Assembly (NCBI GenBank): GCA_035196065.1
Contig: CP136575.1
Span: 2,768,769 to 2,832,768 of the forward strand
Length of the DNA stretch: 64,000 bases
Source of the DNA: Sphingobium sp.
Lineage (GTDB): Bacteria > Pseudomonadota > Alphaproteobacteria > Sphingomonadales > Sphingomonadaceae
Direction: 5' to 3'
The notes beneath the pieces were generated by a model. It was not told the DNA's origin. It worked only from the letters and a program-made list of their open reading frames with translations, and did no database searches. This document shows, in pieces, positions 1-64,000 of this stretch. The position numbers and the translations under genes are program-made. How positions within the stretch are numbered: position 1 is the first letter of the stretch; each line of letters begins with the position of its first letter.

Positions 1-374
1 TCATTGAGGATGAACCGATCATCGCCCTCCATTTGAAACGCATCGTGGAATCGCTCGATCATGAAGTCACCGGCATCGTGCGCACCCGTGATGAAGCCGT
101 GCGCCACGCTTCGGAAATGCACCCTGAACTTGTTCTGGCCGACATCAGCCTTGCCGACGGATCGAGCGGCATCGACGCCGTTCGCGATATCCTGGCTCAC
201 GAAATGCTGCCGGTCATTTTCATTACGGCGTTTCCCGAACGCTTGCTAACGGGCGAACGGCCCGAGCCAACCTATCTGATCACAAAGCCATTTGAACCGG
301 AAACGGTGGCTGCGACGATCTGGCAAGCCCTGCTGGTTCACCGCGAAACTCAGGTTCATGCCGATGCGGTCTGA
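1..374 (+). CDS. phyR: PhyR, general stress response regulator (5' end outside window)
   Basis: This is the C-terminal receiver domain of PhyR, the anti-anti-sigma response regulator of alphaproteobacteria. When phosphorylated, PhyR binds NepR and releases sigma-EcfG. The reading frame is open from base 3 (IEDEPIIALHLKR), so the gene starts upstream of the window and the N-terminal sigma-like domain is not visible. Visible receiver features are the acidic pair in IEDE, the phosphoacceptor aspartate in LVLADISLADGSSG, the FITAFPER segment and the conserved lysine in ITKPFE. The phrase LTGERPEPTYLITKPF is highly characteristic of PhyR. The gene converges on the GH130 gene, with about 140 bp between them. 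Confidence 0.93.
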   Translation, partial: IEDEPIIALHLKRIVESLDHEVTGIVRTRDEAVRHASEMHPELVLADISLADGSSGIDAVRDILAHEMLPVIFITAFPERLLTGERPEPTYLITKPFEPETVAATIWQALLVHRETQVHADAV

Positions 375-514
375 CACCGCCCAAGGACGAAAAACCGGAG
401 AATGAACCGCCAGCCCTGACAACTGGGGATTTTTTGGGAACGAAAGTCAAACAGTCTCAATTTCGGTTACACAGTGGCCGCACGATAAAGTTTCGCACCA
501 CCACAATTTTTGCC

Positions 515-1798
515 TCAACCGTGCATCGATGCCAAAATCGAGTTGATGGGAAAAAAGCCGAAACAGACTGAACTATCGGCAACGCCATATGGCAGAAAAA
601 GGTCGGCACCGACACGGATCGCGCCGCAAGTATAGACCACATTGGGCACATAGCCCTCCCGGTCTTCATCCACTGCGGACAAAATGGGCTGCACTGATCG
701 GCCGAGCACGATGCTGGGATCATCCTTGTCGAGCAGAAGCGCACCGATGGAATATTTGCGCATTGCGCCAACGCCATGCGTCAGCACCAACCAGCCCTCG
801 TCGATCTCAATTGGCGGGCCGCAATTCCCTATCTGGATAAACTCCCATGGGTAGCGGGGTTCGAGAAGCAACTGCCCCCCCTCCCAACAATCCAACCGAT
901 CTGAGTGCAGCAGGTAGAGATTTTGCCCATCCTGTCGGCCGAGCATGAGATATTCGCCGTCAACCTTGCGAGGAAACAGCGCCATCCCCTTGTTTCGGGC
1001 AGCATCGCCATTGATCGGCGACAGTCTGAAGCGATCAAAATCATCAGTCCGCAGCAATTCAGAGCCGATCGAATGGCCACTATACGCGGTATAAGTGCCG
1101 ATAAATTCGCGCCGCCCATCATCGTGGGTGAATTCGACAAGCCGCAAATCTTCCAGCCCGTTGCGCTGCGCTTCGGTCATCGGGAAAATGACTGTCCCCG
1201 AAATCGAACTGTCGGGGTGGCGGCGCACGACCGGCGCAACGATCTCCTGTTCGGTCTCATGGTCAAGCAGCGCAGCAGTTGCGAACAGCGGCTCGGGATG
1301 CAGTTGCAGGTCGCGCCCTTCGGCGATGATTGCCTCACGAAATGCAATGGTCGAAATATGCCCCTCACCCACCGCGCGCAAAGCAAGCACGATCCTGACG
1401 CTTCCGTCCTGCAAGCCCGACTGGTCAGGGTGGCGAACAACGGTCGGGTTCATCAGCGCTGCGGCGGCGTAGCTATATTCATGGCAGAAATAAGCACCAA
1501 TCAGCTTGCGCATTTCCGGGCGGGGTTCAGGGCCGGATAGCCCCAATTTTGGGCTGATCTCGATAAACCGACGCTCGAAAACATCCTCAATCTGCCAGTG
1601 TCGTTCGGCAAAATCACCCAGCACGACACCGAGCTCGCCGCGCACGGTTCGACTATCGAGCGCAGTGATGGCTTGTGCCAGTTTCTGCACCCGACTGAGA
1701 TCCGGCCCGGATGCCTGCCAGGCAAGATGAAACGGCCTTACGACCACCCTTCCGGGATCAGCGTTGAGCCTTAGTGGATGCGTCCAGCCGTCAATCAC
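515..1798 (-). CDS. GH130-family glycoside hydrolase / mannoside phosphorylase-like protein
   Basis: A 427-residue protein with the five-bladed propeller signature of GH130. Markers in order are MNPTVV (about residue 118), GEGHIS, GLEDLRLVEF carrying the family aspartate proposed as proton donor, NKGMALFPRK, IGNCGPPIEIDEGWLVLTHG and YVPNVVYTCGAI near the C-terminus. Characterised GH130 members are beta-mannoside phosphorylases or beta-1,2-mannosidases; the substrate here cannot be read from sequence. There is no signal peptide, so it is probably cytoplasmic. The start is GTG without a clear Shine-Dalgarno, 3 nt downstream of the GT4 stop, so it is probably translationally coupled to that gene and shares its sigma-EcfG promoter. 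Confidence 0.85.
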   Translation of the reverse strand: MIDGWTHPLRLNADPGRVVVRPFHLAWQASGPDLSRVQKLAQAITALDSRTVRGELGVVLGDFAERHWQIEDVFERRFIEISPKLGLSGPEPRPEMRKLIGAYFCHEYSYAAAALMNPTVVRHPDQSGLQDGSVRIVLALRAVGEGHISTIAFREAIIAEGRDLQLHPEPLFATAALLDHETEQEIVAPVVRRHPDSSISGTVIFPMTEAQRNGLEDLRLVEFTHDDGRREFIGTYTAYSGHSIGSELLRTDDFDRFRLSPINGDAARNKGMALFPRKVDGEYLMLGRQDGQNLYLLHSDRLDCWEGGQLLLEPRYPWEFIQIGNCGPPIEIDEGWLVLTHGVGAMRKYSIGALLLDKDDPSIVLGRSVQPILSAVDEDREGYVPNVVYTCGAIRVGADLFLPYGVADSSVCFGFFPINSILASMHG

Positions 1799-1801
1799 AG
1801 A

Positions 1802-4129
1802 TTAGACCGAGAGAGACCGCGAGGCATTGGTCCTGGTTGCGGCAGTCACAACCGGAACCGCTAACTCACCGCTCTCGGCCAGACGGCGCAATTCCTGCAT
1901 CGATGCCTGACCCATATGCAGTGCCAGTACCGATTCTGCACCCTGATTCAGGTTGACGCCAACAGGGGTTATGCCGTCATAGCAATCGCCAACGGCCGTT
2001 ACCGCCAGCGGTAACCCGCGATCATTCTGACCATGGAACCATCCATAGGCCGCTTCGGCCGTGTCGAACCATTTGCTGTCAGCCTCGTAACGATAGGCGG
2101 CCAGCGCAGCGTCAATCATCGCCCAAGCGTCGACCGGTTGCTGGTCGAACGGATCGCCAGCAATGTCCAACGCGCCAAAGGCGTTCGAGCCCACTGGCCG
2201 GAAATGACCAGCCTCGGTCTGCAACAGCGCGATCCAATCGAGCGCTTCTAGCGCCTGAAGCGCCGCCACATCATTGCCTAACCTGTCCGCGCCTCGCAGC
2301 ATCGCTTCAGGAAGGCGGCAATTATCATAGGCAAGACAGGGTTCAAACCACCGCCAGCCGGGACGCGAATAATGCTTGTACGCACTCCATAGGAAGGTCA
2401 GTCCATAGTCCAATATTGCCTTGGCATGCCGATTTTCAAGGTCAGCCGAAAGGGCTAGATCGGCACCCAGCATGGCGAATGCGATTGCTCGGGGCGATGT
2501 GAAATCAAGCGCGATCGGTGCAGCCTCAGCCCATAGCCGGGATGCCCAGAGCCGCATGGCGGGATCGCGCGCCTCCGCAACGGTCGCGCCGATCGCCCAT
2601 AAAGTGCGGCCATTGCTATCAGTCGACCCTGAAGGTTCGAGCCAGTTGCGATCGTAGCCCATGAAATTGCGGAACGCCCGGGCGTCGGGGTTCCAGCTGT
2701 GCTGGACAAAGGCCGCAAAGGTTCCCGCCATGGCGGCAAAGCGGCCTTCACTGCGATGCGCAAGCATCAACGCACGCGCATTATCATCGACGCAATAACC
2801 ATGGTGGCGATCAGGAATCGAAAGCACCGAATGCTGGATAATCCCGCAATTGTCCGTCAGTCGGAATAGCCCGTTTTCGGGTAAAGGGTGGCGTGGCAGC
2901 TTGATAAACTTGCGCACGCGCAACTGTTCGCACATGCGCAGGGTTTGCCGTGCAAATTCGGGCCAGGTCGTCGCACGTCCAGCCTCATACGCGCGCAATT
3001 GCATTGCAGCGAGACGATCGGGATTGGCAAGCAATGCGTTCACGGCATCGCCGAGCGCCGCTGGATCTGCAAAAGGTACAAGTTCACCCTTGGCATCGGC
3101 AAGCAATTCACGTGCATGTTTGTAGGGCGTGGAAACAACGGCCTTGCCCAGTGCTAGCGCGTAGGACAGCGTCCCCGACGTCGATTGGTCGGCCGACGCA
3201 TAAGGCGTCAGGTAAACATCCGCGGCCTCGATCCGATCGAGAAGTTCCTCCTTATCGAGATATTTGTTGATCCAGAGGATATTATCTTCAACGCCCAGTT
3301 CACGGGCAAGTTGCTCAAGCTTTTCGCGATAGGCCTCACCTTCGAAGGCAAGCAGTTTCGGGTGGGTGGCGCCGGCAATACAGTAACGGGCACCAGGGTT
3401 TTCGGCACAGATTGCCGGCAGCGCGGCGATCGCGGTTTCAATCCCTTTGCCCGGAGAGATCAGACCGAATGTCATCAGCAGGGGTGCATCGTCCAGATCG
3501 AGGCGCTGCTTCATCTCGCGCGATCTGCCAAAGGGCCGGTCGGGCACGCCGTGCGGGATGATAGCGATACGGTCGGGCTCGACGCGATAGACACGCTCCA
3601 ATATCGCGCGGCCTTCATCCGACATGACAACCAACCGTGCGGCGCGATCAGACAGCCAGCGCATCACGCGCTGTTGTTCCGGGGTGGGGTTTTCCAATAC
3701 GGTATGCAATGTCACAACAAGTGGCGCTGCGACGTGCCGCAGCATGTCGATGATCCATTCGCCCGCCTCGCCGCCGAAAAGACCGAATTCATGCTGCAGC
3801 CAGACGATTTCCGCCTTACTACGTTCAATCTCTTTACCGGCCTCGCGATAGGCCTCCCGATCATTTTCAGGAATGATCGTCTTGACCATGGACGGGCAAG
3901 CGCATGCATCCTCCGATACCATTGCGTAGATATCCAACTGCGTTTTTGGCGAAACGGCCGCAAGCGAATCGACCATATCCTGCGTAAAGGTTGCAATGCC
4001 GCATTTGGTTGGCGGGAAATTGCCGACAACCGCGATATGGCCAACACCGTTTGCAGCCACACCGGCGATCGGCAACCCATGCGGAAAACGCAGGACATCG
4101 TCAGATTTTGTCAGAATATTCTCAAGCAT
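1802..4129 (-). CDS. GT4 glycosyltransferase fused to a C-terminal helical domain
   Basis: A 775-residue protein with two parts. Residues about 30-405 form a GT-B glycosyltransferase of family 4: N-terminal GNFPPTKCGIATFT, then GLISPGKGIETAIAALP for nucleotide-sugar binding, and a glutamate-rich acceptor region (STSGTLSYALALGKAVVSTP). Residues about 415-765 form a second domain (HHGYCVDDNARALM, DRNWLEPSGSTDSNGR, RPGWRWFEPCLAYDN) that resembles an alpha/alpha-toroid glycosidase-like fold. No signal peptide is seen. It heads an operon with the GH130 gene and is preceded by a near-consensus sigma-EcfG promoter. Transfer of a sugar such as mannose is a guess from the GH130 partner; donor and acceptor are unknown. 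The ATG is preceded by a GGTGG-type ribosome site. Confidence 0.85.
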   Translation of the reverse strand: MLENILTKSDDVLRFPHGLPIAGVAANGVGHIAVVGNFPPTKCGIATFTQDMVDSLAAVSPKTQLDIYAMVSEDACACPSMVKTIIPENDREAYREAGKEIERSKAEIVWLQHEFGLFGGEAGEWIIDMLRHVAAPLVVTLHTVLENPTPEQQRVMRWLSDRAARLVVMSDEGRAILERVYRVEPDRIAIIPHGVPDRPFGRSREMKQRLDLDDAPLLMTFGLISPGKGIETAIAALPAICAENPGARYCIAGATHPKLLAFEGEAYREKLEQLARELGVEDNILWINKYLDKEELLDRIEAADVYLTPYASADQSTSGTLSYALALGKAVVSTPYKHARELLADAKGELVPFADPAALGDAVNALLANPDRLAAMQLRAYEAGRATTWPEFARQTLRMCEQLRVRKFIKLPRHPLPENGLFRLTDNCGIIQHSVLSIPDRHHGYCVDDNARALMLAHRSEGRFAAMAGTFAAFVQHSWNPDARAFRNFMGYDRNWLEPSGSTDSNGRTLWAIGATVAEARDPAMRLWASRLWAEAAPIALDFTSPRAIAFAMLGADLALSADLENRHAKAILDYGLTFLWSAYKHYSRPGWRWFEPCLAYDNCRLPEAMLRGADRLGNDVAALQALEALDWIALLQTEAGHFRPVGSNAFGALDIAGDPFDQQPVDAWAMIDAALAAYRYEADSKWFDTAEAAYGWFHGQNDRGLPLAVTAVGDCYDGITPVGVNLNQGAESVLALHMGQASMQELRRLAESGELAVPVVTAATRTNASRSLSV

Positions 4130-4240
4130 CGATAACCACCCAATCGGATTTCAAGGATTGACGTGACGGCGACATCCGGCCGTGGATTGAATGATTGCCA
4201 CAGGTCGGCCTGATGTTTGCTGATGTGCACACACCCCTTT

Positions 4241-4265
4241 AACGTCGGGATCGCCACAATGTTCC
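4241..4265 (-). promoter_or_regulatory. Sigma-EcfG (general stress) promoter of the GT4-GH130 operon
   Basis: Read on the minus strand the site is GGAAC (4265-4261), 16 nt, CGTT (4244-4241). This matches the published alphaproteobacterial sigma-EcfG consensus GGAAC-N16/17-CGTT. It lies about 110 nt upstream of the GT4 start codon, pointing towards it, and next to phyR, the gene whose product activates sigma-EcfG. Confidence 0.75.
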
Positions 4266-4614
4266 GCCGCCTGTTGCTAGGCTCTTTAAAATGGCGCAGC
4301 ATGACCCAGTCAAAACCAATAATCCATGCGCCAGCGGTCGCATCGCCTTTGTAATTAAAGGTTTTAAAGGTACCGTCGCCGAGCTGAAAAAACGGGATGG
4401 ACCCCCGCCGATAGTTCGACCGGGGCCTCCGCTGAATGTTCATCCGGAGCAAACGGGGGCGTAAAACTCCGAACGACATTCCGGAAACACCGTCCGACAG
4501 CTTTGGTTCCCAGCACCGAAAATTTTTTTGCGAAACACCGCGCTGCGCTTCGGGCTTATCAAACAAGCATGTCAACGGAAGGGCCGTGGTTCAAACATTG
4601 CCCCTATGCGTCCG

Positions 4615-4632
4615 CAACGGCATATTCCGTTG
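4615..4632. repeat. 18-bp inverted repeat (6-bp arms)
   Basis: CAACGG (4615-4620) and CCGTTG (4627-4632) are perfect reverse complements around CATATT. The site sits about 100 bp past the 3' end of the crotonase gene and about 480 bp upstream of GT4. It could be a regulator binding site or a weak hairpin. No U-tract follows on either strand. Confidence 0.4.
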
Positions 4633-4731
4633 TCGGCACTGTCGTTTGGATCAACGGCGGACTGGCGCAGGGCAACCCCGCAGCAACACTGCCAAAAGCA
4701 AATAGTTAAGGCCGACCCATTTTACTTCGCA

Positions 4732-5529
4732 CTACTTACTCTTGAAGACCGGCTTTCGCTTCTCGACAAATGCTGTCATCGCTTCGCGGGAATCGCTCAT
4801 CTGACCAAGCACGATTTGCTGACGGTCCTCGATAGCCATGGCATGATCGAGGCTGGGCGCGTCGATGTTGAGGTTGAGCGCCTGCTTCGAAAGGCGCAAA
4901 CCCCATGGAGTTGTTGCCAGCATCTCTTCGGCCAGCGCCAAGCCTGCATCAAGCAAGCCGTCTTCGTCTATGATTTCGCTGACCAGTCCCGACCGCAACG
5001 CGCGATCGGCGGTTATGAACCGTCCAGTGAGGATCATCTCCGAGGCAAGCGACGCCCCCACCAGCCGCGGCAGGAAATAGCTGGACGCCATGTCGCAGCC
5101 GCCGAGCCCAATGCGGATGTAAGCAGCGTTCATTTTCAGCGATGGTGCGCCGTAGCGCACGTCTGCCGCCAAGGCGAGGCTAAGGCCGCCACCTGCCGCT
5201 GCACCATGAACAAGCGCGATGATAGGCTGCGGGCAACTGCGCATTTTGCGATAAATATTACCGATTTCGGTCTGGGTCTTATAGCTGGCAATGACCGGTT
5301 CGTCGTCACTGCCGCTGCGATGTTCCTTGATATCAAGGCCTGCACAAAAGGCGCGCCCTGCGCCGCGCAAAACGACAACCCGCACCTCGCTACGCTGCTG
5401 CAATCCTCCGAAATAATCGTTCAGTTCCTCGGTCATCTTCACCGAAAGCGCGTTGAGCGCATCCGGTCGGTTCAACGTCAGGATTTCGATGGCGTCGCGG
5501 CTTTCGACCGATATAGTTTCATAAGACAT
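4732..5529 (-). CDS. Enoyl-CoA hydratase/isomerase family protein
   Basis: A 265-residue crotonase-fold protein that probably adds water to, or isomerises, an enoyl-CoA in acyl-CoA catabolism. Visible elements are the substrate loop AGLDIKEH (about 64-71) and the oxyanion-hole segment HGAAAGGGLSLALAADVR. At the position of the usual catalytic glutamates the sequence is IGLGGCDMASSYFLPRLVG, with an aspartate as in a recognised subgroup of EchA-like proteins, so classical hydratase activity is not certain. It is transcribed divergently from the adjacent acyl-CoA dehydrogenase, with about 155 bp between them. Confidence 0.85.
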   Translation of the reverse strand: MSYETISVESRDAIEILTLNRPDALNALSVKMTEELNDYFGGLQQRSEVRVVVLRGAGRAFCAGLDIKEHRSGSDDEPVIASYKTQTEIGNIYRKMRSCPQPIIALVHGAAAGGGLSLALAADVRYGAPSLKMNAAYIRIGLGGCDMASSYFLPRLVGASLASEMILTGRFITADRALRSGLVSEIIDEDGLLDAGLALAEEMLATTPWGLRLSKQALNLNIDAPSLDHAMAIEDRQQIVLGQMSDSREAMTAFVEKRKPVFKSK

Positions 5530-5684
5530 TTTCAGGGCTTTCCGAATCCGGATATGTGAGGCAATGCCAGTTTAACTAAGCAATTAAACAAGCCACAGGC
5601 AAGGAATGAGCGATCGGTCCGCTTGAAGGAAAAGTTGTTGCGATGACAGGTGATGCCCGCGAGGCCCAATTTGAGGAACAAATT

Positions 5685-6863
5685 ATGAGCAACCCCAGCA
5701 TGGACCCCGAAATCTTTGATGCCTTTATCGATCAACTGCGCCGTTATGTGCGTGAAAGGCTAATTCCGGCGGAAGACGATGTGATCGCCAATGATCGCAT
5801 CCCTGACGATATTCTCTCCGAAATGCGGGAGATGGGCCTGTTCGGCATCACCATTCCCGAAGAATTTGGCGGCGCCGGGATGAGCATCAGCCAATATATC
5901 GAAACGGTGAAGCAGATAAGCTATGCTGCGCCCGCTTATCGGTCCACCATGTCGATCAATGTCGGAATGACCGGGAGCGCGATCAAGAATTTCGGTACCA
6001 CTGAGCAAAAAGCTTACTGGTTACCCCGTATCGCCAGCGGCGAGATCGCCTGTTTCGGACTAACGGAACCCGGCAGCGGATCGGACAGTGCGGCGATGCA
6101 AACCTTTGCGGCACGCGATGGCAATGGCTATGTCCTCAATGGCACAAAGCGCTACATCACCAATTCGCCCCATGCGAAAATCGGCCTGATCATGGCACGC
6201 ACCTCGAAAGAGGCATTGCCCAAAAACGCCCATGTCTCCGCCTTCATCGTGGATATGGACAGTGCAGGGATCAGCATAGGCAAGCCCGACAAGAAAATGG
6301 GACAGACCGGCGCACATATTGCCGACATCATCTTGGAAGATGTCAAAATCCCGGTTGATGCTCTGGTCGGTGGCGAGGAAGGACGCGGTTTCCAGATCGC
6401 GATGCAAAGCCTCGACAATGGCCGCCTTTCGGTTGCAGCCATGGGCGTCGGTATGGGCCGCCGCATCCTCGACACGGCAATCCGCTACGCCACTGAACGC
6501 AAGGCTTTTGGGGAGGCAATCGCCAATTTCCAGTTGATCCAGGCGATGCTCGCCGACAGCGAGGCCGAACTTTATGCAGCCGAATGCATGATCGCCGATG
6601 CCTGCGTACGTGCTGATCGCGGCGAGGCGATCATGCGCAAGGCGGCCGCCGCCAAGCTGTTTGCGTCCGAAACTTGCGGTCGTGTCGCTGACCGCTGCGT
6701 CCAAATCTATGGCGGCGCAGGCTATCTCGCCGAATATCCTGCAGAGCGCTTCTTCCGCGATGCCCGCATCCTGCGCATTTACGAAGGTACCAGCCAGATC
6801 ATGCAATTACAGATTGCCAAGCATTTGCTACGCGAGTTTGCTAGCGAAGGCGCTGTTTGGTAA
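5685..6863 (+). CDS. Acyl-CoA dehydrogenase
   Basis: A 392-residue FAD-dependent acyl-CoA dehydrogenase catalysing alpha,beta-dehydrogenation of an acyl-CoA thioester. Markers are EEFGGAGMS, the FAD-binding signature CFGLTEPGSGSDSAAMQT, KRYITNSPHA, and the C-terminal QIYGGAGYLAEYP...RDARILRIYEGTSQIMQL, where the glutamate in YEGT is the expected catalytic base. The start at 5685 is chosen because GAGGAA lies about 7 nt upstream; an in-frame ATG at 5643 would add 14 residues without a better site. It begins an acyl-CoA catabolism run on the plus strand, followed 6 nt later by a broken gene. Confidence 0.93.
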   Translation: MSNPSMDPEIFDAFIDQLRRYVRERLIPAEDDVIANDRIPDDILSEMREMGLFGITIPEEFGGAGMSISQYIETVKQISYAAPAYRSTMSINVGMTGSAIKNFGTTEQKAYWLPRIASGEIACFGLTEPGSGSDSAAMQTFAARDGNGYVLNGTKRYITNSPHAKIGLIMARTSKEALPKNAHVSAFIVDMDSAGISIGKPDKKMGQTGAHIADIILEDVKIPVDALVGGEEGRGFQIAMQSLDNGRLSVAAMGVGMGRRILDTAIRYATERKAFGEAIANFQLIQAMLADSEAELYAAECMIADACVRADRGEAIMRKAAAAKLFASETCGRVADRCVQIYGGAGYLAEYPAERFFRDARILRIYEGTSQIMQLQIAKHLLREFASEGAVW

Positions 6864-6869
6864 TTGGCC

Positions 6870-7271
6870 ATGTACAGTCTTTTCTCCCGCCTTTCTGTTG
6901 TTGAAGCGTCGAGCTTGGTAGCTTCGCCTTTTGCGGGTCTGAATCTGGCGCAGATTGGGGCCTAGGTTGTTCGTCCGGACCAAATTGAGGGCGGTCAGCG
7001 CTGGCCGGTCATGCAGGCGAACAACGAAGCCTTTGCACCGCAGGTGCTTGCCTGCCTCAAGGGCTGGGGCTGGTCGGATGATGACAGCCGGCACGCCATG
7101 CTCAACGTCAACGGCTCGGGCATCTCGCTCGGCCATCCCATCGGCGCAACCGGCGGCCGCATTCTTGCCAACCTCACCTGCGAGATGCAACGCCGCGACA
7201 TACGCTATGGTCTCGAAACCATGTGCATCGGAGGCGGTCAAGGTATCGCAGCCGTGTTTGAAAGGGCATGA
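6870..7271 (+). pseudogene. Chimeric remnant: CaiB/BaiF CoA-transferase N-terminus joined to thiolase C-terminus
   Basis: One frame (ATG at 6870, stop TGA at 7269-7271) reads first like the beginning of a class III CoA-transferase: MYSLFSRLSVVEASSLVASP, then AGLNLAQIGA, an in-frame amber TAG at 6963-6965, then VVRPDQIEGGQRWPV. From about 7011 it reads as the last 86 residues of a thiolase: NNEAFAPQVLACLKGWG, NGSGISLGHPIGATGGRI (catalytic histidine) and CIGGGQG (second cysteine). The thiolase nucleophile domain and some 350 residues of the CoA-transferase are absent. The simplest reading is an internal deletion that fused two neighbouring genes, plus a nonsense mutation. Its end overlaps the next gene by 4 nt, as an intact thiolase gene would have. 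Confidence 0.85.
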
Positions 7272-8428
7272 ACGACATGCATGATTATTCCGACATCCGC
7301 GAAGAAGTCGCCAAGCTCTGCGCGCAATATCCCGGCGAATATTGGCGCGCAAAGGATAAGGAGCGCGCCTACCCATCCGAATTCGTCGCGGCATTGGGCG
7401 AAGCAGGTTATCTCGCTGCGCTGATCCCCGAAGAATATGGCGGCGCTGGCCTGCCTCTGTCGGCGGCAGCGGCCATCCTTGAGGAAGTCCAGAAGCAGGG
7501 CTGCAATGGCGGCGCAGTGCACGCACAAATGTACATCATGGGTACCTTGCTGCGCCATGGCAGCGAAGAGCAGAAGCAGCGTTATTTGCCCAAAATCGCC
7601 ACAGGTGAACTGCGATTGCAGGCCTTTGGCGTGACCGAACCGACCAGCGGCACCGATACGCTAAGCCTGAAGACGGTCGCGAAGAAAGATGGCGACAAAT
7701 ATATCGTCAACGGCCAAAAAATCTGGACGAGCCGCGCCGAGCATTCGGATTTGATGATGTTGCTTGCACGCACCACACCGCGCGAAGAGGCCGCCAGCCG
7801 CACTGAGGGGCTTTCTGTATTCCTTGTTGATATGAAGGAAGCGCTGGCCGCCGGCACGCTGACCATTAACCCCATCGACACGATGATGAACCATGCGACC
7901 ACCGCCGTCTTCTTTGATAACATGGAGGTCCCTGCAGCCAATCTGATTGGCGCAGAAGGTAAGGGTTTCCGATATATATTGTCGGGCATGAACGCCGAAC
8001 GGCTGCTGATCGCTGCGGAATGCATCGGCGATGCCAAATGGTTCATCGAAAAGGCAACCGGCTATGCCAAGGAGCGGGTGCTTTTTGGCCGTCCCATCGG
8101 GCAGAATCAGGGTGTCCAATTCCCCATCGCCCGCGCCTATGCGCAAACGCGCGCCGCCGACCTTCTGGTGCAGGAAGGCATCCGCAAATATGAAGCGGGC
8201 GAGAATTGCGGCGAGGAAGCCAATATGGCGAAGATGCTTGCCGCAGAGGCCAGCTGGGCCGCTGGCGAGGCCTGTGTACAGACGCATGGCGGCTTTGGCT
8301 TTGCCGCCGAATATGATGTCGAGCGCAAATTCCGCGAAACGCGCCTCTACCAGGTGGCGCCGATCAGCACGAACATGATCCTTTCCTTTGTGGCCGAACA
8401 TGTGCTCGGCCTGCCGAGAAGCTATTAA
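7268..8428 (+). CDS. Acyl-CoA dehydrogenase (second copy)
   Basis: A 386-residue acyl-CoA dehydrogenase, clearly different in sequence from the one at 5685. Markers are EEYGGAGLPLS, FGVTEPTSGTDTLSLKT (FAD-binding), KIWTSRAEHSDLMMLLART, and HGGFGFAAEYDVERKFRETRLYQVAPISTNM at the C-terminus. The usual catalytic-base region (YEGT) reads YQVAPIS, so the base may lie elsewhere, as in several acyl-CoA dehydrogenase subfamilies. The ATG overlaps the TGA of the thiolase remnant (ATGA), showing former translational coupling. Acyl chain preference cannot be inferred. Confidence 0.92.
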   Translation: MNDMHDYSDIREEVAKLCAQYPGEYWRAKDKERAYPSEFVAALGEAGYLAALIPEEYGGAGLPLSAAAAILEEVQKQGCNGGAVHAQMYIMGTLLRHGSEEQKQRYLPKIATGELRLQAFGVTEPTSGTDTLSLKTVAKKDGDKYIVNGQKIWTSRAEHSDLMMLLARTTPREEAASRTEGLSVFLVDMKEALAAGTLTINPIDTMMNHATTAVFFDNMEVPAANLIGAEGKGFRYILSGMNAERLLIAAECIGDAKWFIEKATGYAKERVLFGRPIGQNQGVQFPIARAYAQTRAADLLVQEGIRKYEAGENCGEEANMAKMLAAEASWAAGEACVQTHGGFGFAAEYDVERKFRETRLYQVAPISTNMILSFVAEHVLGLPRSY

Positions 8429-9267
8429 TGGGTGAATGGGATGCCTGGATCGGTCGGCAGATGGTGCAGAGAGACAGGCTCACGCCTGCCCTGCTGAAAC
8501 GATTTTGCGCCACGATCGATAGCGCGGGCACAAACGATATCGCCCCGCAGGCGATCCATTGGGTGCTTTGCACACCCGAAGCTGCAACCGCGCAGTTGGG
8601 TATTGATGGCCATCCGCAGCGAAGCGACAGCCCCGACAGCTTCTTCCCGCCTGTGCCCCATCCACGTCGCATGTGGGCGTCAAGCAAGGTCGACTTTATC
8701 GCGCCAATCGCTGTGAATGCGGAGATTGAGCGCGTTTCCACCATCGCCTCGATCAATGAAAAAACGGGCAGCACCGGCAGTCTGGTATTCGTCGACGTAG
8801 CGCACGAAACAAGAGCCGATGGAATGCTAGCCATCGAGGAAAGGCAAACGCTCGTTTATCGTGAGGCCAATAGCGCCAAGCCAACCCCCGTCCCCCCGCC
8901 GGTGGCGATCGATTTCAGCAAATGGGATTTTCACCGCAGCCTTGTGCCGAACGAGACGCTGCTATTCCGATTTTCCGCGATCACCTTCAACACGCACCGC
9001 ATCCATTATGACGCGCCCTATGCGATCAACGAAGAGGGATATCGCGGCCTTGTCGTTCATGGCCCGCTGATGTCGAGCCTGCTGATGGATCTGGTGGCGC
9101 GAGAATTTGGCAGCAATGCGCTGGCCCATTATGCGTTCCGCGCTCAATCGCCCGCCTTTGCAGGCGAAGCACTACATCTTGTCGGCAAGCGCGAGGGTGA
9201 TTTGCTCACCCTCGCGGCATTGGGTTCCGATGGCCGTATCTGCGTTGCCGCAGAAGGCGCACTTTAG
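8428..9267 (+). CDS. MaoC-like / HTD-type acyl-CoA dehydratase (mesaconyl-C4-CoA hydratase family)
   Basis: A 279-residue protein of the double-hotdog MaoC-like hydratase family (FAS1-like dehydratase N-terminal domain). The N-terminal half contains PDSFFPPVPHPRRMWASSKVDF; the C-terminal half has FRFSAITFNTHRIHYD, with the active-site Asp/His pattern of hotdog hydratases, and GLVVHGPLMSSLLM. It probably hydrates an enoyl-CoA of the same pathway as the preceding dehydrogenase. Its ATG overlaps the TAA of the preceding gene (TAATG), so the two are co-translated. The 3' end overlaps the convergent MDR gene by 4 nt. Confidence 0.85.
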   Translation: MGEWDAWIGRQMVQRDRLTPALLKRFCATIDSAGTNDIAPQAIHWVLCTPEAATAQLGIDGHPQRSDSPDSFFPPVPHPRRMWASSKVDFIAPIAVNAEIERVSTIASINEKTGSTGSLVFVDVAHETRADGMLAIEERQTLVYREANSAKPTPVPPPVAIDFSKWDFHRSLVPNETLLFRFSAITFNTHRIHYDAPYAINEEGYRGLVVHGPLMSSLLMDLVAREFGSNALAHYAFRAQSPAFAGEALHLVGKREGDLLTLAALGSDGRICVAAEGAL

Positions 9268-10394
9268 GGCCGGATCAGATATTTCTCGGCGGTGCGCTTG
9301 GCATTATAGGCCTGCAGCACTGCCACTTCGACTGCCTGCTCCAGGCTGACTTCATGGCTGTAATGGCTTTTGAAGGTGGTGGTCAGTTCGGCGGCAACGC
9401 GGGCACGCATCCGGCCAACAATCTCCGCCCCGGCCTTTGCCATGAACGGCGTAAGCAGCCAGCCACTTAGCCCCCAAGTCAGGCCGAAATTACGGTTGAG
9501 GATGGTCGGGCCAACGTCAAGCGCGCCATAGATATAGACCTGCTTCATCTGGTCCGAACCATAGCGGCTATAGCTGGTCATCCGCCGCACAGCCGCAGTT
9601 TCCATCGCGCCCAAAATCTGCCCGGCAAGCTTTCCGCCGCCAATGGGATCAAAGCCGAGGAAGGCCTCGGTCTTTTCAATCGCGTCAGTCAACTGATCGA
9701 CAAAGTCTGCATCATTGGAATTGAGTATGATTTCCGCACCAATGCCCTTGAGCAATTCGACCTGCGCCTGGCTGCGTACGATATTGACCAATGGTATACC
9801 GTCGGCCTTGCAGATCTTCACCAGCATCTGGCCTAGATTCGAAGCCGCTGCGGCATGGACGATGCCCTTATAGCCTTCCATCTTCATCGTTTCGACAAAG
9901 CCAAGCGAGGTCAGCGGATTGACGAAGCAGGATGCGCCGTCCTTAGGATCTGTGCCATCGGGGAGAGGCATACACGCCATGGCAGCAAGGCACCGATATT
10001 GCGCATAAATCTCGCCGCCAATCAAAGCGACGGTTTTGCCGAGCAGCGCCTGCGCCGCATCCGAAGCACCGGCAGCGACGACAATGCCACAACCTTCGTT
10101 GCCGATCGGCATCGCCTGCCCCATGCGCGACGCCATGAAGCGCATTCCGGCTTCGGCAACGTCCATCTGGACGCCGGGCAGGCCGTCGCGCGAGATTGCG
10201 CGCGCGGTCGCAACGTCAGATGCGCCGACCATCAGGCCCAGATCCGACGGATTGATCGGGGTTGCCAGCACCTTGACCACAACCTCATGATCCTTTGGTT
10301 GGGGCATGGGCAGATCTGCCAGATACAGTTCGAGCACGCCCTCCGGCTTCAGTTCGGTCAGCATGGCGCGGTTGGTGGCAGGCAGGTCGGTCAT
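9264..10394 (-). CDS. MDR-superfamily zinc-type alcohol dehydrogenase / quinone oxidoreductase-like
   Basis: A 376-residue medium-chain dehydrogenase/reductase. The N-terminal GroES-like domain has INPSDLGLMVG and IGNEGCGIVV; the nucleotide-binding domain has AAASNLGQMLVKICK, a variant of the glycine-rich turn. The catalytic-zinc ligands of classical alcohol dehydrogenases are not evident, so a zinc-free NAD(P)H oxidoreductase is more likely. The ATG at 10394 is chosen over the one at 10406 because GGAGAG lies just upstream of it. A long stem-loop directly precedes the ribosome site. It converges on the MaoC-like gene. Confidence 0.88.
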   Translation of the reverse strand: MTDLPATNRAMLTELKPEGVLELYLADLPMPQPKDHEVVVKVLATPINPSDLGLMVGASDVATARAISRDGLPGVQMDVAEAGMRFMASRMGQAMPIGNEGCGIVVAAGASDAAQALLGKTVALIGGEIYAQYRCLAAMACMPLPDGTDPKDGASCFVNPLTSLGFVETMKMEGYKGIVHAAAASNLGQMLVKICKADGIPLVNIVRSQAQVELLKGIGAEIILNSNDADFVDQLTDAIEKTEAFLGFDPIGGGKLAGQILGAMETAAVRRMTSYSRYGSDQMKQVYIYGALDVGPTILNRNFGLTWGLSGWLLTPFMAKAGAEIVGRMRARVAAELTTTFKSHYSHEVSLEQAVEVAVLQAYNAKRTAEKYLIRP

Positions 10395-10407
10395 TTCTCT
10401 CTCCATT

Positions 10408-10437
10408 TTGCAGGCAGGATTCGATCCTGCTTTGCAA
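10408..10437 (-). promoter_or_regulatory. Long stem-loop abutting the ribosome site of the MDR gene
   Basis: TTGCA-G-GCAGGAT (10408-10420) pairs with ATCCTGC-TT-TGCAA (10424-10437) around a TCG loop: 12 base pairs with one small internal loop. On the minus strand it ends 13 nt before the ATG at 10394, directly upstream of GGAG (10404-10401). It could be a regulator operator or a translational control hairpin. The inner part also resembles a tRNA T-arm (ATCGAAT loop), but no acceptor or anticodon stem pairs. Confidence 0.5.
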
Positions 10438-10482
10438 CCGATCTAGCCGATGCGCCAACAGGCTTCAATGGGGCGGCGGTTT

Positions 10483-10698
10483 TCAGCCCGCCTTGAATGC
10501 AAGCGCTGCGGCGATCAATGTCGTCCCGACGGCCAGCATGCTGATCCCTGTCCAGGGAATATAGCTGACTTTACCGATTGCCGTGCGCTTGTTTCGGCGC
10601 CAATCGGCAAATATGCTGATAGCGGCAAGCACCGCCGAAACGACGGCAATCACCGCCCACATGTGAAAATCCCATTCGTACAGCAGCCAATCGAGCAT
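10483..10698 (-). CDS. Small membrane protein, two predicted helices
   Basis: A 71-residue hypothetical protein starting MLDWLLYEWDFHMW. Two hydrophobic stretches (about 13-29, WAVIAVVSAVLAAISIF, and about 50-69, GISMLAVGTTLIAAALAF) flank a basic loop DWRRNKRTAIGK. I do not recognise a named family. A longer frame begins at 10839, but its first 47 residues are arginine/proline-rich and look non-coding, so the start at 10698 is preferred although its ribosome site is weak. It is divergent from the DMT transporter. Confidence 0.6.
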   Translation of the reverse strand: MLDWLLYEWDFHMWAVIAVVSAVLAAISIFADWRRNKRTAIGKVSYIPWTGISMLAVGTTLIAAALAFKAG

Positions 10699-10811
10699 TG
10701 CGGCCAAATGGCGGCAAGCCCTGCGCATTGCAAGCCTTTGCATGGGAACCGGGGCATCGGGGCCGGGGCATGGGGGCTGGACGAAAACGGCAGGGCGGCT
10801 AAGGCGGTGGC

Positions 10812-11744
10812 ATGGCGTTCGCCGACCCCTTACCCGCAAAGCCTTTGCCTGCCCCGCCCTCGCGGCCGCTGCTTGGTATCTTGTTCCGACTGCTGGCGAT
10901 GATCATGCTGGCAACGATGTTTGTATTCGCAAAAATCGCCGACGACATGGGCGTGCATGTTACCGAAAGCCTGTTCTGGCGGCAGCTTGCAGGGCTTCCG
11001 GTCTCTCTCGCCTTTCTCTGGTGGCAGGGCGACCTGCGCGCAATCCGCACTCACCGGCCCATGGCGCACGCTGTGCGCATGCTGCTCGGGGTCAGCGCGA
11101 TGTTGCTCAATTTCTCCGCAATGCTGCTTCTCGACATGGCGGAGGCGACGACCTTTGGTTTCGCTGCGCAGATTTTTGCGACCATCCTGGCGGCATTTCT
11201 TCTGCGCGAACAAACGGGGCGTTATCGCTGGGCAGCGGTATTGGTCGGTTTTGCTGGAGTGTTGATTGCCCTGCAACCTGGCGATCACGCCGTGAACCCG
11301 CTCGGCGCAGCCGTCGCACTTGGCGGGGCAGTGGCCACCGCAGCCGTGATCGTGCACATCCGTCAACTGACGCGAACCGAGGCATCGGGCGCGATCGTAT
11401 TCTGGTTCTCGCTGACCTCAATGTTGCCGCTGGGTATCGCAATGCTGTTTTTCGGCAAGGCACATCCTCTTCAGGCATGGCTGGTGATTGCAGGGCTGAG
11501 CCTTGCTGGTGCTATGGGCCAGATGCTGCTGACCGCATCGCTACGCCATGCCACCGTCGCTACGACAATGACGATTGATTACAGCATGCTGATCTGGTCG
11601 GCCCTTGCCGGCTATCTCATCTTTGCCGAAATACCGAGCAGCAGCATCTGGACGGGCGCACCCATCATTATCGGTTCCGGCCTCTTCATCGCTTGGCGTG
11701 AACAATATCTTGCGAAGAAAAGGATCAATCCAGCGGCGGAATGA
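10812..11744 (+). CDS. EamA/DMT-family transporter
   Basis: A 310-residue inner-membrane protein with about ten hydrophobic helices in two EamA repeats. The first includes LLAMIMLATMFVFAKIADD and the second begins about residue 160 with GAAVALGGAVATAAVIV. The final helix is followed by a basic tail REQYLAKKRIN. Family members export small metabolites; the substrate here is unknown. The 3' end overlaps the convergent nitrilase-family gene by 20 nt. Confidence 0.9.
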   Translation: MAFADPLPAKPLPAPPSRPLLGILFRLLAMIMLATMFVFAKIADDMGVHVTESLFWRQLAGLPVSLAFLWWQGDLRAIRTHRPMAHAVRMLLGVSAMLLNFSAMLLLDMAEATTFGFAAQIFATILAAFLLREQTGRYRWAAVLVGFAGVLIALQPGDHAVNPLGAAVALGGAVATAAVIVHIRQLTRTEASGAIVFWFSLTSMLPLGIAMLFFGKAHPLQAWLVIAGLSLAGAMGQMLLTASLRHATVATTMTIDYSMLIWSALAGYLIFAEIPSSSIWTGAPIIIGSGLFIAWREQYLAKKRINPAAE

Positions 11745-12546
11745 CACGCCGGTTCAAATGCACCGGCACCTGTGCACGCACTTCATCGACCCGGCTAAGG
11801 TCGATTTCTACAAAACCCAGTCCCTCGCCGTCGCCCATATCGAGCAATATCTCTCCCCAGGGATCGATGACAAGCGAGTGACCATAGGTTTCGCGCCCAT
11901 CCTCATGACCGCCCGACTGGGCAGCGGCGATCACAAATGCCGCCGATTCGATCGCCCGGGCGCGCAGCAAGACATGCCAATGGGCCTTACCGGTCGGAAC
12001 GGTGAAGGCTGCCGGCATTGCAAAGGCGCGCGCGCCTGCCTTGGCCAGTTGGCTATACAGATCGGGAAAGCGCATATCATAACAGATGGTTAGGCCCAAC
12101 GGACCCAAGGGCGATTGGGCAAGCACCGGATGGCTACCACCAGCATAGGCATTTGATTCGCGCCAACTCTCCCCAGTTGCAAGGTCGACATCAAATAAAT
12201 GCATCTTGTCATAACGGGCCACGATTTGTCCCGCAGGGTCAATCAGCAGCGTACGGTTAGCAAATCGGCCAGAACCATCTTCCGAGAGGACGGGCACAGA
12301 ACCTAAATGAACCCAGATATGTGCTTCACGCGCGGTGTCGCACAATGCAGCGATATGCCGATTCGCGCTTTCATGCTGGATGTGGATCCGACCACGCTCC
12401 CGGTTGCGATCCAGCAAAAGCGACATTTCGGGCGCAAAATAGAAATGTGCACCTTGATTCGACGCTGACCGGATAGCAATGTCCATCGCCGCCCGATTAA
12501 CTGCCGGATCAACCCCGCTGTTCATTTGATGGATGGCGATTTTCAT
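11725..12546 (-). CDS. Carbon-nitrogen hydrolase (nitrilase superfamily)
   Basis: A 273-residue amidase of the nitrilase superfamily. The Glu-Lys-Cys triad is visible: glutamate in FAPEMSLL (about residue 43), lysine in RYDKMHLFDVD (about 111) and cysteine in TICYDMRFPDLY (about 146). The overall pattern resembles the Nit1/omega-amidase branch, whose substrates include deaminated glutathione, but that is an inference. The start MKIAIHQMN at 12546 is the family-typical one; ORF extension to 12561 adds only five residues. Confidence 0.9.
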   Translation of the reverse strand: MKIAIHQMNSGVDPAVNRAAMDIAIRSASNQGAHFYFAPEMSLLLDRNRERGRIHIQHESANRHIAALCDTAREAHIWVHLGSVPVLSEDGSGRFANRTLLIDPAGQIVARYDKMHLFDVDLATGESWRESNAYAGGSHPVLAQSPLGPLGLTICYDMRFPDLYSQLAKAGARAFAMPAAFTVPTGKAHWHVLLRARAIESAAFVIAAAQSGGHEDGRETYGHSLVIDPWGEILLDMGDGEGLGFVEIDLSRVDEVRAQVPVHLNRRVIPPLD

Positions 12547-12747
12547 CATTAAACTCCACAATCCCTCAGGTCATCGCAAACTTGGCACCACCAGACCTTT
12601 TTCTGGACTGAAATCGGAGTGACTGTAACAATAGATTAACCATTTTCTGTTGTCGCATCCAGCGTGTCTTCTGCGCAACAGTTGCGCGCAAGTCGAATGC
12701 AAAGTCAATTTTTCAAATTGTCAGCGGATTCAAAGGTTGCGCTAAAA

Positions 12748-12766
12748 CCCTCTTTGTGCAAGAGGG
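12748..12766 (+). promoter_or_regulatory. Leader hairpin upstream of the first small exported protein
   Basis: CCCTCTT (12748-12754) and AAGAGGG (12760-12766) form a perfect 7-bp stem with loop TGTGC, about 43 nt upstream of the ATG at 12809. It may be a leader structure or an operator. The paralogous gene at 13224 lacks it. Confidence 0.4.
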
Positions 12767-12808
12767 GCGCTGGTGTGTTAAAGCCACATTCTTAAAGGAG
12801 CCAAAAAA

Positions 12809-13057
12809 ATGCGTTTCGGTAAAGTCTCGCTCGCTGCGGTGGCTGCTGTTGCTCTGGCCGGTGCCCCGGTCGTTGCTCAGGCTGCTGCTCCTGTAAAGCC
12901 CGTTGCTGCCAAGGTGCAGCGCGCTGGCGTTGCGAAAGAAGAAAGCAAGCTCGGCGGTGGTAGCGGCGTAATCGTCGCGGTTATCGCAGCTGCTGCTGTT
13001 ATCGCTGGTATCGTTATTGCCGCTGGCAACGACGACGATGCGCCGACCAGCCCCTGA
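12809..13057 (+). CDS. Small exported protein with C-terminal helix and DDD...SP tail (paralogue 1)
   Basis: An 82-residue protein with an Ala-rich signal peptide (MRFGKVSLAAVAAVALAGAP, likely cleaved near AQA-A at about residue 26). A short basic linker with VKPVAAKVQRAGVAKEESKL follows, then GGGSG, a hydrophobic stretch (VIVAVIAAAAVIAGIVIA, about 53-72) and the acidic tail GNDDDAPTSP. AAAGGAG upstream is a strong ribosome site, and a Rho-independent terminator follows directly. The gene at 13224 encodes a paralogue of exactly the same length. Function unknown; proteins like this are frequent in sphingomonads but, to my knowledge, uncharacterised. Confidence 0.85.
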   Translation: MRFGKVSLAAVAAVALAGAPVVAQAAAPVKPVAAKVQRAGVAKEESKLGGGSGVIVAVIAAAAVIAGIVIAAGNDDDAPTSP

Positions 13058-13077
13058 GCTCGGTCGTCAATTTGACG

Positions 13078-13107
13078 AAAAAGGCGGCCTTTGTGCCGCC
13101 TTTTTTT
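13078..13107 (+). terminator. Rho-independent terminator of paralogue 1
   Basis: GGCGGC (13083-13088), loop CTTTGT, GCCGCC (13095-13100), then seven T. The stem is extended by an A-tract on its 5' side (AAAAA/TTTTT), so it could act in both directions. Confidence 0.92.
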
Positions 13108-13223
13108 ACATTTGATTAGACGTTTTTATGGTTGCCATGTCCGCGACAAGCTGACAGCGTACCAAGCAACTGAGGTCGCATCTCACAAATAATAATTTGA
13201 ATAAAAGTTTGAAGGAGTTTGAA

Positions 13224-13472
13224 ATGCGTCTTGGAAAAAATATTCTGGCAGCAGCAGCTGCCATTGCAGTGATTGGTTCGCCGATCGCTGCACATGCTTC
13301 GAATGCTGTATCGAAGCCGGTTACGGCCGAAGTGAAGCGCGTCGGCACCGCGAAAAAAGCCGAAAACAAATTAGCAGGTGGTAGCGGCCTCATCGTTGGC
13401 ATCATTGCTGCTGCTGCAGTGATTGGTGGAATCATTCTCCTTTCCGACGACGACAATCCAAGCAGCCCCTGA
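13224..13472 (+). CDS. Small exported protein with C-terminal helix and DDD...SP tail (paralogue 2)
   Basis: An 82-residue paralogue of the protein at 12809, with the same plan: signal peptide MRLGKNILAAAAAIAVIGSP, cleavage likely at AHA-S, linker SKPVTAEVKRVGTAKKAENKL, GGSG, hydrophobic stretch LIVGIIAAAAVIGGIILL and tail SDDDNPSSP. The ATG at 13224 follows GAAGGAG; an earlier TTG at 13197 has no such site. It has its own terminator, so the two genes are separate units made by tandem duplication. Function unknown. Confidence 0.85.
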   Translation: MRLGKNILAAAAAIAVIGSPIAAHASNAVSKPVTAEVKRVGTAKKAENKLAGGSGLIVGIIAAAAVIGGIILLSDDDNPSSP

Positions 13473-13492
13473 TTTTCAGGCAATAGCTTTCG

Positions 13493-13521
13493 AAAAAGGC
13501 GGCTACGTGCCGCCTTTTTTA
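13493..13521 (+). terminator. Rho-independent terminator of paralogue 2
   Basis: GGCGGC (13498-13503), loop TACGT, GCCGCC (13509-13514) and six T, again extended by an A-tract. It has the same stem sequence as the terminator at 13078, so the duplication probably included it. Confidence 0.92.
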
Positions 13522-13670
13522 TTTGCTTCAGAATTAAGCATTTATCGAGACTGTTGTAGTTTATATCGAAAGCCAAGCCGGCAACACAAGCTCGACAAAG
13601 TTGGCGCATCCATTCAAGAAAGCGGATAAAGAACTGTGCCGCGCAAACCGCAATTTCGGAGAATGCAGAT

Positions 13671-14663
13671 ATGACGGCTGAAACCAATGTCCTCGTCACA
13701 GGCGGCGCGGGCTATATTGGCAGTCATGCCGTCCTGGCTCTGCTCGATGCCGGTAAAAGACCGGTTGTCATCGACAATCTTGTCACCGGATTTCGCTGGG
13801 CCATTCCGGAAAATGTCACCTTTTATGAAGGCAATGTCGCGGATGCCGATCTGGTCGCCCGGATCATTAGGGAAGAACGGATCGATGCAATCATGCATTT
13901 TGCCGGGTCGATCATCGTGCCGGAATCGGTTGAGAACCCGCTTAAATATTATGGCAACAACACCGCCGCGAGCCGCAGCCTAATCGAATCGGCACTGACA
14001 AACGGTGTCCGACACTTCATCTTTTCGTCAACCGCCGCGACTTACGGAATCCCCGACTCCAGTCCCGTACGCGAAGACATGCCGACATTGCCGATCAATC
14101 CCTATGGCATGTCGAAACTGATGACCGAATATATGCTGCGCGACGTCGCGGCTGCGCATGATTTCAACTATTGCGCCTTGCGCTATTTCAACGTGGCGGG
14201 TGCAGACCCTTCGGCACGCAGCGGTCAATCGACCGCAGGGGCAACCCATTTGATCAAGGTCGCTGTGGAAGCCGCGCTGGGCAAGCGTGATTCGGTGGCA
14301 GTCTTTGGCACCGACTATGCAACAGCGGATGGAACCGGCGTGCGCGATTACATCCATGTCAGCGATCTCGCCGCAGCCCATGTCATCGCGCTCGACGCGT
14401 TGCTCGCCGATCCGGCATCAAGCCACATATTGAATTGCGGCTATGGCCATGGCTATTCGGTGCTTGAGGTGCTGGACGCCGTTGACCGGGTGACTAACCA
14501 GAAACTCGACCGAAAGCTCGAAGGCCGGCGCGCTGGCGATCCCGACGAACTGATTTCGGACAATCGCGCCATCAAGGCCCGCTTTGGCTGGGAACCGCGT
14601 TTCGATAATCTGGACACCATCGTGGCCCACGCCCTGCAGTGGGAACGTAAATTGTCCGGATAG
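13671..14663 (+). CDS. galE: UDP-glucose 4-epimerase
   Basis: A 330-residue short-chain dehydrogenase-type epimerase interconverting UDP-glucose and UDP-galactose with bound NAD, which supplies sugars for exopolysaccharide and glycolipids. Visible features are the NAD-binding VTGGAGYIGSH (9-19), the serine/threonine site FSSTAATYG (about 122-130) and the YGMSK catalytic Tyr-Lys pair (about 144-148). RYFNVAGADP and GTGVRDYIHVSDLA are typical of GalE. Length is normal. It lies 45 nt upstream of hslV but is functionally unrelated. Confidence 0.95.
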   Translation: MTAETNVLVTGGAGYIGSHAVLALLDAGKRPVVIDNLVTGFRWAIPENVTFYEGNVADADLVARIIREERIDAIMHFAGSIIVPESVENPLKYYGNNTAASRSLIESALTNGVRHFIFSSTAATYGIPDSSPVREDMPTLPINPYGMSKLMTEYMLRDVAAAHDFNYCALRYFNVAGADPSARSGQSTAGATHLIKVAVEAALGKRDSVAVFGTDYATADGTGVRDYIHVSDLAAAHVIALDALLADPASSHILNCGYGHGYSVLEVLDAVDRVTNQKLDRKLEGRRAGDPDELISDNRAIKARFGWEPRFDNLDTIVAHALQWERKLSG

Positions 14664-14708
14664 GCCCAAGGCTTGCACTCCGCGCTCTGTGGCACCATAT
14701 CGCGGCCG

Positions 14709-15275
14709 ATGGACAATCAATCACATAGCAATCCCAATGCCTGGTACGGCACCACCATTCTGTCTGTCCGCAAGGGCGGCAAGGTCGTAATTGCAGGCGA
14801 TGGTCAGGTGTCGATGGGCCAGACCGTGATGAAACCCAACGCCCGCAAGGTCCGGCAGTTGCATGACGGCAGCGTTATTGCAGGGTTTGCCGGTGCAACC
14901 GCCGATGCCTTTACACTGTTCGAGCGACTGGAAAAGAAACTGGAATCGCATCGCGGGCAATTGATGCGCGCGGCAGTCGAACTCGCCAAGGACTGGCGGA
15001 CCGACAAATATCTGCGCAATCTGGAAGCATTGATGATTGTTGCGGACAAGGATGTCACCCTGATCCTGACTGGTAATGGCGACGTTCTGGAACCCAATGA
15101 CGGGATCGCTGCCATTGGATCCGGCGGCAATTTCGCACTTTCGGCGGCACGCGCGCTGATGGATTATGAGGATGATGCCGAGACGCTGGCTCGCCATGCG
15201 ATGAAGATCGCTGCGGATATATGCGTCTACACTAACAACAACCTCACCGTGGAAATCATGGACAGCGCAAGCTGA
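14709..15275 (+). CDS. hslV: ATP-dependent protease subunit HslV
   Basis: A 188-residue peptidase subunit of the HslVU (ClpQY) protease. The N-terminal threonine nucleophile is in [15 protein letters not shown], exposed after removal of the first residues. [16 protein letters not shown] and the C-terminal TNNNLTVE are standard. The ATG at 14709 is preferred to the upstream in-frame codon at 14673 because the extra residues do not resemble the family. It precedes hslU by 23 nt in the classical operon. Confidence 0.96.
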
Positions 15276-15298
15276 CCCGCAAGGAAATCTCCCTTACA

Positions 15299-16597
15299 AT
15301 GAGCCAAAATTTGACCCCCAAGGCGATCGTCGCTGCATTGGACGAGCACATCATCGGGCAGGCCGACGCAAAGCGCGCGGTTGCCGTTGCGCTGCGTAAC
15401 CGTTGGCGCCGCCAGCGCTTGCCTGCCGAATTGCGCGACGAAGTGACGCCGAAAAATATCCTGATGATCGGCCCGACCGGCTGCGGCAAGACCGAAATCA
15501 GTCGCAGGCTTGCAAAACTGGCCGATGCCCCGTTCATCAAGGTCGAGGCGACCAAGTTTACCGAGGTCGGCTATGTAGGCCGTGATGTGGAACAGATTGC
15601 GCGCGACCTGGTCGAGGAAGCCGTCCGGCTTGAAAAGGACCGGCGGCGTGAGCAGGTACGCGAAGCCGCCGAAGCCGCCGCAATGGAACGCATATTGAAA
15701 CCGCTCGCCGGTGATACCGCCAGCGAAGCGACCCGCGAGGCGTTTCGCCAGCGCATCCGCGATCGACATATGGACGATGTCGAAATCGAGATAGAGGTAT
15801 CCGACGCCCCAAACATGCCGATGGAATTGCCTGGCATGGGCGGCGGCGCGATGATCAATATCAGCGAGATGATGGGCAAGGCCTTTGGTCAGGGCCGCAC
15901 CAAGCGCCGCAAATTGAAAGTGCCCGAAGCTTGGGCAAAGCTGGTCGACGAAGAGGTCGAAAAACGGCTCGACCAGGATGATGTCGCACGCACCGCCATC
16001 GCGGACGCGGAGGCCAATGGCATCGTGTTTCTGGATGAGGTCGACAAGATTGCGGTCAGCGACGTGCGCGGCGGATCTGTCAGTCGCGAGGGCGTACAGC
16101 GCGACCTGTTGCCGCTGATCGAAGGCACCACCGTTGCCACCAAATATGGCCCGATGAAAACCGACCATGTGCTTTTCATAGCAAGCGGCGCGTTCCATGT
16201 TTCCAAACCGAGCGACATGCTGCCCGAACTGCAAGGCCGCCTGCCGATCCGTGTCGAGCTAACCGCACTGACTCAAGATGATTTCGTGCGCATCCTTTCG
16301 CAGACAAAGGCCAATCTGCCGCAACAATATGCAGCCTTGCTTGGCACCGAAGATGTCACGCTGGAATTCACCGATGACGCCATAACTGCTCTTGCGCGGA
16401 TCGCGGCTCAAGTGAATGAAAGCGTCGAGAATATCGGCGCGCGCAGGCTACAGACCGTGATGGAAAAGCTGCTCGAGGACATCAGCTTTGATGCTGAAGA
16501 TCGCAAGGGCGAATCCATACGCATCGACGCCGATTATGTGCAGGCACAGCTTGCCGGCATCGCGAGGGATGCCGACCTTTCCAAATATGTGCTTTAA
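15299..16597 (+). CDS. hslU: ATP-dependent protease ATPase subunit HslU
   Basis: A 432-residue AAA+ unfoldase that feeds proteins into HslV. It starts [21 protein letters not shown]. Walker A is [16 protein letters not shown] (about 56-71), the pore motif is [10 protein letters not shown], Walker B is [12 protein letters not shown], and the C-terminal tail ADLSKYVL that docks into HslV is present. The insertion (I) domain spans about residues 110-235 and includes a Gly/Met-rich stretch. The gene converges on the M16 protease gene with 12 nt between them. Confidence 0.97.
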
Positions 16598-16609
16598 TAC
16601 CCGTGCGCG

Positions 16610-19486
16610 TTAGCGACCGGTGATCGGGGCGCTCGGATTTTCGGGCGCAACGACCATCTTCCAGCTTTTCCCCGCAACCAGATATTGTGCCGCCAGTGCC
16701 TGCAACCGTGCGGGCGTTACCTTGCTGTAATCGCTATATAGTCGCGCCAGCGCCGCATAGCGTTCGGCATTATAAGTCGCGCCTTCCAGTTCGTTCATCC
16801 AGAACAGATTGCCGGTGGTGGCGCGCTCGACATATTGCAGGATTGGCTCCAGCGCCCTTTTCAATTCGTCCTCACCGACAGGCTTGGTCGCAAGATCGAG
16901 CGCAACTTCCGATGCAAAATTGAAAAAGCGTTCGGCATCCTTGGGCTGCATCTGGCTATATGCCATCAAAAAGCCGCCGCTGCGGAATTCGTCGGGCCAC
17001 ATCGCCGTCGCATCAGGGCTATAGCTTGCTGCCTGTTCAGACCGGAATTTTTCAAACAAACGGTCGCGGAACAGCGCGGCAAGGATTTCCAGCTCACGCC
17101 CCTCGCTGACCATTTCGATACCGCCACCGGTCGGCCAGGCAACAACGGCTGCTATCTGGTCGGCGGGACCCTTATGGGTAAGCCGTAGCGGGGCAGTTGC
17201 CGATGCGGGGAAGCGCACCGTCTCTGCGCCTGACGGGAGAGGAGCCGCTGGACGCGGCTTCATCGCGCCAATACTGTCCTGCAACGCCTTGATCGCGTCC
17301 TCGGTCTGGAAATCACCAAAAAGCAAGACCTCCACAGGACCGCTGGCCAGCAGCGGCTCCCAATATTTGCGGAACGCAGCCGGCGTGATCTTGCGCACTT
17401 CATCGGGTGTTGGGATTTTCCAACGCGCATCATCGCCCGACAACCGATATTGCAATTCGCGCTGCAACACTGCCGTGGCCGACATTTCAAAGCTGCGATA
17501 GCCAGAAATGGCGAGCGACTTTTCACGTTCCAGCGGAGCGGCATCCCAGCCGGGATGTTCCATCTTGATCGCGATCAGTTTCAACTGATCAGCCAGATCT
17601 TCCGGGCGGGTCGAGGCAGAAAATTCAAACGCGTCATTATCGACGGCGAAATTGAGTTCGATGCGCCGGCCGTTGACGAGTTGATCGATCTGCGTGCGGT
17701 TGAACTTGCCTATGCCGCTTTCACCGATCACGGCAGGCCCCGTCCAAAGCATTCCACCATTTTTAGGCGCAACGGCCTGATAGCCACGGCCGAAGCGCAC
17801 CAGCACACGCACCTGCCCGCTTTCTGCCTGGTTAGGAAACAGCAATGCGCGCCCACCATTGGCGAGTTGCAGCGATTCCATATCAAAACGCGGGAGAGGA
17901 GTGCGCAGCATCACCTGCCCGGGCGCACCAAGTTGTGGCAAGTCGCCAAAGCCGATCGCATTTCCCGCAAGCCGCACATCATTTGCAGCGGCGACCGGCA
18001 TGGTCAGCGCCATCGCCAATTTCTGATCAGCATCGGCGCCCGGATCGGTCGGTGTCGTGCGGAGGATGCGCACCGCGTCGGCGGTGAACAGCGCCTTTGT
18101 TGCGGCGTGAAGCCTTTCCGGCGTGAACTTCGCACGCATCGCATCAAACACCGCAACGACAGTATCGGGCGCAGCCACAGTCTCACGAATATCGACTGCC
18201 TTGACGATATCTTCTGCCTGCTTGGCCGAGGCCTCGAACGGATAGCTATCCTTCATCGTGCGCAGCGCATTGCCGAACAGGGTCAATTCACGCTCAATAT
18301 CCGCAGTCGAAGGTGGTGCCGCAATCGCATCTTCGATGATGGCGCGCACATCGCTTACTGCTTTCTGCCAGTCGTCTCCGATCGGCGTGACGATGACAGT
18401 GGTGATATCGGCACTGCGGGAAATATCCTCTTGCCCGACCTCTGCCTGGCTGAAGCTGGCACCGCCGCGTGCACGGGTAATCAAACGGCGATTGAGGATC
18501 TGCTGCGCAACCGCATCGATCAGCAATTGCTCATTATAGAGGATGGTGTCATCGACCTTCACCCAAGGCCGGGCATAAATCATCGCGACATTAGGCGGCA
18601 AGGTTGGCTCGACAATCGTGCGCGCCACTGCGCCATTGCGATCCGGCTTGCCGAAATCGGGTTGGAGCGCGCTGGGCCCTTTGCCTTTCCATTCGCCGAA
18701 ATATTGCCGGACAAGGCGTTCCAGTTCGGCAGGGTCGTGATCACCCGCGATTACCACGACTGCATTTTCCGGCCGGTACCACCGTTGGTGAAAGGCCCGA
18801 AGCGCCTCCGCCGTGGCCGCATTCAGTGTTTCAAACGTGCCGATGGTCGAACGGGCGGCAAGCCGTTGCCCCTGAAAGGCATGTTCGCGCATCGCATCAC
18901 CCAATGTGCGTGATGCCCCGTCGGATTCGCGCAATTCAGCCTGAACGATCAATCGCTCAGCATTCAGCGCCGCATCCGAGATATTCGGCGCGCGCATCAT
19001 GCCCGACAACAGCTTCATGGATTCGGCCAAGGCCGCCGGTTGCGCATTGGGAAGGTCAAGCTTGTAGACCGTCTGCGTTGGCGTCGTCTGCGCGTTGCTG
19101 TCGCTGCCGAACGTCACGCCGAACCGCTGCCAGATCCGCTTTGCCTCGCCATCGGGCACATATTCGGAACCGCGAAAGGCAAGATGTTCGATCAGATGGG
19201 CAAAGCCCTGCTCATTATCTTCCTCATGCAGCGCGCCGGCATCGATACGCACGCGGATCGACACCTGACCCTGCGGCACGACATTGCGTTTCACCGCATA
19301 ACGAAGCCCGTTTTCCAGCTTGCCGAAGGTCCAGCTTGTGTCGACGGGAACATCGCTGCCTTCATAAAGCCATGGCACTTGCGCCGTCTTCGTTTCAGCA
19401 ACCGGCGTCGGCTGTGCAACAACGGCATGTACGGGAACCAGCAACGCGAGCGCGGTTGCAAGGCGGAGGCTATGGAGCAGTTTCAT
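16610..19486 (-). CDS. M16-family zinc metalloprotease, exported
   Basis: A 958-residue pitrilysin-type peptidase. A signal peptide (MKLLHSLRLATALALLVPVH, cleavage near VAQ) sends it to the periplasm. The N-terminal M16 domain carries the inverted zinc motif HLIEH (97-101), with the third ligand glutamate in VQAELRE about 75 residues later. A second, non-catalytic M16-like half follows, as usual for this length. It may degrade peptides in the periplasm. The ATG at 19486 is chosen because AGGAAA lies 9 nt upstream; the codon before it is TTG. Confidence 0.92.
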   Translation of the reverse strand: MKLLHSLRLATALALLVPVHAVVAQPTPVAETKTAQVPWLYEGSDVPVDTSWTFGKLENGLRYAVKRNVVPQGQVSIRVRIDAGALHEEDNEQGFAHLIEHLAFRGSEYVPDGEAKRIWQRFGVTFGSDSNAQTTPTQTVYKLDLPNAQPAALAESMKLLSGMMRAPNISDAALNAERLIVQAELRESDGASRTLGDAMREHAFQGQRLAARSTIGTFETLNAATAEALRAFHQRWYRPENAVVVIAGDHDPAELERLVRQYFGEWKGKGPSALQPDFGKPDRNGAVARTIVEPTLPPNVAMIYARPWVKVDDTILYNEQLLIDAVAQQILNRRLITRARGGASFSQAEVGQEDISRSADITTVIVTPIGDDWQKAVSDVRAIIEDAIAAPPSTADIERELTLFGNALRTMKDSYPFEASAKQAEDIVKAVDIRETVAAPDTVVAVFDAMRAKFTPERLHAATKALFTADAVRILRTTPTDPGADADQKLAMALTMPVAAANDVRLAGNAIGFGDLPQLGAPGQVMLRTPLPRFDMESLQLANGGRALLFPNQAESGQVRVLVRFGRGYQAVAPKNGGMLWTGPAVIGESGIGKFNRTQIDQLVNGRRIELNFAVDNDAFEFSASTRPEDLADQLKLIAIKMEHPGWDAAPLEREKSLAISGYRSFEMSATAVLQRELQYRLSGDDARWKIPTPDEVRKITPAAFRKYWEPLLASGPVEVLLFGDFQTEDAIKALQDSIGAMKPRPAAPLPSGAETVRFPASATAPLRLTHKGPADQIAAVVAWPTGGGIEMVSEGRELEILAALFRDRLFEKFRSEQAASYSPDATAMWPDEFRSGGFLMAYSQMQPKDAERFFNFASEVALDLATKPVGEDELKRALEPILQYVERATTGNLFWMNELEGATYNAERYAALARLYSDYSKVTPARLQALAAQYLVAGKSWKMVVAPENPSAPITGR

Positions 19487-19543
19487 CAATCGGTTTCCTG
19501 CTGCGGCGTCGATTGACCCAGGATGAATGGTGGTACCAGTGAT

Positions 19544-20302
19544 TTAGATTCCACCATCGACAACGGGATAGCCCAGCCCTGCCAGTCCGGATTTCAAGGC
19601 CTCGATGCACTGGCCCAGCATATGGGCATCGGTTGAACGGACAACGAAATTGGCACCGACCCGGCCTTCGCGGAAGAAAGGATAGCTGCCGATCTGGCAG
19701 CCTTCATGCGACTTTTCCGCCTGGCGGAGCAGTTCGGCAATCTCGCTTTCGGCGACCCAACAGCCAATCTGGTGCGACAGCAGCGGCGCGCCGCCTTCGA
19801 GCGTGCCGGTCAGCGCATCAAGCATTCCCGCGGTGATGTGCGGAACGCCCGCCATGATGAAGATATTGCCGATCTTGATCCCCGGCGCGCCCGACATCTT
19901 GTTGGGGATAAGGTCCGCACCGTCAGGCACCCGCGCCATCCGCAGCCGGCCTTCATTGATGCCGCCGCGGGTTTCATAATAGCGTTCCAATATTTCCTTT
20001 GCGATCGGGTGCAGCACAACGGAAACACCCAGCGCCTTGGCGATGGCATCCACGGTGATGTCATCATGCGTCGGTCCGATGCCGCCTGTCGTGAACAGAT
20101 AATCGTTGCGTGCGCGCAGCGCATTGACCGCCTCGACAATCGCCTCCTCGACATCGGGGACGACGCGCACCTCGCGCAGGCGAATGCCCTGCACGTTAAG
20201 CCAAAGGGCAATCTGGCTGATATTCTTATCTTGGGTGCGGCCAGAGAGGATTTCGTCGCCGATGATAACCAGCGCGGCGGTATAGATGCGGTTTGATGTC
20301 AT
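19544..20302 (-). CDS. CinA-type molybdopterin-binding domain protein
   Basis: A 252-residue protein matching the N-terminal MoCF/CinA domain: AALVIIGDEILSGRTQDKN, TTGGIGPTHDDITVDAIAKALG and PNKMSGAPGIKIGNIFIMAGVP. The C-terminal NMN-amidase domain of full-length CinA is absent, as in the stand-alone COG1058 form, which is associated with pyridine-nucleotide repair (ADP-ribose pyrophosphatase activity in some members). The start at 20302 gives the family N-terminus; the open frame extends further but overlaps map. It is divergent from map with 64 nt between the starts. Confidence 0.88.
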   Translation of the reverse strand: MTSNRIYTAALVIIGDEILSGRTQDKNISQIALWLNVQGIRLREVRVVPDVEEAIVEAVNALRARNDYLFTTGGIGPTHDDITVDAIAKALGVSVVLHPIAKEILERYYETRGGINEGRLRMARVPDGADLIPNKMSGAPGIKIGNIFIMAGVPHITAGMLDALTGTLEGGAPLLSHQIGCWVAESEIAELLRQAEKSHEGCQIGSYPFFREGRVGANFVVRSTDAHMLGQCIEALKSGLAGLGYPVVDGGI

Positions 20303-20366
20303 CCGACTGGCATAGCGAGAAAGACTCCCCTCGCAAAGCGCCGATAAAAGCCCTATATCGCCGCCC

Positions 20367-21194
20367 ATGAACCAATATGTTGCCGTGACCGCCGACGAAG
20401 CCGCAATCCCCCGCGACGGGGTGATCAAACTGCATGGGCAGGAAGCCTTTGAAGGCATGCGCAAGGCCGGCCGCCTTGCCGCAGAGATACTTGATGCACT
20501 TACCAGCTTTGTCGTTCCCGGCATCAGCACGCAGGATATTGATGATCTGGTCCACGAAATGACGCTGAAGGGCGGCGGCATTCCGGCAACATTGGGCTAT
20601 CGCGGTTTTACGCACAGCTGCTGCACCAGCATCAACCATGTGATCTGCCATGGCATCCCGTCGGACAAGAAATTGCGCGACGGCGACATCATCAATATTG
20701 ACGTGACGCCGATCATTGATGGCTGGCACGGCGATACCAGCCGCATGTATCTGGTAGGTGATGTGCCGACCAAGGCAAAACGGCTGGTCGATGTAACCTA
20801 TGAATGCCTGATGCTTGGCATCGAACAGGCAAAGCCTGGCAACCGTATCGGCGATATCGCCCACGCGATCCAAACCCATGCCGAAGGCCACCGTTATGGC
20901 GTGGTCCGCGAGTTTTGCGGGCATGGCCTCGGCCGTCTGTTCCACGACGCCCCCGAAGTTGTCCATGCCGGCCGCCCCGGCACAGGCCCCGAACTGAAAC
21001 CCGGCATGATCTTCACCATCGAACCGATGATCAACATCGGCAAACCACACGCCAAGATGCTTGATGATGGTTGGACGGCGGTAACGCGGGATCGTTCATT
21101 GAGCGCGCAGTTTGAACATAGCATCGGCATTACCGAGGATGGCTGCGAGATCTTCACCGCGAGCCCGAAGGGGCTGCACAAGCCGCCTTATTGA
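20367..21194 (+). CDS. map: Methionine aminopeptidase, type I
   Basis: A 275-residue metalloenzyme removing the N-terminal methionine from nascent proteins. The five metal ligands are recognisable: aspartates in DIINIDVTPIIDG and HGDTSRMYL, histidine in GHGLGRLFHD, and glutamates in FTIEPMINIG and QFEHSIGI. HSCCTSINHVICHG is the substrate-site histidine region. The N-terminal extension of about 15 residues is common in alphaproteobacteria. The last residues, KGLHKPPY, complete the family length. Confidence 0.95.
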   Translation: MNQYVAVTADEAAIPRDGVIKLHGQEAFEGMRKAGRLAAEILDALTSFVVPGISTQDIDDLVHEMTLKGGGIPATLGYRGFTHSCCTSINHVICHGIPSDKKLRDGDIINIDVTPIIDGWHGDTSRMYLVGDVPTKAKRLVDVTYECLMLGIEQAKPGNRIGDIAHAIQTHAEGHRYGVVREFCGHGLGRLFHDAPEVVHAGRPGTGPELKPGMIFTIEPMINIGKPHAKMLDDGWTAVTRDRSLSAQFEHSIGITEDGCEIFTASPKGLHKPPY

Positions 21195-21204
21195 GGATCG
21201 CTTG

Positions 21205-21302
21205 TTGTGACCCCAGGTCATGCTGAGCGAGATTCAGCATCCATCGGGCAGCCAAGCTCAATCTAACTGGGTGGAATGGCCCCTGAAACAAGTTCAGAGT
21301 GA
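21205..21302. repeat. REP-like intergenic palindromic element
   Basis: The gap after map contains CATGCTGAGCGAGATTCAGC (an imperfect hairpin, CTGA/TCAG arms) and CCTGAAACAAGTTCAG (TGAA-CAAG-TTCA core). This combination, TGACCC...GTCATGCTGA...TGAAACAAGTTCA, resembles dispersed intergenic palindromes of sphingomonads. Only this copy was noticed in the window. Confidence 0.5.
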
Positions 21303-21328
21303 TGATGTCGTGGGCTGCAGCGTTTAAA

Positions 21329-22264
21329 CTACAACCGCAACCCACTCACCTCATCCAGCCCGGCCATGATGTTCAAATTCTGCACCGCAGCGCCGCTGGC
21401 GCCTTTGCCCAGATTGTCGAGCATCGCGACCAAGCGCACCTGATCACCTTTGGGCGAAGCGAAGACGTAAAGGTCTAGCCGGTCCGAAGGGGCCTCTGCC
21501 TTGCGGATCAGCAATTCGGATGGCGCAGCTTCGCTATGCACGGTGACAAGCGGTGAACCAGCATAATGGGCGCTGAGCGCGGCGCGCAAGGCATCAGCAT
21601 TGGCTGCACCGGGCATCGCAGCGAGTGGCAGCGGCACTTCGACCAGCATGCCGCGAAACGCCTGCACCACGGCGGGCGCGAAGATTGGCGGGTGGGTCAG
21701 CCCGGCATGGCCCTGCATTTCGGGCACATGCTTATGATTGAGATCGAGGCCATAGGCACGGAAGCCAATATCCGCCCCCTCCCCTTCGAACCGTTCGATC
21801 AACGCCTTTCCCCCGCCCGAATAGCCTGACACGGCGTTGACCGTGTAGGGCCAGTCTGCAGGGATCAGCCCTTCGGCAACGAGCGGCGCGACCAGCCCCA
21901 GAAAACCTGTAGGATAGCAGCCTGGATTGGAAACGAAGCGCGCGGCGGCAATCGCTGCGCGCTGGCCTTTGCGATATTCGGCGAAGCCATAGGCCCAATC
22001 AGGATCGACGCGGTGCGCGGTCGAGGCGTCGATCACGCGCGTGCGATCATTGGCGATCATTGCCACTGCCTCTTTCGCCGCATCGTCGGGCAGGCAGAGG
22101 ATGACAAAATCGGCATCGTTCAGCGCTTCACGGCGAGCGGCCACATCCTTGCGCCTATCTTCGGGCAGGATGATCTGGGCAAATTCGCTGCGGCCCGAAA
22201 GCCTGTCGGCAATTTCGAGCCCGGTGGTGCCGACGGCGCCGTCGATGAAGACCGAAATGGTCAC
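21329..22264 (-). CDS. argC: N-acetyl-gamma-glutamyl-phosphate reductase (short type)
   Basis: A 311-residue arginine-biosynthesis enzyme reducing N-acetylglutamyl phosphate to the semialdehyde. The N-terminal VFIDGAVGTTGLEIADRL binds NADP, the catalytic cysteine is in FVSNPGCYPTGFLGL (about 116), and GYSGGGKALIE follows. The length and sequence fit the shorter type-2 ArgC. Its start overlaps the stop of the NlpC/P60 gene by 4 nt (ATGA), so the two are co-transcribed despite unrelated functions. Confidence 0.93.
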   Translation of the reverse strand: MTISVFIDGAVGTTGLEIADRLSGRSEFAQIILPEDRRKDVAARREALNDADFVILCLPDDAAKEAVAMIANDRTRVIDASTAHRVDPDWAYGFAEYRKGQRAAIAAARFVSNPGCYPTGFLGLVAPLVAEGLIPADWPYTVNAVSGYSGGGKALIERFEGEGADIGFRAYGLDLNHKHVPEMQGHAGLTHPPIFAPAVVQAFRGMLVEVPLPLAAMPGAANADALRAALSAHYAGSPLVTVHSEAAPSELLIRKAEAPSDRLDLYVFASPKGDQVRLVAMLDNLGKGASGAAVQNLNIMAGLDEVSGLRL

Positions 22265-23157
22265 AGTTTCACGCGCTTCCGCGCCAGCACCGGCTTTGCA
22301 TGTTCGGCAAAGCGGGCGGTTGCTGCCTCAAGCGGTTCGATCGAAACGGCCATTGCCGCGCCATTGGAATGGATCAGGTTGCTCTCATCCGCCATGATAC
22401 CCACATGGCCGGGGAAGAAGACAAGATCGCCGCGCTGCAATGCCTCGTCTTCGCTCAGCTCCTCTCCAAAACCCGCCTGCTGCATATCGGCATCGCGCGG
22501 GGCCTTTATGCCCTTAAGGCCAAAGACAAGCTGGACCAGACCCGAACAGTCAAGCGCATTACCACTGCGTCCGCCCCAGCTATAGGGCACGCCCACCAGT
22601 TTCTCGGCAAGGTCTGCAGGCGATCCCTCCACCTTTCCGGGTTCGGAAAGGTGCACGCTGGGAATCCAGCCACCTTCGCAGGCAAGGAATTTGCCGCACT
22701 CGCTGGCCTCGCCGCACACAATCTGGGCGCCCATCGGGTAACGCGCCAGCACCGGTGCTTTGATAGACGGCGTTGCAACCAGCAAGGTCGCGGGCGCGCT
22801 GACCATATGGGTCGCGGTGAAATCGTCCCCCAGATCAGCAAAGCGCAAATAGCCGAGATAATCATCGTGCAGGCAATAGCCCCAGGCCCATTCGCCCGCG
22901 ACATCCAGCACAGCAAATTCCTCGCCATGCATCAACGAACTGACCGGCATCGATGTCATATGCGGTTCGGCATGAATTTCGGTAACTGGCGCGATCCCGG
23001 TGCGGATCATCGGCACCGCGTAATGCGGCGCGAACAGTTTGCCTGCCAATTTGATGTCGGCAAGGTCGCCGCGGATTGGCGTCGTGCGCTTGTCGCCTTC
23101 TATGCTATGCCCACTAAGGCTATAGATGGCGCGTTCTTTGGGTGCCGTGTCGGCCAC
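22261..23157 (-). CDS. NlpC/P60 family cell-wall hydrolase
   Basis: A 298-residue protein with SH3-like N-terminal domains and a C-terminal NlpC/P60 peptidase. The catalytic cysteine is in NALDCSGLVQLVF (about 208) and the histidine in GDLVFFPGHVGIM (about 254), followed by LIHSNG. Related enzymes cleave gamma-D-glutamyl-diamino acid bonds in peptidoglycan. The GTG at 23157 is preferred because AGGGGA lies about 7 nt upstream. The longer frame to 23289 would overlap the aminopeptidase gene. No signal peptide is evident. Confidence 0.88.
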   Translation of the reverse strand: MADTAPKERAIYSLSGHSIEGDKRTTPIRGDLADIKLAGKLFAPHYAVPMIRTGIAPVTEIHAEPHMTSMPVSSLMHGEEFAVLDVAGEWAWGYCLHDDYLGYLRFADLGDDFTATHMVSAPATLLVATPSIKAPVLARYPMGAQIVCGEASECGKFLACEGGWIPSVHLSEPGKVEGSPADLAEKLVGVPYSWGGRSGNALDCSGLVQLVFGLKGIKAPRDADMQQAGFGEELSEDEALQRGDLVFFPGHVGIMADESNLIHSNGAAMAVSIEPLEAATARFAEHAKPVLARKRVKL

Positions 23158-23185
23158 TGTTTTTCCCCTGACTTTGCGCGCCCCC

Positions 23186-24577
23186 TTAGCGGACGGGATA
23201 GGCCTGCGACAAGTAGCGATACACTGCGCGCAGCCCCAGCGCCTCGCCGCCCTTGGGTCGGCCGGGTTTCGCCGCAGGACGCCAAGCAAAGGTATCGAGA
23301 TGCGCCCATTTCACATCATCGGGCACGAATTTCTGCATAAACAAGGCTGCGGTTATTGCACCGGCAAAGCCACCCCCGGCATTGGCTGTATCGGCAATGT
23401 CACTGTCGAGCATGTCGGCATAGGGTTTCCACAAGGGAAGCCGCCAGAGCGGATCGGCCACCGTCTTGGCGGCATCAAGCAGATCGTCAGCCAGAGCATC
23501 GTCATTGGCGAATAACGCCGGAAGATCAGGGCCAAGCGCCACGCGTGCCGCGCCAGTCAATGTCGCGAAATTGAAGATCAGCCCGGCCTTATCCTCCACC
23601 GCCTTGGTCAGCGCATCGGCAAGGATCAATCGGCCCTCGGCATCGGTGTTATCGATCTCCACATGGATGCCCACACGGCTTTTCACAATGTCGCCCGGAC
23701 GAAGCGCGCCACCTGACACGCAGTTTTCAACCGCTGCGACCAGAAGGTGCAGCCGCACCGGCAGATGCGCCTTCATGATCAGGTCTGCGAGTGCGAGGGC
23801 ATGGGCAGCCCCGCCCATATCCTTTTTCATCTGCCGCATTCCGGCCGCGCTCTTGATGTTGAGCCCGCCCGAATCGAACACGACTCCCTTGCCGACAATC
23901 GCGATGCGCGGATGGCGTTCATCGCCCCATTCAACTTCGATCAGCCGCGGAGCATAATCGCGGGATGATGCCATGCCGACCGCATGGATCAACGGATATC
24001 CGGTTTCCAGATCATGCCCCTTGGTAACGTGCAGCTTGCCCTTATGCACCTTTGCCAGCCGGGCAGCCTCTGCCTCCAATTCCTGCGGCCCAAGATCAAT
24101 CGGCGGCCGGTTGACCAGATCGCGCACCAGCGCGGTCGCCTCTGCCTGGCGGACAGCATTCTCGATCCGCCCGGGTTCGCTTGTCAACAGGACCCGTGGC
24201 CCCTTGCGCTTGGGTTCGCTGCGATATTCGTCAAACCGATATTGGCCAAGAAGCCAGCCGAACAGCGCGTCACCGGTTTCCGCACCTTTCAGGCGATAAA
24301 TGCCCTCCGGCAAGACATCGGCCGCTTTTGCCAGCGCCCAATGATCAAGCTTGGCCGCATCGGTCACAACCAACGCCGCCTTCCACTGTTCGCCCCCCGC
24401 AATCGGCAGGATCGCAAAATCACCGCTATTGCCGTCGCACTTCTGCGCTGCGGCAACTGCGCGTATGTCGCTAGGTTGCCCGGATAGCCATTCGGCAAAG
24501 CCCTGTTTGGCAATGATTTCGATGTCAAAGGCGGCCTGGCCATTGTCGGGCTGGATTAGTGCGGAATAATCGGTCAT
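23186..24577 (-). CDS. Leucyl aminopeptidase family protein (M17)
   Basis: A 463-residue cytoplasmic aminopeptidase using two metal ions. The M17 signature NTDAEGRLILADALTKA is intact, and VGKGVVFDSGGLNIKSAAGMRQMKKDMGG carries the metal-binding lysine and aspartates (described by region). The C-terminal half matches peptidase family M17 throughout. The start at 24577 (MTDYSALIQ) is preferred; upstream codons run into the divergent gene. It probably forms an operon with the NlpC/P60 and argC genes downstream. Confidence 0.92.
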   Translation of the reverse strand: MTDYSALIQPDNGQAAFDIEIIAKQGFAEWLSGQPSDIRAVAAAQKCDGNSGDFAILPIAGGEQWKAALVVTDAAKLDHWALAKAADVLPEGIYRLKGAETGDALFGWLLGQYRFDEYRSEPKRKGPRVLLTSEPGRIENAVRQAEATALVRDLVNRPPIDLGPQELEAEAARLAKVHKGKLHVTKGHDLETGYPLIHAVGMASSRDYAPRLIEVEWGDERHPRIAIVGKGVVFDSGGLNIKSAAGMRQMKKDMGGAAHALALADLIMKAHLPVRLHLLVAAVENCVSGGALRPGDIVKSRVGIHVEIDNTDAEGRLILADALTKAVEDKAGLIFNFATLTGAARVALGPDLPALFANDDALADDLLDAAKTVADPLWRLPLWKPYADMLDSDIADTANAGGGFAGAITAALFMQKFVPDDVKWAHLDTFAWRPAAKPGRPKGGEALGLRAVYRYLSQAYPVR

Positions 24578-24623
24578 GCCTGCGCTGTTAGCGGTTTCAT
24601 TCCTACTGGGGGAGAGATTTTCC

Positions 24624-25250
24624 ATGGTCCGCAAAATTCTTCTGGCGCTGATCTTCGGCCTCGCTGTGATCGCGACGGGTGCATCCGCCCAAAGCCAAGA
24701 TCAGGCCAAGGAAATCGATGCTGCCAAAATATCAGCCGAGGCTTTCCTGACGGCAATGCAGAAAGCCGACAGGGCCGGCGCGATAGCACTGGTCGCGGCC
24801 AATGCGCAGGATGAATTTACAGGGCGTTTCGGCAACGACAGCAAAAGGTTGAAATCGACAGCGCCGCTGCGTTTCGTCTTTGCCGCGCCGCTGAAAAGCC
24901 ACAGCCTCGATCCGATCGAATATGAGGCTAATCTGCTTTACGCCGTGAAGAATGATGGTGAGTGGACCACCGTGACACTGCGCCTTTACCGCTTCGACAC
25001 GGATGCGTACCGCGTTGAATATTGGCGGATCGACGATAGCGAACCCAACATCCTCGCCATGTCCGACGATCCGGCATTGCAGAATTTGCCCGCGATGATG
25101 CGCTGGATGGGGCTTGGCCTTGCATTTGGTGGCCTGTTGCTGATCGGCTTTATCGTCTGGCTGGCACGCCGCAGGCCGCACATCGTCGCCCCGGAAAGCA
25201 TTGCCGAAAAGCGGACAGCCGCCGTCACGCGCCGCGACGGCGACCGCTAA
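24624..25250 (+). CDS. Exported protein with C-terminal membrane anchor, unknown function
   Basis: A 208-residue protein with a signal peptide (MVRKILLALIFGLAVIATGA, cleavage at ASA-Q), a soluble domain of about 130 residues and a hydrophobic helix near the C-terminus (WMGLGLAFGGLLLIGFIVWL) followed by RRRPH. The soluble part (AEAFLTAMQKADRAGAIALV at its start) resembles SnoaL/DUF4019-like ligand-binding folds, but I do not assign it. A strong GGGGGAGAG ribosome site selects the ATG at 24624. It is divergent from the aminopeptidase. Confidence 0.75.
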   Translation: MVRKILLALIFGLAVIATGASAQSQDQAKEIDAAKISAEAFLTAMQKADRAGAIALVAANAQDEFTGRFGNDSKRLKSTAPLRFVFAAPLKSHSLDPIEYEANLLYAVKNDGEWTTVTLRLYRFDTDAYRVEYWRIDDSEPNILAMSDDPALQNLPAMMRWMGLGLAFGGLLLIGFIVWLARRRPHIVAPESIAEKRTAAVTRRDGDR

Positions 25251-25258
25251 AGCAGACT

Positions 25259-26791
25259 TTATTCGGCGGCTTCGAGAACCGGCGCGCCGCCCGTTTCCTT
25301 GGCCTTGCCAGCTGCCTTCTTCGCTTTCGAAAAGACCATCACGCCATCGTCGATGGGCTCCTGTGTCAGGATCTTTTTCTCTGCCTTATAATCCTGCAGC
25401 ACACGCCAGGGATGGCGATCGCCGTTGATCGGCAGGTTCTGGAATGATCGGGCGAAATAGCCAGAGCTGAAATCCGAGACAAAGGGCAAGCGCGGCATAT
25501 CGGTTTCACCCAATGCCGGATTGGCGATATCTGCACCCTTGGCGTCCATCGTTTTCAGCAACCGGCAGACATAGTCGGCAACGATATCGGTCTTCAGCGT
25601 CCAGCTGGCATTCACATAACCAAACACACTCGCCATGTTCGGAATGTCGCTGAACATCACGCCTTTATAGTTGAAATGGTCGGCGGATACCGTGGCCTTG
25701 CCGTCAACGCTGATCTGCGTCTTGCCCAGCGTGACCAAATTGAGCCCGGTCGCGGTGACGATGATATCAGCTTCAAGTTCGCGCCCAGATTTCAGTTTGA
25801 TGCCGGTGGGCGTGAAATGATCGATATGATCGGTCACAATTTCGGCGCTGCCTTTGGTGATCGCCTTGTACATATCACCATCGGGGATGAGGCACAGCCG
25901 CTGTTCCCAAGGGTTGTAGGGCGGGGTGAAGTCACGCTTCAAATTTGTGCCAGCCGGCAACTCCTTCTTCGCCATTTCCAAAAGCTTTTGGCCGGTTTTT
26001 TCGGGCTTCTTGCGGGCATGGTTGTAAACTAGCCGCTGCATCAGGATGTTGCGCCACCGAGTGATATCATATGCAAGCTGCGACGGCAGTATCTTGCGCA
26101 GGTTATTGGCAAACCAGTCACGCGCCGGACGCGAGACCATCCAGGTCGGCGTGCGTTGCAGCATATAGACCTTGGTGGCGGTCTCGGCCATTACCGGCAC
26201 GATCGTAACGGCGGTCGCGCCAGACCCAATCACAATGACCTTTTTCCCGCTATAATCCAGATCTTCCGGCCAATGCTGTGGATGGATGATCTGTCCTTGG
26301 AAATTTTCCTCTCCCGGGAAATCGGGGCGATAGCCCTTATCATAATCATAATAGCCGGCGCACATGAATAGGAAGTTGGCCGTATAGTGGGTCTCAACGC
26401 CGCTATCTTCATGCCGCGCCTTGATCGTCCATCGGGCCGTCTCTGTTGACCAGTCGGCGGAAAGCACGCGGTTGCGGAACCGAATTTTTGGGCCGATGCC
26501 ATATTCGTCAACCGTTTCATGGACATAATCCCAGATCGCCGGTCCATCGGCGATGGTTTTTTCATGCAGCCATGGTTTGAAACGATAACCGAGCGTGTGC
26601 ATGTCCGAATCGGAACGGATGCCAGGGTAACGAAACAGATCCCAGGTGCCGCCGACATCATGGCGTTGTTCAAGAATGACGAATGACTTGTTCGGGCATT
26701 GCATTGTCAAATGCGCGGCCGCGCCAATGCCCGATAGCCCTGCCCCGACGATCAATACGTCAAAATCGCCACCAAATTCCGTTGCACCCAT
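25259..26791 (-). CDS. Flavin-containing Baeyer-Villiger-type monooxygenase
   Basis: A 510-residue FAD/NADPH monooxygenase. FAD-binding VGAGLSGIGAA is at about 15-25, the Baeyer-Villiger fingerprint FQGQIIHPQHWP fits FxGxxxHxxxWP exactly (about 165-176), and the NADPH-binding turn is IGSGATAV (about 188-195). Such enzymes oxidise ketones or related substrates to esters; the substrate is not evident. The C-terminal tail is Lys/Ala-rich (KAKKAAGKAKE). It is separated from rimO by about 80 nt and reads in the same direction. Confidence 0.92.
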   Translation of the reverse strand: MGATEFGGDFDVLIVGAGLSGIGAAAHLTMQCPNKSFVILEQRHDVGGTWDLFRYPGIRSDSDMHTLGYRFKPWLHEKTIADGPAIWDYVHETVDEYGIGPKIRFRNRVLSADWSTETARWTIKARHEDSGVETHYTANFLFMCAGYYDYDKGYRPDFPGEENFQGQIIHPQHWPEDLDYSGKKVIVIGSGATAVTIVPVMAETATKVYMLQRTPTWMVSRPARDWFANNLRKILPSQLAYDITRWRNILMQRLVYNHARKKPEKTGQKLLEMAKKELPAGTNLKRDFTPPYNPWEQRLCLIPDGDMYKAITKGSAEIVTDHIDHFTPTGIKLKSGRELEADIIVTATGLNLVTLGKTQISVDGKATVSADHFNYKGVMFSDIPNMASVFGYVNASWTLKTDIVADYVCRLLKTMDAKGADIANPALGETDMPRLPFVSDFSSGYFARSFQNLPINGDRHPWRVLQDYKAEKKILTQEPIDDGVMVFSKAKKAAGKAKETGGAPVLEAAE

Positions 26792-26872
26792 GTCGACTCT
26801 CTCCGCTGCCCTTAACCGGGCGATTAAAGCGGAGATTAGTTACATCGTTGCAGATTGCAACGGATAAGGGGA

Positions 26873-28240
26873 TCAGTTTGCAATCGCTCCGAACAGATCA
26901 TGCTCGTCGGCATCCTCGATTGCGACATTGACAATTGCGCCGGGGGCGAGCCCTTCAGGAACGTCGCGCAGATAGACATGACCGTCAATTTCCGGGGCGT
27001 CCGCCTGCGATCTGCCGGTCGCACCGATACTGCCATCCTCGTCCGCTTCGCCAACCTCATCGATAATAACGGGCAGAACACGGCCAACCTTGACCGCCTG
27101 CTTTGCGGCGCTGATCGCAGCAGTTTTGGCCATGATCCGCTGATAGCGCTCTTCCTTCACCTCTTCGGGAACCGGATTGTCGAGCGCATTGGCCGAAGCG
27201 CCTTCGACGGGTTCAAATCGGAACGCTCCGACACGGTCAAGCTGCGCTTCATCAAGCCAGTCGAGCAGATATTCGAAATCCGCCTCAGTCTCGCCGGGAA
27301 AACCGACAACAAAGCTGGAACGAATGGCGATGTCGGGCGCGATCGCACGCCAGTTGCGAATACGTTCCAGCACCTTGGCTTCATTGGCAGGCCGCTTCAT
27401 CCGCTTCAGCACCGAAGGTGCAGCGTGCTGGAAGGGGATATCCAGATAAGGCGTGAGCAGGCCTTCGGCCATCAACGGGATCACATCATCAACATGCGGA
27501 TAGGGATAGACATAATGCAGCCTGACCCAAGGGGCATGACCGTCAATCGTGCGCAATCCGCCCAATTCGCGGGCCAAATCGGTCATATGCGCGCGCACCT
27601 GCGCGCCCTTCCATTCGCGCGCTTCGTGTCGGATATCGACGCCATAGGCCGAGGTATCCTGACTGATGACCAGCAATTCTTTCGTCCCGGCCGCTACCAG
27701 CTTTTCAGCCTCGCGCAGCACAGCATCAATCCGCCGGCTTGCCAGCTTTCCACGTAGTGACGGGATGATGCAGAAGGCGCAGCTATGGTTGCAGCCTTCT
27801 GAAATCTTCAGATAGCTGTAATGGCGCGGCGTCAGCTTCAGACCGCCTTCCGGAATCAGGTCGACAAAAGCACCACGCGCGGGCGGCGCTGCTTGATGGA
27901 CGGCTGCGACGACATCCTCATATTGATGGGCGCCGGTAATGGCGAGAACTTCGGGAAATCGGGCGCGGATCAGCTCGGCTTCATTGCCCATGCAACCGGT
28001 GACGATCACACGGCCATTTTCAGCAATAGCCTCTCCAATCGCATCAAGGCTTTCTTCCTTGGCACTATCGAGAAAGCCGCACGTATTGACGAGCACGACA
28101 TCCGCGCCTTCATAATCCGGCGACATGGCATAGCCATCGGCCCGGAGTTTCGTGAGAATGCGTTCGCTGTCGACCAGCGCCTTCGGACAGCCCAGGGAGA
28201 CCATGCCGACCTTGGGCGCTGCTTCAATTTTGGTTGCCAT
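26873..28240 (-). CDS. rimO: Ribosomal protein uS12 methylthiotransferase RimO
   Basis: A 455-residue radical-SAM enzyme that methylthiolates the conserved aspartate of ribosomal protein S12. The N-terminal UPF0004 domain has [12 protein letters not shown] and [13 protein letters not shown] with cluster-binding cysteines, and GCMGNE supplies the third. The radical-SAM motif is [13 protein letters not shown] (CxxxCxxC). A C-terminal TRAM domain ends the protein ([20 protein letters not shown]). The start at 28240 ([12 protein letters not shown]) fits the family better than the open-frame extension. Confidence 0.95.
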
Positions 28241-28321
28241 GATGGCCGGGCGCATAGGCTTTTTTGCGACGCTTGTCACCACGCGGTTTGGGGCGCATGA
28301 TATCGACCGGAGGAAACGACC

Positions 28322-28723
28322 ATGGCGAATGCAAATATCCTGGCGATCCTGATCGCTGCAGCATCGGGTTTTCTGGTTGGCGGCATCTGGTACGGACCAT
28401 TATTCGGCAAGGCTTGGCAGCGCGCAATCGGACTTTCAGATGACGAACTGAAGTCCGCAAACATGATCAAGATTTTTGGGATCACCTTTTTGTTCAGCCT
28501 GTTGTCGGCAGTGTTCCTCGGCCATCTTCTTGCCCATTTTGATACCGATTTTTATCGCACCATGATGATTTCAACCGGCATCGCGCTGGGCTTTGTCGCG
28601 CCCGCCATTGGCACCAACTATCTTTATGGCCGCAAATCCGGAAAGCTGTTTGCCATCGATGCCGGTTACTGGATCGTTTTTTACGCAGCGATGGGCCTGG
28701 TTTTCGGCTTACTTGGAGCCTAG
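28322..28723 (+). CDS. DUF1761-family membrane protein
   Basis: A 133-residue inner-membrane protein with four hydrophobic segments. [19 protein letters not shown] near the N-terminus is the DUF1761 hallmark, and [14 protein letters not shown] is in the second half. Function unknown. The GGAGGAAAC ribosome site 5-12 nt upstream is strong. It is divergent from rimO and converges on the NlpD-like gene. Confidence 0.85.
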
Positions 28724-28734
28724 CAGCACGAAAG

Positions 28735-29793
28735 CTATCGGGCGGGCAGCCGAGTGAGCGGATCAAGCGGCCTGCGATCTTTACGGATTTCGAAATGCAG
28801 TTGCGGGCTATCGACATGGCCTGTTTCCCCGACGCCACCCAGCCGCTGCCCGCGCTTTACCCTTTGGCCCTTTGCGACATCCAAACTGGCAAGGTGACCA
28901 TAAGCGGTGATCCAACCGCCGCCATGGTCGACGAGCACTAGCCCACCTAGCACCGCAATCTCATTTCCAGCATAGACAACAACGCCATCCCCCGCCGCAC
29001 CGACTGGGGTGGCAGAGGGGGCGGCGATCTTGATCCCGTCATTCACCCGACCGCCACCAATACTGCCAAAGCGCGAGACGACATTTCCTGCCACCGGCCA
29101 AGCGAAGCTGCCCGCAAAACCGACTGGCGCCGGGGCAATACGGGCCGGAGCCGACGCAGCACGGGCGGGCGCGCCACCGGTAACGATGCTGTCGATATCT
29201 AGGGAAAATGCCGCAGCCCGCGCCTCAGGCGATTGGCTGCTTTCTCGAGCCGGTGCAGCCTCGGCGTCACCATCGGGCAATTGCAGATTCTGTCCGATCT
29301 GCAGCGTATAGGGTGGCGGGATGTGGTTGAGCGCGACCACATCGAGCCAGTTGATGCCATAGGCGCGCGCAATCGCAATGCCGGTTTCGCCGACGCCTAC
29401 ACGGTGAAAACGACCGGCAGGAATCTGCAGTCGCTGCCCCGTTTTCAGCATATATGGCGGGGTCAGTGCATTTGCTTCTGCGATTGCCGTAGCACCGGCG
29501 CCTGTCGCGGCAGCGATGCCGAACAGCGTGTCACCGCCTTTAACAATATAACTTTGCGCCTCGACCTGGCGGGCATTGCGGTTGACCGCTGCTGGGCTCC
29601 AGCTTGGCGTCTGGGCGACGATCTCACGTTCCGGAACGATCACAGGTTCCGCCAGCGGCTCGGCAGGATCGCTTGCATATGGCGCACTATTGGTGTTGCT
29701 GGCGATCCGGTAGTCTTGACCTGCAGTTGGAATGCAGCCGGGTAGCAACAGGATCGCAATCGTAACGGCCAGCCCTGATGCCCGATCTGCCAT
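28735..29793 (-). CDS. NlpD-like LysM/M23 lipoprotein (probably non-catalytic)
   Basis: A 352-residue envelope lipoprotein: signal peptide and lipobox LLPGC (cysteine at about residue 20), two LysM repeats (YIVKGGDTLFGIAAATG; VGVGETGIAIARAYGI), a Pro/Ala-rich linker and a C-terminal LytM (M23) domain. The later metal site region (AYGHLAS, SPQLHFEIRKDRRPLDP) is present, but the first motif reads GRVNDGIKIAAP where active enzymes have H..D, so a metal ligand pair is missing. This pattern is typical of NlpD/EnvC activators of amidases. The surE-nlpD order is widely conserved. The start at 29793 follows GAGGGG. Confidence 0.88.
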   Translation of the reverse strand: MADRASGLAVTIAILLLPGCIPTAGQDYRIASNTNSAPYASDPAEPLAEPVIVPEREIVAQTPSWSPAAVNRNARQVEAQSYIVKGGDTLFGIAAATGAGATAIAEANALTPPYMLKTGQRLQIPAGRFHRVGVGETGIAIARAYGINWLDVVALNHIPPPYTLQIGQNLQLPDGDAEAAPARESSQSPEARAAAFSLDIDSIVTGGAPARAASAPARIAPAPVGFAGSFAWPVAGNVVSRFGSIGGGRVNDGIKIAAPSATPVGAAGDGVVVYAGNEIAVLGGLVLVDHGGGWITAYGHLASLDVAKGQRVKRGQRLGGVGETGHVDSPQLHFEIRKDRRPLDPLTRLPAR

Positions 29794-29803
29794 TAACTGC
29801 CCC

Positions 29804-30574
29804 TCATATCTGCCGATAAGCCTCGGCAAGAGTGACGAGCGAAGGCTTATGCGTCAAGTCAAGCTGGAGCGGTGTCACTGCGATGTAACCGTCTTCGACG
29901 ACTTCCAGGTCGGTGTCATGGCCGGAAGTGTGCTCGACGCCATGCAAACCAAACCAGTAATAATCATAACCGCGCGGATCGGTGCCCTTGACGATCGAAC
30001 CACGGCTGTAATCGTGGAAACCCTGCCGAACGACCTGAATGCCCTTTACCGCTTCAGGTGCGATGGCGGGGAAATTGATATTGACCAGCGTACGTGGCTC
30101 GAACGGGGTCTCCAGCAAAGCCGCAACGACCTTCGCGCCCCACGCCTCTGCAGCCGAGAAAGGAACGGCATCGCCCATGCCTTCGCGGCCATAAACCTGG
30201 CTCATTGCGATCGAACGAACGCCGGCCAGCGCGCCTTCCATAGCCGCGGACACAGTGCCCGAATAAGTGATGTCATCGCCCAGATTGGCACCGCGATTGA
30301 CCCCGGACAGGATGATGTCGGGCTTTGCATCCTTCATCAGCACCCCCAGCGCGATCATCACCGAGTCTGTAGGCGTACCGGTGACCGAATAATGCTGATG
30401 GCCATGTTCGCGAATGCGCACTGGCTTGCTCAGTGTCAGCGAGTGACCCGCGCCCGAATTTTCATCGGCGGGCGCCACGATCCAGATATCGTCGCTGAAT
30501 TCGCGGGCAATCCGTTCAAGAACCCTCAGTCCGGGAGCATTGACGCCATCGTCATTGGTCAGAAGAATACGCAT
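29804..30574 (-). CDS. surE: 5'/3'-nucleotidase SurE
   Basis: A 256-residue metal-dependent phosphatase acting on nucleoside monophosphates, linked with survival in stationary phase. MRILLTNDDGVNAPGL carries the DD metal ligands (8-9), GAGHSLT and SGVNRGANLGDDITYSGTVSAA are the other active-site loops. It is followed 10 nt later by the NlpD-like gene and preceded by serS in the same direction, the usual serS-surE-nlpD neighbourhood. Confidence 0.96.
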   Translation of the reverse strand: MRILLTNDDGVNAPGLRVLERIAREFSDDIWIVAPADENSGAGHSLTLSKPVRIREHGHQHYSVTGTPTDSVMIALGVLMKDAKPDIILSGVNRGANLGDDITYSGTVSAAMEGALAGVRSIAMSQVYGREGMGDAVPFSAAEAWGAKVVAALLETPFEPRTLVNINFPAIAPEAVKGIQVVRQGFHDYSRGSIVKGTDPRGYDYYWFGLHGVEHTSGHDTDLEVVEDGYIAVTPLQLDLTHKPSLVTLAEAYRQI

Positions 30575-30607
30575 CAGATTATCCGTTCGGTTAGAGTCGA
30601 TGAAGCT

Positions 30608-31894
30608 TCAGGCGCGCTTCTCAGGCGTTAATTCTGCAATACCACCCATATAGGGACGCAGCACCTCTGGCACTGTGACGCTGCCGTCTGCCTGCTGGTA
30701 ATTTTCGATAACCGCCACCAAGGTGCGTCCGACGGCAAGCCCAGATCCGTTGAGCGTATGAACAAAAGCGGTGCCCTTTGCCTCTGCCGGGCGATAACGC
30801 GCGTTCATCCGCCGCGCCTGGAAATCGCCGCAGTTCGAGCAGCTTGAAATTTCGCGATACAGCCCCTGTCCCGGCAGCCAGACCTCCAGGTCAAAGGTCT
30901 TCCGTGCGCCAAAGCCCATGTCGCCAGTGCAGAGCAGCATTTTACGATAAGGCAGACCCAACGCCTGCAGCACGCTTTCCGCCGCGCCGGTCATCCGTTC
31001 ATGCTCGCTGGCACTATCCTCCGCCCGGGCGATCGAAACCAGCTCCACCTTTTCAAACTGGTGCTGGCGGATCAGGCCCTTGGTGTCCTTACCGGCCGCA
31101 CCTGCCTCCGACCGGAAACAGGGCGTCAGCGCGGTCATACGGATCGGCAGTGCCGCATCGTCGAGTATTTGTTCGCGGATGCTGTTGGTTAGCGACACTT
31201 CGGCAGTCGGGATCAACCAGCGGCCATCGGTGGTCTGGAAATTATCCTCGGCAAATTTGGGGAGCTGCCCGGTACCGAAAAGCGATTCGGTGCGCACCAG
31301 ATAGGGCGTCGCACATTCGCTATATCCGTTCACACTGGTCTGGTGATCGAGCATGAACTGGCCAAGCGCCCGGTTCAACCGCGCCATTGCACCGCGCATG
31401 AAGGTAAAACGCGCACCGGAAATGGCCACCCCGGTTTCAAAGTCGAGGCCGAGTGGTGGCCCGATTTCGCTATGATCCTTTGGTTCAAAGTCAAAGGCGC
31501 GCGGATCGCCCCAGCGTGCAACCTCAACATTTTCCTTTTCATCCGCGCCATCGGGCACATCATCGAATGGCAGGTTGGGGATCGACGCGAGAAGCGCATC
31601 CAATTCCGTCGAAACGGCGCGCTCCTGCTCCTCAAGAAGCGGTAGCTTTTCTTTCAGCGCACCGACCTCTGCCTTCAGCGCCTCGGCTGTGGCGGTATCG
31701 CCCTTGCCCATTGCGGCTCCGATTGCCTTTGATGCCTCGTTGCGTCGCGCCTGGCCTTCCTGCAGCTCGCTCAGAACGGCGCGGCGACGTTCGTCGAGCG
31801 CCAATATCTCTGCAGAGGCAGCAGCAGCGCCGCGGCGCGCAAGGCCAGCGTCAAATGCGGACGGATTTTCGCGGATGGACTTAAGATCATGCAT
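30608..31894 (-). CDS. serS: Serine-tRNA ligase
   Basis: A 428-residue class II aminoacyl-tRNA synthetase. The N-terminal coiled coil (about 25-100, rich in Glu/Ala/Arg) grips the tRNA long arm. Motif 2 is [20 protein letters not shown] (about 265) and motif 3 includes [18 protein letters not shown]. Length is standard. Confidence 0.97.
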
Positions 31895-31937
31895 GGTTCC
31901 GGCCTATGCCGAGGCACGCCGCTGCGTGCAAGCCGGA

Positions 31938-31967
31938 TAAAAGAAAAGGGCGACCCGCAGGCCGCCC
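31938..31967 (-). terminator. Rho-independent terminator of the Ser/Gly-rich protein gene
   Basis: On the minus strand GGGCG-gcctgcgggt-CGCCC (31967-31948) is followed by TTTTCTTTT. It lies 24 nt beyond the stop codon of the PEP-CTERM-like gene and before serS. Confidence 0.75.
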
Positions 31968-31990
31968 TTCCCATAACATTAAAGCTGAAA

Positions 31991-33175
31991 TCACGCCGTT
32001 TTGGTCAGCGCATTTTTCTTGGCTTGGCGACGGCGGGCGAACAGGCCGGCTGCTGCGGCGCCGAAAAGCAGCACCATCGGCGGGGCCGGAACGTCATGCC
32101 CGCCACTGCTGCCGCCCGATCCCCCGCTCGACGATGAACTGGACGACGATGAAGAGCTTGAACTGCTTGACGAGCTGCTACCCGACGATCCGGTCGAACC
32201 GGAGCTGGTGCCGCCAAAGCTGGACGAGCCGCCTGAAGACGTGCTCGATGACGACGACGAACTGCTGGAACCCGAAGAACCGGATGAACCGCTTGAGCCC
32301 GATGAGCCAGTGCTGCCACCATCATGGCCACCACTGCTGGTCCCCGGCTTGCCACCGGTGCTGCCGCCGCCGGAACTTGAAGACGAAGACGAGCTTGAGG
32401 AAGATGAACTGCTCGAGGATGAAGAAGAGCTGGATGACGAGCTGCTGACATTGCCCGACGAGGTCGAGACGTTACCCGACGAGGTGGAAACATTGCCGCT
32501 CGAGGTGCTGACACCGCCGGTTGACGTTGAAACACCACCCGTGGAAGTCGAAACACCGCCAGTCGATGTGCTGACACCGCCTGTGGACGTCGAAGTGCTG
32601 ACACCGCCAGTCGAGGTCGAAATGCCCCCCGATGTACTGGATGTGCTCGAACCACCGGTCGATGTACTCGAACCACCGGTCGATGTGCTCGATCCGCCAG
32701 TCGATGTGGAGCTGGAGATGCCGCCAGTGCTGCTTGACGTTGACGATATCACGACGGTTCCACCGCCGCTGCTGCCACCACCGCCTCCACCGAAGAAGCC
32801 ACCGAAGAAGCCACCGCCGCCAAAGCCACCAATGCCGCCGCCGACAACAACGGGGACCCCGCCACCGCCAAATTCGCTTTGTCCCGCAGGAGGCAGCGGC
32901 GCGTAAGGCAATTGCATGGGCATGGGCGTGCCCTGGCTGGCCACTGTCACTGTTGCAGGCGCACAGGTTGTCGTCACGGTACGCGTGACCTTGCGAACCC
33001 GCTTCACCTTGCGAACCGGTGCATAAGCAACCGAGCGCGCCTTGACCTTTTTCTTGGCTTTATGGACCTTCACCTGAGCCGGCGGATGATCCGCGATCTG
33101 GACAGCGCCACCCCCAATAAGCGCGCCACCGCAAGTGCAAGCACATAATTTGGCCAGTGCCATGCGTACAGACAT
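31991..33175 (-). CDS. Ser/Gly/Thr-rich protein with PEP-CTERM-like sorting tail
   Basis: A 394-residue low-complexity protein. A hydrophobic, cysteine-containing N-terminus (ALAKLCACTCGGALIGGG) precedes a basic region (KAKKKVKARS, RKVKRVRKV). A Gly-rich block (GGFGGGGFFGGFFGG) is followed by repeats of GGxSTST and GNVSTSS and long serine tracts. The last 35 residues are HDVPAPPMVLLFGAAAAGLF then RRRQAKK: a VPAP motif, hydrophobic helix and basic end as in PEP-CTERM proteins sorted by exosortase. It is probably a surface or matrix protein. The ATG at 33175 follows GAGGT. The exosortase itself is not in this window. Confidence 0.8.
   Translation of the reverse strand: MSVRMALAKLCACTCGGALIGGGAVQIADHPPAQVKVHKAKKKVKARSVAYAPVRKVKRVRKVTRTVTTTCAPATVTVASQGTPMPMQLPYAPLPPAGQSEFGGGGVPVVVGGGIGGFGGGGFFGGFFGGGGGGSSGGGTVVISSTSSSTGGISSSTSTGGSSTSTGGSSTSTGGSSTSSTSGGISTSTGGVSTSTSTGGVSTSTGGVSTSTGGVSTSTGGVSTSSGNVSTSSGNVSTSSGNVSSSSSSSSSSSSSSSSSSSSSSSSSGGGSTGGKPGTSSGGHDGGSTGSSGSSGSSGSSGSSSSSSSSSTSSGGSSSFGGTSSGSTGSSGSSSSSSSSSSSSSSSSSSGGSGGSSGGHDVPAPPMVLLFGAAAAGLFARRRQAKKNALTKTA
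32430..32720. repeat. Tandem coding repeats (GGxSTST / GNVSTSS units)
   Basis: Within the Ser/Gly-rich gene, short units of about 18-24 bp recur: repeated forms of GATGTGCTGACACC and GACGAGGT on the plus strand, encoding STSTGGV and STSSGNV. Repeat number could vary between strains by slippage. Confidence 0.7.
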
Positions 33176-33551
33176 AATGTCGACCTCTTCAGTCCCGGAC
33201 CCAGCTGCCCTCGCCGAAAAACATTCGACGGCTGCATCCTTCATTGACGTACTTGGGCAGAAGATTGCTGCCGGTTCAATTACATTAACCGTGTTGCGGT
33301 TGCAGATTCAAAAAAAATCGGCAGATTTCCAATGTAAAATGGCGAAACGTCCCGAACTGGAACTGTTTACAAATGGGTATGTTAACCAGCACGCCGAATG
33401 GCCTTGCGTCTGCGATGACGAACCGCCCCTGATTAGCTGTCACGGCAATTGTCGCTTGTGCGGCCATGGGGGCGAGTCTATAGCGCCGCCAGTGAGTGTG
33501 TCCGGATGAATGTCCATCGTGGCGTCGCCGGCTCGATGTGGAGAATAGGGC
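33176..33551. other. Divergent intergenic region (376 bp)
   Basis: The promoter region between the Ser/Gly-rich gene (minus) and the dksA-like gene (plus). One weak sigma-EcfG-like site is at 33359-33383. Open frames here have no family resemblance. No terminator is seen. Confidence 0.5.
33359..33383 (+). promoter_or_regulatory. Possible sigma-EcfG promoter upstream of the dksA-like gene
   Basis: GGAAC (33359-33363), 16 nt, TGTT (33380-33383): the -35 is perfect and the -10 differs from CGTT at one base. It points to the dksA-like gene 169 nt downstream. Chance occurrence is possible. Confidence 0.3.
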
Positions 33552-34016
33552 ATGAATGCCGGCACCAAGCTGCAGCACGAATCCGATCAAAACAACGAAT
33601 TGGACTATGATCTAGACCCCGCTTACATTCCATCTGACGATGAAGAGTTTATGAGCGAAAAGCAGTTGCGGTTTTTCGAGCTGCAGCTTCTGAAATGGCG
33701 CAACGACATTCTGGAAGAATCGCGCGGTACGCTGAACCAATTGCAGGATGGCCCGATCCGTGAGCCCGATCTGAATGACCGGGCATCCAGCGAAACCGAT
33801 TGGGGCATAGAATTGCGCACCCGTGACCGTCAGCGCAAATTGATCGCCAAGATCGATGCGGCGTTGCGGCGGATCAAGGAAGGCGAATATGGATATTGCC
33901 AGGTCACTGGCGAACCCATCTCGCTCGCCCGCCTGCGCGCACGCCCGATTGCGACAATGACGTTGGAGGCGCAGGAGCGCCATGAACGGCAAGAACGCGT
34001 CTCGCGCGACGATTGA
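33552..34016 (+). CDS. dksA: DksA/TraR-family transcription regulator without zinc-finger cysteines
   Basis: A 154-residue RNA-polymerase-binding protein that with ppGpp alters transcription initiation in the stringent response. The coiled coil (LQLLKWRNDILEE, about 45-110) carries the acidic tip DRASSETDW. The C-terminal finger reads YGYCQVTGEPISLARLRARP then IATMTLEAQERHE: at the four zinc-ligand positions the residues are Cys, Thr, Thr and Ala, so it is the zinc-independent type known in alphaproteobacteria and in Pseudomonas DksA2. Confidence 0.92.
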   Translation: MNAGTKLQHESDQNNELDYDLDPAYIPSDDEEFMSEKQLRFFELQLLKWRNDILEESRGTLNQLQDGPIREPDLNDRASSETDWGIELRTRDRQRKLIAKIDAALRRIKEGEYGYCQVTGEPISLARLRARPIATMTLEAQERHERQERVSRDD

Positions 34017-34064
34017 TCGCTAACGAAAACCCCGCCCGTCGAACCGGGCGCGCGTTGGCAGCCT

Positions 34065-35555
34065 TCAATAAGAAACGATCTTCACCTTCTGGCCGGCGGT
34101 CAGCTTGGCAGAACCCGTGAGTCCGTTAAGCGCAAGGAACCGTTCCGTCTGAAAGGTCCGGTAAGCCATGCGGGCTGCCAGCGTGGCGACACTATCCGAC
34201 CTGCCAACCGTTACAACACGGATTTTGCGTGGCTTTATCGCCGATGCCTCATTCGCAGTCATGCGCGCGACGCTGCTATACATGGAATCAAATGGCGACC
34301 CGTTCGAGGGCGTAATGGTGACGAAATGAAACGCCTGGTTGGCACCCCATTCATAGGCAAAAACGGTCAGCCGCACCGTCCCCGATTGCTGCGTGTTGAC
34401 ATTGGCTGACGCATAAAAGGCAGGAATACCATTCACGGTTGTCGTCTGGACCTGGCCATAATCCACTTTTTGCTGGTCACCGACAACGGCCTTGAACGCC
34501 GCATCGACATAGGCGCGTCGATCACCGTTAAAGGCCTGCGTCGTGAACAGCCCTTTTCCGCCATTACCGTTGATCGTCACCGCCTGCGACCCGTTCGACA
34601 TGCCGAAACCCTGCGGAACGGAAAATTTCAGGCGAAGGTCAGGATGCAGGAATTCATTGCCTTCGATCACGCCTTCGCGCGGATCGTCATCATACATCAG
34701 CCCGTCAATCGCGCGCAGATGCGCATCGGCATTACGCAAGGTGCTTGCCGGATACTTTCGTGCATTATTTGCCGCGCGCACGACGCGCCGCGCCGGGTCC
34801 GGGTGGGTGCTGGCCCATTCGGGAATGGAATGCCCGTTTATGCCGGCAACCTTAGCGTCCACCGCCGTTTGCAATGCCAGTGAATTGAGCATCGACGACA
34901 AGGCTGTCGGATCATAGCCTGCCCTGCTGAGATACTGGATACCCAGATCGTCCGCCTGTTCCTCCTGGCTGCGCGAATAGCTCAAGGTAAAAAGCTGTGC
35001 GATCGTCCCCGAATAATCGCGCGCCGCGCCGCCGAGGATGCCAGCAATCCCGCCCCTATCACCCAAAAGCGCGCCGCCAATCGATCCAACGGCGCCCAAA
35101 ATATTGGCGATCGTGGCCCGTTGCTGGCGTTTGCGGCTGTGCCGTGCCGCCGTGTGGCCCACTTCATGGCCAAGGACACCCGCCATTTCAGCTTCGCTAT
35201 TGCACAGCGCCGCCAATTGCCGAGTGATGTAAACATAGCCGCCCTCAATCGCCAAAGCGTTGTTAACAGCCGAATTCAGGAAGGTGACGGTAAAATCCTG
35301 TTCTGCGGTGGCCAAACCCGATTGAAGCGCAATTTTCTTTCCCACACGTTCGACATAGGCCGTCTGCGGGCTTTGATAGGCGCCGCCAAATTCCTTCAAT
35401 ATCTCGGGATGCAGTTTCGCGCCGGTCGCCTTTTCCTGCGCGGAAAAAGGCAAGGGCGCCCTTGCCGCTTTCTGGTTCGATGCCAAAGCACCATTGTTGG
35501 TGACGCAGGCAACCAGACTTGTCGTTGCCAATACCAATAAGATTTTGCGTCCCAT
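34065..35555 (-). CDS. M48-family metalloprotease lipoprotein with LysM-like C-terminus
   Basis: A 496-residue BepA/YfgC-like protease, probably anchored in the outer membrane by lipobox LVACVTN (Cys 17). The zinc site is HEVGHTAARH (about 129-138), with the third ligand glutamate in SRSQEEQADDLGIQYL. The second half is a domain of unknown role, and the last 55 residues resemble a LysM module (VGRSDSVATLAARM...LNGLTGSAKLTAGQKVKI). Such proteases take part in outer-membrane quality control. It lies about 100 nt downstream of accA in the same direction. Confidence 0.9.
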   Translation of the reverse strand: MGRKILLVLATTSLVACVTNNGALASNQKAARAPLPFSAQEKATGAKLHPEILKEFGGAYQSPQTAYVERVGKKIALQSGLATAEQDFTVTFLNSAVNNALAIEGGYVYITRQLAALCNSEAEMAGVLGHEVGHTAARHSRKRQQRATIANILGAVGSIGGALLGDRGGIAGILGGAARDYSGTIAQLFTLSYSRSQEEQADDLGIQYLSRAGYDPTALSSMLNSLALQTAVDAKVAGINGHSIPEWASTHPDPARRVVRAANNARKYPASTLRNADAHLRAIDGLMYDDDPREGVIEGNEFLHPDLRLKFSVPQGFGMSNGSQAVTINGNGGKGLFTTQAFNGDRRAYVDAAFKAVVGDQQKVDYGQVQTTTVNGIPAFYASANVNTQQSGTVRLTVFAYEWGANQAFHFVTITPSNGSPFDSMYSSVARMTANEASAIKPRKIRVVTVGRSDSVATLAARMAYRTFQTERFLALNGLTGSAKLTAGQKVKIVSY

Positions 35556-35656
35556 GCCCGACTCCTTTGACTAACAAACAGATGTTAGCATGGTTGAGCG
35601 CGAAAAGAGGTAAATTGTTCCGTCAGTTGCCAGACGGCAAAATCAGCGGCAGCGGA

Positions 35657-36604
35657 TCAGAATTGTCCCATCGCCAGGAATTTTTCATGCCGGCCTCGGC
35701 GAATGTCGGCCGCATCGCGCCCGTCAAATTCCTTTAGCGCAGAACCGATCGCGCGGCCGAGATTGGCACAGGCCATGGCATGATCGCGATGCGCGCCGCC
35801 AACGGGTTCCGGCACAATGGTATCAATCACGCCAAGCGACTTCAGATCGGCCGCCGTCATTTTCATTGCCTGCGCGGCATCGGGCGCGCGATCATTGGTG
35901 CGCCACAGGATCGAGGCGCAGCCTTCAGGCGAAATCACCGAATAGACCGCATGTTCGAACATCAATATCTGGTTGGCAGCGGCCAACGCAACCGCGCCGC
36001 CCGATCCGCCTTCCCCGACAATGCAGGCGATCATCGGCACGCCCAACTGCAGGCATTTTTCGGTCGAACGGGCAATCGCCTCGGCCTGCCCGCGTTCTTC
36101 TGCCTGCACCCCGGGAAAGGCACCCGACGTATCGACGAGCGAAACGACGGGAAGGCCAAAACGGTCGGCCAGTTCCATAAGGCGGATCGCTTTGCGATAG
36201 CCTTCGGGCTTACCCATGCCGAAATTATGGCGAAGGCGGCTTTCGGTATCATCGCCCTTTTCATGCCCGATCAGCACCATGCGCCGGTCGCCCATGCGAG
36301 CCAGCCCACCTAGGATCGCCTTGTCTTCGGCAAAGGCCCGATCACCGGCCAAGGGAAGGAAATCGTCAAATAGGGTCGCAACGAAATGCTTGAAATGCGG
36401 GCGTTCAGGATGGCGCGCGACCTGCGTTTTCTGCCAAGGCGTCAGTTTCGCATAGGTATCGGTCAACAGCTTGTCGGCCTTGGCGCGCAGCTTTGCGATC
36501 TCGCTGCTGGCGTCAATTTCGCTCTCCTCCGCCGTGTCCTGCAATTCCTGAATGCGGGCTTCGAGCGCGGCGACGGGCTTTTCGAAATCGAGATAGACTG
36601 TCAT
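35657..36604 (-). CDS. accA: Acetyl-CoA carboxylase carboxyltransferase subunit alpha
   Basis: A 315-residue subunit of the carboxyltransferase that makes malonyl-CoA for fatty acid synthesis. Typical segments are [21 protein letters not shown] at the start (19 residues shown as region), [36 protein letters not shown] and the oxyanion-hole glycines [11 protein letters not shown]. Length and ends are normal. It follows xerD by 31 nt on the same strand. Confidence 0.96.
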
Positions 36605-36635
36605 GCCTCGCCGATAGAAGCTGCGCGCGGCGGGG

Positions 36636-37574
36636 TCAACGAGAGAGCGAATGTTTCGCCAATGGATGGCGCTGATTCACAAGTTCGACCAGCTTCGATG
36701 AGTCGACATGGGTATAGATTTGCGTCGTCGCAATGTCGGCATGGCCGAGCATGGCTTGTAGCGCCCGCAAATTGGCTCCGCCCGCCAAGAGATGCGTTGC
36801 AAATGCATGACGCAGCACGTGCGGACTGACTTTGGCTGGATCAATACCGGACTCAGCCGCCAGTTCGCGAATGATCTGAAACAGACGGATCCGGCTGATA
36901 TGAACATCCCCCTTGCCGGAAGCGCGGGCTGCGCGAGAAGGAAAGAGATATTTTGAATCCCTGGGTACAAAAGCATGCCAGGCCCCAACAGCATGTCGTG
37001 CCCGGTCGGAAATCGGAACCAACCGCTCTTTCCCGCCCTTGCCCGAAAGGATGATATAGGGTCTGTCACCAACAATCGACGTACGCGGAAGTGCCACCAA
37101 CTCGGACGCGCGTAATCCCGATCCATAAAGCAGTTCGACCAGCGCAGAGAGCCGGTAATCGAGCGGCGCCGGCTTCACCTTGGCAAGGCGCCCTTCGATT
37201 GTAGCGAACAGGGCTTCGACTTCGCCGGTGTCGAGCACCTTGGGCAATGCGCGGATCTGAGTAGGCCGCGGAAGCGCGGACGAAGGATTATCGCTGCGCA
37301 TCCCCTCTTCCTCCAAAAAGGCGAAGAAACCCCTGAGCGCTGCCGCTTTGCGCGCGACCGAGCTGTTGGCCAGATGGCTCCAGCCGGCAATAAGGATCGC
37401 AATCTTGTCCTTGGTGATCAAAGCCAATTGACCGGCAAGCATATCCGAAGCTGCTTCAAGATCGCTGCGATAGGCCAATAATGTATTGCGCGCGACGCCG
37501 CGCTCAGCCGCCAGCATCTCGAGGAAGCGTTCGATCAGGCCCGCATCGGCGCATTGCTTTGCGGAATCGGGCAA
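36636..37574 (-). CDS. xerD: Tyrosine recombinase XerD
   Basis: A 312-residue site-specific recombinase for chromosome dimer resolution at dif. The N-terminal SAM-like DNA-binding domain spans about 10-95. Catalytic residues are arginine in [12 protein letters not shown], lysine in [10 protein letters not shown], HxxR in [14 protein letters not shown], histidine in [10 protein letters not shown] and the nucleophile tyrosine in IYTHV. The start is TTG, 5 nt after the upstream stop with GGAG about 9 nt before. Assignment as XerD rather than XerC rests on sequence and its position next to accA. Confidence 0.9.
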
Positions 37575-37579
37575 TCCGA

Positions 37580-39397
37580 TCAGCTCCAGCTGACCGCTTC
37601 AGCCGCGATCATTCGCGCTTCGCCATCAAGGCCAACTTTTCGCAAGGCGCGAACGATATGGTATAGGTGGTGCGGTGGGACATCCGACCAACCCGATCCC
37701 TGCAACCCTGCAGCAACAAGCAGAACCACCGTACCGCTTTCGCCGCGATCAGCAGCCGCAGCGATCGCTCGGCTCCAGCTGTTTTCTTTACGCACATTGG
37801 CATTCAGCGTTTCCGAAAAATCTGCGATAGTGGCGCTTTCGACGCGCCCCAGCCCAGAAAGGGCGGCCAGCAGGAACTTCGAACGACGATAATCGGCGCT
37901 GTCATCATTGCCTTGGAAATCGCCCAGTTCGCCGCTGCTCACGCTGCCATTCCATCCTGGCGATGCTGCGGCAAGCAGCCCCCAACCAAGCGATCCGGTA
38001 TCGATCAATGATGCCCAGCGAACAGCCTGTTTATCGAATCCAGCAGACAGCATCGATGCAATCAACAGGTCCGCGTCACCTGCATAATCCTCATCAGGCG
38101 TGACCAGTGCCGCCGCACGTGCGGTCAATACCAGCAACGAACGACGCTCAACGTCACTGGCGGCACTGCCCCAGATATCGGCCATCGCCTCAACCTTGGC
38201 GGCGTTGGTTTCACCCGCATAGGCGGTGCGCAGCAATTCCGCACGATTGCGGGTTTCGCTGGTTACATCGGGGTCTTCAAATGCGATCGAATAGATGTCG
38301 ACCATTGCCCGGTTGGACAAGATGCCAAGCATTGCCGCTTCGGGTACGGCGCGCATCCGCGTTGCCAGCGTTGCAGTCGGCAATTGCGCCACCCAACCCG
38401 ACACATGACGACCAGCTTCATCATAAAGCCGCTGCGGCGGTTCAACCCCGGTCGCCTGGCCGATGCCATGCCGCCAGGTCGTAAAGCCGCGTGCATTTTC
38501 CCATTCAATCTTCACCGACCGTCGTCCTTGAACGCCAGCGCCTACCGCCTTTTCGCCGAGAAGATAGTCCGTGCCCTTCATCCAGCCGCGTGCCCGCGCC
38601 TGATTGAGAAGTGCGGTCGCCCGACCCTGTTCGCCTGCAAGCGAGGCGCAAATCGGCTGCGCCATTTTCCAGGTGGACTCGCCGGTGCGCTGGGCCGCCG
38701 CATCGGCCAGAGGGCACATTCCCGAAAGGTCGGCATTGGCCAAAAAGGTCGGCATCGCGACCTGATAGAGCCGTTTTGTATAGCGGTCAGGGTCAACCTG
38801 CTGGATCAACTGACGCGCCACCACGGCATCGCCCATACGCAGCAACAGCCAGCCACGCTCGGCCGTCCAATCGGCGCCGTTTATGTTGCGCGGTGTCAGC
38901 GTGCGACTGGCGAGCAGCCGGCGGGTCATGATCGTGCCCCAGCGCGAGGCCAGCGGCCCATTGGTTCGCTGCACCAACTGGGTCAGAAACTTGCCATCAA
39001 TCACGCCATAGGCATTGGCAGGAAAGCCGCCTGCGGCATCGGTAAACAACCCGACAGCCTTTAACGAACGGCGCGCAGTGGGCGGCACATCATAGCGCGG
39101 TTCGCTATCCTCGGCCTCTTCCTCGTCTCCCTTGTCTTCGGCAGTTGCATCGGTTGCCGCTGTGACAGCGCCGCCCTGCGCAGGATCGGTCGCGGTTGCC
39201 GGCGAAGGCGCTGCAGGCCTTTCCCCACCGGCGGCAGGCGCAGATGAAGGCGCACGAGCTGGGGGCGGCGCGGGATCATTGAACCCCGGCGGCAGAAGCG
39301 ATTCCGGACCCTGCTGGCCCCAAACCGGCAAGCTATAGACGAGTGCCGCCAAGCCTGCCGTCGCGCAAAGGGCTGCTGTAGCTCGCAACTTTGCCAT
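37580..39397 (-). CDS. Large exported alpha-helical protein, unknown function
   Basis: A 605-residue protein with a signal peptide (LRATAALCATAGLAALVYSL, cleavage near VWG-Q), a Pro/Ala-rich low-complexity stretch (about 30-75) and an acidic patch (DKGDEEEAEDSE, about 88-99). About 500 residues of Ala/Leu-rich helices follow, with sequence such as GDAVVARQLIQQVD and TALLNQARARG that suggests TPR-like hairpins. I do not recognise the family. It begins 1 nt after a small membrane protein gene and precedes xerD by 5 nt, so the three are probably one transcript. A scaffold or cell-envelope role is possible but unproven. Confidence 0.75.
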   Translation of the reverse strand: MAKLRATAALCATAGLAALVYSLPVWGQQGPESLLPPGFNDPAPPPARAPSSAPAAGGERPAAPSPATATDPAQGGAVTAATDATAEDKGDEEEAEDSEPRYDVPPTARRSLKAVGLFTDAAGGFPANAYGVIDGKFLTQLVQRTNGPLASRWGTIMTRRLLASRTLTPRNINGADWTAERGWLLLRMGDAVVARQLIQQVDPDRYTKRLYQVAMPTFLANADLSGMCPLADAAAQRTGESTWKMAQPICASLAGEQGRATALLNQARARGWMKGTDYLLGEKAVGAGVQGRRSVKIEWENARGFTTWRHGIGQATGVEPPQRLYDEAGRHVSGWVAQLPTATLATRMRAVPEAAMLGILSNRAMVDIYSIAFEDPDVTSETRNRAELLRTAYAGETNAAKVEAMADIWGSAASDVERRSLLVLTARAAALVTPDEDYAGDADLLIASMLSAGFDKQAVRWASLIDTGSLGWGLLAAASPGWNGSVSSGELGDFQGNDDSADYRRSKFLLAALSGLGRVESATIADFSETLNANVRKENSWSRAIAAAADRGESGTVVLLVAAGLQGSGWSDVPPHHLYHIVRALRKVGLDGEARMIAAEAVSWS

Positions 39398-39398
39398 G

Positions 39399-39575
39399 TC
39401 AGTTTTCCGAACTCTCTCCGTTGCTGCCAGCCTTTATTCCAGGCTGGACTTCGATCTGGACCCGTTTTTGCGTTTGTTCGCTGCCAAGCCATTCGAAGAA
39501 AAACAGCGCCGCGACAAGTATAATCAGCACCGCCAAAGCCATCGATGTAATCCGGAACCTAGGCACTAACTGCAC
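39399..39575 (-). CDS. Small single-helix membrane protein
   Basis: A 58-residue protein starting at GTG (39575) directly after GGAGGAAAA. Positive residues (VPRFRITS) precede one strong transmembrane helix (MALAVLIILVAALFFFEWL, 12-30), then a polar tail (GSEQTQKRVQIEVQPGIKAG) ends SSEN. An internal ATG at 39542 is an alternative start. Its stop is 1 nt from the start of the 605-residue exported protein, implying coupled translation. A long overlapping frame continues upstream into aroK, but only this part looks real. Confidence 0.65.
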   Translation of the reverse strand: MQLVPRFRITSMALAVLIILVAALFFFEWLGSEQTQKRVQIEVQPGIKAGSNGESSEN

Positions 39576-39609
39576 TTTTCCTCCTTTTTCCGTTATTCGG
39601 CAAAAGGCT

Positions 39610-39637
39610 TTGCGGGTAGAATTACCCGATATATAGG
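39610..39637 (+). promoter_or_regulatory. Candidate aroK promoter with an operator-like palindrome in its spacer
   Basis: TTGCGG (39610-39615), 16 nt, TATAGG (39632-39637) is a plausible sigma-70 pair. The spacer holds the perfect palindrome CGGGTA-GAAT-TACCCG (39613-39628). Transcription would begin near 39644, only a few bases before the ATG at 39648, so the transcript may be nearly leaderless. There is no Shine-Dalgarno. Confidence 0.4.
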
Positions 39638-39647
39638 CCGCATCGCA

Positions 39648-40193
39648 ATGATTTCGGATAGCAACAGCACAAGTGTTACAAGTCGACATAATGATCGGCC
39701 GATCGTGCTTGTCGGCATGATGGGCGTTGGAAAATCGACTATAGGCAAGATGCTGGCCAGCAGCCTTGGCATCGAGTTTGTCGATTCCGACGATGAAATC
39801 GAAAAAGCAGCCGGTATGAAGATTGCCGAAATCTTTGAACGTTCGGGCGAAGATGGGTTCCGTGATGGCGAGCGGCGGGTGATTGCGCGGTTGATCAGCG
39901 AGGAGCCCAAGGTCATTGCAACCGGTGGCGGCGCGTTTGTAAACGAACAGACCCGCGCGCTCATCAAAGAACAGTGTATCTCGGTCTGGATCGACGCCGA
40001 TATCGACATATTGGTGGAGCGAGTCGCCCGCCGCAGTCACCGCCCCTTGCTCGTTGGCCGTGATCCGCGCGAAGTATTGACTGAATTGTCGGTTAAGCGG
40101 ACGCCATTTTACGAGCAGGCGGACATTCATGTACGCAGCGATTCGGGGCCGCACGCCCGCACCGTCAATTCGATATTGGAGGCACTTGCCTGA
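39648..40193 (+). CDS. aroK: Shikimate kinase
   Basis: A 181-residue kinase phosphorylating shikimate at the 3-hydroxyl in the chorismate pathway. Walker A is GMMGVGKSTIG (about 24-34); shikimate-binding residues are in DSDDEIE, FRDGERR and ATGGGAF; the lid is around RRSHRPLL. Its stop overlaps the start of aroB (TGATG), the usual aroK-aroB operon. Confidence 0.96.
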   Translation: MISDSNSTSVTSRHNDRPIVLVGMMGVGKSTIGKMLASSLGIEFVDSDDEIEKAAGMKIAEIFERSGEDGFRDGERRVIARLISEEPKVIATGGGAFVNEQTRALIKEQCISVWIDADIDILVERVARRSHRPLLVGRDPREVLTELSVKRTPFYEQADIHVRSDSGPHARTVNSILEALA

Positions 40194-41299
40194 TGGAACG
40201 CGTGAAAGTCGATCTGAAAGGTGCCCCTTATGATATCTTGATCGGCGAAGGGCTGATCGACGGGGCGGCCCAACATCTTTCATCGCTTGCCCGTAGCGGA
40301 CGATTTCTGCTGGTGACCGACAGCGACGTTGCAGTCCATGTCCTTCCGCGTTTCAGCGCGGCAATGGCAGGTGCGGGTCTGGCTCTGGAAGTCCATCAAC
40401 TGCCTGCAGGTGAGGGTTCGAAAAACTGGGCCGAACTGGAGCGGCTGGTCGATTGGCTGCTTTCGCGACATGTCGAGCGCAGCGACCATATCATCGCGCT
40501 GGGCGGCGGTGTGGTCGGCGATATTACCGGCTTTGCCGCCCATATCGTGAAGCGCGGCTGCCATTTCGTGCAGGTCCCGACAAGTTTGCTGGCACAGGTT
40601 GACAGCAGCGTTGGTGGCAAGACCGCCATTAACTGCGGCGCTGGCAAAAATCTGGTCGGTGCATTCCATCAACCCTCGCTGGTATTGATCGATCCAACGG
40701 TGCTTGAAACACTGCCTCGGCGCGAGCTCGGTGCGGGCTATGCAGAGGTGGTCAAATATGGCCTGATCGACGCGCCCGAATTTTTCGATTGGTGCGAAAC
40801 CAATCTCGACACCTTCATGGCGGGTAATGCCGAGGCACGCCGCTATGCGATCGCCCGATCAGTCGAGGCCAAGGCTCGTATTGTCGCGGCCGATGAAAAG
40901 GAATTGAACGGCACGCGGGCACTGCTCAATCTTGGCCACACCTTCGGCCATGCGCTTGAGGCCGAGACCGGCTATTGCGACACCTTACTGCATGGCGAAG
41001 GCGTTGCCGCAGGCATGGCGCTTGCTTTTCGTTATTCGGTAAGGCGAGGTCATTGCCCTGCCGTCGATGCAGAACGCGTTACCGCGCATCTCGAACGGGC
41101 GGGACTGCCGACAAGCCTTCGCACAGCGCATGTCGATGCGAGCGGCGCGCGCCTTGTCGAACATATGCTCCATGACAAGAAAAAGAGCGGGGGCACTCTG
41201 CCCTTCCTGCTGGCAAACGGGATTGGCAAAACCTTCCTCGCGCGCGATGTTGACCTTGCCGATGTTGCGGAATTCCTGGACGAAGAACGCGCCCGCTAA
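40193..41299 (+). CDS. aroB: 3-dehydroquinate synthase
   Basis: A 368-residue NAD- and zinc-dependent cyclase converting DAHP to 3-dehydroquinate, the second step of the shikimate pathway. GGGVVGDITGFAAHIVKRG binds NAD, VPTSLLAQVDSSVGGKTAIN is the substrate loop, and zinc ligands lie in AEVVKYG, LGHTFGHALE and HGEGVAAGM. It converges on the Kef-type antiporter with a 4-nt overlap. Confidence 0.96.
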   Translation: MERVKVDLKGAPYDILIGEGLIDGAAQHLSSLARSGRFLLVTDSDVAVHVLPRFSAAMAGAGLALEVHQLPAGEGSKNWAELERLVDWLLSRHVERSDHIIALGGGVVGDITGFAAHIVKRGCHFVQVPTSLLAQVDSSVGGKTAINCGAGKNLVGAFHQPSLVLIDPTVLETLPRRELGAGYAEVVKYGLIDAPEFFDWCETNLDTFMAGNAEARRYAIARSVEAKARIVAADEKELNGTRALLNLGHTFGHALEAETGYCDTLLHGEGVAAGMALAFRYSVRRGHCPAVDAERVTAHLERAGLPTSLRTAHVDASGARLVEHMLHDKKKSGGTLPFLLANGIGKTFLARDVDLADVAEFLDEERAR

Positions 41300-43077
41300 C
41301 CCTTGTCGAGTGCGAAATCGTCGGAGTCGTCACCGCCAAAGCTATGCTGCGCCCCGGCATGCATATTGCCGCTTGCAAATTGTTCGGCCAGTCGCGTTCC
41401 ATCGCGACGGCGAAACTCATCAACGGCCTGCATCACGGCGGAGTCACTGGCGCCCAATTCGAGCAATGCCTGCTGAGCCATGCTGATTGACGATTCGAAA
41501 ACCTCGCGCGTTACCCGCAGACCGCCATCCGGCATCAGCGCAAGCGCCTGCCGCCGGTCATAGGCGCGGACAAAGATGCGGGCCTTAGGAAAGTGGTGAC
41601 GCAGCGGTTCGAGTGTCTCTGCATCGAGTTCACGATCATCGATGCAAAAAAATATCGCGCAGGCTTCGGCTGCCCCCGCCCGTTCGAGGAGATCGATTCG
41701 CGTACCATCGCCGTAAAAGACCTGCCGTCCGAATATCTGGCTCCGCTCAATCTGCTGCGGCTTGATGTCGATCATCGTCACTTGATGGCCGCCCGCCTGC
41801 ATGATCTGTGTCACCGTCTGGCCAAAACGGCCCTGCCCGACGACGATGACATTGGATGGTGGCGCCGCAGCCGGGTCGACCAGAACGACATTGCTTTCAT
41901 ACCGTTCCCGAGCCAGTCGCTGCGCAAGGATCATCAGGAATGGCGTGGTCGCCATTGACAGGGTGATGATCGCGCCAAACAGGCTCGCGGCTTCCGGCTC
42001 GACAAGCAGCGCCCCTTGCGATGCAGCAAATAGTACAAAACCAAATTCACCGCCCTGGCTCAACAGCAGCGCCATGACGATTGAAGGCCGGTTGCCCAGG
42101 CCGAAAAGCCGACCCAGCCCAAAAATGATCGCGGTTTTCACCGCCACAAGGGTGGCCGCCAATCCGACAATCAACAACGGCTCTGCGATGATCACATCAA
42201 GGTCGAGCATCATGCCCACGGCAAGGAAAAACAGCCCCAACAATATCGATCTGAACGGATCGATATCGGCTTCAAGCTCATGCCTGTAAGGCGAATCCGC
42301 CAGCATGACCCCCGCGACAAATGCGCCCAACGCCGCAGATACACCGATTGATTGCATCAGCGCCGCACTGGCACACACGGCAAAAAGGCCGGTCACGATG
42401 AAAAGCTCTCGCTCCGACACTCGGCCGACCAAGCGAAGCAATGGCGAGAGGATATAGCGCCCCGCAAGGATCAGACCGGCAATCGCCAGCACCGCATAAA
42501 TGGCGAGGAGAAACCCGCTTGGTGCGCCCTCGGCGGCAGGGGCACGCGACAATGCGGCAACAATTGTCAACAGCGGGACGATCGAAATGTCCTGAAACAG
42601 CAGGATCGCAAAACTCTTTTCGCCATAGTCGGTTTTCAGCCGTCCCCGCGATTGCAGCAGCGGCAATACCTGCGCGGTTGAACTCAACCCCAGCGGAAGG
42701 CCGAGCACCAATGCAGCCTGCCAACTGAAGGGCAGGACGAAGGAGATGATCGCAAACATGGCAAGGCCGCACAGCGCCACCTGCAATGGACCGAACAGCA
42801 ATATGTCGCGCCGCATCAACCACAAACGGGATGGCGACAGTTCAAGCCCGACAAGAAAGAGCAGCAAGATGATGCCAACCTCGGCAAAACCGAGAATGGT
42901 TTCCGGATCACCCGATAGGCCAAGCCCGTCAGGGCCAATCACGATCCCGGCAACGAGATAACCAAGAACCGCACCGAGGCCGAGTTTGCGGAACAACAGG
43001 ACCGCCACCAATGCGGCACCAAGCAGAAGTGCAGCGCCGGTCAGCAGGTCGGTAAGGAAATGATGGCCTTCCGCCAT
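41296..43077 (-). CDS. CPA2-family cation:proton antiporter with RCK domain (Kef-type)
   Basis: A 593-residue inner-membrane protein with about twelve helices (residues 1-385; LLLGAALVAVLLFRKLG, GDPETILGFAEVGIILLLFLVG as region) followed by a TrkA-N/RCK domain with the NAD-binding motif VVGQGRFGQTV (about 407). Conserved antiporter segments GAFVAGVMLADSPY and LSQGGEFGFVLF are present. It is probably a potassium/proton antiporter gated by the nucleotide domain, as in KefB/KefC. It overlaps the preceding IscU/NifU-like gene by 1 nt. Confidence 0.9.
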   Translation of the reverse strand: MAEGHHFLTDLLTGAALLLGAALVAVLLFRKLGLGAVLGYLVAGIVIGPDGLGLSGDPETILGFAEVGIILLLFLVGLELSPSRLWLMRRDILLFGPLQVALCGLAMFAIISFVLPFSWQAALVLGLPLGLSSTAQVLPLLQSRGRLKTDYGEKSFAILLFQDISIVPLLTIVAALSRAPAAEGAPSGFLLAIYAVLAIAGLILAGRYILSPLLRLVGRVSERELFIVTGLFAVCASAALMQSIGVSAALGAFVAGVMLADSPYRHELEADIDPFRSILLGLFFLAVGMMLDLDVIIAEPLLIVGLAATLVAVKTAIIFGLGRLFGLGNRPSIVMALLLSQGGEFGFVLFAASQGALLVEPEAASLFGAIITLSMATTPFLMILAQRLARERYESNVVLVDPAAAPPSNVIVVGQGRFGQTVTQIMQAGGHQVTMIDIKPQQIERSQIFGRQVFYGDGTRIDLLERAGAAEACAIFFCIDDRELDAETLEPLRHHFPKARIFVRAYDRRQALALMPDGGLRVTREVFESSISMAQQALLELGASDSAVMQAVDEFRRRDGTRLAEQFASGNMHAGAQHSFGGDDSDDFALDKG

Positions 43078-43544
43078 CAGTCCGCCATGCTCAATGCGTC
43101 AAGCAAGGCATCATAAGGCAGCAGGATCGCCGCATGCCGCCCCGGATGGTCACGTGCAGGCGCGAAACAAGCAAGTTGCGGCCAAAGTGCGTCAAACGGC
43201 CCCGTCCCGGAAAGCGCCGCTGCCAGATCATTGCGCACCTTAGCAATCTCTTCTCTTGACCGGCCGGCCGCACCTTCCCGCAACAGCCCTGCAGACGCCT
43301 GCCCCAGCGCACATGCGCGGGCCCGAAAGGCCAGCGCTGCCACCTTGCCATCGGAAGCAACGCTGACATCGGCGGCAATCTCGCTGCCGCACACCGGCGA
43401 GCGGCGCGTGGCACTGCCATCGGCATCGGCAATACGGTCGCCATGTGGCAGCGATGCTGCCAGTCGCAAAATGTCGCGAGAGTAGAGGTCCGCCTTCGCT
43501 GTTTGCGCAGCCGTGCCTGACGCGTCAGCCTGCATTGTCTTCAT
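43077..43544 (-). CDS. IscU/NifU-like iron-sulfur scaffold-family protein
   Basis: A 155-residue protein resembling the NifU N-terminal/IscU fold. The three expected cysteines are seen in SPVCGSEI (about 51), ARACALGQASA (about 77) and LACFAPARDHPGR (about 124), so metal or cluster binding is plausible. The typical IscU segments around them are only partly conserved, so it may be a diverged scaffold or a general IscU-like protein. Its start overlaps the end of cvpA by about 20 nt in another frame. Confidence 0.75.
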   Translation of the reverse strand: MKTMQADASGTAAQTAKADLYSRDILRLAASLPHGDRIADADGSATRRSPVCGSEIAADVSVASDGKVAALAFRARACALGQASAGLLREGAAGRSREEIAKVRNDLAAALSGTGPFDALWPQLACFAPARDHPGRHAAILLPYDALLDALSMAD

Positions 43545-44052
43545 TGGCCGAAGGTTCTGCAGCGCGCCGTTCGCGCACGAATGAAGACAGCGCATCGCCT
43601 GACGCGTTGAGCAACGGATAGGTGCGTGACGACGTCATCCATTCGGGTCGGCGCGTATCACCACTAAATATCAGTTCGTAAATCATCACCAGCAGCAGGA
43701 ACAAGAGGGTCGCGCCGATCAGACCCTTGAGCGCGCCAAAGCCAAAGCCCAGCACGCGATCAAAAGGCCCTAGAGCCGATTGACGGCTTTTCTGGCCGAT
43801 CTTTCCAGCGATAAACTTGCCAAGGGCATATGTGATGCCGCCAATGGCAAGAAAGGCAAGGACCGCGGCCCCTGCTTCGCTTCCGACCGGCGCGTAAAGC
43901 CAGTCCGACACCGGACCATGTAGAAAGCGGATCGCGACGATCATCATGACCCATGCGATCAGCGTCAACACCTCCTGCACAAAGCCGCGCAGAAATCCCA
44001 TGATTGCGCCTGCACCGATCAGGAACAGGATGATAATATCAAAAGCGGACAT
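43525..44052 (-). CDS. cvpA: CvpA-family membrane protein
   Basis: A 175-residue protein with four hydrophobic helices, including AFDIIILFLIGAGAIMGFLR at the start and ALGPFDRVLGFGFGALKGLI in the middle, which are hallmarks of CvpA. The C-terminus is polar (RAAEPSANEDNAG). CvpA was named for colicin V production in E. coli and has since been linked with envelope homeostasis. It follows radA by 10 nt. Confidence 0.9.
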   Translation of the reverse strand: MSAFDIIILFLIGAGAIMGFLRGFVQEVLTLIAWVMMIVAIRFLHGPVSDWLYAPVGSEAGAAVLAFLAIGGITYALGKFIAGKIGQKSRQSALGPFDRVLGFGFGALKGLIGATLLFLLLVMIYELIFSGDTRRPEWMTSSRTYPLLNASGDALSSFVRERRAAEPSANEDNAG

Positions 44053-44062
44053 GCCGTTTTAG

Positions 44063-45427
44063 CTAGTCCCGTCCAAGCACATGGTCAACGAGATTGGCGA
44101 GCGTGCGGAACGGCTTCACCGTCAAATCATCATGGCCAGCGACCGAAGGCGGCACCAGCGCACGCTGGAAACCAAGCTTCGCCGCCTCTTTCAACCGCAG
44201 CGCCGCATGGGCGACCGGGCGTATCTCGCCAGACAACGCAACCTCACCAAACAGGACGCAATCCGAGGGCAGCGGCCGTTCCGAATGCGCCGAAACCAGT
44301 GCAGCTGCGACCGCCAGATCGGCGGCCGGATCGGAAATTCGATACCCCCCTGCAATGTTGAGATAGACTTCGGCGGTCGCAAAGCTGAGCCCGCAGCGCG
44401 CCTCCAATACGGCAAGGATCATCGCCAGCCGGCCGCTGTCCCATCCGACGACCGCGCGCCGAGGTGTTGCCCCGCTTGACAGCCGCACCGTCAACGCCTG
44501 AATTTCGACAAGCACGGGACGCGTGCCTTCGAGCGCCGGAAAGACAGTAGCGCCCGTCACCTGCTCCGCCCTGTCGGTCAGGAACAGCGCGGACGGGTTG
44601 CCCACCTCTGCCAGCCCCTTGTCATCCATTGCGAACACCCCGATTTCATCGGTCCCGCCAAAGCGGTTCTTGTTCGCGCGCAGGATCCGATATTGGTGGC
44701 TGCGTTCGCCCTCAAAGGCGAGCACCGTATCGACCATATGTTCAAGGACGCGCGGCCCCGCGATGCTGCCATCCTTGGTAACATGGCCGACCAGCATCAG
44801 CGCGCTGCCGCGTTCCTTCGCAAAGCGGATCAACTCCTGTGCCGATGCGCGCACCTGACTGACCGTTCCCGGCGCGCCTTCGATCAGATCGCTGTGCATA
44901 GTCTGGATCGAATCTATAATCAGCAAGGCCGGCGGCGCGGCCTGACCCAGCGTCGTCAAAATATCACGCACCGAAGTTGCCGAGGCGAGCCGCACCGGTG
45001 CCTCTCCAAGGCCGAGCCGGCGCGCGCGCAGCCGAACCTGATCGACGGCTTCCTCCCCCGAGACATAGACAACATCAAGCCCGCGAAGCGCCAGGTTCGC
45101 CGCTGTCTGCAACAATAAGGTCGATTTCCCGATCCCCGGATCGCCGCCCAGCAGCGTTGCGGAGCCGGCAACCAACCCACCGCCCAATGCACGGTCAAAT
45201 TCGGAAATGCCCGTCGAGGCACGTTCCGGCAGCGCAATATCGCTGTTCAGGCCGACAAGCCCCAGATCGCGGCCACCACTTGCCAGATGATGCTTCGCTT
45301 CGAAGACGGTGGCTCCAGCCTCTTCGACAAGGCTGTTCCAATTGCCGCAATCCTCGCACTGGCCCTGCCAACGGGGCGAGACAGTGCCGCATTCCTGACA
45401 GACATAACGCTTTTTGGGTTTCGCCAT
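44063..45427 (-). CDS. radA: DNA repair protein RadA
   Basis: A 454-residue branch-migration ATPase for recombinational repair. The N-terminal zinc finger CQECGTVSPRWQGQCEDCG (Cys at about 10, 13, 27, 30) is intact, Walker A is GGDPGIGKSTLLLQ (about 93), and KNRFGGTDEIGVF is the RadA-specific motif. The C-terminal Lon-like domain spans about 290-454. The gene starts an operon with cvpA and the IscU/NifU-like gene. Confidence 0.96.
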   Translation of the reverse strand: MAKPKKRYVCQECGTVSPRWQGQCEDCGNWNSLVEEAGATVFEAKHHLASGGRDLGLVGLNSDIALPERASTGISEFDRALGGGLVAGSATLLGGDPGIGKSTLLLQTAANLALRGLDVVYVSGEEAVDQVRLRARRLGLGEAPVRLASATSVRDILTTLGQAAPPALLIIDSIQTMHSDLIEGAPGTVSQVRASAQELIRFAKERGSALMLVGHVTKDGSIAGPRVLEHMVDTVLAFEGERSHQYRILRANKNRFGGTDEIGVFAMDDKGLAEVGNPSALFLTDRAEQVTGATVFPALEGTRPVLVEIQALTVRLSSGATPRRAVVGWDSGRLAMILAVLEARCGLSFATAEVYLNIAGGYRISDPAADLAVAAALVSAHSERPLPSDCVLFGEVALSGEIRPVAHAALRLKEAAKLGFQRALVPPSVAGHDDLTVKPFRTLANLVDHVLGRD

Positions 45428-45514
45428 GACCGACTATCTATCAGAACATAGAGGGAACGCCAGAGCGAATTTGTCGGCTCAGCCTATATCTTAGCCGGCA
45501 TTTGCGATGTCAGA

Positions 45515-46174
45515 TCAAAAGCCGAGGAAGGTCACCTGCTCATTCAGCGGCACGCGTTCACGCTGGAAACCGTTCACGGCATCACTCTCGTCACGATAGC
45601 CAATGGCTAGGCCGCAGAAGAGCAACTGATCTTCGCCGAGCCCGAGCTGGTCTTTGATCGTCTTGCCATACATGCCCATATATTCCTGTGGGCAGGTATC
45701 GAGGCCTTCTTCCCGGCAAAGCAGCATGATCGTCTGCAGCCACATGCCGGTATCAGACCATTGCGCTTCCTTCATGAATTTGGGGAAATGGCAAAGCAGC
45801 AGCACTGGCGCACCGAAGGAGACAAGGTTGGACTGGACGAAATCTGACCGCTGCTTGCCATCATCACGGGCGATGGCCATCGCCCCATACATTGCAGCGC
45901 CAACAGCCTGCAGCCGCACCTTATATTTGTCATGCTTGCCGGGTTCGGAAAAATCATAGTCCATCGGATCGTCGGGCTGGCTTGCCATCAGTCGATCCTG
46001 AAGCGCCTTCAACGGCGCGCCGGTCAGTACATGGGATTCCCATGGCTGAAAATTGCAACCCGAAGGCGCCATCCGTGCACGTTCAAGGATACGTTCGATG
46101 ATCTCGAGCGGCACAGCTTTGTCCAAATAGGCACGAACGGAGCGGCGTGTGGCAACGGCTTCGGAAACAAGCAT
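45515..46174 (-). CDS. Nitroreductase-family FMN oxidoreductase
   Basis: A 219-residue flavoenzyme. FMN-binding segments are TRRSVRAYLDKAVP and RMAPSGCNFQPWESHVL, and the C-terminal GLAIGYRDESDAVNGFQRER closes the site. It probably uses NAD(P)H to reduce nitro- or quinone-type compounds; the substrate is not determined. The ATG at 46174 follows AGGGGA by 9 nt; a TTG six bases earlier is less likely. Confidence 0.9.
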   Translation of the reverse strand: MLVSEAVATRRSVRAYLDKAVPLEIIERILERARMAPSGCNFQPWESHVLTGAPLKALQDRLMASQPDDPMDYDFSEPGKHDKYKVRLQAVGAAMYGAMAIARDDGKQRSDFVQSNLVSFGAPVLLLCHFPKFMKEAQWSDTGMWLQTIMLLCREEGLDTCPQEYMGMYGKTIKDQLGLGEDQLLFCGLAIGYRDESDAVNGFQRERVPLNEQVTFLGF

Positions 46175-46307
46175 TTTCAATTTCCCCTGATAAGTACCGT
46201 AGCGCGGTAGGCAAAATGACGGTCGCGATCAATAGGCCGAAAGGCGGTATCTGCAAGCGGAGCAAACGCCCCTTGCGCGGCTGTGCCCACGCTGCCACAT
46301 TTCCCTT

Positions 46308-48650
46308 ATGCGTGAAAAGGAACTGCGACTGGCCCTTATCTGCTATGGCGGGGTCAGCCTTGCAGTCTATATGCATGGAATCACTCGCGAAATCTGGCAT
46401 TTGGTGCGCGCCAGCCGCGCCTTTCTGGAGGATCAGCCCTCAGAAGGTGGCAGCGAGGATGTTTATCGGGAACTGCTGTCGCTAATCGAAGAGACATCGG
46501 GCACGCGCCTGCGCGTTTTGACGGATATCATCGCCGGGGCGAGTGCGGGAGGCATCAATGGCGTGTTCCTCTCGCAAGCGATCGTCACCGGTCAGTCGCT
46601 GGAACCACTGACCGACCTGTGGCTGAAAAATGCCGATGTCGAAGTGCTGCTCGATCCCGATGCGCGGCCGCTGTCGCGTTTCTCTAAATTCTGGGCTGCG
46701 CCCATTGCCTGGGCAATCCTGCGGCGACGCGGCGGTGCGGTTGCACGCACAGTCGCGAAAGAGGCGCAGGACGAGGTCGCGACCAAGCTGTCCGGTTTCG
46801 TGCGCGCCCGTTGGTTTCAGCCGCCCTTTGGCGGGCGCGGATTTTCCGCACTTCTGCTGGATGCGCTGAATGCCATGGCGGAAAAGGCGGCCTCGGCGCC
46901 TTTATTGCCGGCTGGGCAGCCGCTCGACCTATATGTCACCGTCACCGATTTTCACGGTCATCGCGAACAGCTGGTGCTGAACAGCCCGGCCAATGTTACT
47001 GAAAATGAACATCGGATCACCATCGGCTTTTCAACGCGCGGGCAAGATAGGGGCAAATTGGCAAACCCCATCGAACTTGCCTTCGCCGCAAGGGCGACGG
47101 CCAGCTTCCCGGGCGCATTCCCACCATTCAATGTGCGCGAAATGGAGGGCCTTTTGCAAAGCAAGGGCACGATATGGGATGGACGGGACAGTTTTCTAAA
47201 GCGCATCTTACCGCAGCAATTTGCCGCCGGCACGCTCGATTCGACCTTCCTTATTGACGGATCGGTGTTGGCCAATGCGCCCTTTTCCCAGGCGATCAGC
47301 GCACTGCGCAACCGGCCGGCACGGCGCGAAGTCGACCGGCGCTTCGTTTATATCGACCCGAAACCCGGCCTGCCCAGCTTCCGCATCCGGGGGCGCGGAC
47401 AGGCCGATGAACGCCCCGCCAAACCCCCCGGCTTTTTCGCAACCATCTTTGGTGCAACATCGGACATACCCCGCGAACAACCGATACGCGAAAGCCTGAA
47501 CATGATCGAAGACCGATCCCGCCGCATTGAGCGCATGCGGGAAATCACCGAGCATCTTGAGGTCGAGGTCGAAGCGATGATCGAAACCATGCTCGGCAAG
47601 ACGTGGTTCCTCTCCAAGCCGACCACCGAAAGGCTGGGCAAATGGCGGCTGACCATGTCGCGAAAATCAGCGGCGGCAACTGGCTATAGCTATCCCGCAT
47701 ATGCCCATCTTCGCCTGATTGGCGTGCTCGACGATATTTTGGCAACCGCCCGCCGCGCTTGGCCAGAGGGCAGTCAGCAGCATTTCCAAGCCTTGCGCAC
47801 ATCGCTTTGGGACGAAATATGCCGCCGCGGGCTTGACCGGATGACGGGCAAGCGGGGCGAGGTAACCGCAGAGGCGTCGATCGGCTTCTTCCGCGATCAG
47901 GATGTCCGTTTCCGCATCAGGCGACTACGGTTTCTGGCGCGGCGGCTTGCAGAAGATATTGAAGGGAAAGGTAAGCTGTCGCCTGCTGCGGCAGATACGC
48001 TGCGCCACGCCATTTATTCATCGCTGTCCTATTTTCTCGAAGCCGAAACTGCAGAGTTTCTGGGTCTGGATGTGGCAGAGGCGGTGCGCGAAGGCGTTGC
48101 CAACCCGGCAAAGCTGCTTGATCAACTCGCCAGCAAGCGCAAGCTGGATACCGCCGACAGTGCAACCGATGCCGCAATCCACGCCGCCATGGCAGCCATT
48201 TCAGACGAGGCCGGGCGGAGCATCCTGCTCGGCTATCTCGGTTATATACTTTATGACATCGCGACTTTGCCCCTGCTCCAAGGTGAAGGGCAGGATGAAT
48301 TTGATCCCGTAAAGGTCGATCGCATCTCGCCCGATGATGCGGCAACCATCCGCCCCGGCGGCGCTGCGGCCACGCTCAAGGGCATAGAGTTCAACAATTT
48401 CGGCGCATTTTTCAGCCGTGCCTATCGCGAAAATGACTATCTTTGGGGACGGCTGCATGGGATCGACCGCTTGGTCGACATCGTCCATTCCTCAATGACG
48501 GGCACGACTCCGCTCGACCCTACAGTCGTGCTGAAACTCAAGAAAAGGGCATTTCTCGCCGTCCTTGACGGGGAAGAAACGCGGCTCGGGCAGATCGGCC
48601 CGTTAATCACGGAACTACGCGCCGAAATTGCAGCGCTCAGTCCGGCTTGA
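46308..48650 (+). CDS. Patatin-like phospholipase protein with DUF3376-type C-terminus
   Basis: A 780-residue protein. The N-terminal third is a patatin hydrolase: oxyanion glycines in YGGVSLAVYMHG (14-25), nucleophile serine in IIAGASAGGINGVFL (GxSxG, about 79), and catalytic aspartate in FLIDGSVLANAPF (about 315). The remaining 450 residues are largely helical and follow the pattern of the patatin-related proteins with a C-terminal DUF3376 (tightly Arg-rich in RDQDVRFRIRRLRFLARRL). There is no signal peptide. Lipid acyl hydrolase activity is expected; the substrate is unknown. The 3' end overlaps the convergent metallo-hydrolase by 14 nt. Confidence 0.88.
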   Translation: MREKELRLALICYGGVSLAVYMHGITREIWHLVRASRAFLEDQPSEGGSEDVYRELLSLIEETSGTRLRVLTDIIAGASAGGINGVFLSQAIVTGQSLEPLTDLWLKNADVEVLLDPDARPLSRFSKFWAAPIAWAILRRRGGAVARTVAKEAQDEVATKLSGFVRARWFQPPFGGRGFSALLLDALNAMAEKAASAPLLPAGQPLDLYVTVTDFHGHREQLVLNSPANVTENEHRITIGFSTRGQDRGKLANPIELAFAARATASFPGAFPPFNVREMEGLLQSKGTIWDGRDSFLKRILPQQFAAGTLDSTFLIDGSVLANAPFSQAISALRNRPARREVDRRFVYIDPKPGLPSFRIRGRGQADERPAKPPGFFATIFGATSDIPREQPIRESLNMIEDRSRRIERMREITEHLEVEVEAMIETMLGKTWFLSKPTTERLGKWRLTMSRKSAAATGYSYPAYAHLRLIGVLDDILATARRAWPEGSQQHFQALRTSLWDEICRRGLDRMTGKRGEVTAEASIGFFRDQDVRFRIRRLRFLARRLAEDIEGKGKLSPAAADTLRHAIYSSLSYFLEAETAEFLGLDVAEAVREGVANPAKLLDQLASKRKLDTADSATDAAIHAAMAAISDEAGRSILLGYLGYILYDIATLPLLQGEGQDEFDPVKVDRISPDDAATIRPGGAAATLKGIEFNNFGAFFSRAYRENDYLWGRLHGIDRLVDIVHSSMTGTTPLDPTVVLKLKKRAFLAVLDGEETRLGQIGPLITELRAEIAALSPA

Positions 48651-49530
48651 CTGTCGCATAGACGGTTTCAACAAAGCGGTTCGCAGTGATAAAGCCATTG
48701 GTATCCACGCCAAAGCCATCGGCAGGCTTCATCGCCTTCACTTCGGCAAGAGTTTTGCCCTCCTTGGCAGCCTTCTCCACCCGACTGACAATCTCCGACA
48801 CCATGTCACGATAGGCCTTGAGGTCGGCCTTCGTCGCTACAGGCCCATGGCCGGGGATGATTTTGGTTGCATCATCCGCCATTGCCAGCGCCTTATCGGC
48901 AGCAATAATGACGCCGCGCACATCCCCGCCGCTGCTCCTGTCGACGAACGGAAAGGTCACCTTGTTGAAATACAGATCGCCCATATGGATGACGTTCGAT
49001 TTCGTCCAATGGACGATGCTATCCCCGTCGGTATGCGCCGGAGGCACCGAAACCACGCGCACTTCCTCTCCATTGAGGTGCAGTTTCAATCCCTCTGCAT
49101 AAGTGATCACCGGCAGCGCCGCCTTCGGGCTCGCTTTAACCTCACCAAAACCGGTTTTCTGGTCACTCGCCATGCGCACACGAACATTGTCATGCGCCAT
49201 GATTACCGCGCCGGCTTTACCGAAATTCTCGTTCCCACCGGTATGGTCGCCATGCCAATGGGTATTGATCAGAAATTTGACCGGATTGGCGCCAAGTCCT
49301 GCAATCGCCGTCTGGATTTTCCCGGTGAGCGGCGCGAACTGATCATCGATCAATACCGTCCCATCCTCGCCATAGGACACGCCGATATTGCCGCCCGCGC
49401 CAAACAACACCGCGACACCGGGCGAAAGCTGTTCGGCCTTGATTTCAACCTTGCTCATATCCTGCTGCGCCTGTGCGACACTGGTGAGGGCGACGATAGA
49501 CAGCGATAGGGCGATGGTTGGCTTCGGCAT
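48637..49530 (-). CDS. MBL-fold metallo-hydrolase, exported
   Basis: A 297-residue metallo-beta-lactamase-fold protein with a signal peptide (PTIALSLSIVALTSVAQAQ). The metal site HWHGDH (about 91-96) fits HxHxDH; further ligands are in PPAHTDGDSIV, MGDLYFNK and IPGHGPV. It most resembles the B3-like or quinoprotein-relay subgroup of periplasmic hydrolases. Substrate unknown, and antibiotic resistance should not be assumed. It is followed by no clear partner and lies 20 nt downstream of the lysozyme-like gene. Confidence 0.9.
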   Translation of the reverse strand: MPKPTIALSLSIVALTSVAQAQQDMSKVEIKAEQLSPGVAVLFGAGGNIGVSYGEDGTVLIDDQFAPLTGKIQTAIAGLGANPVKFLINTHWHGDHTGGNENFGKAGAVIMAHDNVRVRMASDQKTGFGEVKASPKAALPVITYAEGLKLHLNGEEVRVVSVPPAHTDGDSIVHWTKSNVIHMGDLYFNKVTFPFVDRSSGGDVRGVIIAADKALAMADDATKIIPGHGPVATKADLKAYRDMVSEIVSRVEKAAKEGKTLAEVKAMKPADGFGVDTNGFITANRFVETVYATVKPD

Positions 49531-49550
49531 GGCAACTCTCCTCGAAAATA

Positions 49551-50750
49551 TCAGGTCGCAGGATCTAACTTAATTTCACCAGCATCCTGAAGCAGTTTCA
49601 GCATCACCGCAGCACCACATTGCTGGGATCGCGCAGTTGCACTGAATTTTCCATCGGCAACATATTTGCCGCGATCATAATGGTTCGAAAAACTCCATAG
49701 ATATGGGGTCGGCACCCCGAGCCCACGATAGCCAAGTCCGTTATAAACCTCGAGCCGGTAGAGCGTGCGTTCAAGGCTCCAGTCATTTTGGTCGGTAAAG
49801 CCGAGCAGGCGCATGGCGTCGAGCGCACTGGATTCCCAATCGGTCGGTGGCAGCCATTTCAGCGGTCGCCCTGCCGGCACCTGCCGCGTGCGCGCCGTGA
49901 GCGGATAATCACCATTGTGCAAATGGGCGCGGAAATTGAAGCTCGCCTCCAACGCGTGTGTCACGGCAATGAAGTACCAGGGCACGCCAGTCGAGCCACC
50001 GACATTTTCATAACGGTCTCGCGACCTGCGCATCATCGCAAGATGCCAGCCGGCGCTTTCGGCAAATTGTGGCCGAAGCTGCAACGTCCGGAACAAACGG
50101 CCATATTCGCCTTTGAGGCTGGCATAATCGCGCGCGCGGCTCAACGGAACTTCGCTGCTGTCATCAGCCGGACCGGCATCAGGCACCGGGCGGGCGGGTT
50201 CAACCGGTGGCGAGGTTTCCATCCCCGGCGGCACACCCGGCTGAAAAATGATTTCCGGTGGAGGTTCAGGCTGCACGAAGAAACGGAATTTCCCGGTCGG
50301 CAATGGGGACATGTCGACACCCGAGGGATTGAGGCGCAGCAAATCGGGCAGTTCATGCTGATTGAGATGCAGTTCGGCAAGCAATTCGCCCGCCTTGTCA
50401 GCAAATGTCGGATCGATCTTTTCCGACCGATCGATCAACGCCACAAGGCGCGGCATGGCAAATCGGTAGAGCGAATCCGCAACATCGGCCAGCGATTGGC
50501 CCTTGCCCAATGCCAAGGGGGACTGGGGCAATTTTTTGGCATCCGCTTCGCGTTCGAGCGCCAGCAGGCTTTCTGCGAGGCGCAGATAGTTGAGCGGCTT
50601 TCGCGGGATCAGCTCGCTGATTTCCCGCGGCAGATCAAGACCAAGGACATTTGTGTCCTGCGCAAATATCCGGCCACCGAACAGCAGCGCCGCGCCGCCG
50701 CCTGCCGTGATGCGCAAAACATCCCTTTTGCCGAACCTGCTGACCGCCAT
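49551..50750 (-). CDS. Putative exported lysozyme-like cell-wall hydrolase
   Basis: A 399-residue protein. The N-terminus (MAVSRFGKRDVLRITAGGGA then ALLFGGRIFAQ) resembles a signal with KR in place of the Tat RR pair. A Leu-rich helical region (about 40-150) and a Pro-rich linker (EPPPEIIFQPGVPPG) follow. The C-terminal domain (about 220-399) contains VTHALEASFNFRAHLHNGDY and YNGLGYRGLGVPTPYLWSFS, seen in lysozyme-like putative peptidoglycan hydrolases; the glutamate in HALEASF is a candidate catalytic residue. The assignment is by resemblance only. Confidence 0.7.
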   Translation of the reverse strand: MAVSRFGKRDVLRITAGGGAALLFGGRIFAQDTNVLGLDLPREISELIPRKPLNYLRLAESLLALEREADAKKLPQSPLALGKGQSLADVADSLYRFAMPRLVALIDRSEKIDPTFADKAGELLAELHLNQHELPDLLRLNPSGVDMSPLPTGKFRFFVQPEPPPEIIFQPGVPPGMETSPPVEPARPVPDAGPADDSSEVPLSRARDYASLKGEYGRLFRTLQLRPQFAESAGWHLAMMRRSRDRYENVGGSTGVPWYFIAVTHALEASFNFRAHLHNGDYPLTARTRQVPAGRPLKWLPPTDWESSALDAMRLLGFTDQNDWSLERTLYRLEVYNGLGYRGLGVPTPYLWSFSNHYDRGKYVADGKFSATARSQQCGAAVMLKLLQDAGEIKLDPAT

Positions 50751-50832
50751 CGACTCGCTCCTGCGGTGTGATGCTATCACTGCGGAAGAGCCGCGTCTTG
50801 TAAGCGCGGGCAGATTTTACGTTGCAATAGAT

Positions 50833-50853
50833 GATCGCCAAGATACGGCGATC
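50833..50853 (-). terminator. Inverted repeat at the end of dnaJ (possible terminator)
   Basis: GATCGCC (50833-50839) and GGCGATC (50847-50853) form a perfect 7-bp stem around AAGATAC, overlapping the dnaJ stop codon. It is not followed by a U-tract on the minus strand, so termination is uncertain. Confidence 0.35.
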
Positions 50854-52009
50854 AATCGGTCAGATCGTCCCAGAATTCCTTGACCTTATCGAAAAACCCG
50901 CGCGATTGTGGGCATTCGTCGCCAGTTTCGGTCTCGCGAAATTCGCGCAACAGCTCTTTCTGTCGCCCCGAAAGCCGCGTCGGCGTTTCAACGTCAATCT
51001 GGATCACAAGGTCACCCCTGCCCCGACCTTGGAGCACCGGCATGCCGGCGCCGCGTACCCGCAGTTGCTTGCCCGACTGGATGCCTTCAGGGATCGAGAC
51101 ACTGTGTTTGCTGCCGTCAGGGCCTGGAATTTCAATCTCGCCACCCAGAGCCGCCACGGTAAAGCTGATCGGTGCACGGCAGAACAGGGTCGTCCCGTCG
51201 CGTTCGAACACCTTGTGCCGTCGCAGGTGGATGAAGATGTAAAGGTCACCAGCAGGTGCGCCATTGGGCCCCGCTTCGCCCTTGCCGGCAACGCGGATGC
51301 GTGTGCCTTCGTCAACGCCCGGCGGGATCGTCACGTCGATCTTTTGCCGTTCATCAATCCGGCCATCACCGCCGCATTTGCGGCAGGGGCTTTCGATCAC
51401 CTCGCCACGGCCGTGGCAGGTCGGGCAGGTTCGTTCGACGACAAAGAAGCCCTGCTGCGCGCGCACCTTGCCATGGCCTGCGCATAGATTGCAGCGCCGC
51501 GTGCTGGTGCCGGGTTTTGCGCCGGTGCCTTCGCAATCACCGCATTTTGCCGCAACGTCGATTGCGATCTCGGTGGAGCGACCGTTGAAAGCATCTTCAA
51601 GGCTGATTTCCAGATCATAACGCAGGTCGGCGCCGCGCACCGGGCCACGCTGGCGGCCACCGCTAAATGCGTCGCCGAAAAAGCTCTCGAAAATGTCGGA
51701 AAAGTCGGCAAAGCCGCCGCCTTGGCCGCCACCACCACCGCCACCCATGCCACCCTGTTCAAAGGCGGCCTTGCCAAAACGGTCATAGGCGGCCCGCTTT
51801 TGCGCGTCTTTCAGCACATCATAGGCTTCATTGATCGCCTTGAAGCGTGCTTCTGCCTCTGCATTGCCCGGATTGCGATCGGGGTGATATTGCATCGCCA
51901 TGCGCCGATAGGCGCTTTTTAGCTCTTTCTCGTCGCAGCCGCGCTCGACTTCGAGCAGCTCGTAATAATCGATGTCCAGACTCAAGGCCCGCTTCTCCCA
52001 TAGCTCCAT
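50852..52009 (-). CDS. dnaJ: Chaperone protein DnaJ
   Basis: A 385-residue Hsp40 co-chaperone stimulating DnaK ATPase. The J domain (about 10-75) has the HPD motif in MQYHPDRNPG; a Gly-rich region (GGMGGGGGGGQGGGFADF) follows; four zinc-binding CxxCxGxG repeats (CGDCEGTG, CNLCAGHG, CPTCHGRG, CRKCGGDG) are intact. ATG at 52009 follows AGGGA by about 7 nt; a TTG at 51985 preceded by GGGAG is an alternative start that would give a more usual N-terminus. It is the second gene of dnaK-dnaJ. Confidence 0.96.
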   Translation of the reverse strand: MELWEKRALSLDIDYYELLEVERGCDEKELKSAYRRMAMQYHPDRNPGNAEAEARFKAINEAYDVLKDAQKRAAYDRFGKAAFEQGGMGGGGGGGQGGGFADFSDIFESFFGDAFSGGRQRGPVRGADLRYDLEISLEDAFNGRSTEIAIDVAAKCGDCEGTGAKPGTSTRRCNLCAGHGKVRAQQGFFVVERTCPTCHGRGEVIESPCRKCGGDGRIDERQKIDVTIPPGVDEGTRIRVAGKGEAGPNGAPAGDLYIFIHLRRHKVFERDGTTLFCRAPISFTVAALGGEIEIPGPDGSKHSVSIPEGIQSGKQLRVRGAGMPVLQGRGRGDLVIQIDVETPTRLSGRQKELLREFRETETGDECPQSRGFFDKVKEFWDDLTD

Positions 52010-52073
52010 CCGGCGTCCCTGCAAGGGCGGAAGTCCATTGTAAACGATCCGAAACCGAACCGCAGAAAATGGA

Positions 52074-52090
52074 TCCCGCCCCTTGCGGGA
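52074..52090 (-). other. Intergenic hairpin between dnaK and dnaJ
   Basis: TCCCGC (52074-52079) and GCGGGA (52085-52090) form a perfect 6-bp stem with a 5-nt loop, about 20 nt after the dnaK stop. On the minus strand it is followed by TCCATTTTCTG. It may be a partial terminator or RNA-processing site that lowers dnaJ relative to dnaK. Confidence 0.45.
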
Positions 52091-52109
52091 CGCGCGAACT
52101 TATGGAGTG

Positions 52110-54014
52110 TCAGTCCTTCTTGTCTTCGTCGACTTCAGAAAATTCGGCATCGACGACATTGTCATCAGCCGGTGCTTCGTCAGTCGAAGCGGCCGACCCG
52201 CCGGCTGCCTGTTCCTGCTCATAGATGGCCTGACCCATTTTCATCGCAACCTGGGCAAGGGCGTTGGCCTTTTCCTTCATTGCTTCGGGATCACCGCCTT
52301 CAATCGCGGTCTTGGTTTCAGCCACGGCAGCTTCGATTTCAGACTTCAGACTGGCATCGATCTTGTCGCCATGTTCTTCCAGCTGCTTCTCGGTGGTGTG
52401 GACAAGGCTTTCAGCATTGTTCTTCGCCTCGGCTGCCTCACGGCGCTTCTTGTCTTCCTCGGCAAACTGCTCGGCATCACGAACCATCTGGTCGATGTCC
52501 GCATCGCTGAGTCCGCCCGACGCTTGGATCTTGATCTGCTGTTCCTTGCCGGTGCCCTTATCCTTCGCGGTCACGCTGACAAGTCCGTTGGCGTCGATAT
52601 CGAAGGTCACCTCAATCTGCGGCACACCACGCGGCGCCGGCGGAATGCCGACAAGATCGAAATTGCCCAGCAGTTTGTTGTCTGCCGCCATTTCGCGCTC
52701 ACCCTGGAAAACCCGGATCGTCACTGCATTCTGATTGTCATCCGCGGTCGAATAGACCTGGCTCTTCTTGGTCGGGATCGTCGTGTTACGGTCGATCATG
52801 CGCGTGAACACGCCGCCCAGCGTTTCAATACCGAGCGAAAGCGGGGTCACGTCGAGCAGCAGCACGTCCTTGACGTCGCCCTGCAACACGCCAGCCTGAA
52901 TGGCAGCGCCCATGGCAACAACTTCGTCCGGGTTCACGCCAACATGCGGTTCCTTGCCGAAAAAGCTCTTCACGACTTCGCGCACCTTGGGCATGCGGGT
53001 CATACCGCCGACCATCACGACTTCATCAATATTGTCCGCCTTTAGGCCGGCATCGGCGAGCGCCTTCTTGCAGGGCTCAAGCGTGCGCTTGATCAGATCA
53101 TCGACCAGCTTTTCAAGGTCGGCGCGGCTGATATTTTTCACAAGGTGCTTCGGACCATTCTGGTCTGCAGTGATGAACGGCAGGTTGACTTCGGTCGTCT
53201 GCGCCGAGGACAGCTCAATCTTTGCCTTTTCGGCAGCTTCCTTAAGGCGCTGCAGGGCAAGCTTGTCCTTGGTCAGGTCAATGCCTTCGGCCTTCTGAAA
53301 ATCGGCTGCAAAGAATTCGACCAGCTTGCTGTCAAAATCTTCACCGCCAAGGAAGGTATCGCCATTGGTCGATTTCACTTCGAAAACGCCGTCGCCGACT
53401 TCGAGGATCGAGATGTCGAACGTGCCGCCGCCAAGGTCATAGACCGCGATGGTCTTATTCTCGTCCTTGTCCATGCCATAGGCCAGCGCAGCGGCTGTCG
53501 GCTCGTTGATGATGCGCAGCACTTCAAGGCCAGCAATCTGCCCGGCATCCTTGGTTGCCTGACGCTGGGCGTCGTTGAAATAGGCCGGAACGGTGATGAC
53601 GGCCTGCGTCACCTTTTCGCCAAGATAGGCCTCGGCGGTTTCCTTCATCTTCTGAAGGGTAAAGGCGCTGATCTGCGAAGGCGAATAATCTTCGCCGCCG
53701 GCCTTGACCCAAGCGTCGCCATTCTTGCCCTTGACGATGTTATAAGGAACGAGCTCCATGTCCTTCTTGGTCATGGGATCATCGAAACGGCGGCCAATAA
53801 GGCGCTTCACCGCATAAATTGTGTTGTCCGGATTGGTCACCGCCTGGCGCTTGGCAGGCTGCCCGATCAGGCGCTCACCATCTTTTGCAAAGGCGACGAC
53901 AGACGGCGTGGTACGCGCGCCTTCCGCATTTTCAATAACCTTGGGTTGCCCGCCTTCCATTACGGCGACGCAGCTGTTTGTCGTGCCAAGGTCGATACCG
54001 ATTACTTTTGCCAT
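52110..54014 (-). CDS. dnaK: Chaperone protein DnaK (Hsp70)
   Basis: A 634-residue ATP-dependent chaperone. Hsp70 signatures are [18 protein letters not shown] (4-21), [19 protein letters not shown] (about 193) and [13 protein letters not shown] (about 333); the substrate-binding domain and helical lid follow, and the C-terminal tail is acidic and Ala-rich, ending EVDEDKKD. It works with DnaJ next door and GrpE at 57.4 kb. It is transcribed from a heat-shock-type promoter at 54096-54124. Confidence 0.98.
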
Positions 54015-54095
54015 TCTCTCATTACCCCGAAAATTGGATTAGCCCTGTTCTTGACCGACAGCCCTATCAGGCACCGCAGCCAAACATGCGAGGGC

Positions 54096-54124
54096 GATAT
54101 AGGAGGCAATTTGCTTGGCACAAG
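54096..54124 (-). promoter_or_regulatory. RpoH (sigma-32) heat-shock promoter of dnaK
   Basis: On the minus strand CTTG (54124-54121), 17 nt, CCTATAT (54103-54097) matches the alphaproteobacterial RpoH consensus CTTG-N17/18-CYTATNT. It implies a leader of about 75 nt before the dnaK start at 54014. Confidence 0.75.
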
Positions 54125-54205
54125 CCTCTGCCATACCTACATTGAGCAAGATCAGGGCCAATGGCCCGTTTCTGAACAGAAAATGAAACAATGGAAAGGC
54201 ATCAG

Positions 54206-54745
54206 ATGCAATTGAACATGCGGAGCCGTTTGGGATTGCTGGCCATGCCGGTTCTTGCTGCCATGCTGGCAAGCTGCGGGCCGACGCCGCAATTGCGCGT
54301 GCATGATGCGGTGATCAAGTTGAACCCCGTTGATAGCAATCCTTCAGCCATGTACTTCACCGTGCTTGGTGGCCCCAAGGAAATCTATCTGCTCTCAGTC
54401 AGTTCGACATCGGTCATCCGCACCGAAATGCACGAAAGCGCGATTGACCCGAAAACCGGCGCAATGACGATGAACAAGCTTGATCGGGTCAAAGTCCCGG
54501 TTGACGGAAAGGTCAAATTCAAGCGCGGCGGCAAGCATGTGATGGTTTGGGGCGTCAATATGGTCGGCCGCCGATTGGGCGAGGTTGAGGCACAGTTCCT
54601 GTTTTCGAACAATGAACGCATCCTGGTAAAGGCGCGCGTTGAGGAAATGGACGGCAGCGAACCCGACGAAAAGACCGGCAAGACCAGCGCGCCTGCAAAA
54701 CCAGAAGCGCCCAAGGGCGATCATGGGGAGCATAGCGGCCACTGA
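54206..54745 (+). CDS. Copper chaperone PCu(A)C-domain lipoprotein
   Basis: A 179-residue protein with a lipobox (LAAMLASC, Cys about 24) and a PCu(A)C domain that in relatives binds Cu(I) and delivers it to cytochrome oxidase. Metal-binding residues are visible in RTEMHESA and later FKRGGKHVMVWG, with methionines GAMTMNK between them, matching the HxnMx21-22HxM pattern. The C-terminal tail is Lys/Pro-rich and ends GDHGEHSGH, adding histidines. The ATG at 54206 follows AAAGG; ORF extension to 54191 adds five residues. It overlaps the next gene (TGATG). Confidence 0.88.
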   Translation: MQLNMRSRLGLLAMPVLAAMLASCGPTPQLRVHDAVIKLNPVDSNPSAMYFTVLGGPKEIYLLSVSSTSVIRTEMHESAIDPKTGAMTMNKLDRVKVPVDGKVKFKRGGKHVMVWGVNMVGRRLGEVEAQFLFSNNERILVKARVEEMDGSEPDEKTGKTSAPAKPEAPKGDHGEHSGH

Positions 54746-55209
54746 TGTTCGGGGCGCATCCTTCGGGGCGCAGCATGACCGGCCGGGAGGTTGCACTTGC
54801 CCGGTCGATTTTCGGCGACGCCATCGATTATGAACGGGTGCGCATCCACAACCGCAAATGGTGGTGGTTCCAGCCGCCTCGAATCACCATGGCGCCCGAC
54901 GGGCATCTTTGGTTCCATCCCAAGAATGATTTGTTCTGCGACGATTTCTGCGATCGCGACTTATCACTGCAAGGGTTGTTCATCCACGAGCTCGTGCATG
55001 TATGGCAGCATCAGACCGGCATATTCCTGCCACTGAAACGGCACCCTTTCTGCCGCTATGATTATAGCCTGAAGCCGGGATGGAAGCTGCAACGCTATGG
55101 CATTGAGCAGCAGGCGGAAATCGTGCGGCACATGTTTCTGTTGCGCAATGGTGCAAAGATACCGGGGGCACCTCCCCTCAGCCAATATGAGGGAGTTCTA
55201 CCCTTTTGA
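54745..55209 (+). CDS. Vgr-related putative HExxH protein
   Basis: A 154-residue protein of a small family usually named vgr-related. It carries a putative zinc-protease motif HELVHVWQHQTG (about 92) and a paired region WWWFQPPRIT and HPKNDLFCDDFCDRD. RYGIEQQAEIVRHMFLL resembles the third-ligand region of DUF4157-type proteases. There is no signal peptide. The name is historical and the function is unknown. It starts inside the stop of the copper-chaperone-like gene and overlaps the convergent MATE gene by 12 nt. Confidence 0.75.
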   Translation: MFGAHPSGRSMTGREVALARSIFGDAIDYERVRIHNRKWWWFQPPRITMAPDGHLWFHPKNDLFCDDFCDRDLSLQGLFIHELVHVWQHQTGIFLPLKRHPFCRYDYSLKPGWKLQRYGIEQQAEIVRHMFLLRNGAKIPGAPPLSQYEGVLPF

Positions 55210-56571
55210 GGAAATCAGCCCAAGCCGGTGGCGCAGCAGCCAACGGCTGAGCATCATCAGTGCAACAATGCCCAAGCCGGTCGCAAGCCCCGTCCAGATT
55301 CCGACCCCGCCCCAGCCCGCGCGAAAGGCAAGCCAGGCGCCCACGCCGATACCGACCACCCAATAACCGAACGCGGCAAAGGCCATCGGCCAGCGCGTAT
55401 CGTGCAACCCGCGCAGCATGCCTGCACCCACCACCTGTGCGCCGTCGGCAATCTGAAACAACGCGGCGATTGCGAGGAAACTGATCGCCAGTTTGACCAC
55501 CTCGGCATTTTGCGGGGCGTTTGCATCAATAAAAATGGAAACCAGCAGATCGGGCAAGGTCCAGATCAATAGCGCCATCATCGCCATAAAGGCAGTGCCC
55601 ATGACATAACTTGTCCACCCCGCGCGCCGGACCATGGCGGGGTCTTTGCGGCCATAACCGATGCCAACCCGCACCGTTGCCGCCTGTGCAAGCCCCATGG
55701 GCACCATGAAGGTCACGCTCGCAATCTGCAGCGCGATTGCATGTGCAGCGACCGACACCGTGTCGATCAGCCCCATCAGCATAACTGCAACGCCAAAAAC
55801 TGCGCCCTCCAAGCCCATGGTGATCCCGATCGGCACGCCGAGCCAAAGCAAGGCGCGGAAGCGCGGCCAATCGGCGCGCCACCAGCGACCGAAAAGACGA
55901 TAACGGCGAAATTTGGGGTGCAGACTGATAACGGCGACCATGCCGACAAACATGAAACTATTGGCAAGAATACTGCCAACGCCCGCGCCCACAATCCCCA
56001 GTGCGGGAAGGCCCAGCTTCCCGAAAATCAGCACATAGTTGAAGCCCGCATTGGCAAAGACGCCAGCAACGCCGATGATCAGCGACCATTGCGGCCGTTC
56101 AAGCGCGGAGAGGAAATTGCGCGTCACGATCAGCCACATGAAGGGCAGGATCGACCACATATAGGCCCGAACATAGGTCTGCGCCTTATCTGCAAGCTCG
56201 GCCTGTTGGCCGACGGCAAGCAGGATAGCCTCAGTCTGCCATAGAAACGCCCAGACAGGGACCATGATCGCAAGCGCCAGCCACAGTCCCTGACGAAATG
56301 TACGACGTATATCGCGGACGCTATGCGTTTTGCGTCCCCTTTCGCTCGCCATCATCGGCGAGGTAGCGGTGAGCACACCCATCGCAAAAATTGCGCAGAT
56401 CATGCTGAGATTGAAGCCGAGCGAGGCAGCGGCAAGTTCAGTGGGCCCCAGCCAGCCGACCATCACCACATCGGTCGCGCCGATCATCGTCATGGCCAGA
56501 TTGGTAAGCACCAGCGGCCATGCCAGCGCCGCCGTAGCGCGCAGTTCGTCTTGCCATTCAGGTTTCAGCAT
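55198..56571 (-). CDS. MATE-family multidrug efflux transporter
   Basis: A 457-residue inner-membrane protein with twelve predicted helices in two MatE repeats. LAWPLVLTNLAMTMIGATDV at the start, WLGPTELAAASLGFN and the mid-protein ALLWLGVPIGITMGLEGAVF are family hallmarks (NorM-type). It exports cationic compounds using a sodium or proton gradient; the substrate cannot be inferred. The start at 56571 (MLKPEWQDELRATAALA) is chosen over the frame extension to 56616. Confidence 0.93.
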   Translation of the reverse strand: MLKPEWQDELRATAALAWPLVLTNLAMTMIGATDVVMVGWLGPTELAAASLGFNLSMICAIFAMGVLTATSPMMASERGRKTHSVRDIRRTFRQGLWLALAIMVPVWAFLWQTEAILLAVGQQAELADKAQTYVRAYMWSILPFMWLIVTRNFLSALERPQWSLIIGVAGVFANAGFNYVLIFGKLGLPALGIVGAGVGSILANSFMFVGMVAVISLHPKFRRYRLFGRWWRADWPRFRALLWLGVPIGITMGLEGAVFGVAVMLMGLIDTVSVAAHAIALQIASVTFMVPMGLAQAATVRVGIGYGRKDPAMVRRAGWTSYVMGTAFMAMMALLIWTLPDLLVSIFIDANAPQNAEVVKLAISFLAIAALFQIADGAQVVGAGMLRGLHDTRWPMAFAAFGYWVVGIGVGAWLAFRAGWGGVGIWTGLATGLGIVALMMLSRWLLRHRLGLISSKG

Positions 56572-56645
56572 AGCGATCACGCGCGCGGGCTTGCGCGAAG
56601 GGCAGGAAAAGCGCAACAGACATCTTTTTTCATGAGGATTCCAGA

Positions 56646-57314
56646 TTGACTGCGCCGAAACGTATTCAAGAAAATCTGACCGCAGGGCTCGAACGCAGGC
56701 TGCTCAACTGGATATGTCAGCGACTACCGCTCTGGTGGACGCCCGACAGGCTTACCGCGATTGGCTTTTTCGGCGCGGTTTTGATTGCCGTGGGCTATAC
56801 GGCAAGCAATTGGGGCCGTGACTGGCTTTGGCTGTCGGTCTTTGGATATTGGCTTAACTGGTTCGGCGATTCACTCGACGGCAGCGTGGCGCGCTATCGC
56901 AAGATCGAGCGGCCCAATTATGGCTATTTCATCGACCACAGCCTTGATGCGCTTGCCAACACCGTTTTCATCATCGGCATGGGCCTTAGCCCCTATATGC
57001 GAATGGACACGGCGCTATTCGGCCTCGCCGGCTATCTGTTGCTATCAATCCATACCTTCATCTCGGCGAAGGTCTTCGGGGTGATGAATCTCACTTATTT
57101 GGGCGGCGGCCCCACCGAAGTGCGGATGATGCTGATCGTGCTGACCATTTTCATGTATCTTGTGGGGCCAGAGGCCAGCATTCACTGGCCGGTCGCAGGG
57201 CAGCTTTTCTCGCCTTTCGACATCTTTGCCGTCGTGCTGGGCACAATATTGATCGGAATTTTCGTGTTTCACACGACCAGATGGGGACGGGAGCTTTTCC
57301 GCAAGGGGCAATGA
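56646..57314 (+). CDS. CDP-alcohol phosphatidyltransferase family protein
   Basis: A 222-residue membrane enzyme with six hydrophobic helices. The catalytic motif DG(x)2AR(x)8G(x)3D(x)3D is intact: GDSLDGSVARYRKIE then RPNYGYFIDHSLDAL (about 74-104). It transfers a phosphoalcohol from a CDP-linked donor in lipid or polyol-phosphate synthesis; the acceptor is unknown. The start is TTG with GAGGA about 7 nt upstream. It is divergent from the MATE gene and converges on grpE. Confidence 0.88.
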   Translation: MTAPKRIQENLTAGLERRLLNWICQRLPLWWTPDRLTAIGFFGAVLIAVGYTASNWGRDWLWLSVFGYWLNWFGDSLDGSVARYRKIERPNYGYFIDHSLDALANTVFIIGMGLSPYMRMDTALFGLAGYLLLSIHTFISAKVFGVMNLTYLGGGPTEVRMMLIVLTIFMYLVGPEASIHWPVAGQLFSPFDIFAVVLGTILIGIFVFHTTRWGRELFRKGQ

Positions 57315-57336
57315 TGCCCCTTGCGAGTTAAGGCGG

Positions 57337-57903
57337 CTATTCCGGCTTTTTGGCCACGCCGACCATGGCTGGGCGCAGCAGGCGATCCTTAATCATATAT
57401 CCCGCCTGCATTTCGGCGACCACGGTCCCCGGCTCGGCATCTGCGGTCGGGATCTCGACCATCGCTTGATGCTGGTTAGGATCAAGTGGGAGGCCCATTG
57501 CCGCGATGCGGCTGATGCCATGCTTTGCAAAAATGCTTTCCATCTCCCGGCCGGTCGCTTCAAGCCCGGTGACCAGCGGCTTCATCTTTTCGTCTTCGCG
57601 CATTTCGGCAGGGATCGCTTCCAAAGCACGCGTCAGATTGTCGGACACGGAGAGAATGTCGCGGGCAAATGCGGTCGCGGCATAAGCGCGCGCATCTGCC
57701 GCTTCCTTTTCCATGCGGCGGCGCACATTCTGCACTTCGGCCTGCGCATAAAGCACATCCTGACGCGCCGTTTCCAGTTCAGCCGCAAGCTTGTTCATAT
57801 GTTCCGCAGCGCTGTCTGCGGCGCTGTCCTCAGCCTTTAAATGCTCCGGCACGCCATCAAGTTCCTTCTCGGCAGCTGCGTCACTGGTATTTTTGTCGTT
57901 CAT
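57337..57903 (-). CDS. grpE: Nucleotide exchange factor GrpE
   Basis: A 188-residue DnaK cofactor that releases ADP. The N-terminal acidic Ala-rich region is followed by a long coiled coil (ELETARQDVLYAQAEVQNVR, about 40-75) and the C-terminal beta domain with MGLPLDPNQHQAMVEIP and GYMIKDRLLRPAMVGVAKK. It follows hrcA by about 63 nt in the same direction. Confidence 0.96.
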   Translation of the reverse strand: MNDKNTSDAAAEKELDGVPEHLKAEDSAADSAAEHMNKLAAELETARQDVLYAQAEVQNVRRRMEKEAADARAYAATAFARDILSVSDNLTRALEAIPAEMREDEKMKPLVTGLEATGREMESIFAKHGISRIAAMGLPLDPNQHQAMVEIPTADAEPGTVVAEMQAGYMIKDRLLRPAMVGVAKKPE

Positions 57904-57966
57904 AAAAGCCCCGAATAACTGTGTGTAGGCGCATATAGGCGCTTGCCACCATTCATCAAGCGCGGG

Positions 57967-59010
57967 TTACTTCATCAACCGGCCCAAAGCCTGCGCAGTA
58001 AAATCGACCATCGGCACGATCCGCGCATAATTGAGGCGGGTCGGGCCGATCACACCCACGACCCCCACAATCTTTCCGCCCTGATCGCGATAAGGTGCCG
58101 CAATCACCGACGACCCCGAAAGCGAAAACAAGTTGTTTTCCGATCCGATGAAGATGCGTGTCGCCTCTGCTTCGCGTGCACCGTCGATCAGCCGGGCGAT
58201 TTCCTCTGTATTTTCAAGCTCGTCGAGCAACTGGCGAACACGATCAAGATCGGCCGCCGCGATATCATCCAGCAGGTTCGATTGCCCGCGCACAATCAAG
58301 ACCGGTCGGTCATTGGCATCGAGTGACCAGACAGCCAACCCTTTGCGCACAAGATCGGCACTTGCCTGATCGAGCGCCGCTTTTTGCCCGCGAATTTCCG
58401 CATCGAGCCGCGCCAGCGCGTCTGACAAGGTCAAACCGGAAAGCCGCGCGCTGATATAGTTGCCCGCCTCGACAAGCGCGCCGTCGCTGACAGACGCTGC
58501 AATCTCCACCAGCCGGTTTTCGACGGTACCATCAGTGCCAACCATGATCGCCAATGCCTGGCGGCCCGACAGCCGGGCAAAACTGAACTGCTTCAGCACC
58601 GCCTCCCGCTTGGGCACCAAGACCACCCCCGCACAGGCAGAAAGGCCAGATAGCGCCGCTGTCGCCGCCGCCAACGCGCTTTCTATTGGCCCATTGCCTT
58701 CCAACCGCGATTCGATCGCGCGCCGTTCTTCGGCAGTCGGCTCGGCTGCGTGCATCATGCCATCGACGAATAGTCGCAGACCGCTCTCGGTTGGCATTCG
58801 CCCGGCACTGGTGTGCGGCGCGGCCAAGAGGCCTGCTTCTTCAAGATCCTGCATCACATTGCGGATCGATGCCGGCGAGAGGTTAAGGCCGCTGACCTTG
58901 GACAGCGTGCGCGAGCCGACCGGCGCGCCCGATTCCAGATAGCTTTCAACGACGATGCGAAAGATCGTGCGCGTGCGATCATTGAGTTCGGTGATAGGCG
59001 GATTGTTCAC
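57967..59010 (-). CDS. hrcA: Heat-inducible transcription repressor HrcA
   Basis: A 347-residue repressor that binds CIRCE elements in front of groESL-type genes. The N-terminal winged helix ([20 protein letters not shown] then [11 protein letters not shown]) and [19 protein letters not shown] are typical, as is the C-terminal [20 protein letters not shown]. The GTG at 59010 is chosen; a TTG at 59040 would add ten residues. No CIRCE sequence was seen in this window, so its target is elsewhere. It is divergent from rph, which starts 82 nt away. Confidence 0.95.
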
Positions 59011-59091
59011 ACCCCAATAGTTAGCGAGCCTGCTATGCAAAGCAAGGCCGCCAAGCTATGGCGCGGTCAAACCCCTTATCAGGAGATCAAA

Positions 59092-59805
59092 ATGCGTCCT
59101 TCAGGCCGCGCGCCAGACGAAATGCGCGCCATTACAATCGAGACCGGTTTCACCAAACATGCCGAAGGAAGCGTGCTGATCGGATTTGGGGACACACGTG
59201 TGCTTGTGACCGCGAGTGTTGAAGACCGGATCCCGCCATGGCTGCGCGGCAAGGGTGAAGGCTGGGTCACTGCCGAATATTCGATGCTGCCCCGCGCCAC
59301 ACATACCCGTGGAAGCCGCGAAGCGGCCAAGGGCAAACAATCGGGCCGGACGCAGGAAATCCAACGACTGATCGGGCGCAGCCTTCGCGCAGTCGTTGAC
59401 CTAAAGAAGTTGGGCGAATTCCAGATCACACTCGACTGCGACGTGTTGCAGGCCGATGGCGGCACCCGCACGGCGGCAATTTCGGGCGCATGGATCGCAT
59501 TGCGTCTGGCCGTGAACAAGCTGATGGCTGAGGGGAAGGTCAAGGAAGATCCGATCACCGGCCGCGTCGCTGCCGTGAGTTGCGGCATCCATCAGGGCAC
59601 GCCGGTGCTCGACCTCGATTATATCGAGGACTCATCTGCAGACGCCGACGCCAATTTCGTGCTGATCGAGGGCGGGAAAATCGCCGAAGCGCAAGCAACC
59701 GCCGAAGGTGCGCCTTATGATGAGGAAGCCCTGCTGCGCCTGCTTCGCCTTGCCCGCATGGGCTGCGACCGGATCTTTACTGCTCAGGAAGAAGCGGTGA
59801 AGTGA
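59092..59805 (+). CDS. rph: Ribonuclease PH
   Basis: A 237-residue phosphorolytic exoribonuclease that trims tRNA 3' ends. [20 protein letters not shown] starts the protein, and [20 protein letters not shown] and [20 protein letters not shown] are the catalytic and phosphate-binding segments. Length is standard. AGGAG lies about 8 nt before the ATG at 59092. It overlaps rdgB (GTGA). Confidence 0.97.
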
Positions 59806-60440
59806 CCCACCGAAAGCTCGCCCCCGGCAAGCTGGTCATCGCCAGCCATAATGCAGGCAAGGTCCGTGAAATCCGCGCGCTGCTCGAGCCCTTTGGCATC
59901 GAGCCTGTTTCGGCGGGCGACCTTGGCCTGCCCGAACCGGAGGAAACGGGCACGACCTTTGCCGAAAATGCCCTGTTAAAGGCGCATGCCTCGGCCAAAG
60001 GATCGGGCCTGCCCGCTCTTGCCGACGACAGCGGGCTGTGCGTTGCTGCATTAGCTGGCGCGCCCGGCGTTTACACTGCCGACTGGTCCGAAAAGCAGTG
60101 GTTCGAGGCGCAGGCATTGGGCGGGCCGGGCCGCGACTGGTATCTTGCCATGGGCAAGGTCGAAGGCAAACTCGCCGAACAGGGCCCTGATGTTGATCGC
60201 AGCGGCTATTTCATCTGCACGCTCGCGCTCGTCTGGCCAGACGGGCATGAGGAAGTCTTTGAAGGCCGCGTCCATGGCACGCTTGCCTGGCCGCCACGCG
60301 GGACCCTCGGCTTCGGCTATGATCCGGTGTTTGTGCCCTTGGGCCGCGACCAGACCTTCGCCGAAATCGACCCGACAGAAAAACATGCGATGAGCCATAG
60401 GGCGGACGCATTCCGCAAACTGGTTGAGGCGCTGTTTTGA
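59802..60440 (+). CDS. rdgB: XTP/dITP diphosphatase (RdgB/HAM1)
   Basis: A 212-residue house-cleaning pyrophosphatase that removes deaminated purine nucleotides. The start is GTG overlapping the rph stop by 4 nt. [14 protein letters not shown] (about 10-23) is the family N-terminus, [20 protein letters not shown] the metal and substrate loop, and [12 protein letters not shown] and [12 protein letters not shown] the C-terminal signature. It overlaps hemW by 4 nt. Confidence 0.96.
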
Positions 60441-61597
60441 GCGATAGCCTCGCCCTCTATATCCATTGGCCCTTCTGCGTTTCCAAATGCCCCTATTGCG
60501 ACTTTAACAGCCATGTCCGCGACACGGTCGACCAGCAGGCGTGGGCAGCGGCGCTTCTTGCCGATCTGGCCCATGAGGCGCGGCTGACAGAAGGCCGTAA
60601 GCTCGGGTCGATCTTTTTCGGCGGCGGCACGCCCTCACTGATGCCGCCCGCAACAGCAGCTGCTTTGATCAGCGCGGCCGAGGCGCATTGGGGCTTTGCC
60701 AACGATATTGAAATCACACTCGAGGCCAATCCATCGTCGGTCGAAGCAGCCCGTTTTGCAGAGCTATCCGCCGCCGGGGTCAACCGGGTATCGCTCGGTC
60801 TGCAGGCGCTCGATGACGAAATATTGGGCTTTCTGGGACGTGCACACCGCGTCGATGAAAGTCTAGCCGCGCTCGAGACAGCACAGTGCCATTTCGAACG
60901 AGTCAGCATCGACCTGATTTATGCGCGTCCGAACCAGACTGCGGACCAATGGCAGGGCGAACTGGCCCGCGCCATCGGATTTGGCACAACGCATATGTCG
61001 CTTTATCAGCTAACCATCGAAGCCGGCACACGGTTCGCCACCGATGTCGCCAAGCAGCAATGGCAGCCATTGGACGACGATCTAGCTGCCGATCTTTATG
61101 TGATGACGCAGGAAATGACGGCGTCGGCTGGCCTACCGGCTTATGAAATCAGCAACCATGCTGCACCCGGCCATGAAAGCCGGCACAACCTCGCTTACTG
61201 GCGCTATCAGGATTATGCAGGCGTCGGCCCCGGCGCACATGGCAGGCGCGGCGGGATGGCGACGATGCGCCACAAAAAGCCCGAAAACTTCCTAAGCGCC
61301 GTGGCGCGTAACGATCATGGCCTCAAAAGCGAGGATGCGCTCGATCGTGAAACGCAAGCCATGGAAGCACTGCTGATGGGCCTACGCTTGGGTGAGGGTG
61401 TGGATATCTCAGCATTAAGTGCCCGATTCTCAATCGACTCCGGCGACCTGCTCGATTGGAAGGCTGTGGATAAATTGGAGGTCCTTGGATTTGTCCACAG
61501 GGCCGGCCGGCACGTCTCGGTCACGTCCAAAGGCTTTCCGCTGCTCGATGCGATCCTGCCACAGATCGTGGCGATTGAGCCGGCGCCCGAGGCCTGA
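60437..61597 (+). CDS. hemW: Radical-SAM heme chaperone HemW
   Basis: A 386-residue CPO-like radical-SAM protein that inserts heme into respiratory enzymes. [18 protein letters not shown] contains the CxxxCxxC motif with the extra residues of the HemN/HemW family. [15 protein letters not shown] and [17 protein letters not shown] are standard. It lacks the additional cysteine of true HemN, as expected. The start TTG overlaps the rdgB stop (TTGA), and it is followed 15 nt later by xerC. Confidence 0.93.
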
Positions 61598-61611
61598 TAG
61601 CATCCCGCCCC

Positions 61612-62505
61612 ATGGCCGATGCAATGATCGCCGAATATCGCAGCTGGCTTGCTGACAATCGCAGGCGGTCGGCGCATAGCGTGCGCGCCTATGTCGCAAC
61701 GGCGGAGCGCATGTGCAACTTTCTTTCCGAGCATCTGGGCCAGGCCATCGACCGCCCTGCCCTGGCAAAGCTGACCGCAGCCGATCTGCGCGCATTCCTT
61801 GCGGCGCGGCGCGGGGACGGTCTGGCCAACCGGTCGACCGCGCGTGAATTGTCCGCCGTGCGCAATTTCCTGCGCTTTGCATTGGGCGATGATGCAGCCA
61901 TTCCCGCAATGAAAGGCCCGCGCGTGCAGCGCAGCCTGCCGCGCCCGGTCGATCCAGAAACCGTGCTCGCGCTCGCCGGCGATGCAGCGGACAGCTCGCT
62001 TCAGGGCTGGATAGGTGCCCGCGACTGGGCGGTCCTACTGTTGCTTTATGGCTGCGGGCTGCGTGTCAGCGAGGCGACCGGCCTGACTGGCGACGTGCTG
62101 CCTCTAGGCCAGACACTGCGCGTAACTGGAAAGCGGAACAAGACGCGCATCGTTCCCTTGCTTGATAATGTCCGCGCCGCCATCGAGGGCTATCTGGCCG
62201 TCTGCCCCTATCCAACGGCGAAGGGCGAACCGCTGTTTCGCGGTGCGCGCGGCGGACCGCTTTCCCCTGCGCTCATCCGCCGCACGGTACAAGGCGCGCG
62301 CCACCGGTTGGGCCTTTCGGAGCGAACGACACCGCATGCGCTGCGCCACAGTTTTGCAACGCACTTGCTGGCCGGCGGTGCCGACCTGCGATCGTTGCAG
62401 GAACTGCTGGGTCATGCCAGCCTATCGTCCACGCAGGTCTATACGGCAGTCGATACGGCTATGCTTCTGGATGAGTATCTGAATTCGCATCCGCGGGCGC
62501 AATAG
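61612..62505 (+). CDS. xerC: Tyrosine recombinase XerC
   Basis: A 297-residue tyrosine recombinase, partner of XerD (at 36.6 kb) in dimer resolution. Catalytic residues are in GCGLRVSEATGL (Arg), TGKRNKTRIVPL (Lys), TPHALRHSFATHLL (HxxR), LGHASLSSTQ (His) and VYTAV (Tyr nucleophile). XerC assignment is by relative sequence to the other recombinase and by its neighbourhood. The 3' end overlaps the convergent DedA gene by 47 nt. Confidence 0.9.
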   Translation: MADAMIAEYRSWLADNRRRSAHSVRAYVATAERMCNFLSEHLGQAIDRPALAKLTAADLRAFLAARRGDGLANRSTARELSAVRNFLRFALGDDAAIPAMKGPRVQRSLPRPVDPETVLALAGDAADSSLQGWIGARDWAVLLLLYGCGLRVSEATGLTGDVLPLGQTLRVTGKRNKTRIVPLLDNVRAAIEGYLAVCPYPTAKGEPLFRGARGGPLSPALIRRTVQGARHRLGLSERTTPHALRHSFATHLLAGGADLRSLQELLGHASLSSTQVYTAVDTAMLLDEYLNSHPRAQ

Positions 62506-63106
62506 CGCCCCGTTTCGGCTTCCAGCTTAGCAATCGCCAGATGTAAGTGCCGATAATCGCGACTATCACCAGCGTCGACAATGGCCCCAGCCATTTTTCG
62601 ACATCTGCAAACTGGCTGCCAAGGAAATAACCCGCGCCGGCCAGCGCCGCACTCCAGCCCGCCGTCCCTATAGTAGAAAATATCAGGAAACGGCGCAGTG
62701 ACATTTGAAACAGCCCGGCAGGGATTGAGATCAACGAGCGAAGCGTGGGGATCATGCGGGCGACAAGCACGATGATCGATCCATGTTTGCGGAACAGCGC
62801 ATGGCCGCGCTCAACCTCTTCCCAGTCAAGCGTCAGCCAACGACTGTACCGGTCGATGAAGATATTCATCCGCTTTTCGCCGAACTTGATCGCCAACCAA
62901 TACCAGAACCAGTTGCCAAGCATGGCACCTGCAGTTCCCGCCGCAATTGTCCCTGCCAAGGTCATATGGCCACGCGATGCCGAAACGCCTGCCACCGTCA
63001 TGATCACTTCAGACGGCACCGGAGGAAACACGGTTTCGATGAGCATCAGCATTGCGACGCCCCAGTAACCGGCCCATTCGACCAGCCGGATAATCCAGTC
63101 TTCCAT
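62459..63106 (-). CDS. DedA-family membrane protein
   Basis: A 215-residue polytopic protein. The family pattern FPPVPSEVIMTVAGV (about 27-41) and GTAGAMLGNWFWYWLA with the downstream ARMIPTLRSLISIPAG (conserved Arg/Pro) identify DedA (SNARE-associated domain, related to undecaprenyl-phosphate and lipid flippases). The C-terminus is polar. It is likely involved in membrane lipid recycling and homeostasis. Confidence 0.93.
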   Translation of the reverse strand: MEDWIIRLVEWAGYWGVAMLMLIETVFPPVPSEVIMTVAGVSASRGHMTLAGTIAAGTAGAMLGNWFWYWLAIKFGEKRMNIFIDRYSRWLTLDWEEVERGHALFRKHGSIIVLVARMIPTLRSLISIPAGLFQMSLRRFLIFSTIGTAGWSAALAGAGYFLGSQFADVEKWLGPLSTLVIVAIIGTYIWRLLSWKPKRGAIAPADANSDTHPEA

Positions 63107-63111
63107 CTATC

Positions 63112-64000
63112 TTATCTCTTCAGTCTGCGCTCGATCGCGTCCCAGATCTGCGACGGCGTATCGGTGCCGTTGAAACGGTCGATAGCAACGATCCCAGTGG
63201 GCGAGGTCACGTTGATTTCTGTGAGCCATTCGCCCCCGATCACGTCGATACCCACGAATATCAGGCCCAGTTCCTTTAGGCGCGGGCCCATTGCGGCACA
63301 GATTTCCTGTTCGCGCGGCGTAAGCTCGGTCGCCTCGGCGCTGCCGCCTACGGCAAGATTGCTGCGAAATTCACCCTCGCCCGGGCGGCGGTTAATCGCA
63401 CCTGCGACCTCGCCATCAATCAGCACAATGCGCTTATCGCCTTTTGCTACATCGGGAAGGAAAGGCTGCACCATATGCGGTTCGGGCCAGGTGGTGTTGA
63501 ACACTTCAAACAGCGCGCCCAGATTGTCACCCTCTGCCGGCACACGGAAAATCGCCTTGCCGCCATTGCCGTGCAGCGGTTTGACCACGACGGCTCCATG
63601 CATTTTCTGGAATTCGCGCACCTCGTCGGCCGAACGGGTGATCAGCGTCGGCGGCATGAAGCGGCGATAATCGAGCACCATCACCTTTTCAGGCGCGTTG
63701 CGAACACTGACCGGATTGTTGACGACCAGCGTTTCATGCTCGATCCGTTCGAGAAGGTGCGTCGCAGTGATATAACCGACATGGAATGGCGGATCCTGCC
63801 GCATCAGCACCACATCGACATCGCGGCCCAGATCGATCTTTTGCGCCTCACCAAAGCGATAATGCGCGCCGGCAACGCGTTGCAGATCATGCACCGGATG
63901 CGCGACGGCGCTCAATCGGTCATCGGCATCAAGGCTCAACGTTCCTACATCATAATGCCAGATGGAATAACCGCGCGACTGGGCAGAAAGCATCAATGCA
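63112..64000 (-). CDS. gshB: Glutathione synthetase (5' end outside window)
   Basis: The C-terminal 295 or more residues of GshB, the ATP-grasp enzyme joining glycine to gamma-glutamylcysteine. Visible are QDPPFHVGYITATHLLE (substrate site), VVVKPLHGNGGKAIFRV (ATP-grasp lysine and glycine loop), GDKRIVLIDGEVAGAINR and FVGIDVIGGEWLTEINVTSP (metal ligands). The frame continues to the window edge (ALMLSAQSRGY aligns with the normal region near residue 25), so roughly 25 N-terminal residues are missing. It precedes dedA by 5 nt in the same direction. Confidence 0.95.
   Translation of the reverse strand, partial: ALMLSAQSRGYSIWHYDVGTLSLDADDRLSAVAHPVHDLQRVAGAHYRFGEAQKIDLGRDVDVVLMRQDPPFHVGYITATHLLERIEHETLVVNNPVSVRNAPEKVMVLDYRRFMPPTLITRSADEVREFQKMHGAVVVKPLHGNGGKAIFRVPAEGDNLGALFEVFNTTWPEPHMVQPFLPDVAKGDKRIVLIDGEVAGAINRRPGEGEFRSNLAVGGSAEATELTPREQEICAAMGPRLKELGLIFVGIDVIGGEWLTEINVTSPTGIVAIDRFNGTDTPSQIWDAIERRLKR

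Follow-up and report, generated by a model that had tools for sequence, protein, structure and literature searches.

Organization of the GT4-GH130 locus

The window, i.e. the whole stretch of DNA analysed here, comprises 64,000 nt of Sphingobium sp. contig CP136575.1 (GCA_035196065.1, positions 2,768,769-2,832,768). Its left end carries the 3' part of phyR, a gene for a GH130-family protein, a gene for a GT4 glycosyltransferase, and two sites resembling promoters of the general stress sigma factor EcfG (Table 1). phyR is on the plus strand, starts upstream of the window, and ends at base 374. As the GT4 and GH130 genes are on the minus strand, the operon and phyR converge. The stop codon of the GT4 ORF is 3 bp away from the GH130 ORF. 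Among 89 GT4 loci, about 86 have GH130 directly after GT4 regardless of the neighbouring genes, with the GH130 partner being only a distant one in two of them (L050 and L145).

Table 1. Features at the left end of the window
Feature	Position	Strand	Basis or remark
phyR, 3' part	1..374	+	Whole gene G000:C1:2768366-2769142; Pfam PhyR_sigma2, PhyR_sigma-like, Response_reg
GH130-family protein, beta-1,2-mannoside-phosphorylase-like, 427 aa	515..1798	-	Pfam PF04041; PDB sequence and fold matches
Putative GT4 glycosyltransferase (GT-B; alpha-helical domain at the C-terminus), 775 aa	1802..4129	-	Pfam PF00534, PF13439; AlphaFold; fold matches
Sigma-EcfG-type promoter (predicted)	4241..4265	-	-35 GGAAC 4265-4261, N16, -10 CGTT 4244-4241; exact match
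Weaker EcfG-like site, GGAAC-N16-TGTT	4486..4510	-	Farther upstream of GT4

The sequence GGAACATTGTGGCGATCCCGACGTT (4241-4265, minus strand) fits GGAAC-N16-CGTT without mismatch, and the GT4 ORF begins 112 bp downstream on the same strand. Hence, a perfect site, its orientation towards the GT4-GH130 operon, and the convergence of this operon on phyR, all three claimed by the first-pass annotation, are found in the DNA. The weaker site farther upstream may form a tandem promoter with the first one. The same two-site arrangement precedes GT4 in a near-identical contig (L054), and -10 boxes of the nGTT type, including TGTT, are present before GT4 orthologues as well.

Weight of the sequence match

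The perfect pattern occurs twice in the window, compared with 0.28 occurrences expected from dinucleotide-preserving shuffles. The other occurrence is at 41884-41908 on the minus strand. Across the 3.02-Mb genome, there are 32 perfect GGAAC-N16-CGTT matches and 75 matches to the reversed pattern, i.e. no enrichment relative to the backward control. We inspected the surroundings of 30 of the 32 matches, and the majority of the matches are inside ORFs. As the matches are mostly intragenic and the pattern is not enriched, a perfect match alone is weak evidence in this genome, and we dropped genome-wide enrichment as support for the promoter. These counts would fit 4241-4265 being a random, functionless match in a 3-Mb genome. 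Such a chance origin is nevertheless very improbable, because sites of the same class precede the same operon in other genomes far more often than expected and with a spacing peak at 16-17 (see below). The case for a promoter is carried by the position and conservation of the site, not by the match itself.

Conservation of the site before orthologous operons

Conservation of the motif upstream of orthologues, the absence of which would have refuted the reading of the first-pass annotation by its own criterion, was inspected in 89 distinct GT4 loci from 26 genera by scanning 400 bp upstream of each inferred GT4 start. The pattern G[GC]AAC-N16/17-NGTT is present within about 400 bp upstream in 57 of the 89 loci, which are not phylogenetically independent, and in 14 of the 26 genera; the count of 57 includes a small tolerance for errors in the GT4 start. 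First-order Markov resampling of the same 89 upstream regions yields the site in a mean of 2.0 loci (maximum 7), so the conservation goes beyond chance and the motif passes the check. The site is found in 2 of 87 control stretches located 970-1400 bp upstream of GT4, in none of the 89 GT4 coding regions, and, at spacing 16, on the opposite strand of 3 loci. When the spacing between the same boxes was varied from 8 to 28, N16 accounted for 47 loci and N17 for 7, and each of the other spacings for 0-9. Locus groups differ in spacer sequence, in the type of -35 box (GGAAC or GCAAC), and in their neighbouring genes; hence, what they have in common is the promoter itself. A multiple DNA alignment of the promoter regions was uninformative as the sequences are too divergent.

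The strict pattern is absent within 400 bp in 32 of the 89 loci. Several of these have G[GC]AAC-N16-CATT or an arrangement led by a PRC-barrel gene. In two loci with the latter arrangement, the PRC-barrel gene heading the GT4-GH130 operon is preceded by GGAAC-N16-GGTT (L196/G349) or GGAAC-N16-AGTT (L197/G015), and no site lies directly before GT4. Of 398 sampled genomes of the order, 120 (about 30%) have relatives of GT4, which are patchy within the genus. A GH130 relative is rare beyond its own family, being present in 6 genomes among 386 sampled from the class, and in those 6 genomes a GT4 relative also adjoins GH130.

The published EcfG motifs of two sphingomonads are GGAAC-N16-CGTT, where GCAAC ranks second among the -35 boxes by frequency and the -10 boxes are flexible (PMC7083833), and GGAAC-N17-20-GTT (PMC6599016). 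At the sequence level, both agree with the sites before GT4-GH130. The locus resembles the EcfG regulons of Sphingopyxis granuli TFA and Sphingomonas melonis Fr1 in its GGAAC/GCAAC and nGTT boxes, its 16-17-bp spacing, and the adjacent regulators, and differs in that we found no mention of the GT4-GH130 pair in the main texts of those studies (PMC7083833, PMC6599016). The pair was not found in the top list for S. melonis Fr1 (PMC6599016, Table 1), nor did we find it described as a sigma-EcfG target in the open-text literature; a prior listing in supplementary tables is possible. S. melonis #1750/#1751 was considered as a candidate for this pair and rejected, since the published #1750 site fronts a different glycosyltransferase beside an amylase-like gene. 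In a genome close to S. melonis, the published EcfG site of #1930 (PMC6599016) is located about 500 bp past GH130 on the opposite strand (L195:9861-9885).

The site at 4241-4265 thus combines a GGAAC/GCAAC-type -35 box, a 16-17-bp spacer, an nGTT -10 box, and a same-strand gene downstream, in a genome encoding PhyR, NepR, and EcfG. Judged from the DNA, it is very likely a genuine sigma-EcfG promoter driving the GT4-GH130 operon.

Linkage to the general stress regulators

The region left of the window (L039) hosts nepR and ecfG, which are divergent from phyR, a Cache-HisKA_2 kinase gene, a CHASE-HWE kinase gene, and a small Transgly_assoc (GlsB/YeaQ-like) gene, all confirmed by Pfam. GGAAC-N16-GGTT is located shortly before phyR (G000:C1:2768314-2768338) and shortly before the Transgly_assoc gene (2764965-2764989). 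Elsewhere in the genome, a diverged EcfG-like gene (G000:C1:588867-589025; L052, L198) is about 35% identical to the phyR-adjacent EcfG, and may encode a second EcfG as in Sphingopyxis granuli.

The first-pass annotation had placed regulator and target side by side. This is true of the present locus and fails as a general rule, as GT4-GH130 lies beside phyR-ecfG in four loci only, namely this one, L045/G015, L046/G008, and L130/G349. In G015 and G349, the pair is downstream of phyR on the same strand; in G008, it is on the strand of phyR with intervening genes including one for superoxide dismutase. Other settings include a pair beside superoxide dismutase (L042) and a pair beside a photolyase-related gene (L195). 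Owing to this rarity, adjacency to phyR does not explain why the operon would be a target, and we dropped it as the main argument. Linkage to phyR is occasional, with the promoter being more constant.

The GT4 and GH130 proteins

The AlphaFold model of the GT4 protein has a pLDDT of 86. Its GT-B fold and Pfam GT4 domains place it among the retaining GT4 glycosyltransferases. The GT-B domain matches MshA, PimA, and sucrose-phosphate synthase about equally, and the C-terminal alpha-helical domain is related to 7tem according to the fold match. The ESFGIVLVE stretch of PimA aligns with a QxxSGTLSY-type stretch of the GT4 family, the alignment being loose there, and on this loose alignment the canonical EX7E glutamates are not evident. 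We therefore describe the protein as a putative glycosyltransferase with a tentative donor. Both sequence and model portray it as an atypical GT-B enzyme to which an alpha-helical domain is fused.

The GH130 protein scores 94.3 bits against Pfam PF04041 (curated cut-off 26), which assigns it to GH130. Its best PDB profile matches are beta-1,2-mannobiose and 1,2-beta-oligomannan phosphorylases. The best sequence and fold matches are Thermoanaerobacter Teth514_1789 and Teth514_1788 and Listeria Lin0857, with Teth514_1788 (24% identity) being the best fold match of the AlphaFold model (pLDDT 87.5). GH130 mannoside phosphorylases recognise mannose via an Asn and two Asp residues (PMC4264767). The corresponding N117, D217, and D408 are invariant in 27 sequences, the match of N117 having been made by eye from the motif. 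E216 precedes D217, as in the GH130 cluster of PMC4264767, so that the Glu before the catalytic Asp is kept along with the mannose-binding residues. K270, R288, and H341 are also invariant and align with the same residues of 7fip. Unlike the characterized phosphorylases, with which it shares ca. 23-25% identity, the protein has an additional N-terminal helical region of ca. 100 aa, a partner composed of GT4 and helical domains, and a predicted stress-sigma promoter. It scores below the NCBIfam equivalog cut-offs for beta-1,2-mannobiose phosphorylase (NF050092, 130 against 550 bits; NF052550, 129 against 450 bits), and we therefore regard it as related to the named enzyme rather than file it as such. 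Its sequence, predicted fold, and mannose-binding residues resemble those of beta-1,2-mannoside phosphorylases.

A second GH130 gene (G000:C1:1428562-1429824; L193:6015-7328) is 63-64% identical and has neither a GT4 gene nor an EcfG-like site. By sequence reading, its neighbours are PAS kinase-, FixJ-like-, Hsp20-, PfkB-type kinase-, and P-type ATPase-like genes.

Proposed role of the operon

The PhyR-NepR-EcfG partner switch is established, in which phosphorylated PhyR sequesters NepR from sigma-EcfG. At this locus, stress would cause HWE/HisKA2 kinases to phosphorylate PhyR, and PhyR-P would remove NepR from sigma-EcfG. EcfG-RNA polymerase would then start at about base 4234, a predicted start, and transcribe GT4 and GH130 as a single unit. 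GT4 would probably convert a nucleotide sugar to a mannose-containing glycan, and GH130 would probably extend or phosphorolyse beta-mannoside links via mannose 1-phosphate. The operon would thereby produce a glycan that serves as a reserve or protectant, and recycle it; we infer both which glycan this is and which way the flux runs.

The same promoter could instead drive a catabolic operon, in which GH130 recovers mannose 1-phosphate from a beta-mannoside that is either imported or part of the cell envelope. The likeness of GH130 to phosphorylases fits this reading, and a role in salvaging mannose for GDP-mannose has been proposed for the Thermoanaerobacter GH130 enzymes (PMC4264767). We consider it possible but rather doubtful, as a GT4 glycosyltransferase leads the operon, which suggests synthesis as well, and no transporter gene was recognised beside the operon within the window. 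The sugar may also be other than mannose, with the atypical GT4 and the divergent GH130 acting on, e.g. a glycan of the envelope or a small glycoside that acts as a protectant. The even matches of GT4 to MshA, sucrose-phosphate synthase, and PimA, the EX7E glutamates that are not evident in its loosely aligned region, and the sub-threshold NCBIfam scores of GH130 point that way; the invariance of the mannose-recognising N117, D217, and D408 points to mannose and makes a non-mannan glycan somewhat unlikely. We favour synthesis and phosphorolytic recycling of a beta-mannoside glycan, with the glycan and flux direction as presumed above.

In the mannogen system of Leishmania, the analogous function is the turnover of beta-1,2-mannan (PMC8950772). 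The Leishmania GT108 mannosyltransferase-phosphorylases share the GH130-like five-bladed fold (fold hits 6q4z and 6q4x); this similarity is remote, and a sphingomonad beta-1,2-mannan is so far hypothetical. That sphingomonads hold a bacterial counterpart of mannogen, an intracellular reserve or protectant resembling beta-1,2-mannan, built by GT4, recycled by GH130 via mannose 1-phosphate, and switched on by sigma-EcfG, is a speculative and, for now, improbable proposal.

More broadly, the first-pass annotation had suggested that glycan synthesis or turnover is part of the general stress response. The promoter conserved in 57 of the 89 loci and the nepR, ecfG, and kinase genes by phyR support this suggestion, and making or recycling of the presumed GT4-GH130 glycan very probably belongs to the stress response of these bacteria. 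The general-stress regulons of sphingomonads consist mostly of genes without known function. The predicted stress promoter of GT4-GH130 can be read from the DNA, and the operon would be a new addition to a known type of regulon, that of sigma-EcfG. If GH130 indeed acts on beta-mannosides, this would point to a glycan not yet described in the general stress response.
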